Origin: Candidatus Raymondbacteria bacterium RIFOXYA2_FULL_49_16
GTDB taxonomy: Bacteria; Fibrobacterota; OXYB2-FULL-49-7; XYB2-FULL-49-35
NCBI GenBank assembly: GCA_001789205.1
Contig: MFYT01000073.1
Coordinates: 1 to 64,000, forward strand
Reading direction: 5' to 3'
DNA: 64,000 nt
Position 1 is the first letter of the stretch, and each line of letters starts with the position of its first letter. The translations under genes and the position numbers were made by a program. Of the stretch, positions 1-64,000 are shown in pieces. The notes under the pieces are model-generated. The model worked only from the letters and a program-made list of their open reading frames with translations. It was not told the origin of the DNA and made no database searches.

Positions 1-1483
1 ACGCAAAAGTGTCTGAAGCGCCAAGGGTATCCGAGGCTTTAATAGCAACAAGATGCCGACCAGTATCCGATATCTGCGGGGTCCATCTGAGAACGCCGGA
101 GTCTAAAGAAAGGTTCATCGAACCGGGCTTATCAATAGCTTCAAGAATTACCCTGTCGCCATTAGGGTCTATGATTGATATGTTTAGGATAAAAACGCTA
201 TCTGTAAAAATGTTTGTATCCAAGTCTGAAAATACAATTGTGAATGAAGGTGCATAATTTTTATATGAATGAAGGAGAAACGAAAGGGTATCGTAGCGGT
301 TCTTTTGGTCCGTAACGCGGATGGAAATATTGTTGCCGCCAGTATCTGAGGCCATCCATTGAAGAAAGCCTGAGATAGAATCGATGGCCATAGAGGAAGG
401 CCCGGAAAGTAAGAAAAATCTTACCGTATCTGAGTCCGGATCTGTAGCTTGGATATGGATAGTGAAAAAAGAATTAAATAAGATAGCGGTATCGGCCTGA
501 ACAATGGTAGTGATTAACGGTGGATGGTTTGACGGTGTTCCTATGACATTTATTATGAAACGCGTCGTGTCGTGCATCCCGTTCTCATCTACAATTAATG
601 AACGAACAGGATAAACACCCGTATCGAACGGAACCCAAGAAATCCATCCTGAATCAGGATCAAGAGTCATTAGGTCGGGATTATCGATAAGCAGATAATG
701 TATTTTGAGTCCATGCACGTCATATGCTTTGATTCGAAGTGAGCATAAATTATCAACCTGCACAGTCGTGTCAGAAGGAGATGTTATTATATATGGAGGA
801 TAGTCGATTGAATCGGTTCCGTGATAACGACTGGTATCGGATATTCTGATCTCATCCATTTTACCGGAAAACCAATAGGCAGGATATCCGTAGGCCGATC
901 CAGCTCCAATTTGAATATCTGTTTGCAATAAATGTAAAATCTGACCGCTATCAGATTGTTCGGCTATTAATAGACCGTCAACAAACAGCTGCTTTTTCTT
1001 TCCGTCAAATTGCGCAGTAATGGTATGCCATGCGTGAGGCGATACAATCGGTGTCTCGGGTGTCCACCATTCGTGTATGCCGCTTAAATAGAAAGCCGGT
1101 TTTCCATTATGCAGAGATAGCGCATAAACACTGCGATGATCGATAATGTGAGCCCATTCACCAGCAATAGTATCAATATATATTAGAGCATCTATTGTCA
1201 CCTGACTGTCAGGATAGGCCAATGAGGGAGAATAAGGAGCAGTAAGCAGGCTATTGGTGCCATTAAAAGATACTGCGTGACCGTGTGGGGACGTAATCCA
1301 TGACGCATTGGCTATTCCGGCGTCATTTCTATAAGCTGATGAGTCAAAGGCTGTGTTTCCGTTTGTTTCATTGAAACACCAAAGGGCAATAGTGTGTTCA
1401 TCAATGGAAAAAACAGCGTCTTGTGGATATAAAGGAATAGAACACGACAAGAATATGCATAGGAAAGAAACAGAGTATCGCAT
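1..1483 (-). CDS. LamG and cadherin-like surface protein, 3' part outside window
   Basis: The minus-strand frame is open from the ATG at 1483 to the window edge (494 codons), so the C-terminus is missing. The N-terminus (MRYSVSFLCIFLSCSIPL) is a signal sequence. A LamG/concanavalin-like domain follows at about residues 25-225, beginning TIALWCFNETNGNTAFD and ending in the family's usual GKMDEIRIS-type strand. The rest is a series of roughly 90-residue cadherin/Ig-like modules with TDPDSDTV and SDTLGASDT signatures. LamG domains bind sugars or other surface ligands and the Ig-like modules act as spacers, so this is inferred to be an exported adhesin-like protein. It starts 48 bp after trpF ends and closely resembles the proteins at 5071-9144 and 10839-13295. 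No Shine-Dalgarno sequence is evident. Confidence 0.8.
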   Translation of the reverse strand, partial: MRYSVSFLCIFLSCSIPLYPQDAVFSIDEHTIALWCFNETNGNTAFDSSAYRNDAGIANASWITSPHGHAVSFNGTNSLLTAPYSPSLAYPDSQVTIDALIYIDTIAGEWAHIIDHRSVYALSLHNGKPAFYLSGIHEWWTPETPIVSPHAWHTITAQFDGKKKQLFVDGLLIAEQSDSGQILHLLQTDIQIGAGSAYGYPAYWFSGKMDEIRISDTSRYHGTDSIDYPPYIITSPSDTTVQVDNLCSLRIKAYDVHGLKIHYLLIDNPDLMTLDPDSGWISWVPFDTGVYPVRSLIVDENGMHDTTRFIINVIGTPSNHPPLITTIVQADTAILFNSFFTIHIQATDPDSDTVRFFLLSGPSSMAIDSISGFLQWMASDTGGNNISIRVTDQKNRYDTLSFLLHSYKNYAPSFTIVFSDLDTNIFTDSVFILNISIIDPNGDRVILEAIDKPGSMNLSLDSGVLRWTPQISDTGRHLVAIKASDTLGASDTFA

Positions 1484-1531
1484 GTATTTACTTGTGTTGG
1501 ATTGTTCCAGATATTGAAATTATTATGAGTG

Positions 1532-2155
1532 TTATTTAAATCTTTTCACTTTTTCGATCAATTCTTTCATCTTCACACGGTTCTTTTCTCCGGGCATGAT
1601 TTCGATCCCGCTGTTCACGTCGATCCCATAGGGTTCGGCTTCCTTGAGGGCGTTTTCCACGTTGAAGGGCGTGATGCCGCCGGCAAGAATGATGCGGCCG
1701 TATTCCTTGGCGTTTTGCACCAGATTCCAGTCGAACACTTGTCCTGTGCCGCCCACCAGCTCAGGCGAATGTTTATCGAGTAGAAAGGCGGCCACATTCG
1801 CATGGTCATATTTTCGGAGCACCCGGAAATCAAAGGATTCGTCTATACCAAAGGCCTTGATGACCCGCACGGGCATGGCAGCGCAGTACTCGGGTGTTTC
1901 GTGACCGTGCAGCTGCACGCAAGAAAGTTTGACGAAAGAGCATATTTCCATGAGTGTTTCGGGCTTCTCGTTCACAAAGACGCCCACCGCGGTCATGAAC
2001 GGCGGGATTTCCGCGACGATTTTCTTCGCTTTTTCAGGATCGATATACCGCGGACTTTTGGGATAGAAGATGAGGCCAATGGCGTGATACCCAAGATGCG
2101 ACGCATAGCGCGCATCCTCAACTTTAGTCATCCCGCAAGCTTTGACATAGACCAT
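1532..2155 (-). CDS. trpF: Phosphoribosylanthranilate isomerase
   Basis: Cytoplasmic TIM-barrel enzyme of tryptophan synthesis that converts N-(5'-phosphoribosyl)anthranilate to CdRP. The ATG at 2155 gives the family-typical start MVYVKACGMTKVEDA; a TTG at 2176 in the same frame would only add a hydrophobic tail. Catalytic Cys7 (KACG) and Asp127 (FLLDKH) are present, with phosphate-binding GGTG at 135-138, LAGGI, and the VNSGIE strand near the end. Length (207 aa) is normal for TrpF. It begins about 24 bp after the preceding gene's stop with no obvious ribosome site, so it is probably read through from the envelope genes upstream. No other trp gene is present in the window, so this is an isolated pathway gene in a surface-protein cluster. 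Confidence 0.93.
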   Translation of the reverse strand: MVYVKACGMTKVEDARYASHLGYHAIGLIFYPKSPRYIDPEKAKKIVAEIPPFMTAVGVFVNEKPETLMEICSFVKLSCVQLHGHETPEYCAAMPVRVIKAFGIDESFDFRVLRKYDHANVAAFLLDKHSPELVGGTGQVFDWNLVQNAKEYGRIILAGGITPFNVENALKEAEPYGIDVNSGIEIMPGEKNRVKMKELIEKVKRFK

Positions 2156-2178
2156 AATTATGAATAATATAATCAATT

Positions 2179-3183
2179 TTATTTGAGCGAATTCAGCTTT
2201 TCCTCAAGCGCCAGTATCTTACGGTCCTGGGTAATGGCATGCAGGGTCAATTCTTCAATTTTTTCAAGGAGCAGCATGTTCATGGCGGCAAGATCAAGGC
2301 CAGATGCGTTCAGCTCCTGCGCTGAAGGTACTTTGGGGAGGTGGCCATGGTCATTGATATACCGAGCAATGGAGTCGAGAGACAGCAGCTGGTACTCTTT
2401 GTCGAATACATAATCGGGTACGGTAAGAGTTGCTGTGCCGACCATGAAATTTTCCGCTTTGATAACGCCTTTTGCCTCGAGGACCGTGCCGTGGCGCCGC
2501 ATGGTAAGTATGCCAATACTCTCGTTTGCGCCGGTTGAGTCCCACATATTGAGAGACAAGGCATTATTGCTGTATGCGAGCTTTGCTCTGTTGGGGCCAG
2601 TGCTTCCGGTTTGCTGGAAATACAGGGCAGGGTTAGTGGCTGATCTGATCGCGAGCGCGGCAGAGCCAGTGTCAACGCTGACAAGAATATTACCGGAAAC
2701 TTCCAGTCTTTCGCGTGCTGAATCTGTTCCCACGGCCACATTGCCGTTGGGAAACAGGCAGTTTGTCCCATTCTTTTCCCACACTTGCGACCCGGCCACT
2801 CGCGCTGAATCGGCGAAACCGGCGCGAATGGAATACAGAACGCTGGTAAGGTGCATACGCGGGCCCATGACAACATTGTTTTTTTTCACCTCAAGAAAAA
2901 GCGAATCATTGTTCCAGACAAGGGAAGGATTGACTGTGCTTTTTGCGCCAAGATTCAAGGAGAAAACACCATTGTTTGCCTGAATGAAATGGGTCTCGTT
3001 CCAGAGTGCTCCGCCTCCTGAGGTCCTGGTATAGAGGCCGAAGTACACACTGTCATTGATTACAGCGCCCCTGCCAGCAGAATCGAGCAGAACACCCTGA
3101 TAGGTGAAGACAACAGGGGATGCGGCGTATACGGCGATAGAGAGCAATGCGCTAAGAGCGCACAAGATTCTTTTAGATTGCAT
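2179..3183 (-). CDS. Secreted tail-fibre-like protein with C-terminal coiled coil
   Basis: The start at 3183 is chosen because GGAGGAAAAG lies directly before this ATG; an upstream in-frame codon at 3210 lacks a site. MQSKRILCALSALLSIAVYA is a signal peptide. The body has beta-rich segments (VTYQGVLLDSAG, VAVGTDSARERLEVSGNI) of the type found in phage tail fibres and in many Bacteroidetes/Fibrobacteres exported proteins. The last 80 residues carry the familiar block PDYVFDKEYQLLSLD, HLPKVPSAQEL, and a coiled coil IEELTLHAITQDRKILALEE. This block usually precedes a trimeric or intramolecular-chaperone end; no S74 peptidase domain follows. Its specific role is unknown, and envelope-exposed localisation is inferred. 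Confidence 0.75.
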   Translation of the reverse strand: MQSKRILCALSALLSIAVYAASPVVFTYQGVLLDSAGRGAVINDSVYFGLYTRTSGGGALWNETHFIQANNGVFSLNLGAKSTVNPSLVWNNDSLFLEVKKNNVVMGPRMHLTSVLYSIRAGFADSARVAGSQVWEKNGTNCLFPNGNVAVGTDSARERLEVSGNILVSVDTGSAALAIRSATNPALYFQQTGSTGPNRAKLAYSNNALSLNMWDSTGANESIGILTMRRHGTVLEAKGVIKAENFMVGTATLTVPDYVFDKEYQLLSLDSIARYINDHGHLPKVPSAQELNASGLDLAAMNMLLLEKIEELTLHAITQDRKILALEEKLNSLK

Positions 3184-3258
3184 CTTTTCCTCCAGGGAAA
3201 GGTAAAACACAAAAGCTTAATAAATTAAGATATTCAAGGGGTTGAAGTAAACAGTAAA

Positions 3259-5067
3259 CTATTGTTCAGGATGGGAGGTTGGCGGGAATTGGTTTTCACG
3301 GTTGGCCTTCTTTTTACGGATAAATGCATCGAGGAAGCGGCCTTTTTTGTTGTCAGGATATTGTTTGAACATCCAGGACAGTGTTTCCAGGGCCTCGTCC
3401 CACTTATTCAGATAGTATTCGGTCTCCGCATAGTTGATATGGAATTCCGGGGGTTGGTCCATTCGGATTTTAAACGTGGCTTCGAGCTCTTTGAGCGTTT
3501 GAGCGTATTTTCTCTGCTGCTTCAGGGAAAGGGCAAGATGATAATGCGCATCGAGAAAAAAGGGACTCACGGCCAATGCTTTTTTATAGGCAGTTTCAGC
3601 TTCAGCAAATCGTCCCGTTGTATAGAGCATGAACCCCTGCTCGTATATGACATGGGGATTCTTGGGCGCGCGCGATGCAAGCGCATTCATCGCGGCAATG
3701 GCCTCTTCATGGCGGCCTATCGCAAAAAGATCGAAGTTTTTTTTCTGCGAGGTCTTTATTTGGAACTCAATTATGGCATTATGGATGAGAAACAGGGAGA
3801 ACCCAAGAAGCAGTAAAGCCACATACTTTGTTTTTCCAGAGAGATTATATGCACTGGGTGCTTGATTCATATGAGGCAGTGCGAGGAAGAACCATGGTAT
3901 AATTCCGATAAACAGATACCGAACTGAGACAGTGACCATTAAAAAGAGCAACAGACTGGAAAGGGAGGCGAATATTGGGTAAAAAAGAGGCCCATCCCGT
4001 GTTTTAAAAAGTTGGACATACGCTAGACATACAAGTAAAAGATACGCGAGTAAGAGGACAGGGCCGCCATCGACCAATATTTCCAGATATTCATTGTGCG
4101 CATGTTTAATATAAATACCCCGTTCAATATCCCATTTGGCATTTTCACTTTTATATGCAGGATAGAGGTGAAAGAACGCCCCCACTCCATGGCTGAAAAG
4201 GGGTTTTTCCCGGATCATTCGTATTGCGGACCTGTTGATGTCGAACCTGAGTGGAGAAGAATTACTCGGATTTATGACACTGGAAACCAACGATTCTCTG
4301 AAAAGAGCAGGCATGAAAAGAACAGAGGGAAGAACAACAAGTGTAACAATAATGGCCAATGCCAGGTTTTTCCCAGGTCTTTTAAGCGAAACAAGCCCGC
4401 ACAACAAGCCGCTGATGCACAGTGCAGCAACGGCGCCCCGCGAAAAGGTTAGAACAGTACCCCACAAGATTATTGTTGCCACAATGATCAGGAAGGCCCG
4501 TGCGATCCGATTTATAACACCATGGGCAAACCAGAGAGCAAAGGGCAGTGCGGCCATAAGAAAGGTAGAGGTGAAATTCTTATGGCCAAGCGCTGAGGCC
4601 CCTGAGCCATCTGTGAAATTTGTCAGCGTGTTGATCGAGAATAGTGCGTAATATTCGGTAATGTTATAGACCGCTAGAAAAAAAGCTGATGCGCAAAATG
4701 CGGCCAACACTGGATATATGGCGCTGGTACCTAAACCAGAGAGAAGCAAGAGAATGAATAAAGCGCATGCAGAGAGCTGTGCCACTGTTGTTTCCGGATC
4801 AGAATATGGATGAAAAGCGTATGAGACCAGGATCAGTCCGCCATATACCAGTCCAATTATCACGGATTTCAACCCAGTAACATGTATCCTTTTATTAATG
4901 AACCAATCCACGGCAAGTCCGGCCGCAATGCCAGCGATCAATATTTTGACAAAAAAGACTTTGATATCGATAATGGAGAAAGACCCTGACCAGAAGATCA
5001 GGGGCGGTAGAAAAAAGAGGACCGAAAGTAAAGCAACCGCGGCCTTTTGAAGGGACGTTGTCCGCAT
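3259..5067 (-). CDS. O-antigen ligase-like membrane protein with C-terminal TPRs
   Basis: A 602-residue inner-membrane protein. The first ~430 residues hold about 11-12 hydrophobic segments with the Wzy_C/WaaL-type periplasmic region (SHGVGAFFHLYP, AHNEYLEILVDGG). Residues ~435-590 are tetratricopeptide repeats (HVIYEQGFMLYTTGRFAEAE, DAHYHLALSLKQQRKYAQ). The ligase family joins undecaprenyl-linked polysaccharide to an acceptor such as lipid A core or protein; the TPR tail suggests a protein partner, and some members are protein O-oligosaccharyltransferases. It starts 3 bp after the stop of the large surface protein at 5071-9144, so the two are co-transcribed. That pairing hints, by inference, that it may glycosylate or anchor the neighbouring surface proteins. 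Confidence 0.8.
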   Translation of the reverse strand: MRTTSLQKAAVALLSVLFFLPPLIFWSGSFSIIDIKVFFVKILIAGIAAGLAVDWFINKRIHVTGLKSVIIGLVYGGLILVSYAFHPYSDPETTVAQLSACALFILLLLSGLGTSAIYPVLAAFCASAFFLAVYNITEYYALFSINTLTNFTDGSGASALGHKNFTSTFLMAALPFALWFAHGVINRIARAFLIIVATIILWGTVLTFSRGAVAALCISGLLCGLVSLKRPGKNLALAIIVTLVVLPSVLFMPALFRESLVSSVINPSNSSPLRFDINRSAIRMIREKPLFSHGVGAFFHLYPAYKSENAKWDIERGIYIKHAHNEYLEILVDGGPVLLLAYLLLVCLAYVQLFKTRDGPLFYPIFASLSSLLLFLMVTVSVRYLFIGIIPWFFLALPHMNQAPSAYNLSGKTKYVALLLLGFSLFLIHNAIIEFQIKTSQKKNFDLFAIGRHEEAIAAMNALASRAPKNPHVIYEQGFMLYTTGRFAEAETAYKKALAVSPFFLDAHYHLALSLKQQRKYAQTLKELEATFKIRMDQPPEFHINYAETEYYLNKWDEALETLSWMFKQYPDNKKGRFLDAFIRKKKANRENQFPPTSHPEQ

Positions 5068-5070
5068 CCG

Positions 5071-8000
5071 TTATTTGATGAGCGCCATTTTTATGGACTT
5101 GTTGTATGGTCCGCAGGCCATTTTCAGGATATAGACGCCATTCTGGCAGATTTTTTCCTGATCGTCCCTGCTGTCCCAGACCACAGCATGATACCCCGGA
5201 AGCGCTTCGCCATCAATAAGCGTACGAACAATACATCCCTTAATGTCGAAAATTTGCATGCGCATCCATTGTTTCTTGTTTTCCAGTGCAGGCACGCCAA
5301 ATCTTATGCCTGTCGAAGGATTGAACGGGTTTGGGCTGTTTTGGTATAAGACGAATGTTTTTGGAAGAACAGGGGCATTCTCAATATTCGTGTAATATAA
5401 AAACATACATGAATGCTGATTGGCGCTAAAACCCGTGGAATACCCCATGGTGTCGTATGCAACAACGCGCATGAAAATGACCGTCATTTCAGGAAATGTT
5501 CCTGCAACAACAAGATCATGAACCTTGTACGACCTGCTGGTCAGCGAATCAGCATATGCAAGCAGTGAGGAGAACGCAGAGGTGGTGGAAAATTCAACGC
5601 GATATCTGACTGATGCACTATCAAGATCAGGATCTGCGGAAAGACCCCAGGCAATTGTTGAGTCTCCGGTAATGGCTGTGTTTTTCATCGGGGCGATGAT
5701 GGCAGGCGGTATGCCCGTGTTTGTCACGTTAATATTCCAGGAATGTATGGTTTGACCATTGCCATCAAAGGCCACGACCCGGACGCTGCAAGGTCCGAAT
5801 GCGCTGAAATTGGGGCGCAGTGTATAGGTGGACTCGTTCGACATATAGGTGTCGTTATAGAACCAGAAATATCCCACTGTTTCAGCATTGTCAGGATCAA
5901 TTGCCCTGGCTCTGAACACCAATGAATCGCCTTCGGCAAGGGAAGTGTCGGTCGTAGGGACGCATGATGTGAATACGGGCGGATCGGGTGTGTTGACTAC
6001 GCGAAGGGTGTAGGTCTGGTTGGTGATGCCTCCTTTGCCATCAGAGGCGCGTATGATCACGGTATGGGAACCCACTCCTGCGTCCATGGGGATCCACAGT
6101 ATGGTATCGCCGGAAAGGGTCATGCCTACTGGCGCTGTTTGGAGTGACAACGAAACCGTATCGAGATCAGGGTCAGTGGCTGAAGCATGGTATAAATACA
6201 GAGAATCTTCGAGGGTTACCGTATCCGGCTGTGATACGAAGATAGGGGCATGGTTTGCCTGTGGATTATAGGCCGTAACTTTTACTTCATCTACGTATCC
6301 ATTAAGATACCAGGAGCTTACACTTCGGGTATCATCCCCAATACGTATCAGGTATGTGCCTGGAAACTTGGTTATGGACACAACTGTATCTTGTTTAATT
6401 ACTTGATGGTTCAATAGCAATTTTCGGATGCCATTATAATATTCCACTCCCACTTCGTTCCATTTTCCAAAAAACGAATCCGGGATAGCTGCTGAAAGGA
6501 TTTTTCCCGTGCCAGCAGCGTAAAGACCGGCAGTCTCAAACCCGAGCGCTTTGGAGGATCCTCCAACCGAGAGGGAGATCACCAAACTATCGGGATTTTG
6601 CACTTGACCGAGATAAAAGATGCAGTTTGCTATGCTGGCGTTATATGTGGGTATGTTGACCATGGCCTCTATTTTGAAATATTCGGCGGTTTCCAGCTCA
6701 ACAAGCCGTGGAATGGAGACGTATTCGTTATTTGCGTTTCCAAAAAGAGCGTTCCCATATTTTCCCGCTGACCAATCCATGCTATTTTGTATGGTACCTG
6801 TGTATCCTTTTCCGCTAGCATCTAATACTGTGGCCCCTGACCCTTCGTTGAATCGCCATAGCGCTATCGTGTTTGTATCAAGGGAAAAATATGCAGTGTC
6901 TTGAATGGTGTTATATCGTGCGCAGTTAGAGACACGGATTTCATCAATCTTTCCATTAAACCAGTACGCTGGAGTGCTTCCGCTGACGCCTGCGCCGATT
7001 AAAAGATTTCGGTTGTTTGTTTCGTTAATTGTTCCCAAGATCCAGCGTTCTGAAACCAAGACGCTATCGATATAGATACGTTGGTTTGACCCATTATACT
7101 GTATAGCCATTTGCACCCATTGCCCTGTGGGCGCAGGAGAGACAGAGGGTGTCCACCAACCCCCAATGTCCTGAAGAAAAGACGCTGGTTTACCGTAGCT
7201 TAATGATGCGGCGTAGGCACTTGTCTTGTCAAGAATATGACACCATTGATTTGTGGCTGCATCGATCCATACAATAGCTTCAATAGTGAGTTGCGTTGCC
7301 GGGGAGGCCAGTGATGTCGAGTGAAGGGCTGTTGCGTAGGCGTTTGTCCCATTGAAATCGAGCGCATAGCCGTACAGAGACGAAACGGGAAGGGCGTTGT
7401 ATATCCGTGCGTGGTTGTTGTTTCCGGAGATATCGAAGGCTGTATCGCCGCCGTTCTCGTTGAACTGCCACAGTGCAATCGTATTAGCGTCGATGCTGAA
7501 ATAACCATCGCCGCTGATCTCGCGTACATGCAGCGTGTATGTTTGCGTATCTGACGCACCGGCCAAATCGTGGACGCGGATGGACACGGTTGTATCGCCT
7601 ACTTGTGATACTTGGGGTGTCCAGGAAATCACATTTCCTGTTATTGTCATGCCGGAAGGTTGCGTTAAAAGGCTAAAAGTCTGTAAATCACCTGCATCCG
7701 GGTCAGTCACTATAATGGTGTATGTGTATGCGCGCTCTGCATAGGCATTGACAGGAGAGGTAGAAGAGATAACTGGAGTGTCGTTTATATCGGTTACGTG
7801 AATGGCAAAATCCAGAGTATCGTACATGCCGTGGTTATCGGATGCAATAGCCCTGACTGTATTCCTTCCCACATAACTGCTGTTGGGCGTCCATAAGATA
7901 AGACCGGAAGAAGTATTTATAGACATGGAATAGGGCTTGATTGGTAGAGAATAGGTTATAATATCGCTGTTGGGATCGGTCGCGTCAATGTCCAGTGTAT

Positions 8001-9144
8001 AGGGGATATTCTCAGGTATAACGGTGTCGGTTAGTGTCAGAATGTTCGTTATTTCGGGGGGCTCGTCCGTGTAGTACGAGAAACCATTGATCAGGGTGTC
8101 CACCAGTGTGTCCTTTTTCGCCACAATATCCACAATGGCATTGCCAGGAGAGGAGGGTACGATGACCATCAGTTGCGTGCTGCTGTTGTAAGTGACACTC
8201 GACGACTGCGTTGAACCGAAAAAAACCTGCATGCCAGAGGAGAAACTGGAACCGTAGATGATGGCGCTGTAGCTCCCGCCTTTGTCACCGCTATCAGGAA
8301 CAATTGAAGTGATAACAGGAGGCTCGATCGTGACTTCAACGACCAGGTGCGCGGTATTGCAGTCGGTTGACCAATGTGAGTTTTGGATGGTGAGTCCGGA
8401 TTGGTCGTAACAAACCCTGTTTTCCGCGGCTAATGCGGTAAACTTTCCGGTGCTCCCTGCTCCAATGGGCGAGAGAAGAACGATAGCATAGTAGGTATTG
8501 CCTGATTTATGGCTCAGTATCCAGTTAACCTGATCGGTAACGTCGATTTCGATAAATTGGCTGTCAAGAAGAGGGGGTGTGTCATTGGAAATTCGCCCTT
8601 GTTTTGTGGTATAATTTATTGTCTCTTCCGCGCCGGAAAGGGACATGGTGTAGTTAAGTGTAGACATGGGGTCAAGATCGGCCCAAACTGCATCGTCAGG
8701 AAGGCTTGCAGGGCCACCCCACATTGAAATACCAAAGGAGATGTTGGCAACACCTGCCCTAATGGCGATGGATCCACCATTGCAGAGAGGGCCATTTGCG
8801 GCCGCCCAGTCATCATATTCAGCCCTGATTTTTGCACTTGTCACGTTGCTTTCGGACATCGTATGTAGATCAGCAGAGAAAAAGGCACAGTTCCATCCTT
8901 GGTCGTCATTGGCTGAGGAACCGCACGAGAATCCAGTTCCCGCATACCCCAGACCTGAAGAATTGTTGCAGGTTACAATTTTTCCTTCGTGAAGAACCGT
9001 ACCCGAAGGCAGACTGGGGCCATGTCCACTGCCGTCGGTATAAGTGATGTCATAAGCATTTGTGGCTGCCGTGTACCAGAATACATGGGTTGTAGAAAAA
9101 GCGGAGATGTACGTAAGAAATAGAAGCGCGACGAGTTTATTCAC
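5071..9144 (-). CDS. Giant multidomain surface protein (TIG, cadherin-like, 2 LamG, FlgD-like sorting domain)
   Basis: 1357 residues. Signal peptide 1-~18 (MNKLVALLFLTYISAFS); an unassigned beta-rich N-terminal domain (20-275) resembling DNRLRE-type carbohydrate-binding folds; an IPT/TIG domain (~277-360, VITSIVPDSGDKGG and NGFSYY); two cadherin-like modules (~365-545, NDTPVISS, TVSIRVHDLAGASDTQT); LamG 1 (~550-755); LamG 2 (~760-970); further Ig/fn3-like modules (~975-1265); and a C-terminal domain with QNSPNPFNPSTGI, a VVWDSRDD turn and a final MALIK. The last domain is the FlgD-like/Por-type sorting signal of FCB bacteria, so export by a type IX-like route is likely. A GAGGGTCAC ribosome site precedes ATG 9144. 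The GTCTAAT-type promoter motif at 9321-9349 is the likely start of this unit. Confidence 0.85.
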   Translation of the reverse strand: MNKLVALLFLTYISAFSTTHVFWYTAATNAYDITYTDGSGHGPSLPSGTVLHEGKIVTCNNSSGLGYAGTGFSCGSSANDDQGWNCAFFSADLHTMSESNVTSAKIRAEYDDWAAANGPLCNGGSIAIRAGVANISFGISMWGGPASLPDDAVWADLDPMSTLNYTMSLSGAEETINYTTKQGRISNDTPPLLDSQFIEIDVTDQVNWILSHKSGNTYYAIVLLSPIGAGSTGKFTALAAENRVCYDQSGLTIQNSHWSTDCNTAHLVVEVTIEPPVITSIVPDSGDKGGSYSAIIYGSSFSSGMQVFFGSTQSSSVTYNSSTQLMVIVPSSPGNAIVDIVAKKDTLVDTLINGFSYYTDEPPEITNILTLTDTVIPENIPYTLDIDATDPNSDIITYSLPIKPYSMSINTSSGLILWTPNSSYVGRNTVRAIASDNHGMYDTLDFAIHVTDINDTPVISSTSPVNAYAERAYTYTIIVTDPDAGDLQTFSLLTQPSGMTITGNVISWTPQVSQVGDTTVSIRVHDLAGASDTQTYTLHVREISGDGYFSIDANTIALWQFNENGGDTAFDISGNNNHARIYNALPVSSLYGYALDFNGTNAYATALHSTSLASPATQLTIEAIVWIDAATNQWCHILDKTSAYAASLSYGKPASFLQDIGGWWTPSVSPAPTGQWVQMAIQYNGSNQRIYIDSVLVSERWILGTINETNNRNLLIGAGVSGSTPAYWFNGKIDEIRVSNCARYNTIQDTAYFSLDTNTIALWRFNEGSGATVLDASGKGYTGTIQNSMDWSAGKYGNALFGNANNEYVSIPRLVELETAEYFKIEAMVNIPTYNASIANCIFYLGQVQNPDSLVISLSVGGSSKALGFETAGLYAAGTGKILSAAIPDSFFGKWNEVGVEYYNGIRKLLLNHQVIKQDTVVSITKFPGTYLIRIGDDTRSVSSWYLNGYVDEVKVTAYNPQANHAPIFVSQPDTVTLEDSLYLYHASATDPDLDTVSLSLQTAPVGMTLSGDTILWIPMDAGVGSHTVIIRASDGKGGITNQTYTLRVVNTPDPPVFTSCVPTTDTSLAEGDSLVFRARAIDPDNAETVGYFWFYNDTYMSNESTYTLRPNFSAFGPCSVRVVAFDGNGQTIHSWNINVTNTGIPPAIIAPMKNTAITGDSTIAWGLSADPDLDSASVRYRVEFSTTSAFSSLLAYADSLTSRSYKVHDLVVAGTFPEMTVIFMRVVAYDTMGYSTGFSANQHSCMFLYYTNIENAPVLPKTFVLYQNSPNPFNPSTGIRFGVPALENKKQWMRMQIFDIKGCIVRTLIDGEALPGYHAVVWDSRDDQEKICQNGVYILKMACGPYNKSIKMALIK

Positions 9145-9241
9145 GTGACCCTCCGGAAAATTATCGCAAAAAGTTATGGTGGTATTTAATCTATATTAAT
9201 TCTTGCCACGAGTCAATAAATATGTTGCATGAGGTTAAAAA

Positions 9242-9283
9242 ACAAGACCTTGTCCCCGCAGGGGTCTGTCCGCAGGGACAAGG
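9242..9283 (-). terminator. Hairpin with U-tract, terminator or attenuator
   Basis: A 9-bp perfect stem CCTTGTCCC/GGGACAAGG (arms 9248-9256 and 9275-9283) with an 18-nt loop that can itself pair. On the minus strand it runs into TCTTGTTTTTT. It lies 100 bp after the stop of the gene at 9383. It also lies downstream of the putative sigma-type promoter at 9321-9349, so it may act as an attenuator in the leader of the 9144 gene. Confidence 0.65.
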
Positions 9284-9290
9284 CGCGTCC

Positions 9291-9316
9291 ATGGAAATGG
9301 CACGATGCCTTTCCAT
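9291..9316 (-). other. Second leader hairpin
   Basis: ATGGAAA-GGCA-TCG-TGCC-A-TTTCCAT forms an 11-bp stem with one bulged A and a 3-nt loop. It sits directly upstream (minus-strand sense) of the terminator-like hairpin at 9242-9283. The two together occupy most of the 176-nt stretch between the putative promoter and ATG 9144. Confidence 0.55.
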
Positions 9317-9320
9317 TAAT

Positions 9321-9349
9321 ATTAGACCCGAGAAATTCCAGATTTATCC
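9321..9349 (-). promoter_or_regulatory. Putative ECF-sigma promoter, copy 1
   Basis: Minus strand reads GGATA, 17 bp, GTCTAAT. The same pair occurs at 13340-13369 (18 bp spacing, also GGATA) and 17026-17054 (17 bp, GGATG). GTCTAA resembles the -10 element of group-4 sigma promoters. It precedes the giant surface protein by 176 nt. That it is a promoter is inferred from recurrence and position. Confidence 0.45.
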
Positions 9350-9382
9350 ATGAATTGTAAGAACATACTATAACTTATTGTA

Positions 9383-10684
9383 TTATAATGCATTGGACGT
9401 GTCGTAGACTGCCTGGATTTCAGTGGCTGATAGTGCCCGATTATAGATTTTTATTTCATCGAGAGCGCCTTTAAAGATAGCATCATACGCTCCTGTTCCG
9501 CTCTGCCTGCCGCCTATGGTTAGTTCGTGATTGTTTGGGATCATGACAGGAAAGCTACTGGTTGCTATTACCACCCCATTTGCATAGACTTTCGCAGAAC
9601 CATCAGATGCAATGGTAGCGGCTAGAAATTGCCATTCCCCAACCTTGTCCTGATCAAGCCAGTTATAAAGCATGCATTCATGCAGTTCTTCGTTAGGACG
9701 GATAAAAAGGCGTAAATCATTATCGGCATAGAAATCAAATGCGTAAGTTTCACCTCCGGCCCCTGTTCCCTTGCAAAGTATGGGAGCACCTGTTGATTGG
9801 GGAGTTATATCAGCCCTGACCCATGCAGTGATGGTTAGTTCCGTTGTGAGGTCGAGTGAGACGGTATCCGGTACTGAAATATAGTCATTGCTGCCGTCGA
9901 ACAGATACGCGTAGTTGGGATTGCCGAATCTGTCAGAGGTCAATGTTGCACCATTGACAATGCCGTGATTTCCGTATATGCTGCTGTCGATTGCTGATCC
10001 GGAGAATGCGTAATATGCTATGAGGGTTGAGTCAATTTCGTGTGTGGAATCATTGGTTTCGTGATACAAGGTGTTGATTTCTACTTGTGTGAGGGCCCGG
10101 TTGTATATCCTGATCTCATCAAGAGCGCCTTTAAAGATAGCGTCATATGCGCCAGTCCCGCTTTGTCTTCCGCCTATGGTTAGTTCGTGATCATTTGGGA
10201 TTATATCAGGAAAGCTGCTGGTGGCTATTACCACCCCATTTGCATAGACCTTCGCAGAACCATCAGACGCAATGGTAGCGGCAAGGAATTGCCATTCCCC
10301 AACCTTGTCCTGATCAAGCCAATCATAGAGCATGCATTGATGAAGGCTGCCGTTGGGCCGGATATAGAGGCGCAGGTCGTTGTCCGCATAGAAATCGAAT
10401 GAATACGTCTCCCCACCAGCACCTGTTCCTTTGCATACTATTGGTGCTCCGACAGCCTGAGGAGTGATATCGGCCCTTACCCATGCGGTGATGGTGAGTT
10501 CCGTTGTCAGGTCGAGTGAAGCCGTATCTAGGACTGAGATATAGTCATTGCTGCCGTCGAACAAATACGCGCTGCTGGGATTACCGAATCTATCAGAGGT
10601 CAATGTTGCGCCATGGATAGTGCCATGATTGCCGCAGACGCTGCTGTCGATTGCAGAACCGGAAAATGCATAATATGCGATCAG
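9383..10684. repeat. 660-bp tandem duplication of a LamG module
   Basis: Unit 1 is 10684-10025 and unit 2 is 10024-9383 (minus-strand order), offset exactly 660 bp. Long stretches are nearly identical, for example 9901-9960 against 10561-10620 with few mismatches, including at third codon positions. This indicates a recent duplication or ongoing gene conversion within the lipoprotein gene. Confidence 0.9.
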
Positions 10685-10810
10685 TCCGTTTCTTAGGTTA
10701 TCGTCAGTATCCTGATTGGGAGAAATTGGATTGTTCTCATACCCCTTTTCAAAGCAAGAAAGAGTGAGTAATGAGAAACATAGAAAGATTGTGCAAATAA
10801 CGGTCTTCAT
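9383..10810 (-). CDS. Lipoprotein with two near-identical tandem LamG domains
   Basis: 475 residues. MKTVICTIFLCFSLLTLSC is a lipoprotein signal with the lipobox LTLSC, so the mature protein is anchored through Cys19. After a short linker the two LamG domains (residues 43-262 and 263-475) differ at only a minority of positions, each starting LIAYYAFSGSAIDSS and ending LDEIRIYNRAL or LDEIKIYNRAL. LamG domains form a calcium-dependent beta sandwich that usually binds glycans; ligand and role here are unknown. It starts 28 bp after the stop of the 10839 gene and is followed by the hairpin at 9242-9283, so the two genes form one unit. Unlike its neighbours it has no C-terminal sorting domain, which fits lipid anchoring. 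Confidence 0.83.
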   Translation of the reverse strand: MKTVICTIFLCFSLLTLSCFEKGYENNPISPNQDTDDNLRNGLIAYYAFSGSAIDSSVCGNHGTIHGATLTSDRFGNPSSAYLFDGSNDYISVLDTASLDLTTELTITAWVRADITPQAVGAPIVCKGTGAGGETYSFDFYADNDLRLYIRPNGSLHQCMLYDWLDQDKVGEWQFLAATIASDGSAKVYANGVVIATSSFPDIIPNDHELTIGGRQSGTGAYDAIFKGALDEIRIYNRALTQVEINTLYHETNDSTHEIDSTLIAYYAFSGSAIDSSIYGNHGIVNGATLTSDRFGNPNYAYLFDGSNDYISVPDTVSLDLTTELTITAWVRADITPQSTGAPILCKGTGAGGETYAFDFYADNDLRLFIRPNEELHECMLYNWLDQDKVGEWQFLAATIASDGSAKVYANGVVIATSSFPVMIPNNHELTIGGRQSGTGAYDAIFKGALDEIKIYNRALSATEIQAVYDTSNAL

Positions 10811-10838
10811 GTCTATTCCTTTCCGTACGGGCTTGATA

Positions 10839-13295
10839 CTATTTTAGTAACACAGCTTTCATGGTTCTATTGAACTGTTGTGTCCGGATTTTTACCAGAT
10901 AAATACCGGATGGCAGTTTTTGTTGATTGTAGTCACGTGCCTCCCAGATGGCGGTATATCTCCCCTTTTTCATGTTTGCATCGGCAATCTTCCCGACCAT
11001 TTTGCCATCCAGGCTGAAAACTCCTATGAAGACCGGACCGTTATTTAAAAGAGTCCATGATAATGTTGTTACAGGGTTGAATGGGTTTGGAGCAAGTACA
11101 AAAGCGTCTTCTTCTCCAACGGCGGACTCTTCCGTCTGCATTGGATTCTTGCTGATCAGGTAAAAGGAAGCCGTGGGAGACCATTGTGAATACTGCAGGC
11201 CGTTCTTTGCACGCACACGTATGAAAAGATGAGTGAATAGAGGTATGTCGTAAATATCAGCTAATTGATTGATAATGACGGTAGTATCATTGGGTACTGT
11301 TTGCGAGGCGACAATGCTGGTAGAGAAGGACGGCATTGTGGAGATCTGCAGTTCGTAATTGCTATTGTTCATGCCGCTCCCGGTCCACACTATGGCGGTA
11401 GCGCCAATTACTTCGCTGCCTTCCTCGGGCAACAAAATAAAGGGCGTCTGAAGAGTACTGGCATACCGGGCAATTCGCGAAACGCGGATTTCGTCTATTT
11501 TTCCGATAAACCAATGGTCGTATTCTCCTGCATTGTAGCCCACGCCAATCCGGATCTCATTTTGATATCCATAGGAAATTAAGCCGGATGCTGCTGTTTC
11601 GGAAACAAGGTTGCCGTTCACGAAAACTTGTTGTTTAGATCCGGTATATTGGACTGCAATATGCTGCCACTGATTGGCTGTTGCGTTGTAGTTGTTCGGC
11701 GTCCACCACCAACTAACTCCATCGAGAAGCATTGCCGGATGGCCGTAGTGGAATGATAGCGCATATGTTCCTGGCTTATCGATAATATGTGACCATTCTG
11801 AAGAAAAAGAGGTTGGAGAAACAATAGCCTCTATCGTTAATGCGTTCGTAGCAATACACAGGGACGGCGCATTTGGGGCATCGGCATAGGTCCCATTACC
11901 ATTAAATTCGAGAGCCGACCCGAATGCCCCAGGACACCAGGACGCAGCATGGATTTTCGCGTGGTTGCCGTTACCCGATATGTCATACGCGGTGTCTCCG
12001 CTGTTTTCGTTGAATGTCCAATGAGTCATTGTATATGCATCATCGTGGAAGAAGGATGTGCTGCTTGTGATCCGGGAAATCATCAACTCGTCAACATACC
12101 CGTTCAAATACCATGAATCGACTCCGCGAACATCGTCCCCAATATTTGAAACATAGGTTTTTGGGAATTTAGAAATTGATGCGACTGAGTCCTGTCCGAT
12201 CAGAACACCATTGAGAAAGAGTTTTCGGATACCGTTAAGGTATTCCGCACTTACGGTCATCCATGTTCCAAAAAGCGAATCTGGAATGGGGGCCGTAATA
12301 GTATTACTGATCCCAGCGGCATAGAGGCCGCCGGTTTCAAGACCAAGGACTTTTGAGTGGCCTTCACCAATAGTGAATGCAATGACAAGACTGTCAAAGT
12401 TCATGGTCTGACCCAAATAAAAAATTGTATTCGTGACGCTGGAACTATACGACGGGATATTGACCAACGCGTCAATCCGAAAGTTATCGCACTGTTCAAG
12501 TTCCGTGATGTTCGGTATCCTTACCCAATCACCATTTGCATCTCCATAGATAGAGGTTCCGGAAAAACCGGTAGCCCAGTCTACTCCAGGTGTGAGGACA
12601 CCATGGTAATTGTTTCCACTTATATCATACGCTGTATCGCCGGTCCCTTCGTTAAATCGCCAGAGCGCTAGCGTGTTTGTATCCAGAGTAAAAAACTCTG
12701 GCCTGTTATTTGTGGTGACGCAGAAATTGTCGAAGTGACTGTGTGAATGCCATGCGGCGCATCCAGCGCCTCCATTTGAAAAATTGGTATCCTTGTAGGT
12801 GACCAATAATTGATTGTCCGCATACCCAAAAAGGCTATCGCCCCTGACCACAGCCTTGATTGTGTACCATATATTTTTTTCAAAGGGATACGTAGCTTGG
12901 GCAACCATGGTCCAGTTCCCCGTCTTTTTAACATCAAGATGCATGGCATGGGTCGAAGGTTCGAACATAAGGATGTAATATTCTGATTCATTCTGGATTC
13001 TGAAGCAAAGTACCCCCCAGCCCCCAGGTAAATCATCAATAACTTTGATTCGGGCTTGCACTGAATAATCAGTCCAAGAACTATTCCCAACATAACTTAT
13101 ATAGTGTCCATCTGTGGAGGGGTAACTGCCAAGACTGCGGCAATATTCACCATTCTCAACAGTCCAATCCCCACCTTCAGGTTTTGTCCAGCCGTTATCA
13201 TTTCCATCTGAAAAGGTATCATAGAAGAGAGTATCGTCCGAGAAAGCAACGGAAAGTACTGATAACACAATGAATACAAATAAGATATGCTTCAT
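10839..13295 (-). CDS. Secreted protein with three concanavalin-like domains and FlgD-like sorting domain
   Basis: 818 residues. Signal peptide MKHILFVFIVLSVLSVAFS; a first jelly-roll (residues ~22-200, FSDGNDNGWTKPEGGDW, NIWYTIKAVVRGDSLFGY) of the DUF1080/glycan-binding type; LamG 1 (~205-415, LALWRFNEGTGDTAYD); LamG 2 (~420-625, MTHWTFNENSGDTAYD); an fn3-like domain (~635-725); and the C-terminal block APNPFNPVTTLSW with final MKAVLLK, the FCB outer-membrane sorting signal. LamG 1 and 2 closely match those of the 5071-9144 protein. GAGGAG lies 8 nt before ATG 13295. The putative ECF promoter at 13340-13369 leaves a leader of about 40 nt. It is probably a surface-displayed carbohydrate-binding protein; no catalytic residues were recognised. 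Confidence 0.83.
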   Translation of the reverse strand: MKHILFVFIVLSVLSVAFSDDTLFYDTFSDGNDNGWTKPEGGDWTVENGEYCRSLGSYPSTDGHYISYVGNSSWTDYSVQARIKVIDDLPGGWGVLCFRIQNESEYYILMFEPSTHAMHLDVKKTGNWTMVAQATYPFEKNIWYTIKAVVRGDSLFGYADNQLLVTYKDTNFSNGGAGCAAWHSHSHFDNFCVTTNNRPEFFTLDTNTLALWRFNEGTGDTAYDISGNNYHGVLTPGVDWATGFSGTSIYGDANGDWVRIPNITELEQCDNFRIDALVNIPSYSSSVTNTIFYLGQTMNFDSLVIAFTIGEGHSKVLGLETGGLYAAGISNTITAPIPDSLFGTWMTVSAEYLNGIRKLFLNGVLIGQDSVASISKFPKTYVSNIGDDVRGVDSWYLNGYVDELMISRITSSTSFFHDDAYTMTHWTFNENSGDTAYDISGNGNHAKIHAASWCPGAFGSALEFNGNGTYADAPNAPSLCIATNALTIEAIVSPTSFSSEWSHIIDKPGTYALSFHYGHPAMLLDGVSWWWTPNNYNATANQWQHIAVQYTGSKQQVFVNGNLVSETAASGLISYGYQNEIRIGVGYNAGEYDHWFIGKIDEIRVSRIARYASTLQTPFILLPEEGSEVIGATAIVWTGSGMNNSNYELQISTMPSFSTSIVASQTVPNDTTVIINQLADIYDIPLFTHLFIRVRAKNGLQYSQWSPTASFYLISKNPMQTEESAVGEEDAFVLAPNPFNPVTTLSWTLLNNGPVFIGVFSLDGKMVGKIADANMKKGRYTAIWEARDYNQQKLPSGIYLVKIRTQQFNRTMKAVLLK

Positions 13296-13339
13296 ATTAT
13301 ACTCCTCGGTAAAAGACTCAACAATATCAATGTACTTAA

Positions 13340-13369
13340 ATTAGACCTTCCTTTAAAGAAAATCTATCC
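13340..13369 (-). promoter_or_regulatory. Putative ECF-sigma promoter, copy 2
   Basis: Minus strand reads TGGATA, then GTCTAAT with 18 bp after GGATA. It lies 45 nt upstream of ATG 13295, in an 85-bp gap between two genes, a sensible place for a promoter. TGGATA is shared exactly with the copy at 9321-9349. Confidence 0.5.
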
Positions 13370-13380
13370 ATTAAAAGAGA

Positions 13381-14946
13381 TTATTTCCGAAAATAAATAT
13401 CAGGTTCAGTTTGAACGCGCACTTCATCTATGTATCCCGCGAAAAAACAATGAGTTGACGCATACGCTTGTCCTAAGTACACAGTATCTGAAACCATATG
13501 AAATTTTAATGAATGGTACGTTCGATTAAACATGATACCATCAATATAGATCCCGCAATAATTATCTGCATATGTCACCGCAATATGATACCATTTATTC
13601 GGCAGCATATCTTTCGGTGTGGCAATGGAAAACAGACTATCGTTAGTCGCGTGCAACTGGAAATGGAGAGAGCCATTCGCATAAAAGATTGAGAACGGCC
13701 CGTTTTTCGCCTCAACCATGACCATGGTATCAGCCCCTGTGGTCAGGTATGTTTTTGGTTTAGTCCAGAAATCAACCATAAGCGTGGAATCCGGAAAATA
13801 GAGCGTATCGGCCACATATGCCGCACTGTTGTTTCCGCAACTAAGCGCATTACCAAACTTGCCAGCAGCAATTGTCGCAGTAGCCAGCGTTGCATTATGA
13901 CCATTACCTGACGCATCCGCCAGCACTGGACCGTGGTCTTCATCGAACCTGAGCAAAAGGATGGTATTTGAATCAGCAACAGCCGGCCTCACCATGGTAA
14001 CTGAGAGCGATTCTGTGTTTGAATGACCCGAAAACACAGGACCGGAAAATGCAGTGACTCGATACCAATAGGATGAAAACGAGACCAGGGAAGTATCGAG
14101 AAACGTAGTTGTTCCCCTGCCAAACCGAGCGTGCTGCACAAAGGCGTTTTCCTGGTTCTCTGAACGCTCCACGAGAATGCTGTCGGTAGTGCCTTCATTG
14201 CCGTTCCATGTAAGCCGGATGTCCCTGTTTGAGGCCAGGTACAGACCAAGGTTGTTCGGGGCGATCATGACCGTGATTGAATCCACAGTTTTTATTGACA
14301 CGCCTGCGGTGTCGAACGAGCAGATGCTGTAATAAACCGTGGTGTCACTATCAATGGTGTCGGCAATGGTTGTATCGTTTGGCCCGGCTGATTTGAGATA
14401 TATCATGGAGTCAGGTGAAAGACCGCGGCAGACTGCAAACCCGCACGCGCCATTGTCCCTGTTCTTCCATGAGAGTTTTACGCGGGTCGATGCGTTCAGG
14501 CGTGTCAGGCGCAGGTCTGAAGGGCCAAGAAGCCTGTCTGTTTCCCCCATTTGCAGCGGGTTTCCATAGAACGTCCGCGCAGAGACCGGGGCGCCTGACA
14601 CCAGGGTATCTTCGAGTTTGTCGAAGACCCCAATTTTATAATAATACCGGGTAAAAGATTTACAGGTCCGGTCGGTATAGGCATTTGTATTTGCCGCAGT
14701 TTCAACCAGCAGGGCAAAATCGAGTGAGTCGGCGCCGCGATAGAGCGCATATCCTTCTTCACGCTTGTTCTGGTCTGTCCAGGTCAGTTTAATTGCCGTG
14801 GAACACAGCGGCACTGCGGTCAGTTTTTCAGGCAGGATGAGCGCGGCGAATGCCGGATTTTTCGGGTCATAGGGGTTGTCGCGCACATGAGAGCACGACA
14901 CCAGGAAAAGCGCTGACAGGAGTGTTAAAAGGCATGCGGTTTTCAT
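13381..14946 (-). CDS. Lipoprotein with fibronectin-III repeats and C-terminal LamG
   Basis: 521 residues. The signal MKTACLLTLLSALFLVSC ends in a lipobox, followed by SHVRDNPYDPKNP, a mature N-terminus typical of Fibrobacteres lipoproteins. Three fn3 modules follow (~38-130, ~140-230, ~235-315; for example TAIKLTWTDQNKREEGYALY and STRVKLSWKNRDNGACGFAV). A LamG domain covers ~325-515 (ILLLRFDEDHGPVLADASG; AGYIDEVRV). It starts one base after the stop of the anti-sigma gene, so it is the third cistron of the sigma/anti-sigma operon. It is therefore probably either the outer-membrane partner of that signalling system or its conserved target; this is inference. Confidence 0.82.
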   Translation of the reverse strand: MKTACLLTLLSALFLVSCSHVRDNPYDPKNPAFAALILPEKLTAVPLCSTAIKLTWTDQNKREEGYALYRGADSLDFALLVETAANTNAYTDRTCKSFTRYYYKIGVFDKLEDTLVSGAPVSARTFYGNPLQMGETDRLLGPSDLRLTRLNASTRVKLSWKNRDNGACGFAVCRGLSPDSMIYLKSAGPNDTTIADTIDSDTTVYYSICSFDTAGVSIKTVDSITVMIAPNNLGLYLASNRDIRLTWNGNEGTTDSILVERSENQENAFVQHARFGRGTTTFLDTSLVSFSSYWYRVTAFSGPVFSGHSNTESLSVTMVRPAVADSNTILLLRFDEDHGPVLADASGNGHNATLATATIAAGKFGNALSCGNNSAAYVADTLYFPDSTLMVDFWTKPKTYLTTGADTMVMVEAKNGPFSIFYANGSLHFQLHATNDSLFSIATPKDMLPNKWYHIAVTYADNYCGIYIDGIMFNRTYHSLKFHMVSDTVYLGQAYASTHCFFAGYIDEVRVQTEPDIYFRK

Positions 14947-14947
14947 G

Positions 14948-16477
14948 TTATTTTTCGAGCGCGTTCAGTTCCTGTATCCACCGGCCGCGGGGATATTGTT
15001 CCTTGTAGCGTGAAAAGGCACTGCGCGCGCCAGCAGGATCGTTCGCCTCACGGCAGCTGACTCCAAGCCAGAAGAGCGCATTTTCAGCCTCTGAGCATTG
15101 AGGACATTCATGTATATATTGGGTGTAATGCGGTATGGCCCGCGCGTATTCCTTGCGATCTTGCCGCAAAAGGGTCGCTGTCTCATATAGGTAATCGTTC
15201 CGGTAGCTGCCTTTGGGAAAACGAACCAGATAGTCGTTTAGAATGGAGAGAAGCCCTTCGATTTTGGCCTCTTTGCGCGCAAGGTCAGCAAGTTCTACAA
15301 GGCTTTCTTCAATATATGTGCCATTGCTGAAACGGGAAATATACGTTTGTAGATCATGACCGCCTGCTTCACGATCCCCGGTTTTTCGTATTTTTATAAA
15401 AGCGGCTTCAATCCATGCTGTTTGCACAACCCTGCTCTTTTCGGGCAATGCTTTGATATGTTCAAAACAGTCAAGAGCTTTTTCATATTCTCCGGCAGAA
15501 GAGAAGGCGTAGGCCTGGCTTAAAAGTTCCGCTGCACCGGACAAAGCTGTGTTTGATTGTTGCGCCGCATCATTGGCCAAGGAGCATGCTGGAACGCTGG
15601 TTCTGGGTCCGCTTGCGTTGGGTTGCCTGCGAGGCATTCGGTCCAGGTATTTTGCCAGTCTGGTTTTTATCGATTTGGGCAGTGGTGAAAGCACAGGCCC
15701 TGTTTTTTCAGATAGGACCTGTTGCAGCGGACCTGGGAAAAGCGTCTTTCCTGATGCGGTGAACTGGACAATGACAGTTCCGGACAGCACAGCCACCTCA
15801 GTTGTTTTTTCATGAACCTGTACCTGGAACGACGTGCCAGTGACACGCACGCGCGCGTCGGGCGTGGTGATTTCGAATTTGGCAAAACTATTTTTTTTAA
15901 CTGAGAAAAAGGCCGAACCGTGCCGCAGGTTGACACAGACCGTGTCAGACGAGACTTTTTTCAGGACCAGGTCAGCGTTGTCTGACAGCACGGCAACAGC
16001 GTTGTCCGTGATGGGCAGTATTTCCTCCCTGGCAGAGGATGGAGCTGGGGCAGGGGCTGTGACAGGTATTTGGACGCTTTGCTGACTGGGCCGCATGTGC
16101 CTGGAATAGAGCAGATACCCTCCTGCAAAAACAACAAGGCAGGCGGCAAGCGCGAACAAAGGTTTGAACAAGCTTTGGGTTTTTTGAGCAGTGGCATGCT
16201 TTTCCCAGGCGGTTTCAATGAGTTCGTGCCATTCAGCGTCAGAAAAGAGCGGCCCTTGTTCTTTATGTTTCACGGCTTCCTGTATCAGGTCGTCCCATTC
16301 TTTGTCGTTGAGAATGCCTGTTGGAGAGACTGCTGAAATCAGCGCATCAGTTGCCAGGTGCGCATTGAGGTAGTCGCGGCAGCTCGCGCACGACGCAACA
16401 TGCCTAGTCAGCTCTTCCCTATCGTGTGCGCCCAGGCTGCCATTGACCAACAGGTCTATTTTCTCGTGCACGTGCAT
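14948..16477 (-). CDS. Anti-sigma factor with zinc finger, FecR domain and TPRs
   Basis: 509 residues. The N-terminus has a zinc-binding anti-sigma (ZAS) motif His26-x3-Cys30-x2-Cys33 (HVASCASC), which in this family holds the cognate sigma factor at the membrane. One transmembrane helix lies at ~105-125 (LFALAACLVVFAGGYLLY). A periplasmic FecR-type domain (~165-250, LRHGSAFFSV and VRVTGTSFQVQV) and BamD/YbgF-like TPRs (~325-505) follow. The ATG overlaps the sigma gene's stop by one base (TAATG), so the two are translationally coupled. It combines in one chain a sigma-binding finger, a signal-sensing FecR domain and protein-protein repeats. The input signal is unknown; the coupled fn3/LamG lipoprotein is a candidate. 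Confidence 0.85.
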   Translation of the reverse strand: MHVHEKIDLLVNGSLGAHDREELTRHVASCASCRDYLNAHLATDALISAVSPTGILNDKEWDDLIQEAVKHKEQGPLFSDAEWHELIETAWEKHATAQKTQSLFKPLFALAACLVVFAGGYLLYSRHMRPSQQSVQIPVTAPAPAPSSAREEILPITDNAVAVLSDNADLVLKKVSSDTVCVNLRHGSAFFSVKKNSFAKFEITTPDARVRVTGTSFQVQVHEKTTEVAVLSGTVIVQFTASGKTLFPGPLQQVLSEKTGPVLSPLPKSIKTRLAKYLDRMPRRQPNASGPRTSVPACSLANDAAQQSNTALSGAAELLSQAYAFSSAGEYEKALDCFEHIKALPEKSRVVQTAWIEAAFIKIRKTGDREAGGHDLQTYISRFSNGTYIEESLVELADLARKEAKIEGLLSILNDYLVRFPKGSYRNDYLYETATLLRQDRKEYARAIPHYTQYIHECPQCSEAENALFWLGVSCREANDPAGARSAFSRYKEQYPRGRWIQELNALEK

Positions 16478-17016
16478 TATACGCTCTCTGTTTCAAGAAG
16501 AACTTTTAATGCATCGCGCGCACGCGCAATGCGTGAATTGACCGTGCCAACAGGCAGGTGAAGCACTGATGCAATTTCTTCAGTTTTCATTGAGCCGAAG
16601 TAGAACATGATGAGCATTGCCTTGTGGTCTGGATTGAGCTGTTCCAGGGTTTTGACCAGGGCCTTGGAACGTTCGCGCGAAACAATCTCTGAAAGGTAAT
16701 CGTGGTCTACTGTAAGCTCATTTTCAACTGTGTCGATATCGATTACCTGCCTGTCCGCTCCAGAGCGTTTCTGGAGCATTCTGAAGCTTTCGTTGAGGGT
16801 AATCCGGTATATCCAGGTGGAAATACCGGATTTGCCGCTAAAATTGTTGATGCCCTTGAAAATCCGAAAAAAAACCTCCTGTACCACCTCTTTTACCTCT
16901 TCCCGTTCCCGGAGAATGCGGAACGCGACATTTTCGATTATTGCCCGATGCATGGTGAATAATTTTGCAAAAGCAGCCTTTTCATTGTTCTGGCAGCCTT
17001 TAACAATCGTCTGCAT
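16477..17016 (-). CDS. ECF (group 4) RNA polymerase sigma factor
   Basis: Sigma-70 region 2 (KAAFAKLFTMHRAIIEN, EEVKEVVQEVFFRIFKGI) and region 4 (LEQLNPDHKAMLIMFYFG, EEIASVLHLPVGTVNSR) with no region 1 or 3, the ECF layout. I place the start at the second ATG (17016, MQTIVKGCQNNEKAA; 179 aa). An in-frame ATG at 17052 is possible but falls inside the -35 half of the promoter-like motif at 17026-17054. With the motif as promoter, the mRNA would have almost no leader. The gene is coupled to the anti-sigma gene. Presence of the same motif before its own gene and before two surface-protein units suggests positive autoregulation. Confidence 0.88.
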   Translation of the reverse strand: MQTIVKGCQNNEKAAFAKLFTMHRAIIENVAFRILREREEVKEVVQEVFFRIFKGINNFSGKSGISTWIYRITLNESFRMLQKRSGADRQVIDIDTVENELTVDHDYLSEIVSRERSKALVKTLEQLNPDHKAMLIMFYFGSMKTEEIASVLHLPVGTVNSRIARARDALKVLLETESV

Positions 17017-17025
17017 CTCTACTAA

Positions 17026-17054
17026 ATTAGACCCGAAATTCTGTTTTTTCATCC
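17026..17054 (-). promoter_or_regulatory. Putative ECF-sigma promoter, copy 3 (autoregulatory)
   Basis: Minus strand reads GGATG, 17 bp, GTCTAAT, and ends 10 nt before ATG 17016. The string AATTTCGGGTCTAAT is shared closely with copy 1 (AATTTCTCGGGTCTAAT). If used, transcription would begin 2-5 nt from the start codon, giving a nearly leaderless message. Confidence 0.4.
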
Positions 17055-17098
17055 CTCTTTGCCTAATATGTTTTATAGCAAGGTGTTATGCTGACGAT

Positions 17099-17989
17099 TT
17101 ATTTTAGGATCTTATAGAGTGCCCACAAAGAGGCCCCTGAAAAAGTAACGATTGAGATGTTTCGCAGGTACAAATACTGTTGCGCTTTTTCGTGAAGACG
17201 ATCGTAGTCTTTTGCATTGCCTGAAACAAGGTCTGTATATTCGTTGTCAGCGCTGGCGTGAAGAAACTGCGCTGAAGCGAAAAAAAGAGCTGATCCTGCG
17301 ATTATGGCCCAATACACCGCAACAGGGCGTTCCGCAGGACCAAGGGTAATGGGGGTTATCCGCGGCTTTTCCGCTTGCAGGCCAGCAAGGGTATACCGGA
17401 ATTGGTTGTTTCCCGGGACCACGGCGATTGTTTCGCTGATTGGCGCGTACTTGTTCTTCATCAGGTTGACTTGGTGACTGCCGTAGGGCAGCACGGATTC
17501 CCAGGGTGTTGCGGCCATGATTTTCCTGTTTATAACGAGTTGCGCCTCAGACGGCTCTGAAAATATCTGGACCCGCGCTGAAGCCTGTTCTTCGAGCACA
17601 TGCAGAATTTTAACAATGAGAATTGTCATATTCTGCGCAATGCTCTCTTCGCTATTATATAGGATGGTTTTTTCATGTGTTTTTGAGGTACTGCCTGTTT
17701 CAATGGTCGCGGTTATGATTGCAGGTGAGCCGGCATTGGCTTGGACATGGAGTATAGACCGGTCCGCGGCAGCACTAATACCTGTTTCCTCTCCAGCCTG
17801 GGAAACGCCAACCACCTGAAGGCCATGGCCGCCTGCCTGACGGATCAGTTCTGTTTCCAGGACACTTTGAATGCTGTCGAGTGCGGGATTACCGGATTGG
17901 TTCGTGAATTCGCCAAGTACAAGCGTATGAGCCGCATATAACGGACATGTTGCGAGAACAAACGCACAAAGGTCCATCCAAAGCTTCAT
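17099..17989 (-). CDS. PEGA-domain envelope protein
   Basis: 296 residues. Signal peptide MKLWMDLCAFVLATCPLYA; an N-terminal domain (~20-130) resembling periplasmic CsgG/TolB-like nucleotide-free folds (LVLGEFTNQSGNPALDSI); a PEGA domain (~135-205, ARVQIFSEPSEAQLVINRK, TPWESVLPYGSHQVNL, NKYAPISETIAV); and two hydrophobic segments near the C-terminus (~220-240 and ~277-293). PEGA domains occur in surface and S-layer proteins and bind other envelope components. It lies 83 bp upstream of the sigma operon on the same strand and may be part of the same envelope-sensing module. The function is otherwise unknown. Confidence 0.7.
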   Translation of the reverse strand: MKLWMDLCAFVLATCPLYAAHTLVLGEFTNQSGNPALDSIQSVLETELIRQAGGHGLQVVGVSQAGEETGISAAADRSILHVQANAGSPAIITATIETGSTSKTHEKTILYNSEESIAQNMTILIVKILHVLEEQASARVQIFSEPSEAQLVINRKIMAATPWESVLPYGSHQVNLMKNKYAPISETIAVVPGNNQFRYTLAGLQAEKPRITPITLGPAERPVAVYWAIIAGSALFFASAQFLHASADNEYTDLVSGNAKDYDRLHEKAQQYLYLRNISIVTFSGASLWALYKILK

Positions 17990-18051
17990 GATTGTCTAAA
18001 AATAAATATTTCTTACGCCAATTGCCATAAAAGACGTATTTTATCATACTT

Positions 18052-19224
18052 ATGAAGGATTGTCCCTTGCGCATGCTTCTTGCTATTGACTCGTTCAAGG
18101 AGTCAATGACATCGCTCCAGGCAGCCAAGGCCTTTGAGCAGGGCATTCGTACGGTTCTTCCCCAAATTTCTATTGCCACGCTGCTGGTTTCTGATGGTGG
18201 TGAGGGTTTTACCGAAGCATTTCTCCATACTGGCAAGGGACATCGTGTCAGAACAATGGTCACTGGTCCGCTGGGCAAGCGCATTATGGCGCACTTCGGA
18301 ATTTTTGACAGGGGAAAACAGGCTGTGGTTGAATTGGCGCAAGCATCGGGACTTGCGCTGCTCAAACCTGGTGAACGCAATCCCATGCGCACAAGCAGTT
18401 ATGGAACCGGCGAGCTTATCAATGCAGCGATCCAACAGGGTGTACGCACCATTACCGTGGGTATAGGCGGATCAGCGACCAATGACGGCGGCATTGGCAT
18501 GGCCCAGGCGCTTGGAGCGATTTTTTACAATGCGCAGGGAGATCTCATTGCCGCTCCCGCAACAGGCAAAGATCTTCTCTCCATTGCGCGCATTGACCTT
18601 TCAGGTGTGCGGCGCAGGCTTTCCGGTGTGCGCATTGCGGTTGCCTGCGATGTGGCCAACCCCATGACCGGGCCGCGCGGTTCATCCGCGGTCTACGGGC
18701 CGCAGAAGGGCGCGACTCCTGCCATGGTCAGACACCTCGACGCTGGATTGCGTAACCTGTGCCGTGTCATTCGAAAGGACGTGGGAAAAAATATTGAACG
18801 CATGCCAGGAGCTGGCGCTGCCGGCGGTATTGGCGGCGGGTTCGTGGCTTTTCTAGGCGCGCGGCTGCTACCGGGAATCGACACCTTGCTCGATGCCGTG
18901 GGTTTTGATAGCCTGCTTGCCAGCGCTGATCTTGTTGTAACTGGTGAAGGCGCCATTGATGGTCAAACCGTGAACAACAAAGCGCCGGTGGGGGTGGCGC
19001 GGCGCGCGAGGAAACGCGGGGTGCCGGTAATCGCTGTCTGCGGCGCAATCGGACCAGGAGCGCACCGTGTCCATGATCAGGGGATTGGCGCGGTCTATTG
19101 CATTACCCCGGGCCCCATGTCCCTTGAACGCGCGATTGGATCGGGAAAAAAACATATGACGCAAGCCGGGGAGACGATCGGCCGTCTGCTGACGCTGCTG
19201 CCTGGCATGGGAAAAGGGACGTGA
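18052..19224 (+). CDS. Glycerate 2-kinase (GarK/GlxK type)
   Basis: ATP-dependent phosphorylation of D-glycerate to 2-phosphoglycerate in the cytoplasm, feeding lower glycolysis. The N-terminal signature is LLAIDSFKESMTS, with LLVSDGGEGFTEA, the GGSATNDGGIGMAQALG loop, and C-terminal VVTGEGAIDGQTVNNKAPVG. Length (390 aa) is normal. The family usually starts at the Met of MLLAIDSF (18073); the first ATG at 18052 adds seven residues, and neither has a good ribosome site. It is divergent from the PEGA gene (62-bp gap). It is followed after one base by a lipoprotein gene. Confidence 0.92.
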   Translation: MKDCPLRMLLAIDSFKESMTSLQAAKAFEQGIRTVLPQISIATLLVSDGGEGFTEAFLHTGKGHRVRTMVTGPLGKRIMAHFGIFDRGKQAVVELAQASGLALLKPGERNPMRTSSYGTGELINAAIQQGVRTITVGIGGSATNDGGIGMAQALGAIFYNAQGDLIAAPATGKDLLSIARIDLSGVRRRLSGVRIAVACDVANPMTGPRGSSAVYGPQKGATPAMVRHLDAGLRNLCRVIRKDVGKNIERMPGAGAAGGIGGGFVAFLGARLLPGIDTLLDAVGFDSLLASADLVVTGEGAIDGQTVNNKAPVGVARRARKRGVPVIAVCGAIGPGAHRVHDQGIGAVYCITPGPMSLERAIGSGKKHMTQAGETIGRLLTLLPGMGKGT

Positions 19225-19225
19225 A

Positions 19226-19855
19226 ATGAAAAATATGTTGTTGGCCGCGCTCTGCGTATGCGGCGCTATGGCCCTGACAGGCTGCTCATCAAACCTCAAG
19301 CTTTCAGTGTACAAGCCGGAAGTCAAAGCCGGGCCCATTGGCAAGGCCGGCGTTGTTGCCCTGGATGGGTCCGCGTACCCCATGTATCATACGATCCATG
19401 CGCTGAAAAACGTCAATTTTGCGCAACTGTGCGAAGAGGCGCTTGAGGAGGCGATCCATTCCACGCGGAAAAACTGGAAACTTATCTATCCAGCGGCAAT
19501 CCAGGCAGCCAGTCCGGACATTGCCGGCATATGCGCGGTCCGCAAGGAGATGTTCCAGGAAGCGACACCAGACGAGAAAGCGGCCATGCAATCGTGCGCC
19601 AAGCTTCTGGAAACGCGCTATTTCTTTGTCATTGAGAGCATTGCAATAAAGGACGTGAGCACCCCGCAGGTACCTGCCAGTTTTGTCCTTGGCGCGTGCG
19701 TGCAGCTTTGGGATTTTGAAAAGGGACAGGTGGTGTTCAGGGCGCGGTCCGTGTCCTCGACAATGAATTACGTCAAAGACGAGTTGCGTAAGGAACTGAA
19801 AAGCCCCATCGCCGATTTGTTAGCTGACCTTATTTCGCCGTTGCCGAAAGAGTAA
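19226..19855 (+). CDS. Lipoprotein of unknown function
   Basis: 209 residues with a clear lipoprotein signal (MKNMLLAALCVCGAMALTGC, lipobox ALTGC). The mature part is a mixed alpha/beta domain of ~185 residues with the sequence KAGVVALDGSAYPMYHTIH and a long amphipathic helix region around residues 60-110; no family was recognised. The start lies one base after the glycerate kinase stop, so the two are co-transcribed. Its last 26 bases overlap the end of the convergent PBP gene, a tail-to-tail overlap that leaves no room for a terminator. Confidence 0.7.
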   Translation: MKNMLLAALCVCGAMALTGCSSNLKLSVYKPEVKAGPIGKAGVVALDGSAYPMYHTIHALKNVNFAQLCEEALEEAIHSTRKNWKLIYPAAIQAASPDIAGICAVRKEMFQEATPDEKAAMQSCAKLLETRYFFVIESIAIKDVSTPQVPASFVLGACVQLWDFEKGQVVFRARSVSSTMNYVKDELRKELKSPIADLLADLISPLPKE

Positions 19856-21113
19856 TATCCCGGTTATTGTACCAAGTCATAATGGCCTCGGCACCAATGT
19901 ACGATGAATGCACGGTCCAGTAGGCGCCGTGTACCGTGACAATCGAGAGGGCAATGGCGTTGTCAGGGTCGCTGGGATCAAGGGCAAAGCCCACAAACCA
20001 GTCGCACCGTCCTTCGGGCACGGATGAGTCGAGAGAACCTGTTTTTCCGCCGATTTTCAGCGCGCTGTATTTACTGCTTTTAAAAAGGGTCCTGAAACTT
20101 TTCCTGGCAGTGCCAATGCGCACCACGTCTCCCATGATTGAACGCAAGAGCAGGGCTGTTTCAGGTGAAACCAGCGTATACTTTTCCTGTTCGCGTGGCT
20201 CGTATATGGTTTTGCCCCCTTTCAGCACTTGTTTGATCATATATGGCGAATGCACCGTACCAGCAGCGCATACAGCGCCGGCAATGAGCGCGCCATGGAG
20301 CGGTGATAGTGTGGTAGACGCGGTAAACCCGCAGGCAACCTCGGCAATGCTGTACGCGTCCGACGGAGGGATGAATATGGAGGAATCCGCGCGCAGGTCA
20401 CTGTCAAAGCGTTGATTGAAGAGAAAGACGGCGGCGGTTTTGCTCAGCAGCGAGGCGCCGATATAGTCCTGGCCGATTTTACCGAACACGGGGTTGATTG
20501 AACGCGCAAACGCCTCGCGCATTGAGACACGGCGGGTCCACCGGTCATTTTTATCAGCGAGTTGGTACCGGTAGAGCGTATAATTGGAACCAGAGTAGGG
20601 GACCAGATTGTCGGGATTGAGACGTCCGTTTTCAATTGCTGACGCTGCGGTAATAATTTTGAAGACCGATGCGGCAGGATACCGGCTCCAGAACAGCATA
20701 TTGGTTGAATCGGGAAGGGCCTCCTCTTCCTTTGGGTTACGGTAGTTTACGGCAGCGAGGACCTCGCCGGTCTTTGGTTTAAACACCAAGGCAGCGCCGC
20801 ACCGGGGATGGTAGCGGTCGAGTAGTGTGCAGAGGTTTTTCTGGATATGGTCGTTTATCGTGGTTTTTACCACAAGGGTATCAGCGCCGCGGACATAGTA
20901 ATTGACTGACTTCAGGTTGCTGGAAAAGTCCTGTGCGGCAATGTAGCGGTGAACGTCTTCCTGTTTCCAGGAACTCATGCGCGGACCAGTTGCTGGCCGG
21001 TCTGCGCTCTGGCATTGCCGTACGAGGAACTGGACAACACACAGGAGCAGCGCGAGCGCGAGCAGCAGTCTGATTCGGCCACGCTTTGGAATGGTGATAT
21101 TTTTCAGTTCCAT
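19830..21113 (-). CDS. Penicillin-binding transpeptidase, short form
   Basis: 427 residues with an N-terminal anchor (~14-32) and a transpeptidase domain carrying all three motifs: Ser149-x-x-Lys152 (SVFK), Ser205-Ile-Asn207 (SIN) and Lys357-Thr-Gly (KTG). These enzymes cross-link peptidoglycan in the periplasm through an acyl-serine intermediate. It is much shorter than FtsI or MrdA (about 600 aa): the usual dimerisation/pedestal region is reduced to roughly 60 residues. It is therefore a minimal class-B-like PBP or a BlaR/OXA-type relative. Convergent with the lipoprotein gene, divergent from fmt (71-bp gap). Confidence 0.88.
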   Translation of the reverse strand: MELKNITIPKRGRIRLLLALALLLCVVQFLVRQCQSADRPATGPRMSSWKQEDVHRYIAAQDFSSNLKSVNYYVRGADTLVVKTTINDHIQKNLCTLLDRYHPRCGAALVFKPKTGEVLAAVNYRNPKEEEALPDSTNMLFWSRYPAASVFKIITAASAIENGRLNPDNLVPYSGSNYTLYRYQLADKNDRWTRRVSMREAFARSINPVFGKIGQDYIGASLLSKTAAVFLFNQRFDSDLRADSSIFIPPSDAYSIAEVACGFTASTTLSPLHGALIAGAVCAAGTVHSPYMIKQVLKGGKTIYEPREQEKYTLVSPETALLLRSIMGDVVRIGTARKSFRTLFKSSKYSALKIGGKTGSLDSSVPEGRCDWFVGFALDPSDPDNAIALSIVTVHGAYWTVHSSYIGAEAIMTWYNNRDITLSATAK

Positions 21114-21184
21114 TGGATAAAAATAGTTTCTTTCATTAAAATCAGTTCAATACAATTTTAAGAAAATACTATATTCATCATACG

Positions 21185-22120
21185 ATGGACCGGTTACGCA
21201 TAGTTTTCATGGGCACGCCCGGGTTCGCGAAGCCTTCGCTGCGCGCTCTTTGCGACAGCAGCCACGATGTGGTCGCTGTTGTCACTAATCCTGATGCGCC
21301 CAAGGGGCGCGGTCAAAAGACCGGCGTGAGCCCGGTCAAACAATTCGCTTTGGAGCGTGGCCTTGCCCTGATACAGCCAATGTCGCTTGCCGCGCACGAG
21401 TTCCACGGCCAGCTTGCGGCCTTGCACGCTGATCTCTTTGTGGTTGTGGCGTTTCGCATTCTTCCCATGCATGTGGTGGCACTGCCCCGGCTGGGGTCAA
21501 TCAATGTCCACGCCTCCCTGCTTCCCCGGTATCGTGGCGCAGCCCCCATCCAATGGGCAATTATAAATGGCGAAACCCGCACTGGCATAACGGTTTTTTT
21601 TCTCGACCGGGTTGTTGACGGCGGTGAGATTATCCGGCAGGTCCCCGTTGATATTGGCGCGGACGAGACTGCCGGTGAACTTTCCCTGCGGTTGCAGGAG
21701 ATTGGTGCGCAGGCGCTGGTCGACAGCGTGGACGGGATTGCCGCGGGAAGTATGCGCCGCGCAGAGCAGGATGGGTCTGCCGCGTGCAAGGCGCCCAAGA
21801 TAGGGAAAGATGACTGCAGAATAGACTTTACCCGTTCCGCGCGCGAAATATATAATTTCATACGGGGATTCACCCCGGCGCCCGGCGCGTGGACCACACT
21901 CAACGGAAAACGGATAATGGTCGCCAAGGCCGCATGTTTTCAGGGGGCAAGTGGTACTCCGGGGGCAATCGTTGCCGTCAAAGAAAATGGTATCGATGTG
22001 GCAACGGGTGAGGGTGTGATACGCATTATACGCCTCAAACCTGAAAACCGGCAGGAGATGGCCGTAGAGGATTTTGTCAATGGATACAGGATTCAGGAAA
22101 ACCATCGGTTCGGCGGGTAA
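21185..22120 (+). CDS. fmt: Methionyl-tRNA formyltransferase
   Basis: Formylates initiator Met-tRNA using 10-formyl-THF. The Rossmann-like formyltransferase domain (1-~205) has the catalytic triad Asn107, His109 and Asp145 (NVHASLLPRYRGAAPIQ; DRVVDGGEI), then the OB-like C-terminal domain (FTPAPGAWTTLNGKRI). Length of 311 aa is standard. ATG 21185 has no strong ribosome site. The gene begins a six-gene plus-strand cluster in which start and stop codons repeatedly overlap: its last 41 bases contain the start of the next gene (22080). Confidence 0.96.
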   Translation: MDRLRIVFMGTPGFAKPSLRALCDSSHDVVAVVTNPDAPKGRGQKTGVSPVKQFALERGLALIQPMSLAAHEFHGQLAALHADLFVVVAFRILPMHVVALPRLGSINVHASLLPRYRGAAPIQWAIINGETRTGITVFFLDRVVDGGEIIRQVPVDIGADETAGELSLRLQEIGAQALVDSVDGIAAGSMRRAEQDGSAACKAPKIGKDDCRIDFTRSAREIYNFIRGFTPAPGAWTTLNGKRIMVAKAACFQGASGTPGAIVAVKENGIDVATGEGVIRIIRLKPENRQEMAVEDFVNGYRIQENHRFGG

Positions 22121-22769
22121 GGCCCTTGTTTTTGCGGGTCTGCTCCTTGTTGCGGGATGCGATTCCGGCATCTACACAAATTACAAAATCCTGCGCCAAG
22201 CCCCTTCGGTCAAACGGTTCCTTGAGCCGGGAGCGCGCACCATCATTTTCCCGGTTGTGGCAAAACGATACGACAGCCTGGGCCAGATAACTTTGCCCCG
22301 CGAGCTCGAATCCATCATTCATCTTGAACAGCGTCAGATCCCCCTGATTTCATTTGAACGCTTTCTTTCCGCGGCCGAGGATTCAAACGTGGCGCCCTAT
22401 GTGCTCGAAGGGATCAATGAATTCAACGAAAACGGCGTGCTCCGGAAGCGGCTGATTGAGAGGTATTACCAGTGCAGCGTGCTGTACGAACCCAAGTTCA
22501 TTCTTATCTGCAGACTCGATCGGGGTGAATATTATCGCGATCTTGATTACGAATACAAGAAACGGATTTTCATCACAGGCAGGCTGTACGACATCCGGGA
22601 GGCTGAAGAGGTCCTTGCTTTTGTCGCTTCCTCCTTTGCACGGGACAAGTACAAGGAGACCCTTCCCTCAACAAACGAACTGATCGCCGCTGCCCTGCGC
22701 ACCATTGCGAAAAATCTCCCCAACGATCCTACGGCCTCGGTATTGCTCGAAAAGCGCGAGGACTGGTGA
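22080..22769 (+). CDS. Lipoprotein of unknown function
   Basis: 229 residues from ATG 22080 (an upstream TTG at 22074 would add two residues). The signal ALVFAGLLLVAGC ends in a lipobox. The mature domain (RTIIFPVVAKRYDSLGQI, VAPYVLEGINEFNENGVLRK, ILICRLDRGEYYRDLDYEYK) resembles small periplasmic alpha/beta domains that bind partner proteins; no named family was recognised. It overlaps fmt by 41 bp and its TGA overlaps the next ATG, so it is translationally coupled on both sides. It is one of three lipoproteins within 4.5 kb here, all of unknown role. Confidence 0.7.
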   Translation: MDTGFRKTIGSAGKALVFAGLLLVAGCDSGIYTNYKILRQAPSVKRFLEPGARTIIFPVVAKRYDSLGQITLPRELESIIHLEQRQIPLISFERFLSAAEDSNVAPYVLEGINEFNENGVLRKRLIERYYQCSVLYEPKFILICRLDRGEYYRDLDYEYKKRIFITGRLYDIREAEEVLAFVASSFARDKYKETLPSTNELIAAALRTIAKNLPNDPTASVLLEKREDW

Positions 22770-22951
22770 TGAAGGAACGGACGGAACGGATGATCGAACT
22801 GGGATTTATCAGGGAACCGGACAGAGTGGTTGCTGAGATCGAAAAAGCCGCCGCTGCCATGCACCGCGACGGATGGGTTTTTCTCCATACGAGGACCGAT
22901 CCTGACCTCAACACAGTGGTATTAGTATTTGAAAAGGAATTGGAGAATTAA
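22769..22951 (+). CDS. Small protein of unknown function
   Basis: 60 residues from the ATG that overlaps the preceding TGA (TGATG at 22767-22771). It is soluble and predicted as one long helix followed by a beta hairpin (MIELGFIREPDRVVAEIEK; GWVFLHTRTDPDLNTVVLVF). No cysteines or membrane segment. The tight coupling and good coding character support a real gene; no family is recognised. It may form a complex with the flanking lipoprotein or the STAS protein, but nothing in the sequence shows this. Confidence 0.55.
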   Translation: MKERTERMIELGFIREPDRVVAEIEKAAAAMHRDGWVFLHTRTDPDLNTVVLVFEKELEN

Positions 22952-22979
22952 TTATGATTTATATACGAAGGGAGCGACC

Positions 22980-23321
22980 ATGAAATTTACAGTAACCGAC
23001 AAGGGCAGGTTCAAGATGATTCATGTTGAAGGCGACCTGCTTATTAATAAACGGTACGATGAAATCAACAAGACGGTCCTGAAACTTATTGAGGGTGGTT
23101 TCCACCACTTTGTGTTCAACCTCGAAAAACTTTCGTGCATTGATTCGAGCGGGGTGTCGGTCTTTATCCATTGCCTGTGCGATGTCCAGGAAAGCAATGG
23201 ATCTATTTATCTGATCGTTACCGAGCCCACCGTGCGCGAGGTCATTGAGCTGGTGGGACTCAACCGGCTGATAAAGACCTATGATTCGGAAGCGGAATTC
23301 GACAAGGAGCACATGCAGTGA
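22980..23321 (+). CDS. STAS-domain anti-sigma factor antagonist
   Basis: 113 residues starting at ATG 22980, preceded by GAAGGGAGCGACC. The STAS fold is complete: KMIHVEGDLLINKRYDEINK, the strand HFVFNLEKLSCID, and the conserved Asp55-Ser56-Ser57-Gly58 turn whose first Ser is the phosphorylation site in SpoIIAA/RsbV. Such proteins release a sigma factor or other partner when dephosphorylated by a PP2C phosphatase. No intact kinase or phosphatase partner is in the window; a decayed PP2C-like tail may exist at 30042-30128. The TGA overlaps the GTG of the next gene. Confidence 0.88.
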   Translation: MKFTVTDKGRFKMIHVEGDLLINKRYDEINKTVLKLIEGGFHHFVFNLEKLSCIDSSGVSVFIHCLCDVQESNGSIYLIVTEPTVREVIELVGLNRLIKTYDSEAEFDKEHMQ

Positions 23322-23737
23322 TCAGCCGGCTGATTGCAGTGTGCGCAGCGCTGTTTTTTGCACAGGGATGCAGCCATACCAAGGCCGTCATTTTTGACGC
23401 CAATGGCCTGGAAAAAGAGGTGGTGGACGTTACCACGAGCAGGGGAAAATCGATTGAGGTCCTGGATGGTCTCGCTTTCCGCACCATACCGCTCAAACGG
23501 ATCAATGACCTGAATATTTCGAGCCGCGAGACTAAAAGTCATGATGGGGAACTGTACTACCTGGCCGAGATATGGCTTACGGATGGCAGCAAGGTACAGA
23601 CCTACCTGCTGCCCGATGGCAGGCGGTCAGGGGCGTATGTAAACGTGAATACTCTTTTGCTGGCAAAGACCCCGAATGGGGCGTATCAGATCCAAATCAA
23701 GGATGTGAAAAAGGTCCAGTTTGTCAGGGCTCACTAA
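23318..23737 (+). CDS. Small lipoprotein of unknown function
   Basis: 139 residues from a GTG overlapping the STAS gene's stop (GTGA). The signal MISRLIAVCAALFFAQGC has a lipobox ending at Cys18. The mature part is a beta-rich domain (SIEVLDGLAFRTIPLKRIND, YLAEIWLTDGSKVQTYLLPD) reminiscent of small beta-barrel domains but with no recognised family. It is the last gene of the fmt cluster and converges on spoVG with only 14 bp between the two stop codons. Confidence 0.65.
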   Translation: MISRLIAVCAALFFAQGCSHTKAVIFDANGLEKEVVDVTTSRGKSIEVLDGLAFRTIPLKRINDLNISSRETKSHDGELYYLAEIWLTDGSKVQTYLLPDGRRSGAYVNVNTLLLAKTPNGAYQIQIKDVKKVQFVRAH

Positions 23738-23751
23738 GAAGGACCAACGCC

Positions 23752-24063
23752 TTATTGGGTTTCGACTTCGGCCTCGTCGTGGCTTTCGGCCGGCGCAGGC
23801 TGCACGCCTTCCTTCTTTTGTTTTTCGTATTCGTCGAGAATAATGTCCTCAATGCGCTTGCGCATATCGTTGTTGATGGGGTGGGCGATGTCCTGGTAGG
23901 TGCCGTCCTTGCGTTTGCGGCTGGGCATTGAGACAAAATAGCCGTTGTTTCCGTTGATCACTTTGAGGCCTCTGACAACGAACGCGTTGTCAAAGGTGAT
24001 GCTCGCGAAGGCCTTGAGTTTCTCTTCGTCGCGCAGGGTGAGTTTGACTTCAGTGATTTCCAC
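23752..24063 (-). CDS. spoVG: SpoVG family RNA/DNA-binding regulator
   Basis: 103 residues from GTG 24063 with GGAGG seven bases upstream. Family signatures: ITEVKLTLRDEEKLKAFASI, FVVRGLKVINGNNGYFVSMP and SRKRKDGTYQDIAHPIN. SpoVG proteins bind nucleic acid and regulate cell division, envelope and virulence genes in Firmicutes and spirochaetes. The acidic C-terminal tail (~85-103) is variable. It follows ispE by 69 bp on the same strand, the same order as the ispE...spoVG linkage known in Firmicutes. Confidence 0.95.
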   Translation of the reverse strand: MEITEVKLTLRDEEKLKAFASITFDNAFVVRGLKVINGNNGYFVSMPSRKRKDGTYQDIAHPINNDMRKRIEDIILDEYEKQKKEGVQPAPAESHDEAEVETQ

Positions 24064-24132
24064 GGATTCCTCCTCTGCAAATGGTGAATACCAAGGGGGT
24101 CTTTCGCCCGCCCGCTCTATTGAATCGGCTCC

Positions 24133-24981
24133 TCATGCATGGGTAAACCGGGCCATGGTGACCCGCTGTTTTTGTTTAATGAAATATTCCGCTGCCGCAT
24201 GCGCGTCCTGTTTTCCAGAAAAGAGCGCATATACGGTTGAACCGCTGCCGGTCAGGAGCGCGCCCACGGGGTTGAAACGGCGGAACATGTTCTTTATGGC
24301 CGCAACCCGCGGATATTTCCTGAATACCGGGCCTTCAAAATCGTTCTGTAAAAGAACGGCCGCGCTTGTCCGTCCGGCAGCGCAGTCCAGATAATTAAAG
24401 TATAAATTACATTTTTTATTGGCAGGCGTCAACCTTCTTTTTAACATGCGGTATGCCGCGGGCGTGGCGATATGCACGGCTGGATGCACCAGGACAATCC
24501 AATGGGAAGGCAGAGGCGGCAAGGGACGGAGTTTTTCACCCCTGCCTGTTGCCAAGGCAAAGCCTCCCTTGTTGAAAAAAGGAACATCGGACCCAAGCTG
24601 CCTGAGTATGCTTCGCGCGGTCAAAGGCTTTTCAGCCAGGTCCCAGAAATCGATGAGCCCTTTGACGACCGCAGCGGCGTTGGAGCTGCCGCCTCCCAGG
24701 CCTGCGCCATGGGGGACCCTTTTCGTGATATGGATGCTGACGCCTTTTTTAACGCCGTAGGCTTCCTGCACAAGCAGGGCTGCTTTGTACGCGATGTTAT
24801 CGGGTCCGCAGGGGATGTCCGGGTTATTGGTGCGCACCCGGATTGTTGCGCAGGGACTCAGCCGTATGGTATCGTGGAGACTGATTTCAGCGAATACGGT
24901 TTCGATATTGTGATATCCGTCGGCCCGTTTGTTGAGAACATGGAGGCCAAGGTTGATTTTTGCGTATGATTTCAGGATCAT
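24133..24981 (-). CDS. ispE: 4-(cytidine 5'-diphospho)-2-C-methyl-D-erythritol kinase
   Basis: GHMP-kinase step of the MEP isoprenoid pathway (ATP-dependent phosphorylation of CDP-ME). The start at 24981 overlaps the upstream stop (ATGA) and gives the standard N-terminus MILKSYAKINLGLHVLNKR; the frame is open further upstream but that is not used by the family. The ATP loop PHGAGLGGGSSNAA is at 90-103 and the C-terminal LLTGSGSTVYALF is intact; 282 aa is normal. With the IspH domain at 49222-50976 this shows a MEP-pathway organism, the isoprenoid source for the lipid genes found later in the window. Confidence 0.95.
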   Translation of the reverse strand: MILKSYAKINLGLHVLNKRADGYHNIETVFAEISLHDTIRLSPCATIRVRTNNPDIPCGPDNIAYKAALLVQEAYGVKKGVSIHITKRVPHGAGLGGGSSNAAAVVKGLIDFWDLAEKPLTARSILRQLGSDVPFFNKGGFALATGRGEKLRPLPPLPSHWIVLVHPAVHIATPAAYRMLKRRLTPANKKCNLYFNYLDCAAGRTSAAVLLQNDFEGPVFRKYPRVAAIKNMFRRFNPVGALLTGSGSTVYALFSGKQDAHAAAEYFIKQKQRVTMARFTHA

Positions 24982-25301
24982 GGGGCCGCCAATCGAACGT
25001 GCAGGGCGGCAAGCGAGATTCCGGCCACATCCCAGAAAAGGTCCTTGAGCGAGAAGAAATTGTTTTGTTTCCGCGAATCGCGGATCTCTTTTGCAATACC
25101 CAGGGATAAGACAAGTGAACACCCGATGGTAAGCGCCTGACCATCGTCAACCTTTGCCTTCTGCGTCAATGCATAGTGCAGGGCGCCCACAGCAACGGTT
25201 GATACCAGGAAGTGCTGGGCCTTGTCGTCGCTGAAAAATGGGTCACCTGCAGGCAGGGCTGATCCTACGCAAAGAAGCAGTATCAGGCAGATTGTCCGCA
25301 T
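24978..25301 (-). CDS. Small exported YfiM/DUF2279-like protein
   Basis: 107 residues. N-terminal signal/anchor MRTICLILLLCVGSALPA, then the pattern DDKAQHFLVSTVAV, GIAKEIRDSRKQNN and FSLKDLFWDVAGISLA. This D-K-x-x-H ... K-E-x-x-D ... D-L-x-x-D-x-x-G arrangement matches the YfiM/DUF2279 group of small membrane-associated proteins of unknown role, perhaps metal-binding. It is translationally coupled to ispE (ATGA overlap) and divergent from the radical SAM gene across a 61-bp gap. Confidence 0.68.
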   Translation of the reverse strand: MRTICLILLLCVGSALPAGDPFFSDDKAQHFLVSTVAVGALHYALTQKAKVDDGQALTIGCSLVLSLGIAKEIRDSRKQNNFFSLKDLFWDVAGISLAALHVRLAAP

Positions 25302-25362
25302 ATATCTGAAAAATAGGTTACAATTTTGTCAAAATACAAGCGAAAAAGCTATTTTACACCCT

Positions 25363-26430
25363 ATGAGATATCTACCTTTGAAGGTGGTTGTTGATCCGGT
25401 TGTGAGCGATACGGCTATCGCACGCCGCGTTCTCTCACTGGTGCCATGTGCAGAAGTTGTTTCTGTTCCGGCATGCGCTCCTGGTCCTCATGATACTGGT
25501 TCAACCCTGTTTCTCATGAACAATCCGGGCCCATTTGTTAAAAAGTGCCCTGAAACACCCCAGTATGTGTGCTGCGGGTACCGGATTCTGAACATCGGCA
25601 CTGGATGCCCTATTGGGTGCACCTATTGTATTCTTAACGAATACCTTGGATCGCGGGCAATGTCCGCCTATTGCAATACAGAGCCTCTGTTCAGGGAACT
25701 TGCTGAGGTTGTGAAAGGTCCTTTTTTGCGCCTAGGGTCGGGCGAGTTTACCGACAGTCTGGTCCTAGACCATCTCACCGGACTTTCGGCTGACCTGATT
25801 CCTTTTCTGCTGAAACAGCGCAACCTGCTTTTTGAATTCAAGACAAAGACCGTTAATATTAATAATCTGATCAAGTATGAGGTTCAAAGAAAGATAATGG
25901 CTTCGTGGTCGGTTAATCCTGATGTTATTGTAAAGGCAGAAGAGCATGGGGCACCATCGCTGGAGAAGCGGCTGGCAGCTGCGCGTGAATGTATGAAAAA
26001 GGGATATATCATTGGCTTTCATTTTGACCCTATAATAAAACACGATAACTGGGAGGAGAATTACACCAAGGTCGTTGACCTCATTTACCAGCATGTTGAG
26101 CCTTCGTGCATTGGGTGGATAAGCCTGGGGTGCTTCAGGTTTGTGCCAGCGCTCAAACCCGTGGTCCAGCGGTTGTATCCACACACAAAGATTATCTATG
26201 AGGAGTTTGTGCAAGGCAAGGATAGAAAGATGCGTTACTTCAGGCCGCTACGCGAGCATATATATGATGTTATAATCTCCAGGATAAAAAAATACCATCC
26301 TGATGCGCCGGTCTATTTCTGCATGGAGACACCCGCTGTGTGGGAGAGGGTGCTGGGAAAAAAGACGTTTTCGTCCGATGGTCTGTGCGGCATGCTGGAT
26401 GAGGTCAGGGAGAAGTTTGGGTTGGACTAG
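25363..26430 (+). CDS. Radical SAM protein, spore photoproduct lyase-like
   Basis: 355 residues from ATG 25363; a longer reading from 25222 would run into the divergent gene and was rejected. Cys82-x3-Cys86-x2-Cys89 (CPIGCTYC) binds the 4Fe-4S cluster that cleaves SAM. The following blocks (LRLGSGEFTDSLVLDHLT, FEFKTKTVNINNLI, WSVNPDVIVKAEEHGAPSLE, IGFHFDPIIKHDNWEENY, SLGCFRFVPALKP) match the SplB family. In Bacillus SplB repairs the thymine dimer of UV-treated spores; the group also occurs in non-sporulating bacteria, where the substrate is unclear. A repair role is likely but unproven. Confidence 0.85.
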   Translation: MRYLPLKVVVDPVVSDTAIARRVLSLVPCAEVVSVPACAPGPHDTGSTLFLMNNPGPFVKKCPETPQYVCCGYRILNIGTGCPIGCTYCILNEYLGSRAMSAYCNTEPLFRELAEVVKGPFLRLGSGEFTDSLVLDHLTGLSADLIPFLLKQRNLLFEFKTKTVNINNLIKYEVQRKIMASWSVNPDVIVKAEEHGAPSLEKRLAAARECMKKGYIIGFHFDPIIKHDNWEENYTKVVDLIYQHVEPSCIGWISLGCFRFVPALKPVVQRLYPHTKIIYEEFVQGKDRKMRYFRPLREHIYDVIISRIKKYHPDAPVYFCMETPAVWERVLGKKTFSSDGLCGMLDEVREKFGLD

Positions 26431-26490
26431 TACTGACTTCACGGATAAATTCGTTTTCAGCTTTCAGAGTCAGTGTAATTGAGGAGATAA

Positions 26491-26532
26491 TCAGGTATAC
26501 GGCATCTTTCCCGGCAGCGTGTAACCTGCACT
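26491..26532 (-). pseudogene. Relic of the apgM 3' end
   Basis: Minus-strand codons SAGYTLPGKMPYT followed by TGA match the last residues of the intact apgM at 30361-31548 (SEGHTLLGKMLYT and stop). The aligned DNA (26491-26534 against 30361-30404) is roughly three-quarters identical. Only the terminal 13 codons remain, ending where the ATPase fragment starts. Confidence 0.6.
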
Positions 26533-26612
26533 CAATGTTCAGCCTGTTGGATCACATAGTCCACTTCAGCATTGCTGTCAGGTTGCTCACGATGCCAATA
26601 ATAGATTTCCGG
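26532..26612 (-). pseudogene. Fragment of a second DUF4143-type ATPase
   Basis: The minus-strand reading PEIYYWHREQPDSNAEVDYV and following IQQAEH corresponds to the C-terminal nuclease-like block of the intact neighbour (PELYYWQREGGRPGEIDYII) but comes from a distinct, more divergent copy. It stops at 26532 in the middle of the domain and has no start or ATPase part. It lies just downstream of the intact gene and abuts the apgM relic. Confidence 0.6.
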
Positions 26613-26619
26613 TCTGCGG

Positions 26620-27990
26620 TTAAATGCCTTGACCAACAATCGTTTCCAGACGTTCCGCCATATAATGTGGAAGGTTGTATAACCGGTATTTAACTTCCTG
26701 TCCCTGCGTTGTTTTAGTGGACAAATCAATCAGTGCCGGCGGATTCCTGTCAAATCGAACAGCCAAGGAAAGCTTCTTGTCGTGCATGAACTGATGCAGG
26801 CTCTTCATTGTGCCTGTTTCACCGGATTTTAATTCAATCGGGATGATTCTGCCGCAGATTTGAATTATATAATCAATCTCACCTGGCCGGCCTCCCTCGC
26901 GCTGCCAATAATAAAGTTCCGGCCCATCACCGCTTGCCGGCCCCAGCAGGCGCAATAATTGTCCAACTGCCTGTTCCGCCATCTGGCCGCGTACCTGGGG
27001 TGCCACCAGATCCCATCGCGGCAGGCCCGCATGAGCAGGAAACCGCAGAAGGGCATGCAGCAGGCCTATATCATTAAGGATTACTTTTCTGAAGGTGTCT
27101 TTGGTCTCTCCGCCCAGAGGCAATCCATTTGCCGCGGAATAGCGGACGAGGTGGCAAACACGGGCTGCGGAGAGCAGGCCAATGGCTTTTTTTACTACAT
27201 GCTGTTTTACGCCATCTTCAACTTTGGCGTAAACAAATTTCCTGCCCAATGACAGCGCAGCAGAGCGAAGAACAGAATCCAGCACAGCGGGTTCGATGCG
27301 TTTTGCATATTTGGGAAAGTCTGAACGGTATGTGGCCGCAAGGTCAAGCTGCTGTTCCCGGCAGACGGCCTCATCTGTCCCTGATACATCACGCTCCACA
27401 ATAGCGGGCATACCGCCGACTGTTAAAAACCGATCAAACCATTTCAATGCCTGCTCATGCAGATTCGGGGAGAACTCCCTGCCCGGACGCCAGGACAGAA
27501 GGTCGTGTATAAGCAGGTCCTGTTTGTGCGCTGTTAGAAATTCGATGAATCCCAGCGGTTCTATATGCAGAAAACCGATTCTGCCAACAGGCATGCTGAA
27601 GCTGTGGTCTGCGAGCGTGAACTCCAGCAGCGAACCTGCCGCAATGACCGCAAGTCCCTGCATTTCTTCGGCAAACCAGCGTAATTTGGCCAGTAATTCT
27701 CCGGCAGCCTGGATTTCATCGAGAAACAGGATGGTATTCTGTTGTTCCAAGACAGCATTCAAATCCCTGGAAATATCACGCAGAATAATTTTGGGATCGT
27801 TGGAGGTGAAAAAGCGTTTGGATGACGGGTCGCGTTCAAAATTAAATTCAACAAGCCGTTTGTTCGTACGTTTTGCCAGATTTCTGACAAGCCAGGTTTT
27901 TCCAACCTGACGGGCACCCCGTAAAACAAGAGGCTTGCGATCTTTATCAGACAGCCATTGATCCAGCCTATTTTCAACAATTCGAATCAT
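26620..27990 (-). CDS. AAA ATPase with DUF4143 domain
   Basis: 456 residues. An AAA_14 ATPase module with Walker A GARQVGKT (25-32), Walker B TILFLDEIQ (86-94) and sensor GSLLEF; then a winged-helix/DUF4143 region and the C-terminal motif ELYYWQREGGRPGEIDYIIQ...PIELKSGETG, which has the E-x-D...E-x-K form of a PD-(D/E)xK nuclease-like fold. This family is abundant, mobile and of unknown function; it is suspected to act in toxin-antitoxin-like or defence contexts. The ATG at 27990 is overlapped by a 16-bp palindrome (27989-28004), suggesting autoregulation. It sits beside hipBA and gene relics in an accessory patch. Confidence 0.88.
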   Translation of the reverse strand: MIRIVENRLDQWLSDKDRKPLVLRGARQVGKTWLVRNLAKRTNKRLVEFNFERDPSSKRFFTSNDPKIILRDISRDLNAVLEQQNTILFLDEIQAAGELLAKLRWFAEEMQGLAVIAAGSLLEFTLADHSFSMPVGRIGFLHIEPLGFIEFLTAHKQDLLIHDLLSWRPGREFSPNLHEQALKWFDRFLTVGGMPAIVERDVSGTDEAVCREQQLDLAATYRSDFPKYAKRIEPAVLDSVLRSAALSLGRKFVYAKVEDGVKQHVVKKAIGLLSAARVCHLVRYSAANGLPLGGETKDTFRKVILNDIGLLHALLRFPAHAGLPRWDLVAPQVRGQMAEQAVGQLLRLLGPASGDGPELYYWQREGGRPGEIDYIIQICGRIIPIELKSGETGTMKSLHQFMHDKKLSLAVRFDRNPPALIDLSTKTTQGQEVKYRLYNLPHYMAERLETIVGQGI

Positions 27991-28021
27991 ATTATTAATA
28001 ATATAAATATTAACGCGTTAA
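27989..28021. promoter_or_regulatory. Two palindromes at the ATPase gene start
   Basis: ATATTATTAATAATAT (27989-28004) is a perfect 16-bp palindrome overlapping the start codon, and TTAACGCGTTAA (28010-28021) is a perfect 12-bp palindrome just upstream. Either could be an operator. The surrounding AT-richness makes the first less significant. Confidence 0.4.
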
Positions 28022-28088
28022 AATTCAATATGTATTGATAAAACAACGTGTTGTTATTAACGCACGACAATTTTTTAATTTTTCAGGC

Positions 28089-28302
28089 CTGAAGAAGGAG
28101 CTTGACGGTTATTTTTCCGGGCTGCGCCGCAGGATATCCCGGGGCAGCGCGTGCGGTTGGTTCGGTCATGGCTTCAAACCCGCTGCCATTGCTTATTCCG
28201 TGCCATCGCGTAATTTTGAGCAGCCGCAGGACTGGCAATTTCAGCAGCGGGGCCGACCTTAAACGGAAGCTGCTTGAGCTCGAAGGTGTGGCGCTGTCCT
28301 GA
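28089..28302 (+). pseudogene. Decayed O6-alkylguanine-DNA alkyltransferase
   Basis: Two frames carry pieces of an Ogt/MGMT gene. Frame of 28089: [15 protein letters not shown], the end of the N-terminal part. Frame of 28102, from about 28129: [20 protein letters not shown], then the active-site block IPCHRVI (acceptor Cys) and [18 protein letters not shown] to a stop at 28302. The roughly 35-45 residues that normally join them are missing, and the frame changes. An internal deletion with frameshift has destroyed the gene; no complete start-to-stop product remains. Confidence 0.72.
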
Positions 28303-28334
28303 AATGAGTGGCAAACAAGCTCCGCCATGGCTTT

Positions 28335-28370
28335 CCTGCCCGCCTCGCCGAGTGAGTCGAGGTGGGCAGG
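28335..28370. other. Strong intergenic hairpin
   Basis: CCTGCCCGCCTCG (28335-28347) pairs with CGAGGTGGGCAGG (28358-28370) over 13 bp with one G-U pair and a 10-nt loop. No U-tract follows on either strand. It lies between the alkyltransferase relic and the end of hipA. Confidence 0.55.
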
Positions 28371-28393
28371 AGCATATACGCGTATAACGATCA

Positions 28394-28416
28394 GATGTGA
28401 CAAAACCTGTCACATC
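28394..28416. other. Inverted repeat near hipA 3' end
   Basis: GATGTGACA (28394-28402) and TGTCACATC (28408-28416) form a perfect 9-bp inverted repeat with loop AAACC, 26 bp after the end of hipA. It may be a factor-independent terminator stem without a good U-run, or an operator; the half-site spacing does not fit CRP/FNR. Confidence 0.4.
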
Positions 28417-28441
28417 AGGGAAAAAGATGGGGATAGGAAAG

Positions 28442-29683
28442 CTAAATATGTCCAAGCCTGTCCGTGTGTTCCCGGATGCGGTTCCAGATGGCGGTTGCCT
28501 GCTTGGCCGGAATACCTGATTTTTCTGCAAGAGATGGCCATTTTCTCAGGCTGTGCGCTGTTTGTTCCACAATTTTTTTCCACTCGCGCACATCAAAATC
28601 TTCCGCCACATGCTTAAAGTCAGAAAGTATCGCATTTCTCCGTTTGCCGTTTATTGCCATTGCATGAAGGTTGTCCGCTGCTGTTGAATACCCGATATCG
28701 TAAGCCGGGGCAAGGGCCCATTGGCCTTTTTGATCCATCGTGAACGTGATATTTTTGGCATGATCATCAAGATTTGAACCAAGATAATTAAATACCATTC
28801 TGCGGTAGGCCTCCACTACATCAACATGGTTCCTGGTCAGATCGCCGGTGACCCGCAGCAGCGTGCTGTAGTCGGGCACTGCTTCCCTGAAGTTTATGCC
28901 CAGAAGGCCCGCAAATGTGTGCGTATGAAGGCGCGTGCCGTTTGCAAGTATATCGAACCTGCGCATGGCGAAATAGGCGCGTTTGTCCGTCTTGCCGTCG
29001 AGCAGATATGATTCCAGGATGTTTATTCCGGCTTTAATGGCCATCTGTGAATATGCGTATTCAATGCGCTGGTACTGGTCGTCGTTCCTGAGCGGGACCT
29101 TGAGTATTACCGGAAAAAAATCGCCTTCAGGCGCGCCCCGCGTGTACCGTAGCATATCAAGAGACTTTGTATCCAGATCAACCAGGAACTTGGGCCGCGC
29201 CCCGCCGGCAGAACCGCCGCTGTGGAGCAGTTCGTCCACAACGGTGTCCGGACGACCGGCAATGATTTTCTGCGCTGCCTTGCGCAGGTCAGCGCATTGA
29301 ACTGCTTTTTTTCCCTGTTCGAACTCCTGCGCAGGTTCGTACCGCAGTGCCCCGATGCCGTAGCGGCCTACGAACGCCAGCCGGTCCAGCGCAGACGCAT
29401 TGTGCAGGCCTATTTTCTGGAACTCGGCATCCTGCACTTTTTTGCCCCATGCGTCGGGCAGACTGTCGGCAAAGACGCCGTGAAGGTCGTAGAGGTCGCT
29501 GTTTCTTTCAGCAACATAGGTGGCATTGCCAAGGGGCATGTTTCGGGGAGAAATTTCCAGGCCTTTGCCGATAAAGTCCCTGTTGTACGCAAAGACATGG
29601 CGACCCATTTTTTCTGAAAGAAAGAGCGTACCAACGCAGTGGGATGTTGTGCCGAAATTGATATGCACAAAGAGTTTGTTCAC
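28442..29683 (-). CDS. hipA: HipA-like serine/threonine kinase toxin
   Basis: 413 residues. HipA N-terminal subdomain (VGTLFLSEKMGRHVFAYNRD), then the kinase core: P-loop-like LLHSGGSAGGARPKFLVDLD, FPVILKVPLRNDDQYQRIEY, catalytic NLDDHAKNITF and the metal-binding APAYDIGYS. HipA kinases phosphorylate aminoacyl-tRNA synthetases or other targets and cause growth arrest. All core motifs are intact. The start overlaps the hipB stop by four bases (ATGA), the usual antitoxin-first order. Confidence 0.92.
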   Translation of the reverse strand: MNKLFVHINFGTTSHCVGTLFLSEKMGRHVFAYNRDFIGKGLEISPRNMPLGNATYVAERNSDLYDLHGVFADSLPDAWGKKVQDAEFQKIGLHNASALDRLAFVGRYGIGALRYEPAQEFEQGKKAVQCADLRKAAQKIIAGRPDTVVDELLHSGGSAGGARPKFLVDLDTKSLDMLRYTRGAPEGDFFPVILKVPLRNDDQYQRIEYAYSQMAIKAGINILESYLLDGKTDKRAYFAMRRFDILANGTRLHTHTFAGLLGINFREAVPDYSTLLRVTGDLTRNHVDVVEAYRRMVFNYLGSNLDDHAKNITFTMDQKGQWALAPAYDIGYSTAADNLHAMAINGKRRNAILSDFKHVAEDFDVREWKKIVEQTAHSLRKWPSLAEKSGIPAKQATAIWNRIREHTDRLGHI

Positions 29684-29961
29684 CGTACCCTCTTTCCGGT
29701 CTCGGCCCGTTCAAGTTCTTCAATGGACCACCAGGTACGGTCTTCGATACAGGAGAGCACCCTGCTGTCCATGCGGTATACCGCGAGGAGTTTGAGAAGT
29801 TTGTCAAAGCTGATTTTCCCGGTCTGTTCATACTGTCGCAGCGTGCGCAGCCTGAGGCCCGCTTTTTCCGCGGCATCGGATTGTTTCAGAGACAGGGCGA
29901 TACGGCGTTCTTTCAGGCAGTCGCGGATCCTGCGCAGGTATTCTTTTTGTGCGGATATCAT
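29680..29961 (-). CDS. hipB: HipB-like antitoxin, HTH repressor
   Basis: 93 residues with a Cro/C1-type helix-turn-helix (SLKQSDAAEKAGLRLRTLRQ) that binds operator DNA and, in HipBA systems, HipA itself. The C-terminal ~25 residues (DRTWWSIEELERAETGKRVR) extend beyond the HTH and may contact the kinase. It is coupled to hipA. The start codon lies only bases from the first of two inverted repeats (29962-29981), consistent with autorepression. Confidence 0.88.
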   Translation of the reverse strand: MISAQKEYLRRIRDCLKERRIALSLKQSDAAEKAGLRLRTLRQYEQTGKISFDKLLKLLAVYRMDSRVLSCIEDRTWWSIEELERAETGKRVR

Positions 29962-30021
29962 AATAACAATATAATGTTATTAATGATGTTTATTCAATAT
30001 AAATAACAAAATAATGGTATT
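29962..30021 (-). promoter_or_regulatory. Paired HipB-type operators
   Basis: Two copies of the inverted repeat AATAACA-N6-TGTTATT: O1 29962-29981 (perfect arms) and O2 30002-30021 (TGGTATT, one mismatch). Their centres are exactly 40 bp apart, close to four helical turns, so both would face the same side of the DNA. They precede hipB and probably cover its promoter. Confidence 0.65.
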
Positions 30022-30041
30022 AATTGTCCTGGTGACGCGTT

Positions 30042-30128
30042 TCAGGAGTTCGTCAATTTCATGGCGATCATGGAAACGTCGTCCCTCAGGGCGGCGCTGC
30101 CGGTGTAGGCCTTCTGCTCCTCGATGAA
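30042..30128 (-). pseudogene. Possible 3' relic of a SpoIIE/PP2C-type phosphatase gene
   Basis: The reading FIEEQKAYTGSAALRDDV then SMIAMKLTNS and stop resembles the end of PP2C_SIG domains (...DDVTLVVLKV). Upstream in the same frame there is no recognisable phosphatase sequence, so at most the final ~28 codons remain. Short match; tentative. Confidence 0.3.
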
Positions 30129-30204
30129 CTGATAGCGGCATTTTATTTTTCTGATTCGCACAACATTACCCGGTCTGACGTAACGCGCATTTTGGGTCCT
30201 GTAA

Positions 30205-30336
30205 TCGATAGAGACCTTCTTTGCCGTGGAAGGGGACCTGCTTCTTCTTGGCGCCCGTTCGCTTGAGGCGCTAAATCTTACTGTCGATTCGCGGCGCAAG
30301 AAGCTGGTTGCCGCTGGATCGCTGCCTGTGGCGTAA
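30205..30336 (+). pseudogene. 3' relic of a clan-AA aspartic protease gene
   Basis: The plus frame reads VEGDLLLLGARSLEALNLTV, then DSRRKKLVAAGSLPVA and TAA. This is the typical end of small retropepsin-like bacterial proteases (LLGM.ALE.LGLVVD...LVP). The frame is closed by a stop at 30202-30204, and the catalytic DTG region is absent. It overlaps nothing intact and lies among other relics between hipB and apgM. Confidence 0.5.
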
Positions 30337-30360
30337 TAAGAAAGCAATTAGTCATTAGTT

Positions 30361-31548
30361 TTACGTGTACAGCATCTTTCCCAGCAACGTATGCCCTTCA
30401 CTCACAAAATACCCTGTGGCATCAGCCTCTTTTTCGGTAAAACGCGAAGCATCGTTGCCGCCAATACCAGGGCCGTGGAGCACAAATGGCACTGGCTCGG
30501 GCGCATGGGTCTGGGTGAGAATGGGCGTGGGATGGTCGGGCAGACAAAGCAGCCGCAGTTCATCTTTTGCATAGCCAAGAAAGACAGGAAGCATCTTTTC
30601 GTCTATCTGTTCAATGGCCTTTATTTTTTCCTCAATTTGGCCGCCATGACCAGCCTCGTCCGGTGCCTCAACGTGCACAAAGATCAAGTCAAATTTCTCA
30701 AGTGCCCTGACAGCCTGCTCAGCCTGCGCCGCATAATCGGTATCTAACCCGCCGGTAACACCGGGGATTTTTAGGTTTTCGATACCAGCCATGTCCGCGA
30801 TCCCCCGAAGAAGGTCGACACCCGATGTCATGGCCGCCTTTTTCCCATACACAGTGGCAAAAGGCGGAATGCCGGCAGACTGTTGTCCGCCCCAGAAGAG
30901 CCAGATGGTTGTGGCAGGCTCCTTGCCTTCGGCAATCCGTTGCTTGTTCACTGGATGGTTTCTCAGCACCTCCTCTGACCGTATCATGAGATCGTTGAGG
31001 GTGCGCGCGCCTTCTCCCCTGGGAATATGCTTGATAATAGGCTGGTTGGGGATGTCGTGCGGCGGCGTGCAGACTGCGGAAAGCAGGCCGGGCTTGTTGC
31101 GGATTACGCAGATGTGACGGTAGCTCACGCCGGGATAAAAGGTAACATCAACGGAACCCAGCTCTTTCTGCAGGGTGGTGATGATCTGATGCGATTCCCT
31201 GTCCGTTATATGGCCGCAGCTGTACGAGCGCATGGCGCCGTCCTTGACCGTGACCAGATTGCACCTGAAGGCTGTCTCACCCTCCTTAAGAGAAATACCC
31301 ATGGCGCGCGCTTCAATAGGCCCCCTGCCGCTGTAATATTTTTTTGGGTCATATCCCATGACCGACATGCAGGCAACAGCGCTGCTCGGTTCCATGCCGT
31401 CCGGGACATTTGCGGAAAGGCCAAGCACACCTTTTTTTACAATGGCATCGAGTGCGGGGGTGCGGGCGAGTTCGAGCGTGGTCTTTTGATCGCGCGCAAG
31501 CAGGGGGTATCCTGAAGCGCCATCCATGATGAGTACAAGGTATTTCAT
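30361..31548 (-). CDS. apgM: 2,3-bisphosphoglycerate-independent phosphoglycerate mutase, ApgM type
   Basis: 395 residues of the alkaline-phosphatase superfamily, archaeal-type iPGM (COG3635), which interconverts 3- and 2-phosphoglycerate. Metal and substrate motifs: MKYLVLIMDGASGYP, the nucleophile region GMEPSSAVACMSVMGYDP, GRGPIEARAMGI, FVHVEAPDEAGHGG and LPDHPTPILTQTHAPEPVPF. It starts 17 bp after guaB ends, so it is the last gene of the zinc-ribbon-guaB-apgM unit. A 13-codon relic of its 3' end exists at 26491-26532. Confidence 0.93.
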   Translation of the reverse strand: MKYLVLIMDGASGYPLLARDQKTTLELARTPALDAIVKKGVLGLSANVPDGMEPSSAVACMSVMGYDPKKYYSGRGPIEARAMGISLKEGETAFRCNLVTVKDGAMRSYSCGHITDRESHQIITTLQKELGSVDVTFYPGVSYRHICVIRNKPGLLSAVCTPPHDIPNQPIIKHIPRGEGARTLNDLMIRSEEVLRNHPVNKQRIAEGKEPATTIWLFWGGQQSAGIPPFATVYGKKAAMTSGVDLLRGIADMAGIENLKIPGVTGGLDTDYAAQAEQAVRALEKFDLIFVHVEAPDEAGHGGQIEEKIKAIEQIDEKMLPVFLGYAKDELRLLCLPDHPTPILTQTHAPEPVPFVLHGPGIGGNDASRFTEKEADATGYFVSEGHTLLGKMLYT

Positions 31549-31565
31549 ACTACTTAATTAATTAC

Positions 31566-33029
31566 TCAATGCTCTATGCGGTAGTTGGGCGCCTCTTTGG
31601 TGATGGTTACATCGTGCGGGTGGCTTTCCCTGATGCCCGCATTGGTGATGCGGATGAATTCCGCCTTTTTCATGGCCTTGATGTCCTTGGCCCCGCAATA
31701 GCCCATGGCCACCTTGAGACCGCCTACCAGCATATTGACCGAATCGGCCACTGGCCCTTTGAAGGGGACGCGGCCTTCAATGCCCTCGGGCACCATTTTG
31801 GATTCCTCAGCGGTTTCCTGAAAATAGCGGTCGCCGGACCCTTTTCGCATTGCGCCAAGGCTTCCCATGCCGCGGTAGCTTTTGTAGGTGCGGCCCTCAA
31901 AGAGAATGGTTTCACCCGGACTTTCGGCTGTACCGGCAAAAAGACTGCCTATCATGATTGCGTCCGCGCCAGCGGCAATGGCCTTGGCGCAGTCGCCTGA
32001 ATAGCGAACCCCGCCATCGGCGATAATGGGCACACCGCATTTTTCCGCGGTTTCGCAGCAGTCGAGGATGGCCGAAAGCTGAGGAACGCCCACGCCCGCG
32101 ACAATACGGGTTGTGCAGATTGAGCCTGCGCCAATGCCCACCTTGACCCCGTCCGCGCCCGCGTCAACCAGGGCCTGCAAAGCCCGTGCTGTCACAATGT
32201 TGCCGCCAATGACGTTGAGCAAGGCGTATTTTTTCTTTATTTTCGTGATGATGCCCAGGACTTTTAATGAATGGCCATGGGCAGTGTCGACCACGATGAC
32301 ATCGGCCCCGGCGCACACCAGCGCATCAACGCGCTCCAGGGTATCAGCGGCCGTGCCCACGGCCGCGCCTACCCTGAGGCTCCCTGCATTGTCCACGCAG
32401 GCAAAGGGGTGTTCTATTTTATTGAGGATGTCGCGTATGGTTACCAGACCGACGAGTTCCCGCTTTTTGTTGATAATGGGGAGCTTTTCGATCCGGTGCT
32501 TGTACAGGATTTCCCGGGCTTTTTCAAGGGTGATTCCCTCGGGACCTGTGATGAGCCGTTCCTGGGGCACCATGGCCGTACCGAGTTTAGTGTTGGGATT
32601 GTTGTGGAAGCGGAGGTCGCGATTGGTGAAAATACCCACCAGTTTTTTTCCTTCGCAAATAGGAAAACCAGACACTTTTTTCTCGCGCATGATTTTAAGC
32701 GCGTCGCCGACTTTGTGCTCAGGACTCAAGGTGACCGGGTTGGTGAGAATGCCGCTCTCGGTCCTTTTGACCGCCTCAACTTCGTACGCTTGCCGTTCAA
32801 TAGACATGTTTTTATGGATGATACCCAGGCCCCCTTCGCGGGCAATGGCAATGGCCATGCCCGATTCCGTGACCGTGTCCATGGCGCTGGTGAGTAACGG
32901 GATGTTGAGTTTTATCTTGCGGGTGAGTACTGTCTGGACATTGGCGTCTTTGGGGAGAATGTCGGATTTTTGGGGTACTAGCAGCACGTCGTCGAAGGTT
33001 AGTCCTTCTTTTTCAATGCGAAGGGTCAT
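31566..33029 (-). CDS. guaB: IMP dehydrogenase
   Basis: Oxidises IMP to XMP with NAD+, the committed step to guanine nucleotides. Start at ATG 33029 (AAAGGAACCCGT upstream; [17 protein letters not shown]), giving 487 residues, the normal length; the frame is open further upstream but that part would lie inside the preceding gene. Two CBS domains sit at ~93-205 and the catalytic loop [20 protein letters not shown] has Cys305. The flap and C-terminal regions ([23 protein letters not shown]) are intact. Confidence 0.97.
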
Positions 33030-33039
33030 ACGGGTTCCT

Positions 33040-33759
33040 TTATTCAGATTTCCATACCAGTATGGCGCCGCATGATTCGCACTGCTGAAGGGAGTTGTTC
33101 CGGCGCACTTCAATATATTTTTGGGATGTAAGCGAACAGGCGCAGGCGCTGCAGATTTTACTCTTGTCTTCAACAACGCCGATATGCTTGCCGTTTTTAC
33201 GGTTTTTCTGGAGCCGCTCGTAGACGCGGACGAAATTTCCTCCAATGCTTTTCATTTTCTCGTTCCGGTTGTTTTCTTCGACCGCCAATTCGGCGTCGAG
33301 GGCCGCGGTCTCAGCATTTAACTGTATAAGCATCTCCTTTTTTTGAGTCAGATCCTCGTTGTTGAGCCGGGATTCAAGTTCTTGTTTTTTGGGACCCAGT
33401 TTCTCGAGTTCGGCCATATTGGAGAGCATGCGGTCTTCGATGGCGTTGATTTTGTTCTTGTGGCCGGTGATTTCCGTATGGACGGCGTCGTATTCCGCAT
33501 TGGTGGAAATGTGCATCAGTTTGTCTTCGCTTTTGCGAAGGAGGTCTTTTTCTTCCCTGGTCGTATCCTCGAGCTGCTTGTTTTCAGCCTCGAGCGCGGT
33601 TATACGGTCAGCGCATTCCTGCACCATGCCTGCCTCGCCGGCAATCTCCTTTTTCAGTTTCTCAACGGCAAGGGGTAATTCGCGTCTTTTCCGCATGAGT
33701 TCCAGTCTACGGACGTCTATGTCGCTGAGTTCGAGAATACCTTTGATGTCGTCTATCAC
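33040..33759 (-). CDS. Coiled-coil protein with C4 zinc ribbon (CdsZ/PF02591 family)
   Basis: 239 residues from GTG 33759 with an ideal ribosome site (AAGGAGGTGTGA). Residues 1-~170 are an antiparallel coiled coil ([28 protein letters not shown]); the C-terminus has Cys-x2-Cys ... Cys-x2-Cys ([21 protein letters not shown]), a zinc ribbon. The family is widespread and poorly characterised, with proposed nucleic-acid or regulatory roles. It leads the operon with guaB (10-bp gap) and apgM. A strong hairpin lies in its leader. Confidence 0.85.
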
Positions 33760-33787
33760 TCACACCTCCTTTTTTAAAACCCAAAAA

Positions 33788-33821
33788 CAAAAGGCGCACT
33801 CATTTCTGAGTGCGCCTTTTG
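33788..33821. terminator. 15-bp perfect hairpin in the leader of the zinc-ribbon-guaB operon
   Basis: CAAAAGGCGCACTCA (33788-33802), loop TTTC, TGAGTGCGCCTTTTG (33807-33821). On the plus strand it runs into TTTCTTTTTTT, a good intrinsic terminator; on the minus strand it runs into TTTTTGG. In minus orientation it ends 29 nt before the GTG of the zinc-ribbon gene, so it is either an attenuator or the end of a small transcript. Confidence 0.65.
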
Positions 33822-33923
33822 TTTCTTTTTTTACCGGCGGATTTTTTGTGCGCTGTGAGCCCAATCCGCCTGTTTCCTGATGCCAGGTCCAGATTTCCGA
33901 GTGCTCCTTTTTTACCGGCACAT
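33803..33923. repeat. Structured divergent intergenic region with an imperfect direct repeat
   Basis: The 254 bp between the divergent starts 33759 and 34014 contain two copies of ATTTC(T/C)GAGTGC(G/T)CCTTTT...TTTACCGGC (33802-33837 and 33893-33918), about 90 bp apart. Between them GGCGGATT and AATCCGCC can pair (33837-33844 with 33864-33871). No protein or known RNA was recognised. Confidence 0.4.
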
Positions 33924-34013
33924 GATCCTCTCTTCGGTAGGTGAAAGGAATAATATAATTTCTTGAAGGCCTGAAATTCAAAAAATGTATTTTATAAGTA
34001 CCGAAGGGGCTTC

Positions 34014-35504
34014 ATGGCCAATTCCACGACTATAGATATCAAACCAAAACGATCGGTCAGCGTCTTTCTCTGGGCCATGGCCCTGTTTGTGGCCATATCA
34101 CGCTTTGTAACATGCAGTCCCTTTCTTCCCTCTGCCGAAAGCGTGAACTTCGCTTTTGCTCTCAGACACTTTGATCTTGCAGCCTATCAGCCGCCGCCTC
34201 CTGGAAACCCGGTCTATTTTTTCTTCACCTGGGTGTGCAGCGCAGCCGGACTGTCCGAGGTCATGGCCCTGGTGGCGCCGGGCATTCTTTCCAGCGCCCT
34301 TGCCGTGTTTCCACTCTATTATCTTGCGCGCCGCCTTTTCGGAATAGGTGCGGCCGCGGGGGCTGTTGTTCTTTACGCGGTAAACCCGGCAGTCTGGATG
34401 GCCGCGCTTAAACCCCTGCCGTATGCCCTGCTGCTTTTCCCCTTCTTTTTTAGCCTCAGGATGGTGCTCCGCAACCTGCTTTTGCCAACCTATCTCAGGA
34501 AGCAGACGCGTTTTCTGGGACTCTACGCGGGCGCCATCTGCATGGGCCTGATGCTGGGCATTGCGGCGCACACGGCCATATTTTTTATCTCCCTGTTCTG
34601 CGTTTCGATCTATGGCCTGGTGAAACTGAAGCGTTCCAAGATACTTTTTGAAATGGCAAACGGGATCATTGCGGGCATCGGGATCTGGGCAATACCATAT
34701 CTGGTCAATGTTTCAGTCGCGGACCTTCTGGGTCATGTCACTGGTCTGGTTTCCAGCCCCTATGTTGCCCGTATTTCCACGGCCGAAGCGGGCATTGGCC
34801 AGCGGGCATGGTTTGTGGTCTGGAACCTCTGTACAAACGGTTTTGCCGGAATGGGACTGCGCCACAAGGCGTTCTACGCCCTTCCTCTGGCCGTTCTGGC
34901 CGCGGGACTGGGTTGGTATCTTGTCCGGTTCAGGCTGCGTTTGAAATATTTTTATTTACCGGTTTTTTTTGTACCCTATCTTGCCTGGGTCTTTTTCTTT
35001 GGCAATCTTTTTGCCACAACAGGAGCGCTCTTGCTGGTGCCGGGCTGTATTGTCCTGATTTCAGCTGGACTCGACATGATGCACCGGCCGCGAGTATATC
35101 GGATCGCGATCGCCCTTCTTGCGTGCTGGTGCGCCGCGGTTTCGATCACGCGCGTGCGTGAATACAAACGGAGCGTCTCGCCCTCGCTGGCTGTGTGCAG
35201 GGCAGTAGTCGTGCATCCAGACGACCGCTTTTGTTTTTTCGGAGGCGCTTCCTTCAGACTGTTCCAGTACTATTTTCCCGACTGCAAGGGCTATGGCATT
35301 GCAGCCGCGGATGAATTGACAAAGCCCCTGTATAGAAGGTTGGTGAAAAACCGGACCGTGTATATAACCTCGGAAATTCCCGGCGTGGCAGGTGACGCGC
35401 GCTTTGAGAAAGTCGCCGGGTTTTCCGGAAACAGCTATTTGTACGGTGCCACGAACGCTATTGATCTCTATCGGATGCGTGCGGACAGCGCCGTGGCCCC
35501 TTGA
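34014..35504 (+). CDS. Multi-spanning glycosyltransferase-like membrane protein (GT39/PMT-like)
   Basis: 496 residues with about 10-12 hydrophobic segments. The N-terminal loop FLPSAESVNFAFALRHFDLA, followed by PPPPGNPVYFFFTW, matches the first periplasmic loop of PMT_2/ArnT-like enzymes, where an acidic residue (here Glu or Asp of this loop) is catalytic. These use polyprenyl-phosphate sugars to glycosylate lipids or proteins. The C-terminal ~130 residues (VHPDDRFCFFGGASFRL...) form a soluble domain. Its stop abuts the stop of the convergent DUF4416 gene with no gap. Donor and acceptor unknown. Confidence 0.7.
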   Translation: MANSTTIDIKPKRSVSVFLWAMALFVAISRFVTCSPFLPSAESVNFAFALRHFDLAAYQPPPPGNPVYFFFTWVCSAAGLSEVMALVAPGILSSALAVFPLYYLARRLFGIGAAAGAVVLYAVNPAVWMAALKPLPYALLLFPFFFSLRMVLRNLLLPTYLRKQTRFLGLYAGAICMGLMLGIAAHTAIFFISLFCVSIYGLVKLKRSKILFEMANGIIAGIGIWAIPYLVNVSVADLLGHVTGLVSSPYVARISTAEAGIGQRAWFVVWNLCTNGFAGMGLRHKAFYALPLAVLAAGLGWYLVRFRLRLKYFYLPVFFVPYLAWVFFFGNLFATTGALLLVPGCIVLISAGLDMMHRPRVYRIAIALLACWCAAVSITRVREYKRSVSPSLAVCRAVVVHPDDRFCFFGGASFRLFQYYFPDCKGYGIAAADELTKPLYRRLVKNRTVYITSEIPGVAGDARFEKVAGFSGNSYLYGATNAIDLYRMRADSAVAP

Positions 35505-36053
35505 TCAGCGCAAGACAGCGAGTTGTTTTTTGTATATGGCCCGTATCTGCAGGAAGATGTTTTTGTACGCCGCGCTTTGGTAGTCCCTGTAGGTCCAGGG
35601 AAAATCGACATACCCCCCCCGTTCATAGTAGAGCGTCACCTCGGCGAAGATGCCCTGCCCCAGGTATATCCTGAAGAAGTTGTCTTTTGTTGAAGCCAGG
35701 AAGAGCTGGCCCAGGGTCAGGTACCCGGGGTCGAGGTTTACCGTGCGGTTGCCCTGGACCGCACATTGCAGCTCAATGGCGCACGTTGCGTGTTTTATCC
35801 CGGGAAGCGTTGTACGGTCAACCAGCCGCTCAAACGACACAAAATGCCTGGTAAGTCCTGCGCCCATCTCCTCGTTGTAGTAATCCGTGAACGCATTGAA
35901 ATCCATGCCTTCGCTCGCAAAGTCTACGGGGCCGTAGAGAGCGGCCAGTTTTTCCAAAACAGCGCCAAGGACCTGCTGCTTCGATAGGATGACGCCGCAC
36001 ACCAGTTTCGCGAGCTGCATTTCTGCGAAACGCTTCATGCCTGCAAAATACAT
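35505..36053 (-). CDS. DUF4416 family protein
   Basis: 182 residues. Matches DUF4416 across its length: KLVCGVILSKQQVLGAVLEK, LYGPVDFASEGMDFNAFTDY, YNEEMGAGLTRHFVSFERLV, KHATCAIELQCAVQGNRTVN, LDPGYLTLGQLFLASTKDNF and YFERGGYVDFPWTYRDYQS-like end (here YYERGGYVDFPWTYRDYQSA). The family is restricted to certain deep-branching and FCB/delta-type bacteria and has no assigned function. The start may be 36053 or 36038; neither has a clear ribosome site. Gene ends exactly where the convergent membrane protein ends. Confidence 0.85.
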   Translation of the reverse strand: MYFAGMKRFAEMQLAKLVCGVILSKQQVLGAVLEKLAALYGPVDFASEGMDFNAFTDYYNEEMGAGLTRHFVSFERLVDRTTLPGIKHATCAIELQCAVQGNRTVNLDPGYLTLGQLFLASTKDNFFRIYLGQGIFAEVTLYYERGGYVDFPWTYRDYQSAAYKNIFLQIRAIYKKQLAVLR

Positions 36054-36114
36054 ATATTTCCAAGGAGAAATCGATTGTCACTCTTACGGGGAGTTTGTTA
36101 TTTTTCACAGCACA

Positions 36115-36831
36115 ATGGTTCGCCTGCTTCTCATCTGTTTTTACATTGCCGCCTGCGGGGCTGATCTGCCGTATCTGAAGAAACGGACATACACCTATTC
36201 GATATATGTTGCCGGAGAGCAATGCGGGTTCTCACGGTTCAGGATCGCTGACACGGTGGCGGCAAAGCGGACTGCTCTTGCTGTCACGGAAACGGTCTAT
36301 GTAAAGAACGCAAGCATGGAAGTCTCGTCCCGTACAACAGTGGTCTACTCCCTTTCCGGCGCACCACTGTATTATTCAGGGAAATCCCGCTTCACTGTTG
36401 CCGCTGACAGCGCAATGAATGGGTTCTATCAGGTATCCATTGCGTTCATCGACAGCGGCGCGAATGTCGAGGTCCTCAAGGACGGAAAGCCATTTCGGAA
36501 GATGGGCGTGCCTCTGCAGCATGGCCCTTTCCATGTCATCGAAGGAAATCACCTTGGGCAGTTTGCCCTGGCTGTTTTTTTCACGAACGACTTGCTTGTC
36601 TCTTCCGTGGAGCGGCAGGTGTTCCATGTGGGTTCGTATAAAACCATTTCCCTTGAACTGCGCATGGTCAGATACGCGGAACTCAAGACAAATACCCGGC
36701 TTGTACCCTGCAGGCGCGTGGATTATTTTCTTGGCGGAAAAGAGGCCGGGACACTTTGGATATCAGAGGCCGGTATGCTGCTGCGCGACGAGGAGCGCAA
36801 TGGCGGTGTGGTCATAGACCTGGAGGACTGA
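36115..36831 (+). CDS. Secreted protein of unknown function, DUF3108-like
   Basis: 238 residues from ATG 36115 with signal peptide MVRLLLICFYIAACGA; a reading that starts at 35989 would overlap the divergent gene and lacks a signal. The mature part is a beta-rich, barrel-like domain (YTYSIYVAGEQCGFSRFRI, VVYSLSGAPLYYSGKSRF, RRVDYFLGGKEAGTLWISE, GMLLRDEE) in the style of DUF3108/LolA-like periplasmic proteins. It is 6 bp upstream of the M20 peptidase gene, so the two are co-transcribed. Confidence 0.62.
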   Translation: MVRLLLICFYIAACGADLPYLKKRTYTYSIYVAGEQCGFSRFRIADTVAAKRTALAVTETVYVKNASMEVSSRTTVVYSLSGAPLYYSGKSRFTVAADSAMNGFYQVSIAFIDSGANVEVLKDGKPFRKMGVPLQHGPFHVIEGNHLGQFALAVFFTNDLLVSSVERQVFHVGSYKTISLELRMVRYAELKTNTRLVPCRRVDYFLGGKEAGTLWISEAGMLLRDEERNGGVVIDLED

Positions 36832-36837
36832 AAGAAA

Positions 36838-37905
36838 ATGAAAACAACAGATTTGATAAAACAGATGGTGCGGATTCCAAGCGTTTCGAGCGATAAAAAT
36901 CGCGTTAACGAGTGCGCAGCGTTTATCACCCGGTACCTGAGAAAGAAGCGATTGCATGTGGCCATGGAACGCACCAATGGGTATACGGTCGTTTTTGCCT
37001 CAAATACCGGTTCGCGCCAGTGTGATATTCTCTTCAACGCCCACATCGATGTGGTTCCGGGGGAGCGGACACAGTTCGCAGTGCGCGAAACCCGGGGGAA
37101 ACTGACAGGCAGGGGCGTGCTCGATTGCAAGGGCCATGTTGCTGTGGTCATGAATCTCCTTGCCCGGGCGCGGGCCTCAGTTTCCGTAGGCGCCATTTTT
37201 ACCTGCGACGAAGAGATTGGCGGACTCACCACAAAATATATGGTGGGCAAGGGATATGGCGGTAAACTGGTCATTGTGTTGGACGGTAATATGGACCGGG
37301 TGACCATTGCGCAAAAAGGAATTCTCTCACTCAAGCTTATTGCCCGGGGTATGGCTTGCCATTCCTCGGCGCCTTGGCGTGGACAGAACGCCATAGACAA
37401 TCTCATCACCGGCTATCTGAAGGTGAAGAAACTGTTTCCAATGGTTAACGAAAAGAGGTCCTGGCGCAATACGCTGGCCGCCACTATTGTTTCCGGCGGT
37501 TCTGTGGCAAACCAGGTCCCTGACAGGGCTGAAATGGTCCTGAATGCGCGGTTTACGGAGAAGACGCGACCCCAGGAACTGCTGCGGAAAATACGCGCGG
37601 TGTCTGGACTGCGGGTCCAGCGCATTATGGTGTCGCCATTTTTCTATGTCCAAGAGAACAACCCCCTTGTCCGCCATTTCTTATCGAGTATGAAACAGCG
37701 GCTCAATCCTGGCATCCGCATTGGCCGCATGAATGGAGCGACCGATGCGCGCCACTTTTCCGGAGCTGCCAAGGCCATTGTCATTACAGGGCTCAAGGGC
37801 GGCGGCGCCCATTCAGACCACGAATGGCTCCTCATTCGTTCCGTGGACCGGCTTGAAAATGCATTGTATGAATTTATTACCTCTGACTGGAACAACCGGC
37901 CCTAG
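36838..37905 (+). CDS. M20-family metallopeptidase/deacylase (ArgE/DapE/CPG2 type)
   Basis: 355 residues. Dinuclear-zinc ligands and catalytic residues are visible: His69 and Asp71 (NAHIDVVPG), Asp96 (GRGVLDCKGH), Glu125-Glu126 (TCDEEIGG), Asp149 (LDGN) and the late His of GAHSDHEWLL. The lid/dimerisation domain lies in the middle (GMACHSSAPWRGQNAIDNL). The family cleaves N-acyl amino acids, succinyl-diaminopimelate or dipeptides; the substrate cannot be told from sequence. No export signal, so cytoplasmic. Its end overlaps the next gene by 38 bp. Confidence 0.88.
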   Translation: MKTTDLIKQMVRIPSVSSDKNRVNECAAFITRYLRKKRLHVAMERTNGYTVVFASNTGSRQCDILFNAHIDVVPGERTQFAVRETRGKLTGRGVLDCKGHVAVVMNLLARARASVSVGAIFTCDEEIGGLTTKYMVGKGYGGKLVIVLDGNMDRVTIAQKGILSLKLIARGMACHSSAPWRGQNAIDNLITGYLKVKKLFPMVNEKRSWRNTLAATIVSGGSVANQVPDRAEMVLNARFTEKTRPQELLRKIRAVSGLRVQRIMVSPFFYVQENNPLVRHFLSSMKQRLNPGIRIGRMNGATDARHFSGAAKAIVITGLKGGGAHSDHEWLLIRSVDRLENALYEFITSDWNNRP

Positions 37906-38692
37906 GAAGGTCCTGTTCATCCATCGCGGGGCATTGGGCGATTTTGTCCTGGCCTTTCCCCTGCTTGAATCCCTGAAACAGGTGGGTTGTTCTATAACCA
38001 TATGTTCGCACGAAAGTCACGGTGAACTTGCGCGTGCGCTAGGGCTTTGTGAAACGTGGTTTGGCTGCGAAACGGGCAAGGGAAGCAGCATGCTTTTGGG
38101 TAATAGTGAATCGCTGGCGCTCTGTCTCAAGGGGGTTGATTGTATCATTGCGGCAGTGGCTGACCCTGGCAATTCGTTCAGGCTTTTTCTTAAAAGCCAT
38201 GCTGCGGTTCCCAGCTTTGTTTTTTTTCCCAGACCCGGTGGGTCTGACCGCATACACGCGGCTGACTATTTTTTCCTCCAATTGGAAAAACTAAATCTTG
38301 CGGTCCCCGGATTCAGGGACCTCTGGCAGGGAGGGGAGAAAATAGTGATCCATCCAGGAAGCGGCAGTAAAAAAAAGAACTGGGCTTTGAACAATTTTAT
38401 CGGTCTCTATGAAAAACTTGGTTCGGAAAAGTGCCTCTATTTACTGGGTCCGGTTGAGATAGAACAGGGGATGAACCCAGCCGGTGCAACAGTAAAGCCG
38501 CAATCTCTCACGGATTTGGCGGATGTTCTCATACATTCGCGCGGTCTTGTTTCAAACGATTCGGGCGTGGCCCACCTTGCAGGATATCTGGGGGTTCCGG
38601 TCATGGCGATTTTTCAGGCAACGGATCCGGCTGTCTGGGCTCCGCGGGGAAAGAGGGTAACAGTGGTTGACCTCACCCCCGAGAGAATTTAA
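37868..38692 (+). CDS. Glycosyltransferase family 9 (heptosyltransferase-like)
   Basis: 274 residues from ATG 37868 inside the end of the M20 gene. GT-B fold: N-terminal VLFIHRGALGDFVLAFPLLE, linker VIHPGSGSKKKNWALNNFI and C-terminal SNDSGVAHLAGYLGVPVMAIF, then the donor-binding DPAVWAPRG. GT9 enzymes add ADP-heptose to the LPS inner core, fitting the LPS-transport genes at 58560-61048. It is shorter than WaaC/WaaF (~330-350 aa), mostly through a compact N-terminal half. Exact sugar unknown. Confidence 0.85.
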   Translation: MNLLPLTGTTGPRKVLFIHRGALGDFVLAFPLLESLKQVGCSITICSHESHGELARALGLCETWFGCETGKGSSMLLGNSESLALCLKGVDCIIAAVADPGNSFRLFLKSHAAVPSFVFFPRPGGSDRIHAADYFFLQLEKLNLAVPGFRDLWQGGEKIVIHPGSGSKKKNWALNNFIGLYEKLGSEKCLYLLGPVEIEQGMNPAGATVKPQSLTDLADVLIHSRGLVSNDSGVAHLAGYLGVPVMAIFQATDPAVWAPRGKRVTVVDLTPERI

Positions 38693-38875
38693 TGTTGCAT
38701 ATTTTTCCGTACCACAAGGTTCAAACCAGCTGTACGGACAAGTACATCGAGCTATTGATGGTTCAGACCATGTTTTTGTAATCCATTGGTTTAAAATGAT
38801 ATGCTTCTTTGGTTCTGATTTTGCATTCCACCGAAAGTGAGAAGAGAATAGAGAAATAAAAAGAGGAGGATCCAG

Positions 38876-39670
38876 ATGAAAGTTTCAAAGTCGCTGATCT
38901 CAGTTACCTGCAGCCTTGCCTGTCTTGCGCTTCTTGTTGGCTGCAATAAAAACCCCACAAACGACAACTGGGCCGATGCGCTTGACGGCAGCGCTTCTCT
39001 CATGGCCACTGAACTGGGGAGTATGAACGCGGCCGCTTTCGAGACGGTGGATGCTGCTGGTTTTGCAAAATCATTCGTTACTGCTGAAACAGTCAGCATC
39101 GATATTATTATAAATCGCCATTGGGACGCACAGAACGGGGCTCTGGTGCGCACTGCCACAGCCTCCAACAGCTATGGCGGATCGCGTACCCGTTGCGATA
39201 CGATCTCTTTCTATGCGAACGGAAACAGGATCATGGATTCGGCTTCCGTGTCATTCGCAACCATAGATTCTATCTATCATGTCCGTCACGTAATCCGTGT
39301 CCGGGCAAATGGTGTTGAGGACGAGATCAATGCGGCAATGGGCGTTTCTATTATCAGGAATGGCGGCGACACGCTCGCCATCCGCAACGGGCTGGTCCAG
39401 GGATCGTGGGACGGCACTGCCATTGGCGGCGCCATCCGCAACCGTACCCGAGAAGTAAATAATCTCACCTGGAGGCGTGAAGGCGGCCGCTGGGGCGTGT
39501 TCCCTGAATTGGGTACTATTGACATAGACCGGCCCCTGCGTACCATTCACATCGAGTTTTCCGCAAGCGGCGATACACATACCGCCACCGCAACGGTCAC
39601 GCGCAAACGCGATGATGAGACGAAGACCATTATCGTGAATCTGACAACAGGACAAGAGAGCGAAGGATAA
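38876..39670 (+). CDS. Lipoprotein of unknown function
   Basis: 264 residues from ATG 38876 with GAGGAGG upstream. Lipobox at LALLVGC (Cys23). The mature chain is largely beta (ALVRTATASNSYGGSRTRCD, TISFYANGNRIMDSASVSF, IHIEFSASGDTHTATATVTR) with repeated short strands, as in small beta-sandwich lipoproteins; no family recognised. It stands alone: 183 bp after the GT9 gene and followed by a good terminator at 39694-39733. The 183-bp gap before it holds no recognised feature except a weak inverted repeat around 38707-38738. Confidence 0.68.
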   Translation: MKVSKSLISVTCSLACLALLVGCNKNPTNDNWADALDGSASLMATELGSMNAAAFETVDAAGFAKSFVTAETVSIDIIINRHWDAQNGALVRTATASNSYGGSRTRCDTISFYANGNRIMDSASVSFATIDSIYHVRHVIRVRANGVEDEINAAMGVSIIRNGGDTLAIRNGLVQGSWDGTAIGGAIRNRTREVNNLTWRREGGRWGVFPELGTIDIDRPLRTIHIEFSASGDTHTATATVTRKRDDETKTIIVNLTTGQESEG

Positions 39671-39693
39671 TGTAGCCGGGCAAAGAATACAAA

Positions 39694-39733
39694 GGCCCCT
39701 GGTGCGGTGTGCGCCAGGGGCCTCGTGTTTTTT
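39694..39733 (+). terminator. Intrinsic terminator
   Basis: GGCCCCTGG (39694-39702) pairs with CCAGGGGCC (39714-39722), and the stem extends inward through GTGC/GCGC-type pairs; TCGTGTTTTTT follows. It ends the lipoprotein gene and lies in the gap before the convergent FecR-porin gene. Confidence 0.85.
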
Positions 39734-39746
39734 GCAGAGAGTTTTT

Positions 39747-42155
39747 TTAGAATTTAATCACAGTCTCAATGTTCAACCGCTTGGTGAGCGTCAGGTCATA
39801 GGGATCTGCCGTTGTTTCGTCCAGAACATAGGTATACTGGTTGTCCCAGTAGAGCACAATAGACGCGGCGATCTGGAATCCGATCTTGTATCCCATGAGC
39901 ACATAGGGCGTGGGTTCAAAAAAGCTGTCGTAGATGGGATCACCGCTGGTTGTGGCGTCGATTACCCAGGTACCTATGTTTTTCTTATAATAATAGGCTG
40001 CCACGTCCTCAACCTTCACCTTACGCAGGACAGTCCTGATGGTTTCGCCCACGGAGGCTGTGCCGTTTATGCTCTGATCGCTTGAGGGCAGACCCATAGA
40101 CGTGCTATGGTTGTCTGTGATGGTCATATACTGGTATCCGGCGCCGACATCAATAATGTTGGCAATATTGAGACCCGCGTGGGCAAAAACACCGTTCATT
40201 GAAGTGCTGTCGCGGCTGAGGAGCGAAATCTCCTTTGCCATCAGAGTCGAATCATTGATCTGCCTCATGCGGTCAAGTTCGTAGGTCTGGTCAAAATATT
40301 CACCCTGGAACATGTCGACAAAGTGGCGGTATTCCACATTGATTTTCAGGGGTCCAATGCCCATGCCAACACCGGGAAATGCCAGGCCCCAGCCGTGGAC
40401 TTTGATTGGATCGTACTGGGTTGAGTCATCGACCGTTGTGGCCCACTGGCCATAGGCGATGAGTGAAAGGAATTTCTTGTTGATTATAGGAAGCCCTATA
40501 TCAGCGCCTATAATTGAGAAGGGGTCGGTTCCTTCGGTGTATTGCCTCAACTGGTCGACTTTGTTCTGGTTTTTCGCCTGATCGTCGGCGATGAAAGTGC
40601 GCACTGCCTGTGCCAGGGCCGGATTGCTCATTGTATCACGGTCCGAGTAATCTGGCTTGACAATAGCCCAATCCTTATCAACAGGCTCTTTGTCCAACAG
40701 ATCTGGTACCTTGTCGTCGTCGCGGTCGCGGAGAGAAGCGCGCTGGTTTAGATCGGTTACGTAGGATGCGCCAACGGTCAGGTTGCTGATAATGGGCATG
40801 CCAAGAAAAGAGATGGGTTTTACCGAGAGCCGTGTTCCCACCAGGGCGCCCTTGTTCTGGAAATCCTGAAAATTGTTAACAACCGCCTGCACACCAATGC
40901 CAAGGGCTGAAATGTCGTTCAGTTCAAAATGAAGCCCCATTTTCCTGATTTCAGGATACTGGAGTGAATTTGCATACCCGGACATTATCATGCCATACCC
41001 CAGGCTAACACCATCCAACGAGCCAACCTTGATGTAGAGTTTTTCGCCCGGATGACCGAACCTGAGGTAATAGATTTTTCTTTGGAGAGAATTGAAGGTT
41101 TGAGTCGCATTGTCGAATTCCCAACCTGTTTTATCGAGTTCGCCCTTGTCGTTCAGAAAGAGTTCGATGTCGAGACAGATGCCGAATTTCCATATGGGAA
41201 TATCGGGCCGCAACGATATGCGCGTCCACTGCTGGTCGCCCATGGTGACCGAGCCCACGGAAAGGCCCCACGAGATCCCGCCTTTTTTTCCCGCAGGCTT
41301 GGGTTCTTCTTTCTTTTCCTCTTCTTTTCCTTGGGCTGCTTCGTCTCCCTTGCCAGCGGCTGTCTGGTCTGCGGCGCCTGCTTCGGGTGCTGCTTCAATA
41401 GGCTGCTCTAGTGGGCTGCCAGCCGCTGCCATAGATGCAGATGCTCCGCCCTCTCCTTCGCCTGGAGCTGCGGCGTCTGTGGCAGGAGCCTCTGGTTCAG
41501 CGGCCTGCGCGATTGGTTCCGAATATGCCTGGAACTGGGTTGCTCCCCATTCTTCCAGACGCTTGAGCGCGTCGGGTGAGAGTGCCGCCGGAGGGGTGGG
41601 TGCGGCATTGGCAAGTACCTTGGAAATCTCACCTGCTTTGACAAATATCTCTTCGCCCAGGGTGCCTTTGACCGCTATTTTGCCTTGTACCACGGCAAAA
41701 GAGGCTGCCGAACCTTCCTTGCATCCTACAGCAAAAGCAGTGCCGCGGATTGCGGCCGTTGCAGTGGGCGTATTGATGGTAAAGGCGTCTGCTCCAAGAA
41801 GCACGCTTTTGATAATAAAAAAGACGCTGCCGTTTTTCTGGGTCACGCTCTTTTTTCCCAGCAGTGCATCCAGTTCAAGAGTGGTCTCTTCCTTCAGCTT
41901 GAAAGTGATTCCGCCGTCAGAAGTTTTGAGTTCAGCTTCCGAGCCAACGGCTGTGCGCACAATGTCCTTTTCACTGAGCTTCATGTTTATTTTTATAGCT
42001 TCCCATTGTTCGCTGCCTGCCTTTTTAACTTCAACAGTACCGTTCATAAACGATACGATGAGGTCGTTGGCCGGTTGCTGGGCCGTTTCAGGTGTTGGTT
42101 GCTGCGCGAAAGACCAGGTGCATAAAAGGGCGATTACATAGATAGTACGGAACAT
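39747..42155 (-). CDS. FecR-domain / outer-membrane beta-barrel hybrid protein
   Basis: 802 residues from ATG 42155 (AAGGAGGAAGC upstream). Signal peptide MFRTIYVIALLCTWSFA; a FecR-like domain (~27-185: VSFMNGTVEVKKAGSEQWEA, GSEAELKTSDGGITFKLKE, TATAAIRGTAFAVGC); a low-complexity Ala/Glu/Pro-rich linker (~195-300); and a long C-terminal region of alternating strands (LSVGSVTMGDQQWTRISLRP, LYIKVGSLDGVSLGYGMIMS) ending in RLNIETVIKF, a typical barrel with terminal aromatic Phe. A thrombospondin-like acidic loop (DRDDDKVPDLLDKEPVDKD) lies at ~485-505. It is inferred to be a surface-anchored porin-like protein with a periplasmic FecR sensor or wall-interaction module. Confidence 0.75.
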   Translation of the reverse strand: MFRTIYVIALLCTWSFAQQPTPETAQQPANDLIVSFMNGTVEVKKAGSEQWEAIKINMKLSEKDIVRTAVGSEAELKTSDGGITFKLKEETTLELDALLGKKSVTQKNGSVFFIIKSVLLGADAFTINTPTATAAIRGTAFAVGCKEGSAASFAVVQGKIAVKGTLGEEIFVKAGEISKVLANAAPTPPAALSPDALKRLEEWGATQFQAYSEPIAQAAEPEAPATDAAAPGEGEGGASASMAAAGSPLEQPIEAAPEAGAADQTAAGKGDEAAQGKEEEKKEEPKPAGKKGGISWGLSVGSVTMGDQQWTRISLRPDIPIWKFGICLDIELFLNDKGELDKTGWEFDNATQTFNSLQRKIYYLRFGHPGEKLYIKVGSLDGVSLGYGMIMSGYANSLQYPEIRKMGLHFELNDISALGIGVQAVVNNFQDFQNKGALVGTRLSVKPISFLGMPIISNLTVGASYVTDLNQRASLRDRDDDKVPDLLDKEPVDKDWAIVKPDYSDRDTMSNPALAQAVRTFIADDQAKNQNKVDQLRQYTEGTDPFSIIGADIGLPIINKKFLSLIAYGQWATTVDDSTQYDPIKVHGWGLAFPGVGMGIGPLKINVEYRHFVDMFQGEYFDQTYELDRMRQINDSTLMAKEISLLSRDSTSMNGVFAHAGLNIANIIDVGAGYQYMTITDNHSTSMGLPSSDQSINGTASVGETIRTVLRKVKVEDVAAYYYKKNIGTWVIDATTSGDPIYDSFFEPTPYVLMGYKIGFQIAASIVLYWDNQYTYVLDETTADPYDLTLTKRLNIETVIKF

Positions 42156-42297
42156 GCTTCCTCCTTCAATAATTGGGTGTGGAATAAAGATACTTTCAGA
42201 GGGCGGCGATGTCAATGGCTGGGCGTTGATCACACCCTTTGAGAACTCCATAGAAGGGTGAGATCAGGGTATTTAAGATATGTTTTATATGCCGTCG

Positions 42298-42326
42298 GGT
42301 ATCGGCGAACAAACGATATATGTCAA
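42298..42326 (-). promoter_or_regulatory. Possible promoter of the FecR-porin gene
   Basis: Minus strand has TTGACA (42326-42321), a 17-bp spacer and a weak -10 (GATACC). It lies about 145 nt upstream of ATG 42155. The -35 is perfect, the -10 poor. Confidence 0.25.
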
Positions 42327-42368
42327 GTGGTCTCAAAACAGACCAAAAAGATTTTTTAATCTTGCCAA

Positions 42369-42378
42369 GGGGGGGGGG
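42369..42378 (+). repeat. G10 homopolymer tract
   Basis: Ten consecutive G residues in the 711-bp gap between the divergent genes starting at 42155 and 42867. Such tracts slip during replication and can cause phase variation. It is about 490 bp upstream of the tailspike-like gene and about 168 bp upstream of the glycosyltransferase remnant. Apart from this, the possible promoter and the remnant, nothing was recognised in the gap. Confidence 0.7.
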
Positions 42379-42545
42379 TGAGTATTTATTTATAAAAAAG
42401 TCAACAAAGACGTTTGCATGGCAGTGGTCTTAGGTCCATGGGGTCCCTGTCATGTTACGTGGAAACATTATGCTGTCCGGGCCGGGAAAGAGCATGGGAA
42501 ACTCTTTTTGAGGCCGGAGTGCGTTAAAAAATCTGGGAGAAAACC

Positions 42546-42839
42546 ATGGACCAGGATGTTATCACAGTCATATTCTGTCTTCCGGGAAGCTTGTTTTCCA
42601 ACAGGTTTCTTGAGAGTTGGTCAGAGCTTCTTTTTTTTGTCTCAGAAATAAAATCCGTCCAATTATCAGCTGCAAACAGTCGTGCAATATCTACTATGTA
42701 CGCAATTGGTTTTGTGATCTTTGTTCAGTCTGTCCTAACGACTTTATCAACCCATAAAAACCAAAAAAAGGAGGGCCATGAAGACATATTAACCGAATTT
42801 GTGTTATTTGATGGTAGAAGCGAAACGATTGCATATTAA
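42546..42839 (+). pseudogene. Truncated glycosyltransferase-like remnant
   Basis: 97 codons from ATG 42546 (GGGAGAAAACC upstream). The first ~45 residues (ITVIFCLPGSLFSNRFLESW, then SELLFFVSEI and NSRAISTMYA) resemble the N-terminus of small family-2-like glycosyltransferases found in phage and capsule loci (PGxxFSxxFLxxWxxLL). After that the sequence becomes unrelated and soon stops, so the donor- and metal-binding parts are missing. It ends 27 bp before the tailspike-like gene. The call rests on one motif and is tentative. Confidence 0.35.
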
Positions 42840-42866
42840 ACAATTATTTTAAGAAAGGGATTTATT

Positions 42867-45800
42867 ATGGCAGCGACACTTCCTCTAACTGGAAATGGAG
42901 ATATTACACAGAATAGCACAACGCCGGCAAATGGGACTTACAAGCTTTCAAATGCGACAGCCGGAAACAATGGTAATTTATTGACCATAGAGGGCTCTAA
43001 TGGTAATGGGACCGATAGAAATGGAGGAAATATCCTGATAAGGCCTGGTGTACGAACAGGCAGCGGAACAGACGGCCTTCTTGAGGTGGACGGCAACATC
43101 AAACTTACAGATCCGGCCAATGATCGCGTGTGGGCCACGGAGAAAACATTTAACGTGCTGGATTATGGGGCTGATGGGTCGTGCACAAATAATTCAAGAA
43201 TGCAAATACAGGATGCGATAAACGATGCGGCCAATAGAGGAGGCGGCGTGGTGTTTATTCCATCCGGAACATACAGGATCGAGAGCGTGACGGGAACGGT
43301 AACAACCACAAGCACCACTCAGCTCATTGATGCAAGTGGGAATTTTTCAGCAAATAATATCAAAGTCGGTGACGTTGTTATCAATTACACGCGGGGATGC
43401 GCAGCTGTTGTTGACAGTATTGTGTCGACAACGACACTGGCTCTTCGGCAGATTGATTCTACAAATCGCATTATTGGTAACCTTGGCAATAACCAATTCA
43501 CGCAAAACGATAAATATTGCATTGCTGGTCTTGTAATTAAGCGTAATGTCCACCTGAAAGGACAGGAGGGCAGCCATTGGAAGGCTAATTTGAAAGCATA
43601 TGGCGTCAGTTCTTTTACCGTGATCACGGCAGACCCGTCCGATACTTGTGGAATAGGATATCTTCCGTTTAAGATATCGGATCTGACCATAACACGGGAT
43701 GATACTGTGGGTCAATGGAATACCGCATGGATGATGAAGGGATTCGGGGATGGCACGACTTATATCGATATCACCAAGACTGGGTCAATGGTGCAATACG
43801 CATACAATTCGGGAACCGTCCCAAATTTTGCCACAAATGGCATGAAATCTGGAGATATCGTTGTCATCAACGTTTCAACTTTTAACGATATGAATAATGG
43901 CACCTTTATTGTATCAAATGTAACAGATGCGTATTTTGAGGTGGTGAACAGTGATGGGGTTGATCAGGCCACGCGGGTCTTGAGCAGTGCTTCGGACATT
44001 CAAAGCGCATGCAGAGACTACGATCACGCTATAAACGCATTTAATTATCGAATCTGGAGTTGGGGTATTGCCAGTCCGTGCAATTTTGCTACAATAGAAC
44101 GTGTTTTAATTTGCGGTTCAATAAATCCCTACGCCTTCACGACCGGCATACGTTTAGCCTGCTGGTTTGATGCCAGTATCGTTGATTGTATGGTGAGCTA
44201 TTGCAGGACCGGCATCGATATTTCAATGCCGGGCAGCCAATCTAATTCTGTGAATATACTGAATTGCCAGGTGTTTGATAATCTTACCGGTATTCGGTTG
44301 GCCGGAATGAACAATAAGGTCATCGGCGGCCAAATTATGTCTGACATCCGGGTAAATACAACATTTATATCCGTGGACAAGGATGCCTATGCAAGTCTTC
44401 CACCTACACACACGAATTACATTTGCGGAGTTTCATTTGAAGGGGCAGCGACGGATATTATAGGCATTCATCTCAAACCAGGCTCAGAGGCAACAACAGT
44501 TACCGGATGCTGGTTTAATCTTGCAGGGCCCGGAATCAGACCTGCGCCAGGAAAGATAGAGATAAAAGACAATTCCAATGGACGGAACAATATTCTAGCC
44601 AATTATTATTGGGGAAGTTATTGTGGCGACAGTAATGGCTGGGCAAATGCTGATTGGAAGGCGGCAAGCAATCTCATGATAACCGGAGAAGGAGCCAGGA
44701 ATAACTTGGCCAGCGTGGACAATGCGGGTTCGAGTACAACCGTACGTTCCAAATGGCTGGCCGGGACAGGAAACGTGAATCCGTCAAAATTAATCTCAAA
44801 CGGTGCAAACAGCAACAATCTTCTCATATCAGGAGGAACAAGTGATTTTGCTAAGGTTTGGCCCGGCTGGCAAATATGGGTCAATAATAATGTCTATAAT
44901 GTTGTTCAAAAAATCAGCGACAGTAGTGTCATTATTGATCAGCAAGTGACCATTGCGCCGGCGCAAGCATGGAAGTTCCGACCCAATAAAAGCGCTGGAT
45001 ACAGATATGTCGTTGCCGGAGGCTCCACGGCCTTTGCCGCGCTCGATTATGGGCACAGAGTGCATTTTGTCACACTCAATTATGATGCAACTGTATTATA
45101 TAAGATAAATGCTTCACATATAATCATAACCGATACGGCTTCGATGCTTGGTACGAACGACACTTTCCAGTTTAAAGTCCCCATTTTTAAGAATATTCCT
45201 TTGCTTAGTCAGATTACCATCAACACAGAACCCGTAACGACAAGATATCTGACGGCAATTACTGATGACTTCACGGCAACCATGGATGGGGATAATGTGG
45301 ATCTGAGTACCGGGTATTCATATTCCATAACGCGTAACGATGCAAAACTGGAATTGAACGGTGGCGCTAGCACAAAGATGTTTATCCGGGCTAACATGGA
45401 CAAAAACCGTCCCGGCTTGCTGTTCAATCGTTGGACTGGAAGCGGAGACACCTACAACAATGCAAGGATTGGGCAGGATGATGCGAGGTCGCAAGGCACG
45501 TTTGACCTGGTGTTTGAGACCGGAACAGATGCAGGAGGCAATAAAGACAATGTTGAGGAAGTGGTGAGAATCACTACCACAAAGAGGGTCGGCATAGGCA
45601 CCACTTCTCCCGGCGACACTCTTGATGTGAATGGGGACATTCGGGTCCGTGGCGCTGATATCAAGGATGCCGGGGGTACTGCAAGGATCACGTTAACAGA
45701 CAATGGCCGGTTAGATCTTAAGGAAGACGGTGGTGCTGTAGTGTTGAGTGTTAGCACGGCGGGCAACGTAGGAATTGCGACCACGGCCCCTGTGTCAAAA

Positions 45801-46109
45801 CTGGAGGTTGCGGGATCATTGGGGGTTAAGGTAGTAACGAAAACCTCCGCCTACACAGCGGCTGACGAGGCAGTTATTCTTGCTAATGCTTCGGGTGGCG
45901 CTTTTACTATCACTCTGCCTCAAGCCTCTACTGTCCCTGGCCGGGTGTATACTGTTAAAAAAATTGACAATTCCTACAACGTGACAATCCAAGGGTATGG
46001 TGGAACTGAATATATTGACGGAGCCACTACCCTTGTTCTATCAAGCCAATGGGTTTCCAAGATGATTGTTTCAAATGGCACCCAATGGTATGTAATTGCT
46101 GATCGCTAA
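42867..46109 (+). CDS. Phage tailspike-like protein with pectate-lyase-type beta helix
   Basis: 1080 residues, GAAAGGGATTT before ATG 42867. No signal peptide or lipobox: it starts MAATLPLTGNGDITQNS. Residues ~95-500 are a Pectate_lyase_3 right-handed beta helix (FNVLDYGADGSCTNNSRMQI, QDAINDAANRGGGVVFIPSG). Residues ~810-1000 are tail-fibre-like repeats (GIGTTSPGDTLDVNGDIRV, GNVGIATTAPVSKLEVAGSL). The last ~75 residues (FTITLPQASTVPGRVYTVKK, NVTIQGYGGTEYIDG, SNGTQWYVIADR) are the C-terminal cap common in phage tail fibres. The product would be a trimeric glycan-binding or depolymerising spike. No other phage structural gene is nearby, so release or export is unexplained; it may be a domesticated phage gene. 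Confidence 0.8.
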   Translation: MAATLPLTGNGDITQNSTTPANGTYKLSNATAGNNGNLLTIEGSNGNGTDRNGGNILIRPGVRTGSGTDGLLEVDGNIKLTDPANDRVWATEKTFNVLDYGADGSCTNNSRMQIQDAINDAANRGGGVVFIPSGTYRIESVTGTVTTTSTTQLIDASGNFSANNIKVGDVVINYTRGCAAVVDSIVSTTTLALRQIDSTNRIIGNLGNNQFTQNDKYCIAGLVIKRNVHLKGQEGSHWKANLKAYGVSSFTVITADPSDTCGIGYLPFKISDLTITRDDTVGQWNTAWMMKGFGDGTTYIDITKTGSMVQYAYNSGTVPNFATNGMKSGDIVVINVSTFNDMNNGTFIVSNVTDAYFEVVNSDGVDQATRVLSSASDIQSACRDYDHAINAFNYRIWSWGIASPCNFATIERVLICGSINPYAFTTGIRLACWFDASIVDCMVSYCRTGIDISMPGSQSNSVNILNCQVFDNLTGIRLAGMNNKVIGGQIMSDIRVNTTFISVDKDAYASLPPTHTNYICGVSFEGAATDIIGIHLKPGSEATTVTGCWFNLAGPGIRPAPGKIEIKDNSNGRNNILANYYWGSYCGDSNGWANADWKAASNLMITGEGARNNLASVDNAGSSTTVRSKWLAGTGNVNPSKLISNGANSNNLLISGGTSDFAKVWPGWQIWVNNNVYNVVQKISDSSVIIDQQVTIAPAQAWKFRPNKSAGYRYVVAGGSTAFAALDYGHRVHFVTLNYDATVLYKINASHIIITDTASMLGTNDTFQFKVPIFKNIPLLSQITINTEPVTTRYLTAITDDFTATMDGDNVDLSTGYSYSITRNDAKLELNGGASTKMFIRANMDKNRPGLLFNRWTGSGDTYNNARIGQDDARSQGTFDLVFETGTDAGGNKDNVEEVVRITTTKRVGIGTTSPGDTLDVNGDIRVRGADIKDAGGTARITLTDNGRLDLKEDGGAVVLSVSTAGNVGIATTAPVSKLEVAGSLGVKVVTKTSAYTAADEAVILANASGGAFTITLPQASTVPGRVYTVKKIDNSYNVTIQGYGGTEYIDGATTLVLSSQWVSKMIVSNGTQWYVIADR

Positions 46110-46134
46110 ACTGCATAGATGATGTAATAATATG

Positions 46135-46166
46135 GATGGGCAGGCGTTGCTACCAACCTGCCCGTC
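46135..46166 (+). terminator. Likely terminator between convergent genes
   Basis: GATGGGCAGG (46135-46144) pairs with CCTGCCCGTC (46157-46166) with a 12-nt loop; the following run is only weakly T-rich (TTCAAATT). It lies between the tailspike-like gene and the convergent NHL lipoprotein gene. Confidence 0.6.
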
Positions 46167-46188
46167 TTCAAATTACCTCTAGCATAAT

Positions 46189-47925
46189 TTAAAATACTGG
46201 AATAAGTTTTATGATTTTATCCGAACCATAGCCGGCAATATAGATGGAACCATCATCAGATATTGCCATTGAAGTAGATTCCTGACCATACGGATATTTG
46301 TATTCGGCAATCAAGCCGTATTGAGAATTATAAGCTCTAAGCGCAGTACCGATCAGGCGGCTTCCATAAATTACATATAGTGTTTGATTCTGATTGCTAA
46401 AAGCTACATTATCAGTCCAGTCTGGGAAATCGATAGTATGGTCAACATTCCCCAAGCTATCAGAAATTTGGACACGTGAATTTTGTTCGTCGCTCACAAA
46501 TATTTGATATAAGTCACTTATCGCGATACTATTCGGACTTAAATATTTTCCTATAGACGAACCGCTTCCGCCCCAATTTCGTATATACTGACCGTTGAGA
46601 TCCAACACGACAATACTGTCACCAAGCGTTAGAGCAAAAATGTTTCCACCCCGTATATCCAACTTGAAAATCTGGTTATCTAGGATTAAAGTGTCTATTG
46701 CGTTGCACAATGAGTCTATTCTAACAAGAGTCCTATAATTTAAGGCCGCAGAAACCCCGTGCATCATCAGAACATAAGCGATACTGGAGCTATCTAGGGC
46801 AATCGTAACGGGGTAACTCAATGTGTCCAAGAAATTAAATTGACGTTTTAACCCCATATTTTTATCAAATATCTGTAACCTGTTGTTTTGACCCTCAGTG
46901 ATGTATATGTCGCCGTTTCGTGCTATAGCAATATCGGTTACAGCGTGAAAACCGCTACCACCAGTCCCATATCCTGTAAAAATCGAATCAACAATAAAGA
47001 ATGTTGCGATTTTAACAGAATCCCCTGCCGTCTTCACGCCCACCTCATCGGCGAGGTTTACGGAAGCTACCCGGTAGATATATGTCTCGTCCTGAACCCC
47101 TGTGGAATCCACGTAAAACGTGTCTGTAATGGCCTGTACGTTGAGTTTGACATCGTTTGAGTCAATATGCTGTCTGTAGACATTATAGCCTTTCACACGG
47201 GCTAAATCGCCCTGGTTCCAGGAAAGGGTCACAATCTGCTTGAGTGTGTCGTAACTTATGATAAGCCCTGTTACCTTGGGAATCTTCAAGGGCATTTCAA
47301 TGGAATCCACCAGCAGAATGTCCTGCCCAGAAGACACCGTAAGGATCGTATCCAGATTGTTGTAATTATCCAGCGTGGAGAAAAACTTGATGTGATACGT
47401 CCCCCCAGCCATGTCAGTAAGCGCAAAATCCTTTGCCGCTCCCACGAATGTGAATCTGTTCGACCCCATAACGATCGGAATAACCTTTGTAGCATCATCT
47501 CCTGGCTGCAGCTTTATGAATCCCCGCAGGGTCCCAGGCAGGGCAAGGGTGTCGGTGGGCACTTCTGTTGTGTCGCCGTCAAACACCACGGAATCCAGAT
47601 AACCCAGGCTGTCATCAACGCCCTCGGCAAAGACATTGTAGGTGTCCGCGGGCAGATCGTCTGTGCCATACCAGCCCGTACTATCTGTGTAGACGGAATC
47701 AGCGATGGCAAACCGCTTCCCAATGGCATAAGGGTTGTGGTCAACAGTTACAAAGCGGACTTTAGCGTGTTTGGCAGGCGTGCCGTCTGAGTTGTAGATA
47801 TACCCTGATGTCAGCGCGTTTCCCTGGCTGCTGCCGCCGCCCGCAACATCAGTTGGGCCTGAACTGCAGGAGAGAAAAAGCGTGGTTGGGAGGAGAAGAA
47901 GGGTGAGGAGAAGTAAGAGTTTCAT
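46189..47925 (-). CDS. Lipoprotein with carboxypeptidase-regulatory-like, fn3 and NHL-type repeats
   Basis: 578 residues from ATG 47925 (the frame extends seven codons further but this Met begins the signal). Signal MKLLLLLTLLLLPTTLFLSC with a lipobox. Residues ~25-100 look like a transthyretin-like carboxypeptidase-regulatory domain (GYIYNSDGTPAKHAKVRFVT); ~220-310 an fn3 domain (VTLSWNQGDLARVKGYNVYR); ~315-575 NHL/beta-propeller repeats (AVTDIAIARNGDIYITEGQN, NRLQIFDKNMG; SPNSIAISDLYQIFVSDEQN). NHL propellers bind proteins or RNA; here it must act at the cell surface or periplasm. It is downstream of the TIGR02147 gene on the same strand with a hairpin between. Confidence 0.78.
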   Translation of the reverse strand: MKLLLLLTLLLLPTTLFLSCSSGPTDVAGGGSSQGNALTSGYIYNSDGTPAKHAKVRFVTVDHNPYAIGKRFAIADSVYTDSTGWYGTDDLPADTYNVFAEGVDDSLGYLDSVVFDGDTTEVPTDTLALPGTLRGFIKLQPGDDATKVIPIVMGSNRFTFVGAAKDFALTDMAGGTYHIKFFSTLDNYNNLDTILTVSSGQDILLVDSIEMPLKIPKVTGLIISYDTLKQIVTLSWNQGDLARVKGYNVYRQHIDSNDVKLNVQAITDTFYVDSTGVQDETYIYRVASVNLADEVGVKTAGDSVKIATFFIVDSIFTGYGTGGSGFHAVTDIAIARNGDIYITEGQNNRLQIFDKNMGLKRQFNFLDTLSYPVTIALDSSSIAYVLMMHGVSAALNYRTLVRIDSLCNAIDTLILDNQIFKLDIRGGNIFALTLGDSIVVLDLNGQYIRNWGGSGSSIGKYLSPNSIAISDLYQIFVSDEQNSRVQISDSLGNVDHTIDFPDWTDNVAFSNQNQTLYVIYGSRLIGTALRAYNSQYGLIAEYKYPYGQESTSMAISDDGSIYIAGYGSDKIIKLIPVF

Positions 47926-47941
47926 GTGGGCCTCTGTTGTT

Positions 47942-47976
47942 GCCACGGCCCTTCGACTACGCTCAGGGGCCGTGGC
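47942..47976. other. Hairpin between TIGR02147 and NHL genes
   Basis: GCCACGGCCC (47942-47951) and GGGCCGTGGC (47967-47976) form a 10-bp stem with a 15-nt loop. TTTT follows on the plus strand only. It may reduce read-through from the TIGR02147 gene or be a dispersed repeat element. Confidence 0.5.
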
Positions 47977-47992
47977 TTTTGGAAATATTATT

Positions 47993-48838
47993 TTAACCTT
48001 TTATATTATCAATCTTACATTTTTTAGAACCAGGAAAGAACTGAACATTCACAATATATGCCTGGTTGGATTCCTTGTCATCCACCGCAATTTCCATAAG
48101 CCGCTGCTTGAATTTCTGTATCTCGCGTTTTACCAGGCCAAACCCCTTGTCCGAAATCCCAATGACCAGGCTTGACACATCCCGCTGGTTGGGCAGGTAG
48201 TCTTCAATGGCTTCGCACCCCAGTTCCGCATACTGGCCGTTCATTTTCCGCACAGCCGGTGAAACAACCTCAGGATCTGTGGTAATAACCGGGTCTCTTT
48301 GAATATAGGTGCCGTTTTTTGTGCGCTTGATGAATCCCAGCGAAACAAGCAGCGCCACGCTCTCTTTGGCCTGGGTGGTTGTGATAAAAGGCCTGACACA
48401 ACTCGCAAGGGCTGTAAAATCGTCTTTCCACTTGCCAGTGCACGCCAATTCGCGCATAATGGGATTGTACCAGTTGGAGTAATACGCGAAAAGATCTGCT
48501 GGAACAATTACCGGTTTTACCCGGGGAATGGCGCCGCGAAGCAATGCCAGAAATTCGGCCCGCGCCTTGTGGGTTTTTGCCTGGTTGAAGTTGACCAGGG
48601 CCGTAAAATATTTCTTTTCAGCGTCGTCCGTGAGGCAAAGGCCCCGTATAAAGGCCGGAATGGTTGACAAGGAAAGATTGCGTCTGCCATGTATGACCTC
48701 AAGGACAAGCGAGTGTGTCTTGAGCCCCGCGATTTTGACAAAGGTCCGGTATGAATACAGTGTATTGTTTTTTTTCTCGTTTTCGTAGAAATCACGGATA
48801 TACTGGCGGTAGTCCATGTAGTGGAAGAGGTGCTTCAT
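47993..48838 (-). CDS. TIGR02147 family protein
   Basis: 281 residues. Full match to the TIGR02147 pattern: HYMDYRQYIRDFYENEKK, YRTFVKIAGLKTHSLVLEVI, HGRRNLSLSTIPAFIRGLCL, AEKKYFTALVNFNQAKTHKAR, and the C-terminal VSSLVIGISDKGFGLVKREI. The family is strongly expanded in Fibrobacter and occurs in a few other phyla; it has a HTH-like N-terminal third and is thought to be regulatory, but no member is well characterised as far as I know. Its presence is the best single taxonomic pointer in the window. No partner gene is evident; it may regulate the NHL lipoprotein downstream. Confidence 0.88.
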   Translation of the reverse strand: MKHLFHYMDYRQYIRDFYENEKKNNTLYSYRTFVKIAGLKTHSLVLEVIHGRRNLSLSTIPAFIRGLCLTDDAEKKYFTALVNFNQAKTHKARAEFLALLRGAIPRVKPVIVPADLFAYYSNWYNPIMRELACTGKWKDDFTALASCVRPFITTTQAKESVALLVSLGFIKRTKNGTYIQRDPVITTDPEVVSPAVRKMNGQYAELGCEAIEDYLPNQRDVSSLVIGISDKGFGLVKREIQKFKQRLMEIAVDDKESNQAYIVNVQFFPGSKKCKIDNIKG

Positions 48839-48952
48839 ACTCAGTAATATAAGCGTCTATGGGCGGGAAATCAACGGATGAAAGATCTTTTTGGACTCAT
48901 TTGAGACCAGGGTCTGGCAACGGGGGAGTTCGTTCAGAGACTGAGTCGCGGA

Positions 48953-49189
48953 TCAGACAGCAACGGCGATATATTCGGCAAATGAAGAAGACGGGGGAAT
49001 TGGCAAATGGTCTTCCTTCAAACCCTCAACATGCATCCGGATTGCCTCATACATGTTTTGTTCTGTTTCGCCCTGCGTATCGCCGGTTGCGATACACCCT
49101 GGCAGATCAGGCGAATACGCGGAGAAATTGTTGCCAATTTTTTCGATTACAACCAGAAAACGGTTAACTTCTCGCACTTTTTTCAGCAT
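48953..49189 (-). CDS. Orphan HicB-like antitoxin protein
   Basis: 78 residues. The HicB fold is seen in FLVVIEKIGNNFSAYSPDLP, GCIATGDTQGETEQNMYEAI and RMHVEGLKED. HicB proteins fold like a partial RNase H and neutralise the HicA mRNA interferase. No hicA gene (small KGSHHxF-type protein) lies on either side, and the usual C-terminal DNA-binding extension is absent. It is thus a solitary HicB-type protein, either a relic of a TA pair or one of the stand-alone members common in bacteria. The 114 bp after it, to the TIGR02147 start, hold nothing recognisable. Confidence 0.8.
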   Translation of the reverse strand: MLKKVREVNRFLVVIEKIGNNFSAYSPDLPGCIATGDTQGETEQNMYEAIRMHVEGLKEDHLPIPPSSSFAEYIAVAV

Positions 49190-49221
49190 AATTAAAATAT
49201 AAATTTAAAATGTATGATTTG

Positions 49222-50976
49222 CTACAAACCAGGAACCAGGCCTGCGGTTGCCGCCAGAATAAGCAGAAAGGGCGCGTAAAAGGTGAAGTCGAGTACCAGA
49301 CTGAACACTGCCCAGCCCGCAAGCTTGTTCTTTATGAACAGGTGATAGACCAGTAAAAGATACGCAGGGCATACCAGAAGCAGAAGGCTGTTTGCGGGAA
49401 TGAGGCTGGTGAAAAAGCCTGCGATGGGAACCAATGCGCACAGAACAAGGAGGGGATAGGGAAAAAGAAGCGATAGTTTTTTACCCAATACAATAGGCAG
49501 GGTTTCTCGGCCTACTATGTTGTCGCGCTGAATGTCGTACAAATCGCGGAATATGGTCCGGATAAAAACCAAAATGAAAATAAAAAGAAAGGCCACTATC
49601 TCGCCGGAAGAAGGCAATGAAGTGAACAGGCTGACGCCCGCATTGGGCAGCACTGCGCAGATTACCGCCCATGCCATGGCAATGCCGATGTCTTTTGACA
49701 GCGTAATGTCTTTCAGGCGCCTGTTGCGGAGAAAGGGCAGGTTGTTTTTCGGCAGCAGTTTCATGTGGTACAATATGCCGGCAAAACTGGCCACCAGAAG
49801 CAGGATGAATTCGCTCAATCCCGACTGGTAGGCAAGCGCAATGGACAGCAAACCCGTGAGCATGCAGAGCAGAATGGAAATTTTACGGTGACGGTAGATA
49901 TAATCTGTCTTGAATATCTCCTGGTACTGGTTTTCCGTGATATTGGTCAGATGGTTCAGAATGTACATTGAATTGATGTAGAGCCAGGCAATGGCCATGT
50001 GCAGGTAATTCGCGGACATGCCCTGGATGTACGATGCGGTCCACGCGGCAAGCGCCGCGCCAAAGGCAAGGTAGATATTGAAACTCACGGCTATTTTTAC
50101 CGACTCGATGAATATCCTCTGGTACAGGGGTCGCTGATGGTCCGCGATTTCACTCAGCCGTTCGTAAACCCGGTTAAGCAGCCATGACGGAGTGGAGGCG
50201 CCGGACGCTATGGCCACACTCCTGGTTCCCGTGAAATCAGCAGGATTCAGCTCCGCCTCGGTCTCGATGTGGAACACATGCGTACATGAGGCGCGCGCAA
50301 GGTCGGCAAGCCGTGTTGAATTGGCGCTGTTTTTCCCGCCCACAACCACGACCGCGTCAGAGCTTTTTGACAGTGCAACCACCTCGGCTTGGCGCTGGTC
50401 AGTGGCGCGGCAGATGGTGTCGAAGATTGCCGCGTCCGCATATTGCGCACGGATGCGTTCCTTGATCCGTTCGTATTCACTGAGATTCTGTGTTGTCTGT
50501 GCGACCAGGCAGACCTTGCCGAGGCCAGGCAGTTTTCCAATCTGGTCCGGCGTCTGGATCAGGTATCCCTTGCCCTTTGCGCAACCAAGCAGGCCCACCA
50601 CCTCGGCGTGGCCTTTGTCGCCGAAAATGACAATGGCGTATCCCTTGGCGTAATACTGTCCGATGATTTTGTGGATACGTTTTACATGGGGGCATGTGGC
50701 GTCAACGATGCGCACAGGCCGGGCCTCCATCTGGCCGCGGATGTCCGGAGGTACGCCATGAGTCCTGATGACAACCGTGGATGCGGTTACTTCGGCCGGT
50801 GTTTTCACTGTGGTGACGTTTTTTTTCCGGAGCAGCTCCATGGTCTGGGGATTGTGGATAAGGGGGCCCAGGGTCTCAATGGGTTCATCTGATTCGTGCG
50901 CGTGTTTGAGAATGGTGTTCATGGCCATACGCACGCCCATGCAGAAACCCGATGCCTGCGCAATGGTTATCCTCAT
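49222..50976 (-). CDS. IspH (HMBPP reductase) fused to a UbiA-like prenyltransferase domain
   Basis: 584 residues. Residues 1-~280 are a complete IspH: cluster ligands Cys12 (GFCMGV), Cys95 (DATCPHV) and Cys189 (DTICRATDQRQ), catalytic-type Glu in GHAEVVG, AQTT, GGKNSANSTRL and ASGASTPSW. It reduces HMBPP to IPP and DMAPP. Residues ~285-584 are a membrane domain with about eight helices of the UbiA superfamily: second Asp motif intact (DLYDIQRDNIVGRETLPI, Asp478/481/485), but the first motif reads N341-HLTN-ITEN in place of NDxxDxxxD, so its acidic residues are replaced. The product is inferred to link C5 supply to membrane prenyl transfer; a DGGGP-synthase-like role is suggested by the coupled G1P dehydrogenase, but the altered motif leaves activity open. 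The ATGA start overlaps the upstream gene. Confidence 0.88.
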   Translation of the reverse strand: MRITIAQASGFCMGVRMAMNTILKHAHESDEPIETLGPLIHNPQTMELLRKKNVTTVKTPAEVTASTVVIRTHGVPPDIRGQMEARPVRIVDATCPHVKRIHKIIGQYYAKGYAIVIFGDKGHAEVVGLLGCAKGKGYLIQTPDQIGKLPGLGKVCLVAQTTQNLSEYERIKERIRAQYADAAIFDTICRATDQRQAEVVALSKSSDAVVVVGGKNSANSTRLADLARASCTHVFHIETEAELNPADFTGTRSVAIASGASTPSWLLNRVYERLSEIADHQRPLYQRIFIESVKIAVSFNIYLAFGAALAAWTASYIQGMSANYLHMAIAWLYINSMYILNHLTNITENQYQEIFKTDYIYRHRKISILLCMLTGLLSIALAYQSGLSEFILLLVASFAGILYHMKLLPKNNLPFLRNRRLKDITLSKDIGIAMAWAVICAVLPNAGVSLFTSLPSSGEIVAFLFIFILVFIRTIFRDLYDIQRDNIVGRETLPIVLGKKLSLLFPYPLLVLCALVPIAGFFTSLIPANSLLLLVCPAYLLLVYHLFIKNKLAGWAVFSLVLDFTFYAPFLLILAATAGLVPGL

Positions 50977-52823
50977 GGCAGCAGTCCCTTCAATTCGGAA
51001 ATAATGACTTTCAGAATAGCCGGGTTGTATCCCGCGATCTTAAAGGTATTATTCACCAGGAATGAAACGGTAGGCTCTGTATTAAACACGGAATCTGAAA
51101 GGGCGACGGCCGCGGAAAAGAGCGTCTCTCCCTCCTTGCTGTGGGAACAGGCCCTGATTCTTACGGTATCGATATCGAGCTGGTGCGCGCACGCGTGCCA
51201 TTCATCCGCGGGTTCTGGCGTCCTGGTTTCAAACCGCTGCTGCACATCAAATCCGCGGCACAGTGCGTAGTCATAGGCTTTTCGCTTGGGATAGAGGGCA
51301 AAGACACACAACTGACGGCTGCTTTCGCGGATTTCACCCGGTCCATTGAGACTCTGGAAAGCGTTGGTCCATTCTCCTTCCCGGGTTTTTTTTTGCGCGC
51401 GGTACGCATAGGGATGCAAGACTACGAGTGTCGCGGGAAGAGAATCAAAGATTACGGTTTCGAATGAACGCAGCATTTCAACAAAAGGAGGATCCTGGAA
51501 AGAACCCATGATCTCGAGGCGGCCGGGCATGCGTATTCTGCTGAGCAAGTGGTATGATTTCACGACACTCTGGTTGATGCGGAGCTTGTTGCCAGCGGGG
51601 GTAAACGTAGCGCTGATTTCCGCGAACCGGGGATCGGCCGTTACAGCGCTATCAAACAGAAAGGCCGGATATGCGGCAAGACCGTAGTGCGCAATGGTCT
51701 CTTTGCCGCGGGTGGCGTTGATATCGATAAAATCGAAACGCGCCTCGGGAAAACGGCGCCGTATTTCCATAATAATGTTCCCGGTATGGCAAGTGGGGCA
51801 CGATTCGTCGTTGACCACGGTCACGGTAAAGGAGCGGGCTTTGGTAAAGACGCACCGCGCCTTTTTTGTCATGGGATCGCGGCACACGCCGCTTTTACCC
51901 GCTTGCCTGCAGTCAGTGTCGTATCCGCACTCGGGGAACGCTACGCACGGCCCTGTCCGGGGTGCGTTGTCGCAGAAGAAGCGCTCCACCGGATAGGCGG
52001 TTATCGCTCCTTCGTATTCCACGCCATTGATGAAAAGCGTGGGTGAGCCGTTTACCTTGCGTTTTTTCGCCTCGCGTATGTTCAGGGTAAACAGGGAATC
52101 GCCTTTGCGCGAATCGACATATGCGGCAATGGCGGATATCGCCGGGGCGGAAAAACCCGCGGTGCGCGCGGCTTTTCTCCAGTCAGAGTCAATGTCCTGG
52201 TTCCTTTTCCGCAGATAATCGAGCAGCTTGTCAGGATAGAAGGCGGCTATCACGGTTTGCCGCATGTCTTCGAGCACTTCATTGAGCCCGTGCAGGCTCA
52301 CAAAGCGATCCGTGCCCTCCATGTTGCCCGAGGCCTGGCATTTGCTATCAACTGAGGCGCCTTCGGGCAGGGGTTGGCCGGGTTCTTCAGCCTCTTGCTC
52401 GCCATCGCGCGCATGGGCGATGAAATAGAGGTTGAAGACGATGTTTTTTTTCCACGCACGCAGGAGGGGCAGCAGTTCATTGACCGCGGCAATGCCATAA
52501 GGACAGTAGCTCATGATAAAGAGGTCGAGGGTGACAATGCCGTTTTTCTTGCGTACAGGCGCATTCTTTGGTCCATGGCTGAAAAGGGCGTCGGATATCC
52601 GGGTGATATTCGCGGGAGTTGGCGCAAGCACGTGGCGCACGCCATTACCATGACACGTTTCGCACGATTGGTGTGCGGGGTTGTTGCTCCATTCGGCATA
52701 GATGTCCTCGTGGCAGCGCTGGCATTGACCGCTGCCCGCCTGCACAGGCTTTTCCTGCACTGCGTTTCCCATACACCAGAAAAAAAGGACAAGTGCGGCA
52801 AGGGGAGCGGGGGCCATGCTCAT
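50973..52823 (-). CDS. Exported multidomain redox protein: two CxxCH haem sites plus thioredoxin-like domains
   Basis: 616 residues. N-terminal signal/anchor (~5-22). Two c-type haem motifs, CQRCH (34-38) and CETCH (54-58), form a small cytochrome module. A DsbA/GILT-like domain follows with SYCPYG (Cys107, no resolving Cys) and the cis-Pro loop NGSPTLFING (258-267). A cysteine-rich segment (Cys284-Cys324, eight Cys such as FPECGYDTDCRQAGKSGVC) resembles a disulfide-linked knot. A second thioredoxin-like domain has CPTC (342-345, followed by His, so a third possible haem site). It is translationally coupled to egsA upstream and to ispH-ubiA downstream (ATGA both times). It could be a periplasmic electron carrier or thiol reductase. 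Its place between two lipid genes is unexplained. Confidence 0.75.
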   Translation of the reverse strand: MSMAPAPLAALVLFFWCMGNAVQEKPVQAGSGQCQRCHEDIYAEWSNNPAHQSCETCHGNGVRHVLAPTPANITRISDALFSHGPKNAPVRKKNGIVTLDLFIMSYCPYGIAAVNELLPLLRAWKKNIVFNLYFIAHARDGEQEAEEPGQPLPEGASVDSKCQASGNMEGTDRFVSLHGLNEVLEDMRQTVIAAFYPDKLLDYLRKRNQDIDSDWRKAARTAGFSAPAISAIAAYVDSRKGDSLFTLNIREAKKRKVNGSPTLFINGVEYEGAITAYPVERFFCDNAPRTGPCVAFPECGYDTDCRQAGKSGVCRDPMTKKARCVFTKARSFTVTVVNDESCPTCHTGNIIMEIRRRFPEARFDFIDINATRGKETIAHYGLAAYPAFLFDSAVTADPRFAEISATFTPAGNKLRINQSVVKSYHLLSRIRMPGRLEIMGSFQDPPFVEMLRSFETVIFDSLPATLVVLHPYAYRAQKKTREGEWTNAFQSLNGPGEIRESSRQLCVFALYPKRKAYDYALCRGFDVQQRFETRTPEPADEWHACAHQLDIDTVRIRACSHSKEGETLFSAAVALSDSVFNTEPTVSFLVNNTFKIAGYNPAILKVIISELKGLLP

Positions 52824-53857
52824 GGGAAAACCGCGTGGTAGGCTTTTTCAATGGTTTTGACATCAGTCTCATCAAGAATCGAGTAGCGGCCGCGCCGCAT
52901 TTCAGGCGCTTTGCGTACCGAGCACAGGAATTCCTTGCGCGAAAGCCCCAGGGCTGCGGGTGTCGCGGCCATGGAAAACCGGGTGAACATTCTGCGGACA
53001 GCGTCGGTTTTTATATGGTGAAGGTGCAAGGTAAAAAGCGTCGCAACCCCCACCTGCTCACCGTGGCTTGAGCCTCTGTGATAGAGCAGGTCAATGGCAT
53101 GGCTGATCATATGTTCGGCGCCCGAGCTGGGCCTGCTGCTGCCAGTAATGCCCATGGCAATGCCACTCATGATAAGGCCCTCAATGAGGGTCTTCAGGAG
53201 TGCGGATCCATTGAGCGCCGCAGAGCGGTGCTCAATGAGCTGAATGGCCGCGTTACGGGAAATTGTTTCGGCAAAATCGTCGATGCGGTCCTTGCCTTTG
53301 TGCCAGGCAAGACGCCAGTCCGCGCAAGCGGAGAGGTTGGAGACCAGATCGCCCATGCCGCTCCTAATGGTGCGTACCGGTGATTTTTGTATGACATCGA
53401 GGTCCGCGATGACGGCCATGGGCATGTGGGCGTTGAGGCTGCGCGTACGGCCCTTGCATTTGATCACCGCGATGGGTGAGGAGATGCCATCATTTGATAC
53501 GGCCGTGGGTATGCTGATGAATCCAACCGCTTTTTCCGACGCGGCGTATTTTGCCACGTCAATGGCCACTCCTCCTCCCACGCCAATGACCGCGTCAGGC
53601 GCGCCGCGGTCGATCGCCTTTTGGACCACGGCGGTTTCAGCCAGGGTACTGTCGCGTACAATGAGGATGTCGCTGGGACATCCGATTTCCCGCGCCACGG
53701 AGCGGGCAATGGAATGGAGCGGTTCGTCGCCGGTGACAATGAGGCATTTCTTGAGAAAGACGTTGCGTTCTGACAAAAGCGGCCTGATGCGGGTGAGCGC
53801 GCCGTGATCCACGCACATGAACACGGGGAGCGGGACGTCTCTGCGGAGGATGGCCAT
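52820..53857 (-). CDS. egsA: sn-Glycerol-1-phosphate dehydrogenase, archaeal/AraM type
   Basis: 345 residues of the iron-alcohol-dehydrogenase/DHQS superfamily. NAD(P)-binding GVGGGVAIDVAKYAA (92-106); PTAVSNDGISSP (118-128); likely metal ligands Asp170 (GMGDLVSN), His249 (SSGAEHMISHAID) and His265 (GSSHGEQVG). The enzyme reduces dihydroxyacetone phosphate to sn-glycerol-1-phosphate, the backbone of archaeal membrane lipids; Bacillus AraM uses the same reaction with PcrB. The start codon is abutted by the U-tract of the terminator at 53858-53893, so there is no ribosome site and little room for a promoter. The stop overlaps the next start (ATGA). Confidence 0.9.
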   Translation of the reverse strand: MAILRRDVPLPVFMCVDHGALTRIRPLLSERNVFLKKCLIVTGDEPLHSIARSVAREIGCPSDILIVRDSTLAETAVVQKAIDRGAPDAVIGVGGGVAIDVAKYAASEKAVGFISIPTAVSNDGISSPIAVIKCKGRTRSLNAHMPMAVIADLDVIQKSPVRTIRSGMGDLVSNLSACADWRLAWHKGKDRIDDFAETISRNAAIQLIEHRSAALNGSALLKTLIEGLIMSGIAMGITGSSRPSSGAEHMISHAIDLLYHRGSSHGEQVGVATLFTLHLHHIKTDAVRRMFTRFSMAATPAALGLSRKEFLCSVRKAPEMRRGRYSILDETDVKTIEKAYHAVFP

Positions 53858-53893
53858 AAAAAAGAATGCCCCGCTGCAGTGAACAGCGGGGCA
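53858..53893 (-). terminator. Intrinsic terminator touching the egsA start codon
   Basis: TGCCCCGCTG (53867-53876) pairs with CAGCGGGGCA (53884-53893), 7-nt loop; on the minus strand TTCTTTTTT follows and runs directly into ATG 53857. It terminates the SWIB gene 25 bp upstream and at the same time forms the whole 5' region of egsA. Confidence 0.8.
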
Positions 53894-53918
53894 CCAAATA
53901 CGGTTTTATCCGTTTCCG

Positions 53919-54188
53919 TTATTTTTTCAGGTTCTTGTTGACCAGTTTGGTCATCTCGAACATGTTGACGGATTTCTTGCCGCCGAACACTGCCTTGAGG
54001 GCTTCGTCAGCGTTGATCATACGTCTGTTTTTGGCGTCCTGCAGTTTGTTCTTCTTGATGTAGACCCACAGCTTTTTGGTGAGTTCGGTGCGGGGAAGGG
54101 GCTTGCTGCCGACGACTTCAGCGAGCTTTTCATTGGGCTGGACCGGAGCCATGAACTTCGCGTTGGGTTTGCGCTTTTTCGCTGCCAT
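53919..54188 (-). CDS. SWIB/MDM2-domain protein
   Basis: 89 residues with an AGGAGGAAAG ribosome site. After a basic N-terminus (MAAKKRKPNAKFMAP) the SWIB domain is complete: LAEVVGSKPLPRTELTKKLW, VYIKKNKLQDAKNRRMINAD, EALKAVFGGKKSVNMFEMTK. SWIB domains occur in eukaryotic chromatin remodellers and in Chlamydiae and some other bacteria, where they are thought to be small DNA-associated proteins. Here the lysine-rich N-terminus supports DNA binding. It is followed by its own terminator and is probably monocistronic. Confidence 0.92.
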   Translation of the reverse strand: MAAKKRKPNAKFMAPVQPNEKLAEVVGSKPLPRTELTKKLWVYIKKNKLQDAKNRRMINADEALKAVFGGKKSVNMFEMTKLVNKNLKK

Positions 54189-54300
54189 AACACTTTCCTC
54201 CTGGATAGGTTTGTTTTTTGTTAAGAAACCCTCTATGGAATTTCTTCTTTTTCACTGGTAATATCACATTTCTGACAGGAAGAAAGCAATACAAATTTTT

Positions 54301-54651
54301 TCAGGCCGTTTCAGCCTGGAAGGCGTCCCGTTTGTATTCATTGCGGTGCAGGGGGCAGAATTTCGGGTAAATGTACTGCTTGGGGAATATTTTTACCTTA
54401 TATTTGTTCTGGCAATTTTCCAACTGGCAGGTGAGTTCAAGCTCGGTGACCTCGGTGAAACCGTGCTTGAAAACGAAGTTCTTGACGTCCACGGCCTCGT
54501 ACTGTTTGATCTTACGCGTCCGATTGGCTATGTTGCGGTGAAATTCGCAGTATTTTGCGATGGGGTGGCCGATGAATTCTTTGCCGCACCCCGGTTCCTG
54601 GCATACCTTGTGCTTGAGGCGTTTCTTTTTCTTATAGCGTGGTAGTTGCAT
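54301..54651 (-). CDS. Small basic zinc-binding protein of unknown family
   Basis: 116 residues from ATG 54651 (CAGGAGA upstream); an in-frame reading from 54774 would add a low-quality Arg-rich stretch and overlap the small gene upstream. Two Cys/His clusters: CQEPGCGKEFIGHPIAKYCE with FH, and CQLENCQNKYKV...FCPLHR, each of the form C-x4-C...C-x2-H. The spacing suggests two zinc knuckles. Basic N-terminus (LPRYKKKKRLKHK). Perhaps a nucleic-acid-binding protein; no family recognised. Downstream of the small acidic Cys protein and the response regulator on the same strand. Confidence 0.7.
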   Translation of the reverse strand: MQLPRYKKKKRLKHKVCQEPGCGKEFIGHPIAKYCEFHRNIANRTRKIKQYEAVDVKNFVFKHGFTEVTELELTCQLENCQNKYKVKIFPKQYIYPKFCPLHRNEYKRDAFQAETA

Positions 54652-54674
54652 GTGATGGTCTCCTGTATGGTTCT

Positions 54675-54845
54675 TTAGACGATAGTGAGGTCGTTTTCGT
54701 CGTAGCTCTCGTCGCTTTCCATGTCGTCGTAGGAATCGTACAGGATCATCTGGCAACCATCGAAATCGGGGCAATCGACACAGTTAAAGTCGTCGGCGCC
54801 CTCTATTTCGCACAGTTTTTGGGAAACCCGTGCCTGTCCTTCCAT
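54675..54845 (-). CDS. Small acidic protein with four cysteines
   Basis: 56 codons from ATG 54845 (AAGGAAGACA upstream) to TAA 54675. It reads MEGQARVSQKLCEIEGADDF, then NCVDCPDFDGC, and a very acidic tail with many Asp, Glu and Tyr. Cys12, Cys22, Cys25 and Cys31 could bind a metal. It sits 22 bp downstream of the response regulator and 24 bp upstream of the zinc-knuckle gene on the same strand, with good ribosome sites on both, so a three-gene unit is likely. Opposite charge to the basic neighbour hints at a complex; this is speculation. Confidence 0.6.
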   Translation of the reverse strand: MEGQARVSQKLCEIEGADDFNCVDCPDFDGCQMILYDSYDDMESDESYDENDLTIV

Positions 54846-54866
54846 TGTCTTCCTTTCATCCTCCCG

Positions 54867-55448
54867 CTAATTTTCTGAGGGATGCAGCAGGGTGAATATC
54901 TTCTGCTTGAGCTCAACGATTGAAAAGGGTTTTACAAGGTATTCGTCCGCGCCTAGCGTGAACATTTTTCTGATTTTACGGGTGTCACAGATGGCCGAGA
55001 TGACCATGATCTTGGTGCTTGCCGTTTCAGCTGATTTTTTAATAAAGTTGCAGATTTTGTACCCATCGAAATCGGGCAGCATGATGTCGAGGAGGACCAG
55101 ATCAGGCTTGAAGTCGATGGCGATGCCCGCGGCAAAACCCGAATAGGACTTTTTTATATCGTAGTTTTCCTTTTCCAGGATGCTCGAATAGAGGTTCATG
55201 GCGTCGATATCGTCCTCGACAATGAGGATTTTGCGGGAAGCGCTCTGGCTGACGCAGGTTTCGAGCTTGTTTTCCTTGATAAACTTAAGCAGGTCTTCCT
55301 TCAAAATCCGGCGATGGCCGCCGGGGGTCCGGTAGCCATTGAGCTTGCCGTTGTTCATCCAGTAGATGACGGTATTGGTAAATACGTTGAGGGCTTTGGC
55401 GACCTCATGCGTCGTAAATACGGATTTATTCAGTTCCAGTTTTTTCAT
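54867..55448 (-). CDS. Response regulator with N-terminal MerR/excisionase-type DNA-binding domain
   Basis: 193 residues. N-terminal winged helix (FTTHEVAKALNVFTNTVIYW, NGKLNGYRTPGGHRRILKED) of the MerR/excisionase class, residues ~8-60; then a receiver domain (~72-193) with acidic pocket Glu78-Asp79-Asp80, phospho-acceptor Asp121 (VLLDIMLPDFDG), and the late Lys of VKPF. The order DNA-binding-first, receiver-second is the reverse of ordinary response regulators. No histidine kinase lies in the window, so it is an orphan. Phosphorylation would control DNA binding of the N-terminal domain. Confidence 0.9.
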   Translation of the reverse strand: MKKLELNKSVFTTHEVAKALNVFTNTVIYWMNNGKLNGYRTPGGHRRILKEDLLKFIKENKLETCVSQSASRKILIVEDDIDAMNLYSSILEKENYDIKKSYSGFAAGIAIDFKPDLVLLDIMLPDFDGYKICNFIKKSAETASTKIMVISAICDTRKIRKMFTLGADEYLVKPFSIVELKQKIFTLLHPSEN

Positions 55449-55582
55449 ACCCGATTTTGTAGGAATTGTAGTTTTTCTGGGAATATATACATTAATTTCA
55501 TGGTGTTTGTCAATACCTTTTATCCTCTTTCTTCTCGGGCCGGTTATTTGCTATTTTTTTGAGCATACAGAAGGAGCATTCC

Positions 55583-55801
55583 ATGAAAGAACAGGTTCTG
55601 GCGGCAATCAAGAAGATACGCCCCGCGCTCATGGCTGACGGCGGCGATATAGAGCTGGTGGGTATTGAGGGGGGGGTGGTGAAGGTACGGCTTACGGGCG
55701 CGTGCCACGGATGCCCCCACGCCGCAATCACGCTTAAAGAGGGCGTGGAACGGATCATTAAAAGCGAAGTACCTGAAGTGCAGAGCGTTGAATCGGTGTA
55801 G
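55583..55801 (+). CDS. NifU C-terminal-like Fe-S scaffold protein
   Basis: 72 residues from ATG 55583 with AAGGAG nine bases upstream (an in-frame TTG at 55559 would precede that site). It consists only of an NFU domain: IRPALMADGGDIELVGIEGG, then Cys41-x-x-Cys44 (ACHGCPHAA) and LKEGVERIIKSEVPEV. NFU proteins carry a 4Fe-4S cluster between two subunits and deliver it to apo-enzymes. Possible clients nearby include IspH, the radical SAM enzyme and the ferredoxin. Monocistronic; converges on tyrS with an 18-bp gap. Confidence 0.93.
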   Translation: MKEQVLAAIKKIRPALMADGGDIELVGIEGGVVKVRLTGACHGCPHAAITLKEGVERIIKSEVPEVQSVESV

Positions 55802-55819
55802 CGAGCGGGCAACGAATGG

Positions 55820-57049
55820 CTATGCCACCCGCACCCGGTGGTAGGTCTTTTTACCTTTTCTCAGGACAATTATGCCTTGGCTGTCGGCAAGGTCTTTTGT
55901 CGCGGCCAGAATGGGTGATGTAATTACGCTGTCGTTTATCGATAATCCACCCTGTTCAATCAGTTTCCTGCCTTCGGATTTTGACAAAATAAGTCCTGAC
56001 GCGAGAAAAAGGTCGAGGACGGTCATTTTTTCAGTCAGAGCCACATCTGTTGTGGGTATTGCGGCTGCGTTGGCCTGGCCGCCCTGTTCAAAAAGCGCGG
56101 CGCTTGCATCGCGCGCCTGGACCGCGGCCTTTTCGCCGTGGACAATTTTTGTCGCCTCAAAGGCCAGGGTCTTTTTCACCTCGTTTATGGCGGACTCCTT
56201 TTCAGCATTGAGCAGGACGATAGTCTCGTCAGTAATGAAGGTGAAGAAATTGATGAATTTCATCACATCAGCGTCGTGCGTATTACGCCAGTACTGGTAA
56301 TATTCAAAAGGCGATGTGCGTTCAGCGTCGAGCCATACCGCGCCTTTTTCGGTTTTCCCCATCTTTTTTCCCGACGAGGTCTCGATGAGCTGCGCGGTGA
56401 TTCCATACGTCTCTTTCTTTTCTTCCCTGCGGACAAGATCGATGCCCGCGAGGATATTGGACCATTGGTCGTCCCCGCCAATCTGGAAGGTGCAGTTGCG
56501 TGTTCGGTTGAGGTGCAGGAAATCGTAGGCCTGCAGGAGCATGTAGTTGAATTCGAGGAACGAGAGCCCTTTCTGGAGCCGCTGCTTGAAACACTCGGCA
56601 GTGAGCATGCGATTGACTGAAAAGTGCCTGCCCACGGAACGGAGAAAGTCAACATAGTTGAGGGGACGGATCCATTCGGCGTTGTTGACCATGATCGCCT
56701 TGTTTGCGCCCGTGAAATCGAGAAACCGTTCCAGTTGTTTCTTGATGCCAGCGGCGTTCGTGTCAATGGCTTCGATTGGCAGCATTTGGCGCATGTCGTC
56801 CTTGCCCGTGGGGTCGCCCACCATTGCCGTGCCGCCGCCGACAAGGATGATGGGGGTGTGGCCTGCCCGCTGCATATGCGACATGACCATGACGGGGAGC
56901 AGATGACCCGCGTGCAGACTGTTGGCCGTGGGGTCGAAGCCCGCGTAGAAGACGATTTTTTCGTCCCTGAGAATACGCTTGATCTCGTCCTCGTGGGTGA
57001 GCTGGGCTATGTAGCCGCGTGCATGCAGGGTTTCGAATGCGGTTTTCAT
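55820..57049 (-). CDS. tyrS: Tyrosyl-tRNA synthetase
   Basis: 409 residues, class I. HIGH-type motif HAGH (46-49) after FYAGFDPTANSL, KMSKS-type KMGKT (SSGKKMGKTEKGA), tyrosine-site residues in LLQAYDFLHL and GGDDQWSNI, and a C-terminal S4 RNA-binding domain (ILSKSEGRKLIEQGGLSIND). Standard length for the TyrS group whose signature loop is KMGKT. It lies between the ferredoxin-GGR pair and the NFU gene and appears to be its own transcription unit, with 54 bp upstream to the end of the reductase gene. Confidence 0.97.
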   Translation of the reverse strand: MKTAFETLHARGYIAQLTHEDEIKRILRDEKIVFYAGFDPTANSLHAGHLLPVMVMSHMQRAGHTPIILVGGGTAMVGDPTGKDDMRQMLPIEAIDTNAAGIKKQLERFLDFTGANKAIMVNNAEWIRPLNYVDFLRSVGRHFSVNRMLTAECFKQRLQKGLSFLEFNYMLLQAYDFLHLNRTRNCTFQIGGDDQWSNILAGIDLVRREEKKETYGITAQLIETSSGKKMGKTEKGAVWLDAERTSPFEYYQYWRNTHDADVMKFINFFTFITDETIVLLNAEKESAINEVKKTLAFEATKIVHGEKAAVQARDASAALFEQGGQANAAAIPTTDVALTEKMTVLDLFLASGLILSKSEGRKLIEQGGLSINDSVITSPILAATKDLADSQGIIVLRKGKKTYHRVRVA

Positions 57050-57103
57050 AGGGAATCAAGATACAACACTTAAAAGGGCAATGTCAATGCGTTGCTGTAA
57101 TTT

Positions 57104-58288
57104 TCATTTGAACAGCTTGATCGCTTCGAGGATGAGCGCGGGCTGGTTTTTCACCGTGAGTTTCAGCAGGTCGATATATTTGAGTTTCGACGGGTCTTTG
57201 TTGATAAGTACCTCGGCCGCGGCCTCGATTGTGCTGTCGTTTACCTTGAGCACCGCGCGCTTGAGCAGATACGAGCGTTCCTGCTGTTTGCCCACGCCGT
57301 TTTTCCAGCGCTTCTCGAACACGGACAAACGTTTTTCCGATACATCGCCTTCTGACAATGCCTCACAGGCGATGGAGGCGGCGAGCTTTGCTGAATTCAT
57401 GGCAAAGGTAATGCCTCCGCCGTCGAGACAGTTGGCCATGCGCGCGGCATCGCCCACGACCATGAACCCGCCTGCCACTAATTTTTTGAGATAGAGGCCC
57501 AGGGGTACTGAGCCCACGGTGAGCGCGAGCGGTTTGGCCTTGGGAAAGCGGAGCGTCATGAAGCGGTTGAGTATCTGGACGGGCGATTCCTTCCCCGCAG
57601 CTTTTGCCGTGATGCCCAGGCCCAGGTTGGCTGTGCCGTCGCCCTTGGGAAACATCCAGGCATAGCAGTCGGGAACGATGTTTTTGCCAAAATGGAGTTC
57701 GGGAAACCCCTCGGGCGATTCAACGTTCGTGACCCGGTATTGCGCGCAGATGCCGATATCGTTCAGGTCGGTGATGGTGGAATTGAGACCCGCCAATTTG
57801 GCCATGCGCGATTCAATACCATCAGCGGCAATGACAATGCGGCACCCCACATCGATCGCCATGTCGTGATGGAGCACCTTGACCCCGCAAATGGCGTCCT
57901 TTTTCCTGAGAAGCCCCACTGCCACGGTGCCGACACGTATGTCAGCGTTGTATTTCGCCGCCATCTGGACAATGGATTTCTCCATCACAGGACGGTTGAG
58001 CATGTACGCCGGCTCCGGACAGGGCACGTTTACGCGCACCCCCTTGGGAGATACAAAGGTAACACCGTTGACCGTATGGGTTATCCAGGAGGGATCCGGA
58101 TTGATGGCAAGGGTAAGCCCGCGCTTTCCCACAAGCTCGCCGCATCGGACTGGAAGGCCGATCTCCCGGTCCTTTTCGAGCAGGAGCGTGGAAAAGCCGT
58201 TTTCGGCGAAAGTTTTTGCGGCAATGGCGCCTGCAGGCCCCGCGCCCACAACAATGGCGTCGTAAAATTGTTCAAGGGGCAGTTTCAT
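57104..58288 (-). CDS. Geranylgeranyl reductase family flavoprotein
   Basis: 394 residues from ATG 58288, coupled (ATGA) to the ferredoxin gene. FAD-binding Gly15-x-Gly-x-x-Gly20 (VVGAGPAGA) with Glu38 (LLLEKD), the family hallmark PVRCGE (46-51, with its conserved Cys), CYAWMFPKGDGTANLGLGI, and the second FAD motif VVGDAARMANCLDGGGITFA. Archaeal members saturate the geranylgeranyl chains of archaeal lipids using reduced ferredoxin; other members act on chlorophyll or menaquinone side chains. With egsA and ispH-ubiA 3.4 kb away, a lipid role is the favoured inference; MenJ-like menaquinone reduction is the main alternative. Confidence 0.9.
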   Translation of the reverse strand: MKLPLEQFYDAIVVGAGPAGAIAAKTFAENGFSTLLLEKDREIGLPVRCGELVGKRGLTLAINPDPSWITHTVNGVTFVSPKGVRVNVPCPEPAYMLNRPVMEKSIVQMAAKYNADIRVGTVAVGLLRKKDAICGVKVLHHDMAIDVGCRIVIAADGIESRMAKLAGLNSTITDLNDIGICAQYRVTNVESPEGFPELHFGKNIVPDCYAWMFPKGDGTANLGLGITAKAAGKESPVQILNRFMTLRFPKAKPLALTVGSVPLGLYLKKLVAGGFMVVGDAARMANCLDGGGITFAMNSAKLAASIACEALSEGDVSEKRLSVFEKRWKNGVGKQQERSYLLKRAVLKVNDSTIEAAAEVLINKDPSKLKYIDLLKLTVKNQPALILEAIKLFK

Positions 58289-58476
58289 GCGTCCTCGAGG
58301 GTGAGTGCCCGGAAAGGGCAGATAATGACGCAGCGGCCGCACGCGGTGCACTGGTCCTGCTCAATTTGCATGGACGTTTCGAGAAGGATAAGCGCGTCGG
58401 TTTTGCACACGGCAACGCATGAACCGCAGAAATCGCACTTTTGGATATCGAAAGTGATGGTTTTCTTTTTCTTCAT
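58285..58476 (-). CDS. 2[4Fe-4S] ferredoxin
   Basis: 63 residues. Cluster 1: Cys14, 17, 20 and 24 (CDFCGSCVAVC); cluster 2: Cys43, 46, 49 and 53 (CTACGRCVIIC). Each fourth Cys is followed by the usual hydrophobic or Pro residue. The stop overlaps the start of the reductase, so the two proteins are made together. Archaeal geranylgeranyl reductase can use such a ferredoxin as electron donor, which fits this pairing. An N-terminal Lys-rich stretch (MKKKKTITF) is basic but not a signal peptide. Divergent from lptF (83-bp gap). Confidence 0.93.
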   Translation of the reverse strand: MKKKKTITFDIQKCDFCGSCVAVCKTDALILLETSMQIEQDQCTACGRCVIICPFRALTLEDA

Positions 58477-58559
58477 GGTTTTCCCGGGACCTTTTTAATA
58501 TACTATTTATTTTTGATACGGGCAACGTACGCGGGATTTATGTATATTTCTAAAATAAC

Positions 58560-59951
58560 ATGATCCTCTATAGGTATATAATCAGGGAACATATCTATCC
58601 CTTTATCTACGCCCTATTTGTCATAACTTTCCTGTTTATCATGGATTTCATTGTCCAGATGATCGACAATATCCTGTCCAAGGGACTCGATCCACGGCTG
58701 GTGCTCGAGATGTTCATCCTCAACCTGGCCTGGATGTTCGCGCTCTCCATCCCCATGTCCGTGCTTATTGCCGCGCTCATGGCCTACGGACGTCTCTCCT
58801 CGGACAATGAGATCACGGCAATGCGCGCCGCGGGCATGAACCTCTACCGCATCATTTTTCCCTCGTTTATCGCTGCTCTGGTTTTGGGCGGTGGCCTGGT
58901 CTATTTCAACAACAATGTGCTGCCCGAGGCGAACCACCGCGCGGCCATGCTCTACCGGGACGTTGCGCGCAAGCGGCCCTCGGCCTTTATCCGCGAGGGT
59001 TTTATCATCGAGGATTTCAAGGGATACCGGATCATTGTGGGCAAGGTTGACGCCAAACAGGGGATTATGTACGATGTAAAAATTTTCCAGGAGGAGGGAA
59101 AAAACACCACCCTCACCTTTGCCCGTAGGGGCGCCATTGAGTACATTAACCACGGCGAGGTGATACGGTTTGTCCTGTACGATGGCGAGATCCACAAGGA
59201 GGACATCGAGAAAAAAGGCAATTATTTCAGGGGAAACTTTTCCAAACAGGTCATCTACATCGACAATATCGACGATTCGTTCAAACGGTCGAGCGACAAG
59301 AGCCGCGGCGACCGTGAGATGAGCTCACAAATGATGCTCAAGGAGATACGGAAATACAAGGCGGAAAAGGCCGCGGTGACGCGGGAACTTGACACTCTCT
59401 TTGGCGGCAACATGAAGCAGACGCTTGCGCGCGTCGATTCCTCCGTGCCGGCCGTTTCCCTTGATTTCACAAAAGTGCAGAACACGGCCTTTAGGAGGGT
59501 CTTTGAGGAGGAAAAGCGGAGATACCGCAACCTGCAGCGCCGGGAAAACATGATTTTAAGCAAGGATGAGCTCATTAACAAATACAAGGTCGAGGTCCAT
59601 AAAAAATACTCCATTCCCGCGGCATGCCCGGTTTTTATCCTCATTGGAGCGCCCTTGGGGGTCATGGCCCGGAGCAGCGGCATTGGCGTGGGCGTTGCCT
59701 ACAGCATCGCTTTTTTCATCATCTACTGGATATTCCTGATCGGCGGCGAATCCTTGGCGGACCGGCTGATTATTCCCGCCTGGGCAGCCATGTGGGCGCC
59801 CAATATTCTCATCGGTTCCGTGGGCGCCGCACTCATCGTGCGCATGGCCAAGGAGGCGCGCTTCATCTCCTATGCATGGGCCAAGCGGCTCTTCCGCCGT
59901 TTTTTCCGGAGACCGGGCAGCGCCACAGACTTGTCGGAGACGCGCCCATGA
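58560..59951 (+). CDS. LptF/LptG family LPS-export permease
   Basis: 463 residues. Six transmembrane segments in two triplets (FIYALFVITFLFIMDFIVQM; LILIGAPLGVMARSS region) around a periplasmic beta-jellyroll (~100-240). Family signature in TM3-loop: SSDNEITAMRAAGMNLYRII. It is ~100 residues longer than E. coli LptF because of a charged, coiled-coil-prone insertion (~235-345: EIRKYKAEKAAVTRELDTLF, EEEKRRYRNLQRRENMILS). With its partner it forms the LptB2FG transporter that extracts LPS from the inner membrane; the ATPase is not in the window. TGA overlaps the next ATG. Confidence 0.92.
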   Translation: MILYRYIIREHIYPFIYALFVITFLFIMDFIVQMIDNILSKGLDPRLVLEMFILNLAWMFALSIPMSVLIAALMAYGRLSSDNEITAMRAAGMNLYRIIFPSFIAALVLGGGLVYFNNNVLPEANHRAAMLYRDVARKRPSAFIREGFIIEDFKGYRIIVGKVDAKQGIMYDVKIFQEEGKNTTLTFARRGAIEYINHGEVIRFVLYDGEIHKEDIEKKGNYFRGNFSKQVIYIDNIDDSFKRSSDKSRGDREMSSQMMLKEIRKYKAEKAAVTRELDTLFGGNMKQTLARVDSSVPAVSLDFTKVQNTAFRRVFEEEKRRYRNLQRRENMILSKDELINKYKVEVHKKYSIPAACPVFILIGAPLGVMARSSGIGVGVAYSIAFFIIYWIFLIGGESLADRLIIPAWAAMWAPNILIGSVGAALIVRMAKEARFISYAWAKRLFRRFFRRPGSATDLSETRP

Positions 59952-61048
59952 GGTTCAGGATCATTTATCTGTATATCTTCAAGCGTTTCTGCATAAACCT
60001 GGCCATGTGTCTTGTATCGAGTCTTGTGCTCTATATTGTCGTTGATTACGTGGGTAACATCAGGAAGTTTTCCGAGGTTTCTCTCCTCACTGTGGCCCGT
60101 TATTATCTGTTTCAGGTCCCTTTTATAGTCAACCTCATTTTCTCCATAGCCATGCTGCTTGCTTCCATGTTCACCATGGGCATGCTCGCGAAAAACAGCG
60201 AGATCACGGCCATGCGCGCTGCGGGCATCAGCATTTTTTCCATTACGCGGCCCATTGTCTATCTTGCCATTGTTTGCACCTTGTGCAACATCGCCTTCAA
60301 CGAAACGCTTATGCCGCGGATCAACCAGGCCCGGCAGCGCATGTACACGGTCTTCGTTAAAAAGCAGGAGCTCACGAACGAAATCTCGCGGAGGAATTTT
60401 TTCTATATCGGAAAGAAAAATGTTATTTTTCACTTCAAGGGCAGTTATGACGCGGTGCGCAAGCGCGGCGACGATGTCGAGATCGAATTCTATCGCGCGG
60501 GCAGGCTCTGGACGCGCGTGTCGTGCCGGATCCTTGCGTGGGAAAACAAGGCGTGGACAGCCGTTGATGGCACTGTGCGCACCTTTTTTGACGACAGTCT
60601 GAGCACCGAATATTTTTCGCGGCTCACGGTTTTTCCCGCGGCCATAGAGGCGCGGCCCGAAGAGATCCTGAAGGAGCGGAAACAGCCCGATGAAATGAAT
60701 TTCGTGGAATTGAAAGACTATATCGACAGCATGAAGCGGACCGGCGAGGACCCAATGAAAATAGAAAGCCTGCGCGCGGACCTCCATTTCAAGGTATCGC
60801 TCCCATTCATCACCATCATCGTGGTGATGTTCGGAGTATCGCTTACTGTAAAGGTTGGCAAGAACGGCGTGGCCAGGGTGTTCGGCGTGGGACTCCTGGT
60901 CGGTTTTGTCTATTACTTTTTCATGAAATTGGGCCTGGGATTCGGCAAGAGCGGAGCTTTGCACCCGGTCATTGGCGCCTGGCTGGGAAACATCATCTTT
61001 TTCCCCTTGAGCGCCGGATACTTTTTCAGGGTCTCGAAACTGGAATGA
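59948..61048 (+). CDS. LptF/LptG family LPS-export permease, second subunit
   Basis: 366 residues from ATG 59948, overlapping the previous stop (ATGA). Same fold and the same signature AKNSEITAMRAAGISIFSIT as its partner, with a normal-length periplasmic domain (SRRNFFYIGKKNVIFHFKGS) and three C-terminal helices (FITIIVVMFGVSLTVKVGKN). Which of the two corresponds to LptF and which to LptG cannot be decided by eye. Its stop overlaps the start of the GGDEF gene, joining LPS export and c-di-GMP signalling in one translational unit. Confidence 0.92.
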   Translation: MRFRIIYLYIFKRFCINLAMCLVSSLVLYIVVDYVGNIRKFSEVSLLTVARYYLFQVPFIVNLIFSIAMLLASMFTMGMLAKNSEITAMRAAGISIFSITRPIVYLAIVCTLCNIAFNETLMPRINQARQRMYTVFVKKQELTNEISRRNFFYIGKKNVIFHFKGSYDAVRKRGDDVEIEFYRAGRLWTRVSCRILAWENKAWTAVDGTVRTFFDDSLSTEYFSRLTVFPAAIEARPEEILKERKQPDEMNFVELKDYIDSMKRTGEDPMKIESLRADLHFKVSLPFITIIVVMFGVSLTVKVGKNGVARVFGVGLLVGFVYYFFMKLGLGFGKSGALHPVIGAWLGNIIFFPLSAGYFFRVSKLE

Positions 61049-62796
61049 TCACACATAAACTCTTCGCCGCAGTGGCGATTTTCATGTTCCTCTCCGGCCT
61101 TTTCCTGGGAAAGGCCGCGGTGCTGGCTTTCATCATTTTCGGCGTGCTTGCCGGAGCGGGCGCCTGGTTCCTCTGGCAGGAGCTCAAGGACTGCGGGGCA
61201 AAACTTGAAAAGAAGGAGAAGAGCGACGACGATCCCCCGCCGTTTGTGAAAGAGGAGGTCCTTGACGGTGTCACTGATACATCCATGAAATGCCTGACGC
61301 CCGAATACAAGAAAAAGATACGAGCGGGCATTGAGGAGGCGATCGTAGAGACCCTGGGGTCTCTTCTTGAGGTGCTTAAGGCCGCGGTACCGTATCATAC
61401 CGCCGCCCTGTTCAGGCGCGGCAAGACTGATGTGCTCTATCTTTTCCTGTACAACTCTGAAAGCAGAAGCGTGGCCCTTGGCGAAACCATCGGGTATGGC
61501 GTGGGCCTGGTGGGTCAGATAGCGCGTGAAAAAGAGGGCAAAGTTATTTATGAGGGTGATGTACGGACTCCCGCCACAACGCTTGCCTATTATACCGAGG
61601 ACGAAGAGATCCGCACCTTCATGGGCGCCCCCATCACCATTGACGGCGTGTGCCGCGGCGCGGTGGTGGTGGACTCCAAGAAAGAGAACGCTTTTTCCGA
61701 GCACGACCGTGAAATTATCAAGATATTCGCGCGTATTGCCGGGACCGTGCAATATTATTCCTACCTCCAGCTCGAAAACCGCATTGACCGCAACAAGGTG
61801 ACCGCGCTTTCTTCGTTCCAGCGCAAATTTTTCAAACTGGGCAGCGAACCGGAGATAATCGCGCTGCTGGGCGAAATTCTCAAGACGCTCATCCAGGCGA
61901 GCAGGATCAGCGTTTCGCTCGAATCGGACAAGGGCGGCTTTGGTGAAATCCGGTTTATCGACGGGCCTGACGCTGATTTTTTCACAGACTACTCCTTCCC
62001 TTTCAGCGAGAAGGGGCTTGTCAGCCTTGTCTTTGAAAAGAACGCGGTGGTCAAGCGCAGGTTCGACCCGGGCAGATATGTGCCGCGTTTTTCGGTCAGG
62101 GAAAAGGTGAACCACGATATTAAATCCGTTATCGCCGTGCCCATTCCTTCATCGAACAATGACCGGTGCATAGGCGTCATTGCGCTCGAGAGCGCAGTGA
62201 CGAACCATTTCACCGAGATTGATACTGAAAATATCCAGAACCTGGCCCTTTCCACTGGGCTTGCGCTCGAAAAAATCAAGATGCTCACCACCCAGACCCA
62301 GCTTGCCACCATTGACGGGCTCACGGGCCTGCCCAATCACCGTGAGTTTCAGAACTGGCTTGAGTCCAGGTTCAAGCGGGCCAAGCGTCAGAATTCAGAG
62401 CTGGGGCTTATCATTTGCGATATCGACCATTTCAAGAAAGTGAATGACACGTACGGCCATCCGGCAGGCGATCAGATCCTCAAGGCTGTTGCGTCCATAC
62501 TCAGGGGTTCAATCAGAAAGGATGTGGATTTTGCGGCCCGGTACGGTGGCGAAGAGTTTGCCTGCGTGGTTGAATCAGGGGAAAACATGACCCTTGAGAC
62601 CGCAGAGCGGATACGGCAGCAGATCAAAAAAACGCCGTTTGACTTGGGCAATGGAAGCCAACTCAATATCACCATGAGCCTGGGGGTTGCGGTTTTTCCC
62701 ATTCACGCCTCCAGGAAACAGGAACTCATCGATCGGGCGGACAAGGCATTGTACGAGGCCAAAAGAAGCGGCCGTAATTGCGTTAAAAAATATTAA
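61045..62796 (+). CDS. Membrane GAF-GAF-GGDEF diguanylate cyclase
   Basis: 583 residues. Two N-terminal membrane helices (~4-48); GAF-like domain 1 (~100-235, GYGVGLVGQIAREKEGKVIY, FMGAPITIDGVCRGAVVVDS); GAF-like domain 2 (~255-425, IKSVIAVPIPSSNNDRCIGV); GGDEF domain (~430-583) with LTGLPNHREF, DIDHFKKVNDTYGHPAGDQI and the active loop GGEEF at 501-505. The loop is of the active type, so it should make c-di-GMP from two GTP. The product-inhibition site that normally reads RxxD before the loop is KDVD here, so feedback control may be lost. Coupled to the lpt genes, suggesting envelope-state-dependent signalling (inference). Confidence 0.92.
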   Translation: MITHKLFAAVAIFMFLSGLFLGKAAVLAFIIFGVLAGAGAWFLWQELKDCGAKLEKKEKSDDDPPPFVKEEVLDGVTDTSMKCLTPEYKKKIRAGIEEAIVETLGSLLEVLKAAVPYHTAALFRRGKTDVLYLFLYNSESRSVALGETIGYGVGLVGQIAREKEGKVIYEGDVRTPATTLAYYTEDEEIRTFMGAPITIDGVCRGAVVVDSKKENAFSEHDREIIKIFARIAGTVQYYSYLQLENRIDRNKVTALSSFQRKFFKLGSEPEIIALLGEILKTLIQASRISVSLESDKGGFGEIRFIDGPDADFFTDYSFPFSEKGLVSLVFEKNAVVKRRFDPGRYVPRFSVREKVNHDIKSVIAVPIPSSNNDRCIGVIALESAVTNHFTEIDTENIQNLALSTGLALEKIKMLTTQTQLATIDGLTGLPNHREFQNWLESRFKRAKRQNSELGLIICDIDHFKKVNDTYGHPAGDQILKAVASILRGSIRKDVDFAARYGGEEFACVVESGENMTLETAERIRQQIKKTPFDLGNGSQLNITMSLGVAVFPIHASRKQELIDRADKALYEAKRSGRNCVKKY

Positions 62797-62863
62797 GTTT
62801 CTATGCGGAGGGATGTATATATTATCTTGTTTTTATTAAGTTCGTTAACCGAATAAATGGCAT

Positions 62864-63508
62864 ATGGCTGGCATACGACCACATTTCTTGCTGATACTTG
62901 CCGTTTTTCTTGTCCTGGGAAACGCGGCCTTTTCCTTTGACAAATTCAAGAGCGAGGAGGAGGCGCAAAAGGAATTTGACGCAATGTACGGCGCGGACGG
63001 CAATGCCATTGACGAAAACGCCTATAAGATCACCACCGCGTTCAAGGAGGACGAGTCTAATTCCATTCGGAAGTTCATCGAATACCTCATCAAGCATCCC
63101 AATGAGATCGTCTATGTCGTATGCGGATCGGGTGGCGCGCAGGAAGACGCGGCCTCGCTCATCAAGTCGTACATTGGCCGCATGCGCGGGTATACGGTTA
63201 CGGGCGCAGAGACCGACGAGACCGGCATCTCCATTGTCCAGGACTACAAGATGAAGATGAGCATGCTGCTCAATTACAAGTGCATCATATTCGGCAGTTC
63301 ATCGAACAATAGTTTTATCAAAACCATGCAGGACCGTAAAGAAGTCCAGATATCAGACAATAAGGCCCAGTTCAAGCTTCTCAATAATCCCAACTCGCTC
63401 GTTATTGCCTGCACCAGGGACGACATGTTCGTGGAACTGGTGCGTGTACTCCTCCGGTCGTACGACACCTTTGACGACGACGTGTATAGCTATTTTTTCA
63501 TCAATTAA
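62864..63508 (+). CDS. Exported protein of unknown function
   Basis: 214 residues. Signal peptide MAGIRPHFLLILAVFLVLGN with cleavage near AAFS. The mature part has two halves: an acidic helical segment (KFKSEEEAQKEFDAMYGADG) and an alpha/beta domain (EIVYVVCGSGGAQEDAASLI, CIIFGSSSNNSFIKTMQDRK, SLVIACTRDDMFVELVRVLL) that looks like a Rossmann-type fold with a Gly-rich loop. No family recognised. It follows the GGDEF gene by 67 bp and its TAA overlaps the ATG of the glycosyltransferase, so it may belong to the same unit. Confidence 0.68.
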   Translation: MAGIRPHFLLILAVFLVLGNAAFSFDKFKSEEEAQKEFDAMYGADGNAIDENAYKITTAFKEDESNSIRKFIEYLIKHPNEIVYVVCGSGGAQEDAASLIKSYIGRMRGYTVTGAETDETGISIVQDYKMKMSMLLNYKCIIFGSSSNNSFIKTMQDRKEVQISDNKAQFKLLNNPNSLVIACTRDDMFVELVRVLLRSYDTFDDDVYSYFFIN

Positions 63509-64000
63509 TGCCTCTGCCCCTTGTTTCAGTCGTCATGCCCGTTTTTAACGGCGCACCATTCCTGTCCCAGGCTGTTCTGAGCGTTCTGGCGCAAACAATA
63601 CAGGACCTCGAATTGATTGTGGTTAATGACGGATCCATGGATACAAGCCTCGCTATTGCCCGGGATTTCACGGATTCCCGTGTACGCGTCATTGACCAGG
63701 TCCACCAGGGCGTGGACGCTGCCATGAACGCGGGGCTGGCCGCTGCGCAGGGCGGGTTTTTCGCGCGTATGGACTGCGATGATATCTCCGTGCCGGAACG
63801 GCTGTCCTCCCAGATTGAGTACTTCAGCAATTACCCTGTTGATCTCATCGGCGGCTGCGTACAAATGTTTTCAGAAACTAAAGAACTGGAGGAAGGCTTT
63901 TTAAAATACGCCTCGTGGCTCAATGGTTTACAGACGCATGATGAGATGGCGCAATCAATGTTCGTCGAAAACCCGTTGCCGTCGCCCACGCTTTTTATGC
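63508..64000 (+). CDS. Family-2 glycosyltransferase, 3' part outside window
   Basis: 164 codons visible, start overlapping the previous stop (TAATG at 63506-63510). GT-A fold: VSVVMPVFNGAPFLSQAVLS, nucleotide-binding VVNDGSMDTS, and the metal-binding ARMDCDDISVPER (DxD type). The C-terminal half of the domain is cut off by the window edge (last residues SPTLFM). It transfers a sugar from a nucleotide donor, probably in surface polysaccharide synthesis given the nearby lpt genes. Acceptor and sugar cannot be deduced. Confidence 0.92.
   Translation, partial: MPLPLVSVVMPVFNGAPFLSQAVLSVLAQTIQDLELIVVNDGSMDTSLAIARDFTDSRVRVIDQVHQGVDAAMNAGLAAAQGGFFARMDCDDISVPERLSSQIEYFSNYPVDLIGGCVQMFSETKELEEGFLKYASWLNGLQTHDEMAQSMFVENPLPSPTLFM

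Follow-up and report, generated by a model that had tools for sequence, protein, structure and literature searches.

IspH-UbiA fusion proteins in Fibrobacterota and other bacteria combine an intact IspH with a UbiA-fold domain whose first aspartate motif is degenerate

INTRODUCTION

IspH is the last of the enzymes making isoprenoid building blocks, and a family in which the same chain continues into a UbiA-like domain of about 300 amino acids at the C terminus was published in 2015 by Rao et al., with 47 sequences, all from sulfate reducers (PMC4746011). Prenyltransferase activity of the UbiA half was inferred from two DxxxD repeats, a described but not strictly defining feature of the family, and this is the only functional inference for IspH-UbiA that we found in print. 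The same study proposed membrane localization of the protein and reported that expression of a full-length active IspH-UbiA failed; its IspH-RPS1 fusions likewise carry a C-terminal partner on IspH, but one made of ribosomal protein S1 repeats rather than a membrane domain (PMC4746011).

The UbiA half has two further points of reference. The prenyltransferase AfUbiA no longer bound GPP with any one of the substitutions N68A, D72A, R22A, or K146A, whereas alanine mutants at D198 and D202 bound GPP 45-fold and 21-fold more weakly (PMC4106721). Fungal UbiA-type terpene synthases carry the motifs NxxxG/AxxxD and QDxxDxxxD and need a tyrosine equivalent to Y139 of AfUbiA (PMC9835599).

Here we analyze an IspH-UbiA fusion from Candidatus Raymondbacteria bacterium RIFOXYA2_FULL_49_16 (Fibrobacterota), encoded in a stretch of 64,000 nucleotides that we call the window (contig MFYT01000073.1, positions 1 to 64,000; Table 1). 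The fusion itself, which the initial annotation had presented as a finding, is not novel, having been published in 2015 (PMC4746011). What is new, judged by the literature that we searched, is that the first aspartate motif is lost family-wide and that the family reaches past the sulfate reducers.

Table 1. Features in the window, with positions, strands, and supporting evidence or remarks
Feature	Position	Strand	Evidence or remark
IspH-UbiA fusion ORF	49222..50976	-	584 aa, ATG start, sole IspH found in genome
IspH (LytB) domain, residues 1-276, cluster Cys C12/C95/C189	50149..50976	-	Pfam LYTB, 3dnf, family invariants
UbiA-fold membrane domain, residues 277-584	49225..50148	-	Pfam UbiA, AlphaFold2, Foldseek
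Degenerate motif 1, residues 341-349, NHLTNITEN	49930..49956	-	Sequence and alignments
Intact motif 2, residues 478-485, DLYDIQRD	49522..49545	-	Sequence and alignments
Fusion-family signature G489-R490-E491-T492 (G[RK]ET)	49501..49512	-	75-protein alignment
DsbA-like domain protein, two CxxCH motifs	50973..52823	-	Upstream, co-oriented, overlaps fusion start by 4 nt
Glycerol-1-phosphate dehydrogenase-like gene	52820..53857	-	PRK00843 model E 5e-83, under that model's curated cut-off
Geranylgeranyl-reductase-family gene	57104-58351	-	Within window
FecR-domain protein	39747-42251	-	Near fusion
Pectate-lyase-like protein	42867-46109	+	Near fusion
TIGR02147 (Fibrobacter paralogue family) protein	47993-48838	-	Near fusion

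RESULTS

A search of the host genome (5.4 Mb, 100% complete) found no IspH besides the fusion protein. Its N-terminal half is matched by Pfam LYTB over residues 3-274 (E 4e-86) and by the solved IspH 3dnf (E 9e-61), and it can be aligned to both 3dnf and the Escherichia coli IspH, with its cluster cysteines matching those of the solved protein. All three cluster cysteines and the active-site His, Glu, Thr, Ser, and Asn positions are present, and C12, C95, C189, H41, H123, E125, T162, S217, N219, and S261 are invariant in 45/45 fused proteins. By these residues the IspH half is intact, and HMBPP reductase activity is predicted for it. The C-terminal half has the UbiA fold: the Pfam UbiA match is above cut-off (residues 368-550, E 5e-12; profile positions 70-234), beginning beyond motif 1 because the profile is covered only from position 70, and Foldseek of an AlphaFold2 model of the domain (pLDDT 92.7, pTM 0.91) returned 4tq3 (AfUbiA), 6m31 (MjDGGGPS), and 4od4 (ApUbiA) as the best PDB entries (E 1e-4, prob 1.00), which together place it by fold in the UbiA superfamily. 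A full-length model (pLDDT 91.5) matches IspH crystal structures over its N-terminal half and also matches UbiA structures.

Within the UbiA domain, the acids expected from NDxxDxxxD are replaced by His342, Asn345, and Asn349 in motif 1 (N341-H-L-T-N345-I-T-E-N349), whereas motif 2 (D478-L-Y-D481-I-Q-R-D485) keeps every acid of DxxDxxxD. Measured against the canonical prenyltransferase pattern, the protein thus lacks motif 1, N(D)xxDxxxD, and has the DxxxD of motif 2 (D481, D485). It shares with AfUbiA, ApUbiA, and MjDGGGPS the fold, motif 2, the motif-1 Asn, and the catalytic-site Tyr, but it differs from them in the absence of D72 and D76 equivalents, an additional segment ahead of the LKDIPxS[KR]D loop, the G[RK]ET signature after motif 2, and TM-scores of only about 0.5-0.7. 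In the alignment, the window lineage is more divergent than most, with Arg484 for Gly and Thr425 for Pro. The initial annotation, made from the letters of the window, had proposed a complete IspH with all three cluster cysteines joined to a UbiA-fold domain, with an intact second Asp motif and a first motif in which three acids had become His, Asn, and Asn; each of these readings was confirmed, the last one exactly.

The annotation had also named a risk, namely, that a sequencing error joined two genes and that other assemblies would show a stop near residue 280. We found no evidence in support of such an artifact, and it is refuted with near certainty by the occurrence of the fused architecture in many independent assemblies and in the published set (PMC4746011). 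A fused chain of 55% identity (L008/L074), from another genome of the same taxonomic order, has no internal stops, and dozens more fused proteins were found.

The degeneracy of motif 1 is family-wide and not peculiar to the window protein. Of 75 fused proteins, a single one keeps the N-D-D of NxxxDxxxD. The Asn corresponding to AfUbiA N68 persists in 71 of them; at the D72 position, Gly is found in 27, Ser in 16, Asp in 15, and Asn in 6, and at the D76 position, Asp in 32, Thr in 15, and Ser in 6. The replacement varies by clade, being mostly NSLxSIExT in Fibrobacterota, mostly NxxTGxxxD in the bacterial order sampled below, and NRFLDxxxS in another Desulfobacterales group. Degeneracy in 74/75 members stands against the two DxxxD repeats of the published description, and family-wide loss is unreported in the literature that we searched. 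The nearest standalone archaeal relatives by profile score retain NKLTDxxED, which makes loss of motif 1 inside the fused family plausible but not proven by tree, since the placement of the archaeal group was not resolved in a tree that included it. Motif 2 is not invariably intact either, being broken in 12 of the 75.

Despite the loss of motif 1, the pocket is still under strong constraint, as far as alignments can tell. Tyr403 (AfUbiA Y139), Ser427, Asp485 (D202), Gly489, and Thr492 occur in all 75 fused proteins, as does Lys or Arg at position 428, while Arg473 is present in 73 and Glu491 in 71. Among 45 fused proteins, pairwise identity averages 49.5% for IspH and 32.6% for the UbiA domain; within the latter, active-site segments average 54.9%, the remainder 27.6%, and the three positions of the motif-1 acids 20.6%, a contrast that is descriptive because the segments were picked from known UbiA biology with the alignment already seen. 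Glu491 and Ser427 were not seen at the equivalent positions in the genome's own UbiA paralogs or in the archaeal relatives, and one may guess that they stand in for motif 1. By eye, the alignment has no conserved Arg in the fused domains at the position of the DGGGPS RPxN motif and AfUbiA R22.

A search for the same domain pair in other genomes, suggested with the initial annotation, found it widely. In the 168 Fibrobacterota genomes searched for long frames spanning both domains, the fusion occurs in 9 of 14 family groups, and the remaining five (f5, f10, f11, f13, f14) have an IspH without the UbiA domain. When genome contigs were scanned, a query consisting of just the window protein gave no relatives; an alignment of the UbiA domain gave 68 loci, in 52 of which the chain also includes IspH. 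Taken by record titles as deposited, several of them those of MAGs, the fused loci belong to Fibrobacterota, Desulfobacterales, Zixibacteria, Glassbacteria, Planctomycetota, Gemmatimonadota (Gemmatimonadales), Muiribacteriota, and Acidobacteriota (Holophagaceae). A strong match was present in 123/146 sampled genomes from the order of a Desulfobacter-labeled locus (L084), taken to be Desulfobacterales, and 30/30 loci fetched from it were fused. In the genome holding a Planctomycetota-labeled locus (G173; L070), the domain occurs twice, each time in a long open frame (C26:12015-12902 and C61:3029-3913). No standalone copy as close as the fused ones was found within the phylum; the next standalone UbiAs score about E 1e-18, whereas nearly all fused proteins score <1e-93, the one exception being G154 (1e-29). 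A search for viral relatives gave nothing significant. The fusion therefore extends well beyond sulfate reducers.

Like the published proteins, the window protein has IspH and a C-terminal UbiA-like domain on one chain and comes from an anaerobe whose genome has a separate MenA-like gene; unlike the two-repeat proteins of sulfate reducers, it has motif 2 only. In a 38-row IspH tree, all 26 fused proteins, the window's included, form one 100/100 clade among the sequences sampled here, apart from 11 of 12 unfused Fibrobacterota IspHs. The phylum holds two well-separated IspH lineages, one fused and one unfused. The twelfth unfused IspH, that of G026, sits on a long branch inside the fused clade. 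At its locus (L132:1819-2685) there is a fused-type IspH of 289 aa but no UbiA domain, and the next gene is HIT-like. This appears to be a natural loss, which indicates that the domain is dispensable. One fusion and one loss would be the simplest reading, with the caveat that placement on a long branch is not secure. On this sequence evidence, the window protein is a member of an inherited IspH-UbiA family.

The fusion gene is the last in a run of three with 4-nt overlaps, after the glycerol-1-phosphate (G1P) dehydrogenase-like and DsbA-like genes. Among the fused loci examined, adjacency to these two genes is found only in the window, and for that reason it was not used to assign a substrate. 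A conserved operon was rejected as a clue to the substrate: no neighbor is conserved across clades, and the recurrent ones differ from clade to clade (ABC transporter, DusB-like, and ParA/ParB-like genes, named from reading the sequences). The genome has four other UbiA homologs. L001 has intact motifs and scores best with PRK12884 prenyltransferase and DGGGP-synthase-type models, L002 is MenA-like, L003 is a decaprenyl-phosphate phosphoribosyltransferase above cut-off, and L004 is a prenyltransferase of no assigned type. One GGGPS/PcrB gene (L037), the G1P dehydrogenase-like gene, the DGGGPS-like L001, and the geranylgeranyl-reductase-family gene are candidates that together cover the main steps of an archaeal type of ether-lipid synthesis, in agreement with a report on the FCB group (PMC7852524).

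DISCUSSION

Our results suggest that the UbiA domain of the fusion is unlikely to be either a canonical two-Mg prenyltransferase or a passive anchor, since motif 1 is lost family-wide while the pocket remains constrained. The explanation that we prefer, and hold with moderate confidence, is a membrane-docked IspH with a conserved, putatively noncanonical pocket for an isoprenoid (di)phosphate. The UbiA domain would hold IspH at the cytoplasmic face of the membrane, and a pocket rebuilt on motif 2, Tyr403, Ser427-Lys/Arg428, Arg473, and G[RK]ET would still bind its ligand, probably through a single metal site. The ligand might be processed by noncanonical chemistry, as altered transfer or terpene-synthase-like ionization, or else be sensed or retained for IspH; active chemistry is slightly ahead of binding only. 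These results favor the initial suggestion that the metal geometry or the substrate differs, together with a likely membrane placement. Its alternative, that the domain serves as a membrane anchor for IspH, stands in part: membrane placement is likely, whereas a purely passive anchor is disfavored by conservation that is much higher in the cytoplasmic pocket segments than elsewhere in the domain, even though one lineage has this type of IspH without it.

The most substantial rival, which we consider possible but somewhat less probable, is that catalysis was lost and the domain is a pseudo-prenyltransferase, a membrane anchor or scaffold that keeps IspH near enzymes using IPP and DMAPP, perhaps with a regulatory isoprenoid site. 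It would fit the absence of residues without which AfUbiA no longer bound GPP (PMC4106721), the missing Arg at the RPxN/R22 position, the lineage without the domain, and the membrane localization proposed earlier (PMC4746011), but the conserved Tyr403, Ser427, Asp485, and G[RK]ET and the high identity of the pocket segments would not be expected of a mere anchor. That the domain is instead an ordinary two-metal prenyltransferase coupled to IspH, for example, a DGGGP synthase, seems very improbable: the intact motif 2, a weak NCBIfam similarity to GGGP geranylgeranyltransferases, and the neighboring G1P dehydrogenase gene are outweighed by the family-wide absence of motif 1. A role with G1P or GGGP, raised in the initial annotation through its proposed assays, found no support, as the separate, intact L001 makes it unlikely for the fusion domain, genes for GGGPS and DGGGPS-like proteins are found throughout the phylum whether or not a genome has the fusion, the G1P dehydrogenase adjacency is not conserved, and the domain scores 29.4 bits with a curated DGGGPS model whose cut-off is 353.

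We also weighed an activity like that of UbiA-type terpene synthases, in which the tri-aspartate of motif 2 would ionize and cyclize a prenyl diphosphate supplied by the fused IspH; this overlaps in part with our preferred explanation, and in its own right we judge it unlikely. The window protein was rejected as a direct member of this class. It shares with Tps1A, Fma-TC, and EriG (PMC9835599) the DxxDxxxD of motif 2 and the conserved Tyr, but its motif 1 reads NxxxNxxxN instead of NxxxG/AxxxD, Arg instead of Gln precedes motif 2, and IspH is fused to it. For the family, the argument is that NxxxG/AxxxD is combined with DxxDxxxD in 27 of the 75 fused domains, most of which come from the sampled order, and that the Tyr403 equivalent is also required by the synthases (PMC9835599). 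Yet the window's domain is among 35 that have an intact motif 2 and neither form of motif 1, and the residue before motif 2 is usually Phe, not Gln. Candidate synthase-like standalone UbiAs from Chloroflexus, Archangium, and cyanobacteria (L095, L098, L099, L101, L102, and L104), which have NQxxGxxED (NQxxGEAED in one variant) and QDLRDIEGD, branch apart as a 100/100 clade, and presence in most genomes of one order fits housekeeping better than secondary metabolism. A broader and more speculative possibility, in our view doubtful, is that IspH-fused UbiA domains form a separate enzymatic class that gave up the motif-1 metal site, handles prenyl diphosphates through motif 2 and G[RK]ET/S[KR] with IspH as the supplier, and makes an unrecognized but widespread isoprenoid product in mostly anaerobic bacterial groups.

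In these bacteria, the enzyme that completes the isoprenoid building blocks is joined to a UbiA-family membrane domain. As one of the two DxxxD motifs from which its function was deduced is absent almost family-wide, the published idea of a standard prenyltransferase needs testing. What was presumed to be a Rosetta-stone enzyme thereby becomes a testable question, namely, whether the UbiA half is a noncanonical isoprenoid enzyme or a membrane docking or sensing domain for an essential Fe-S enzyme.
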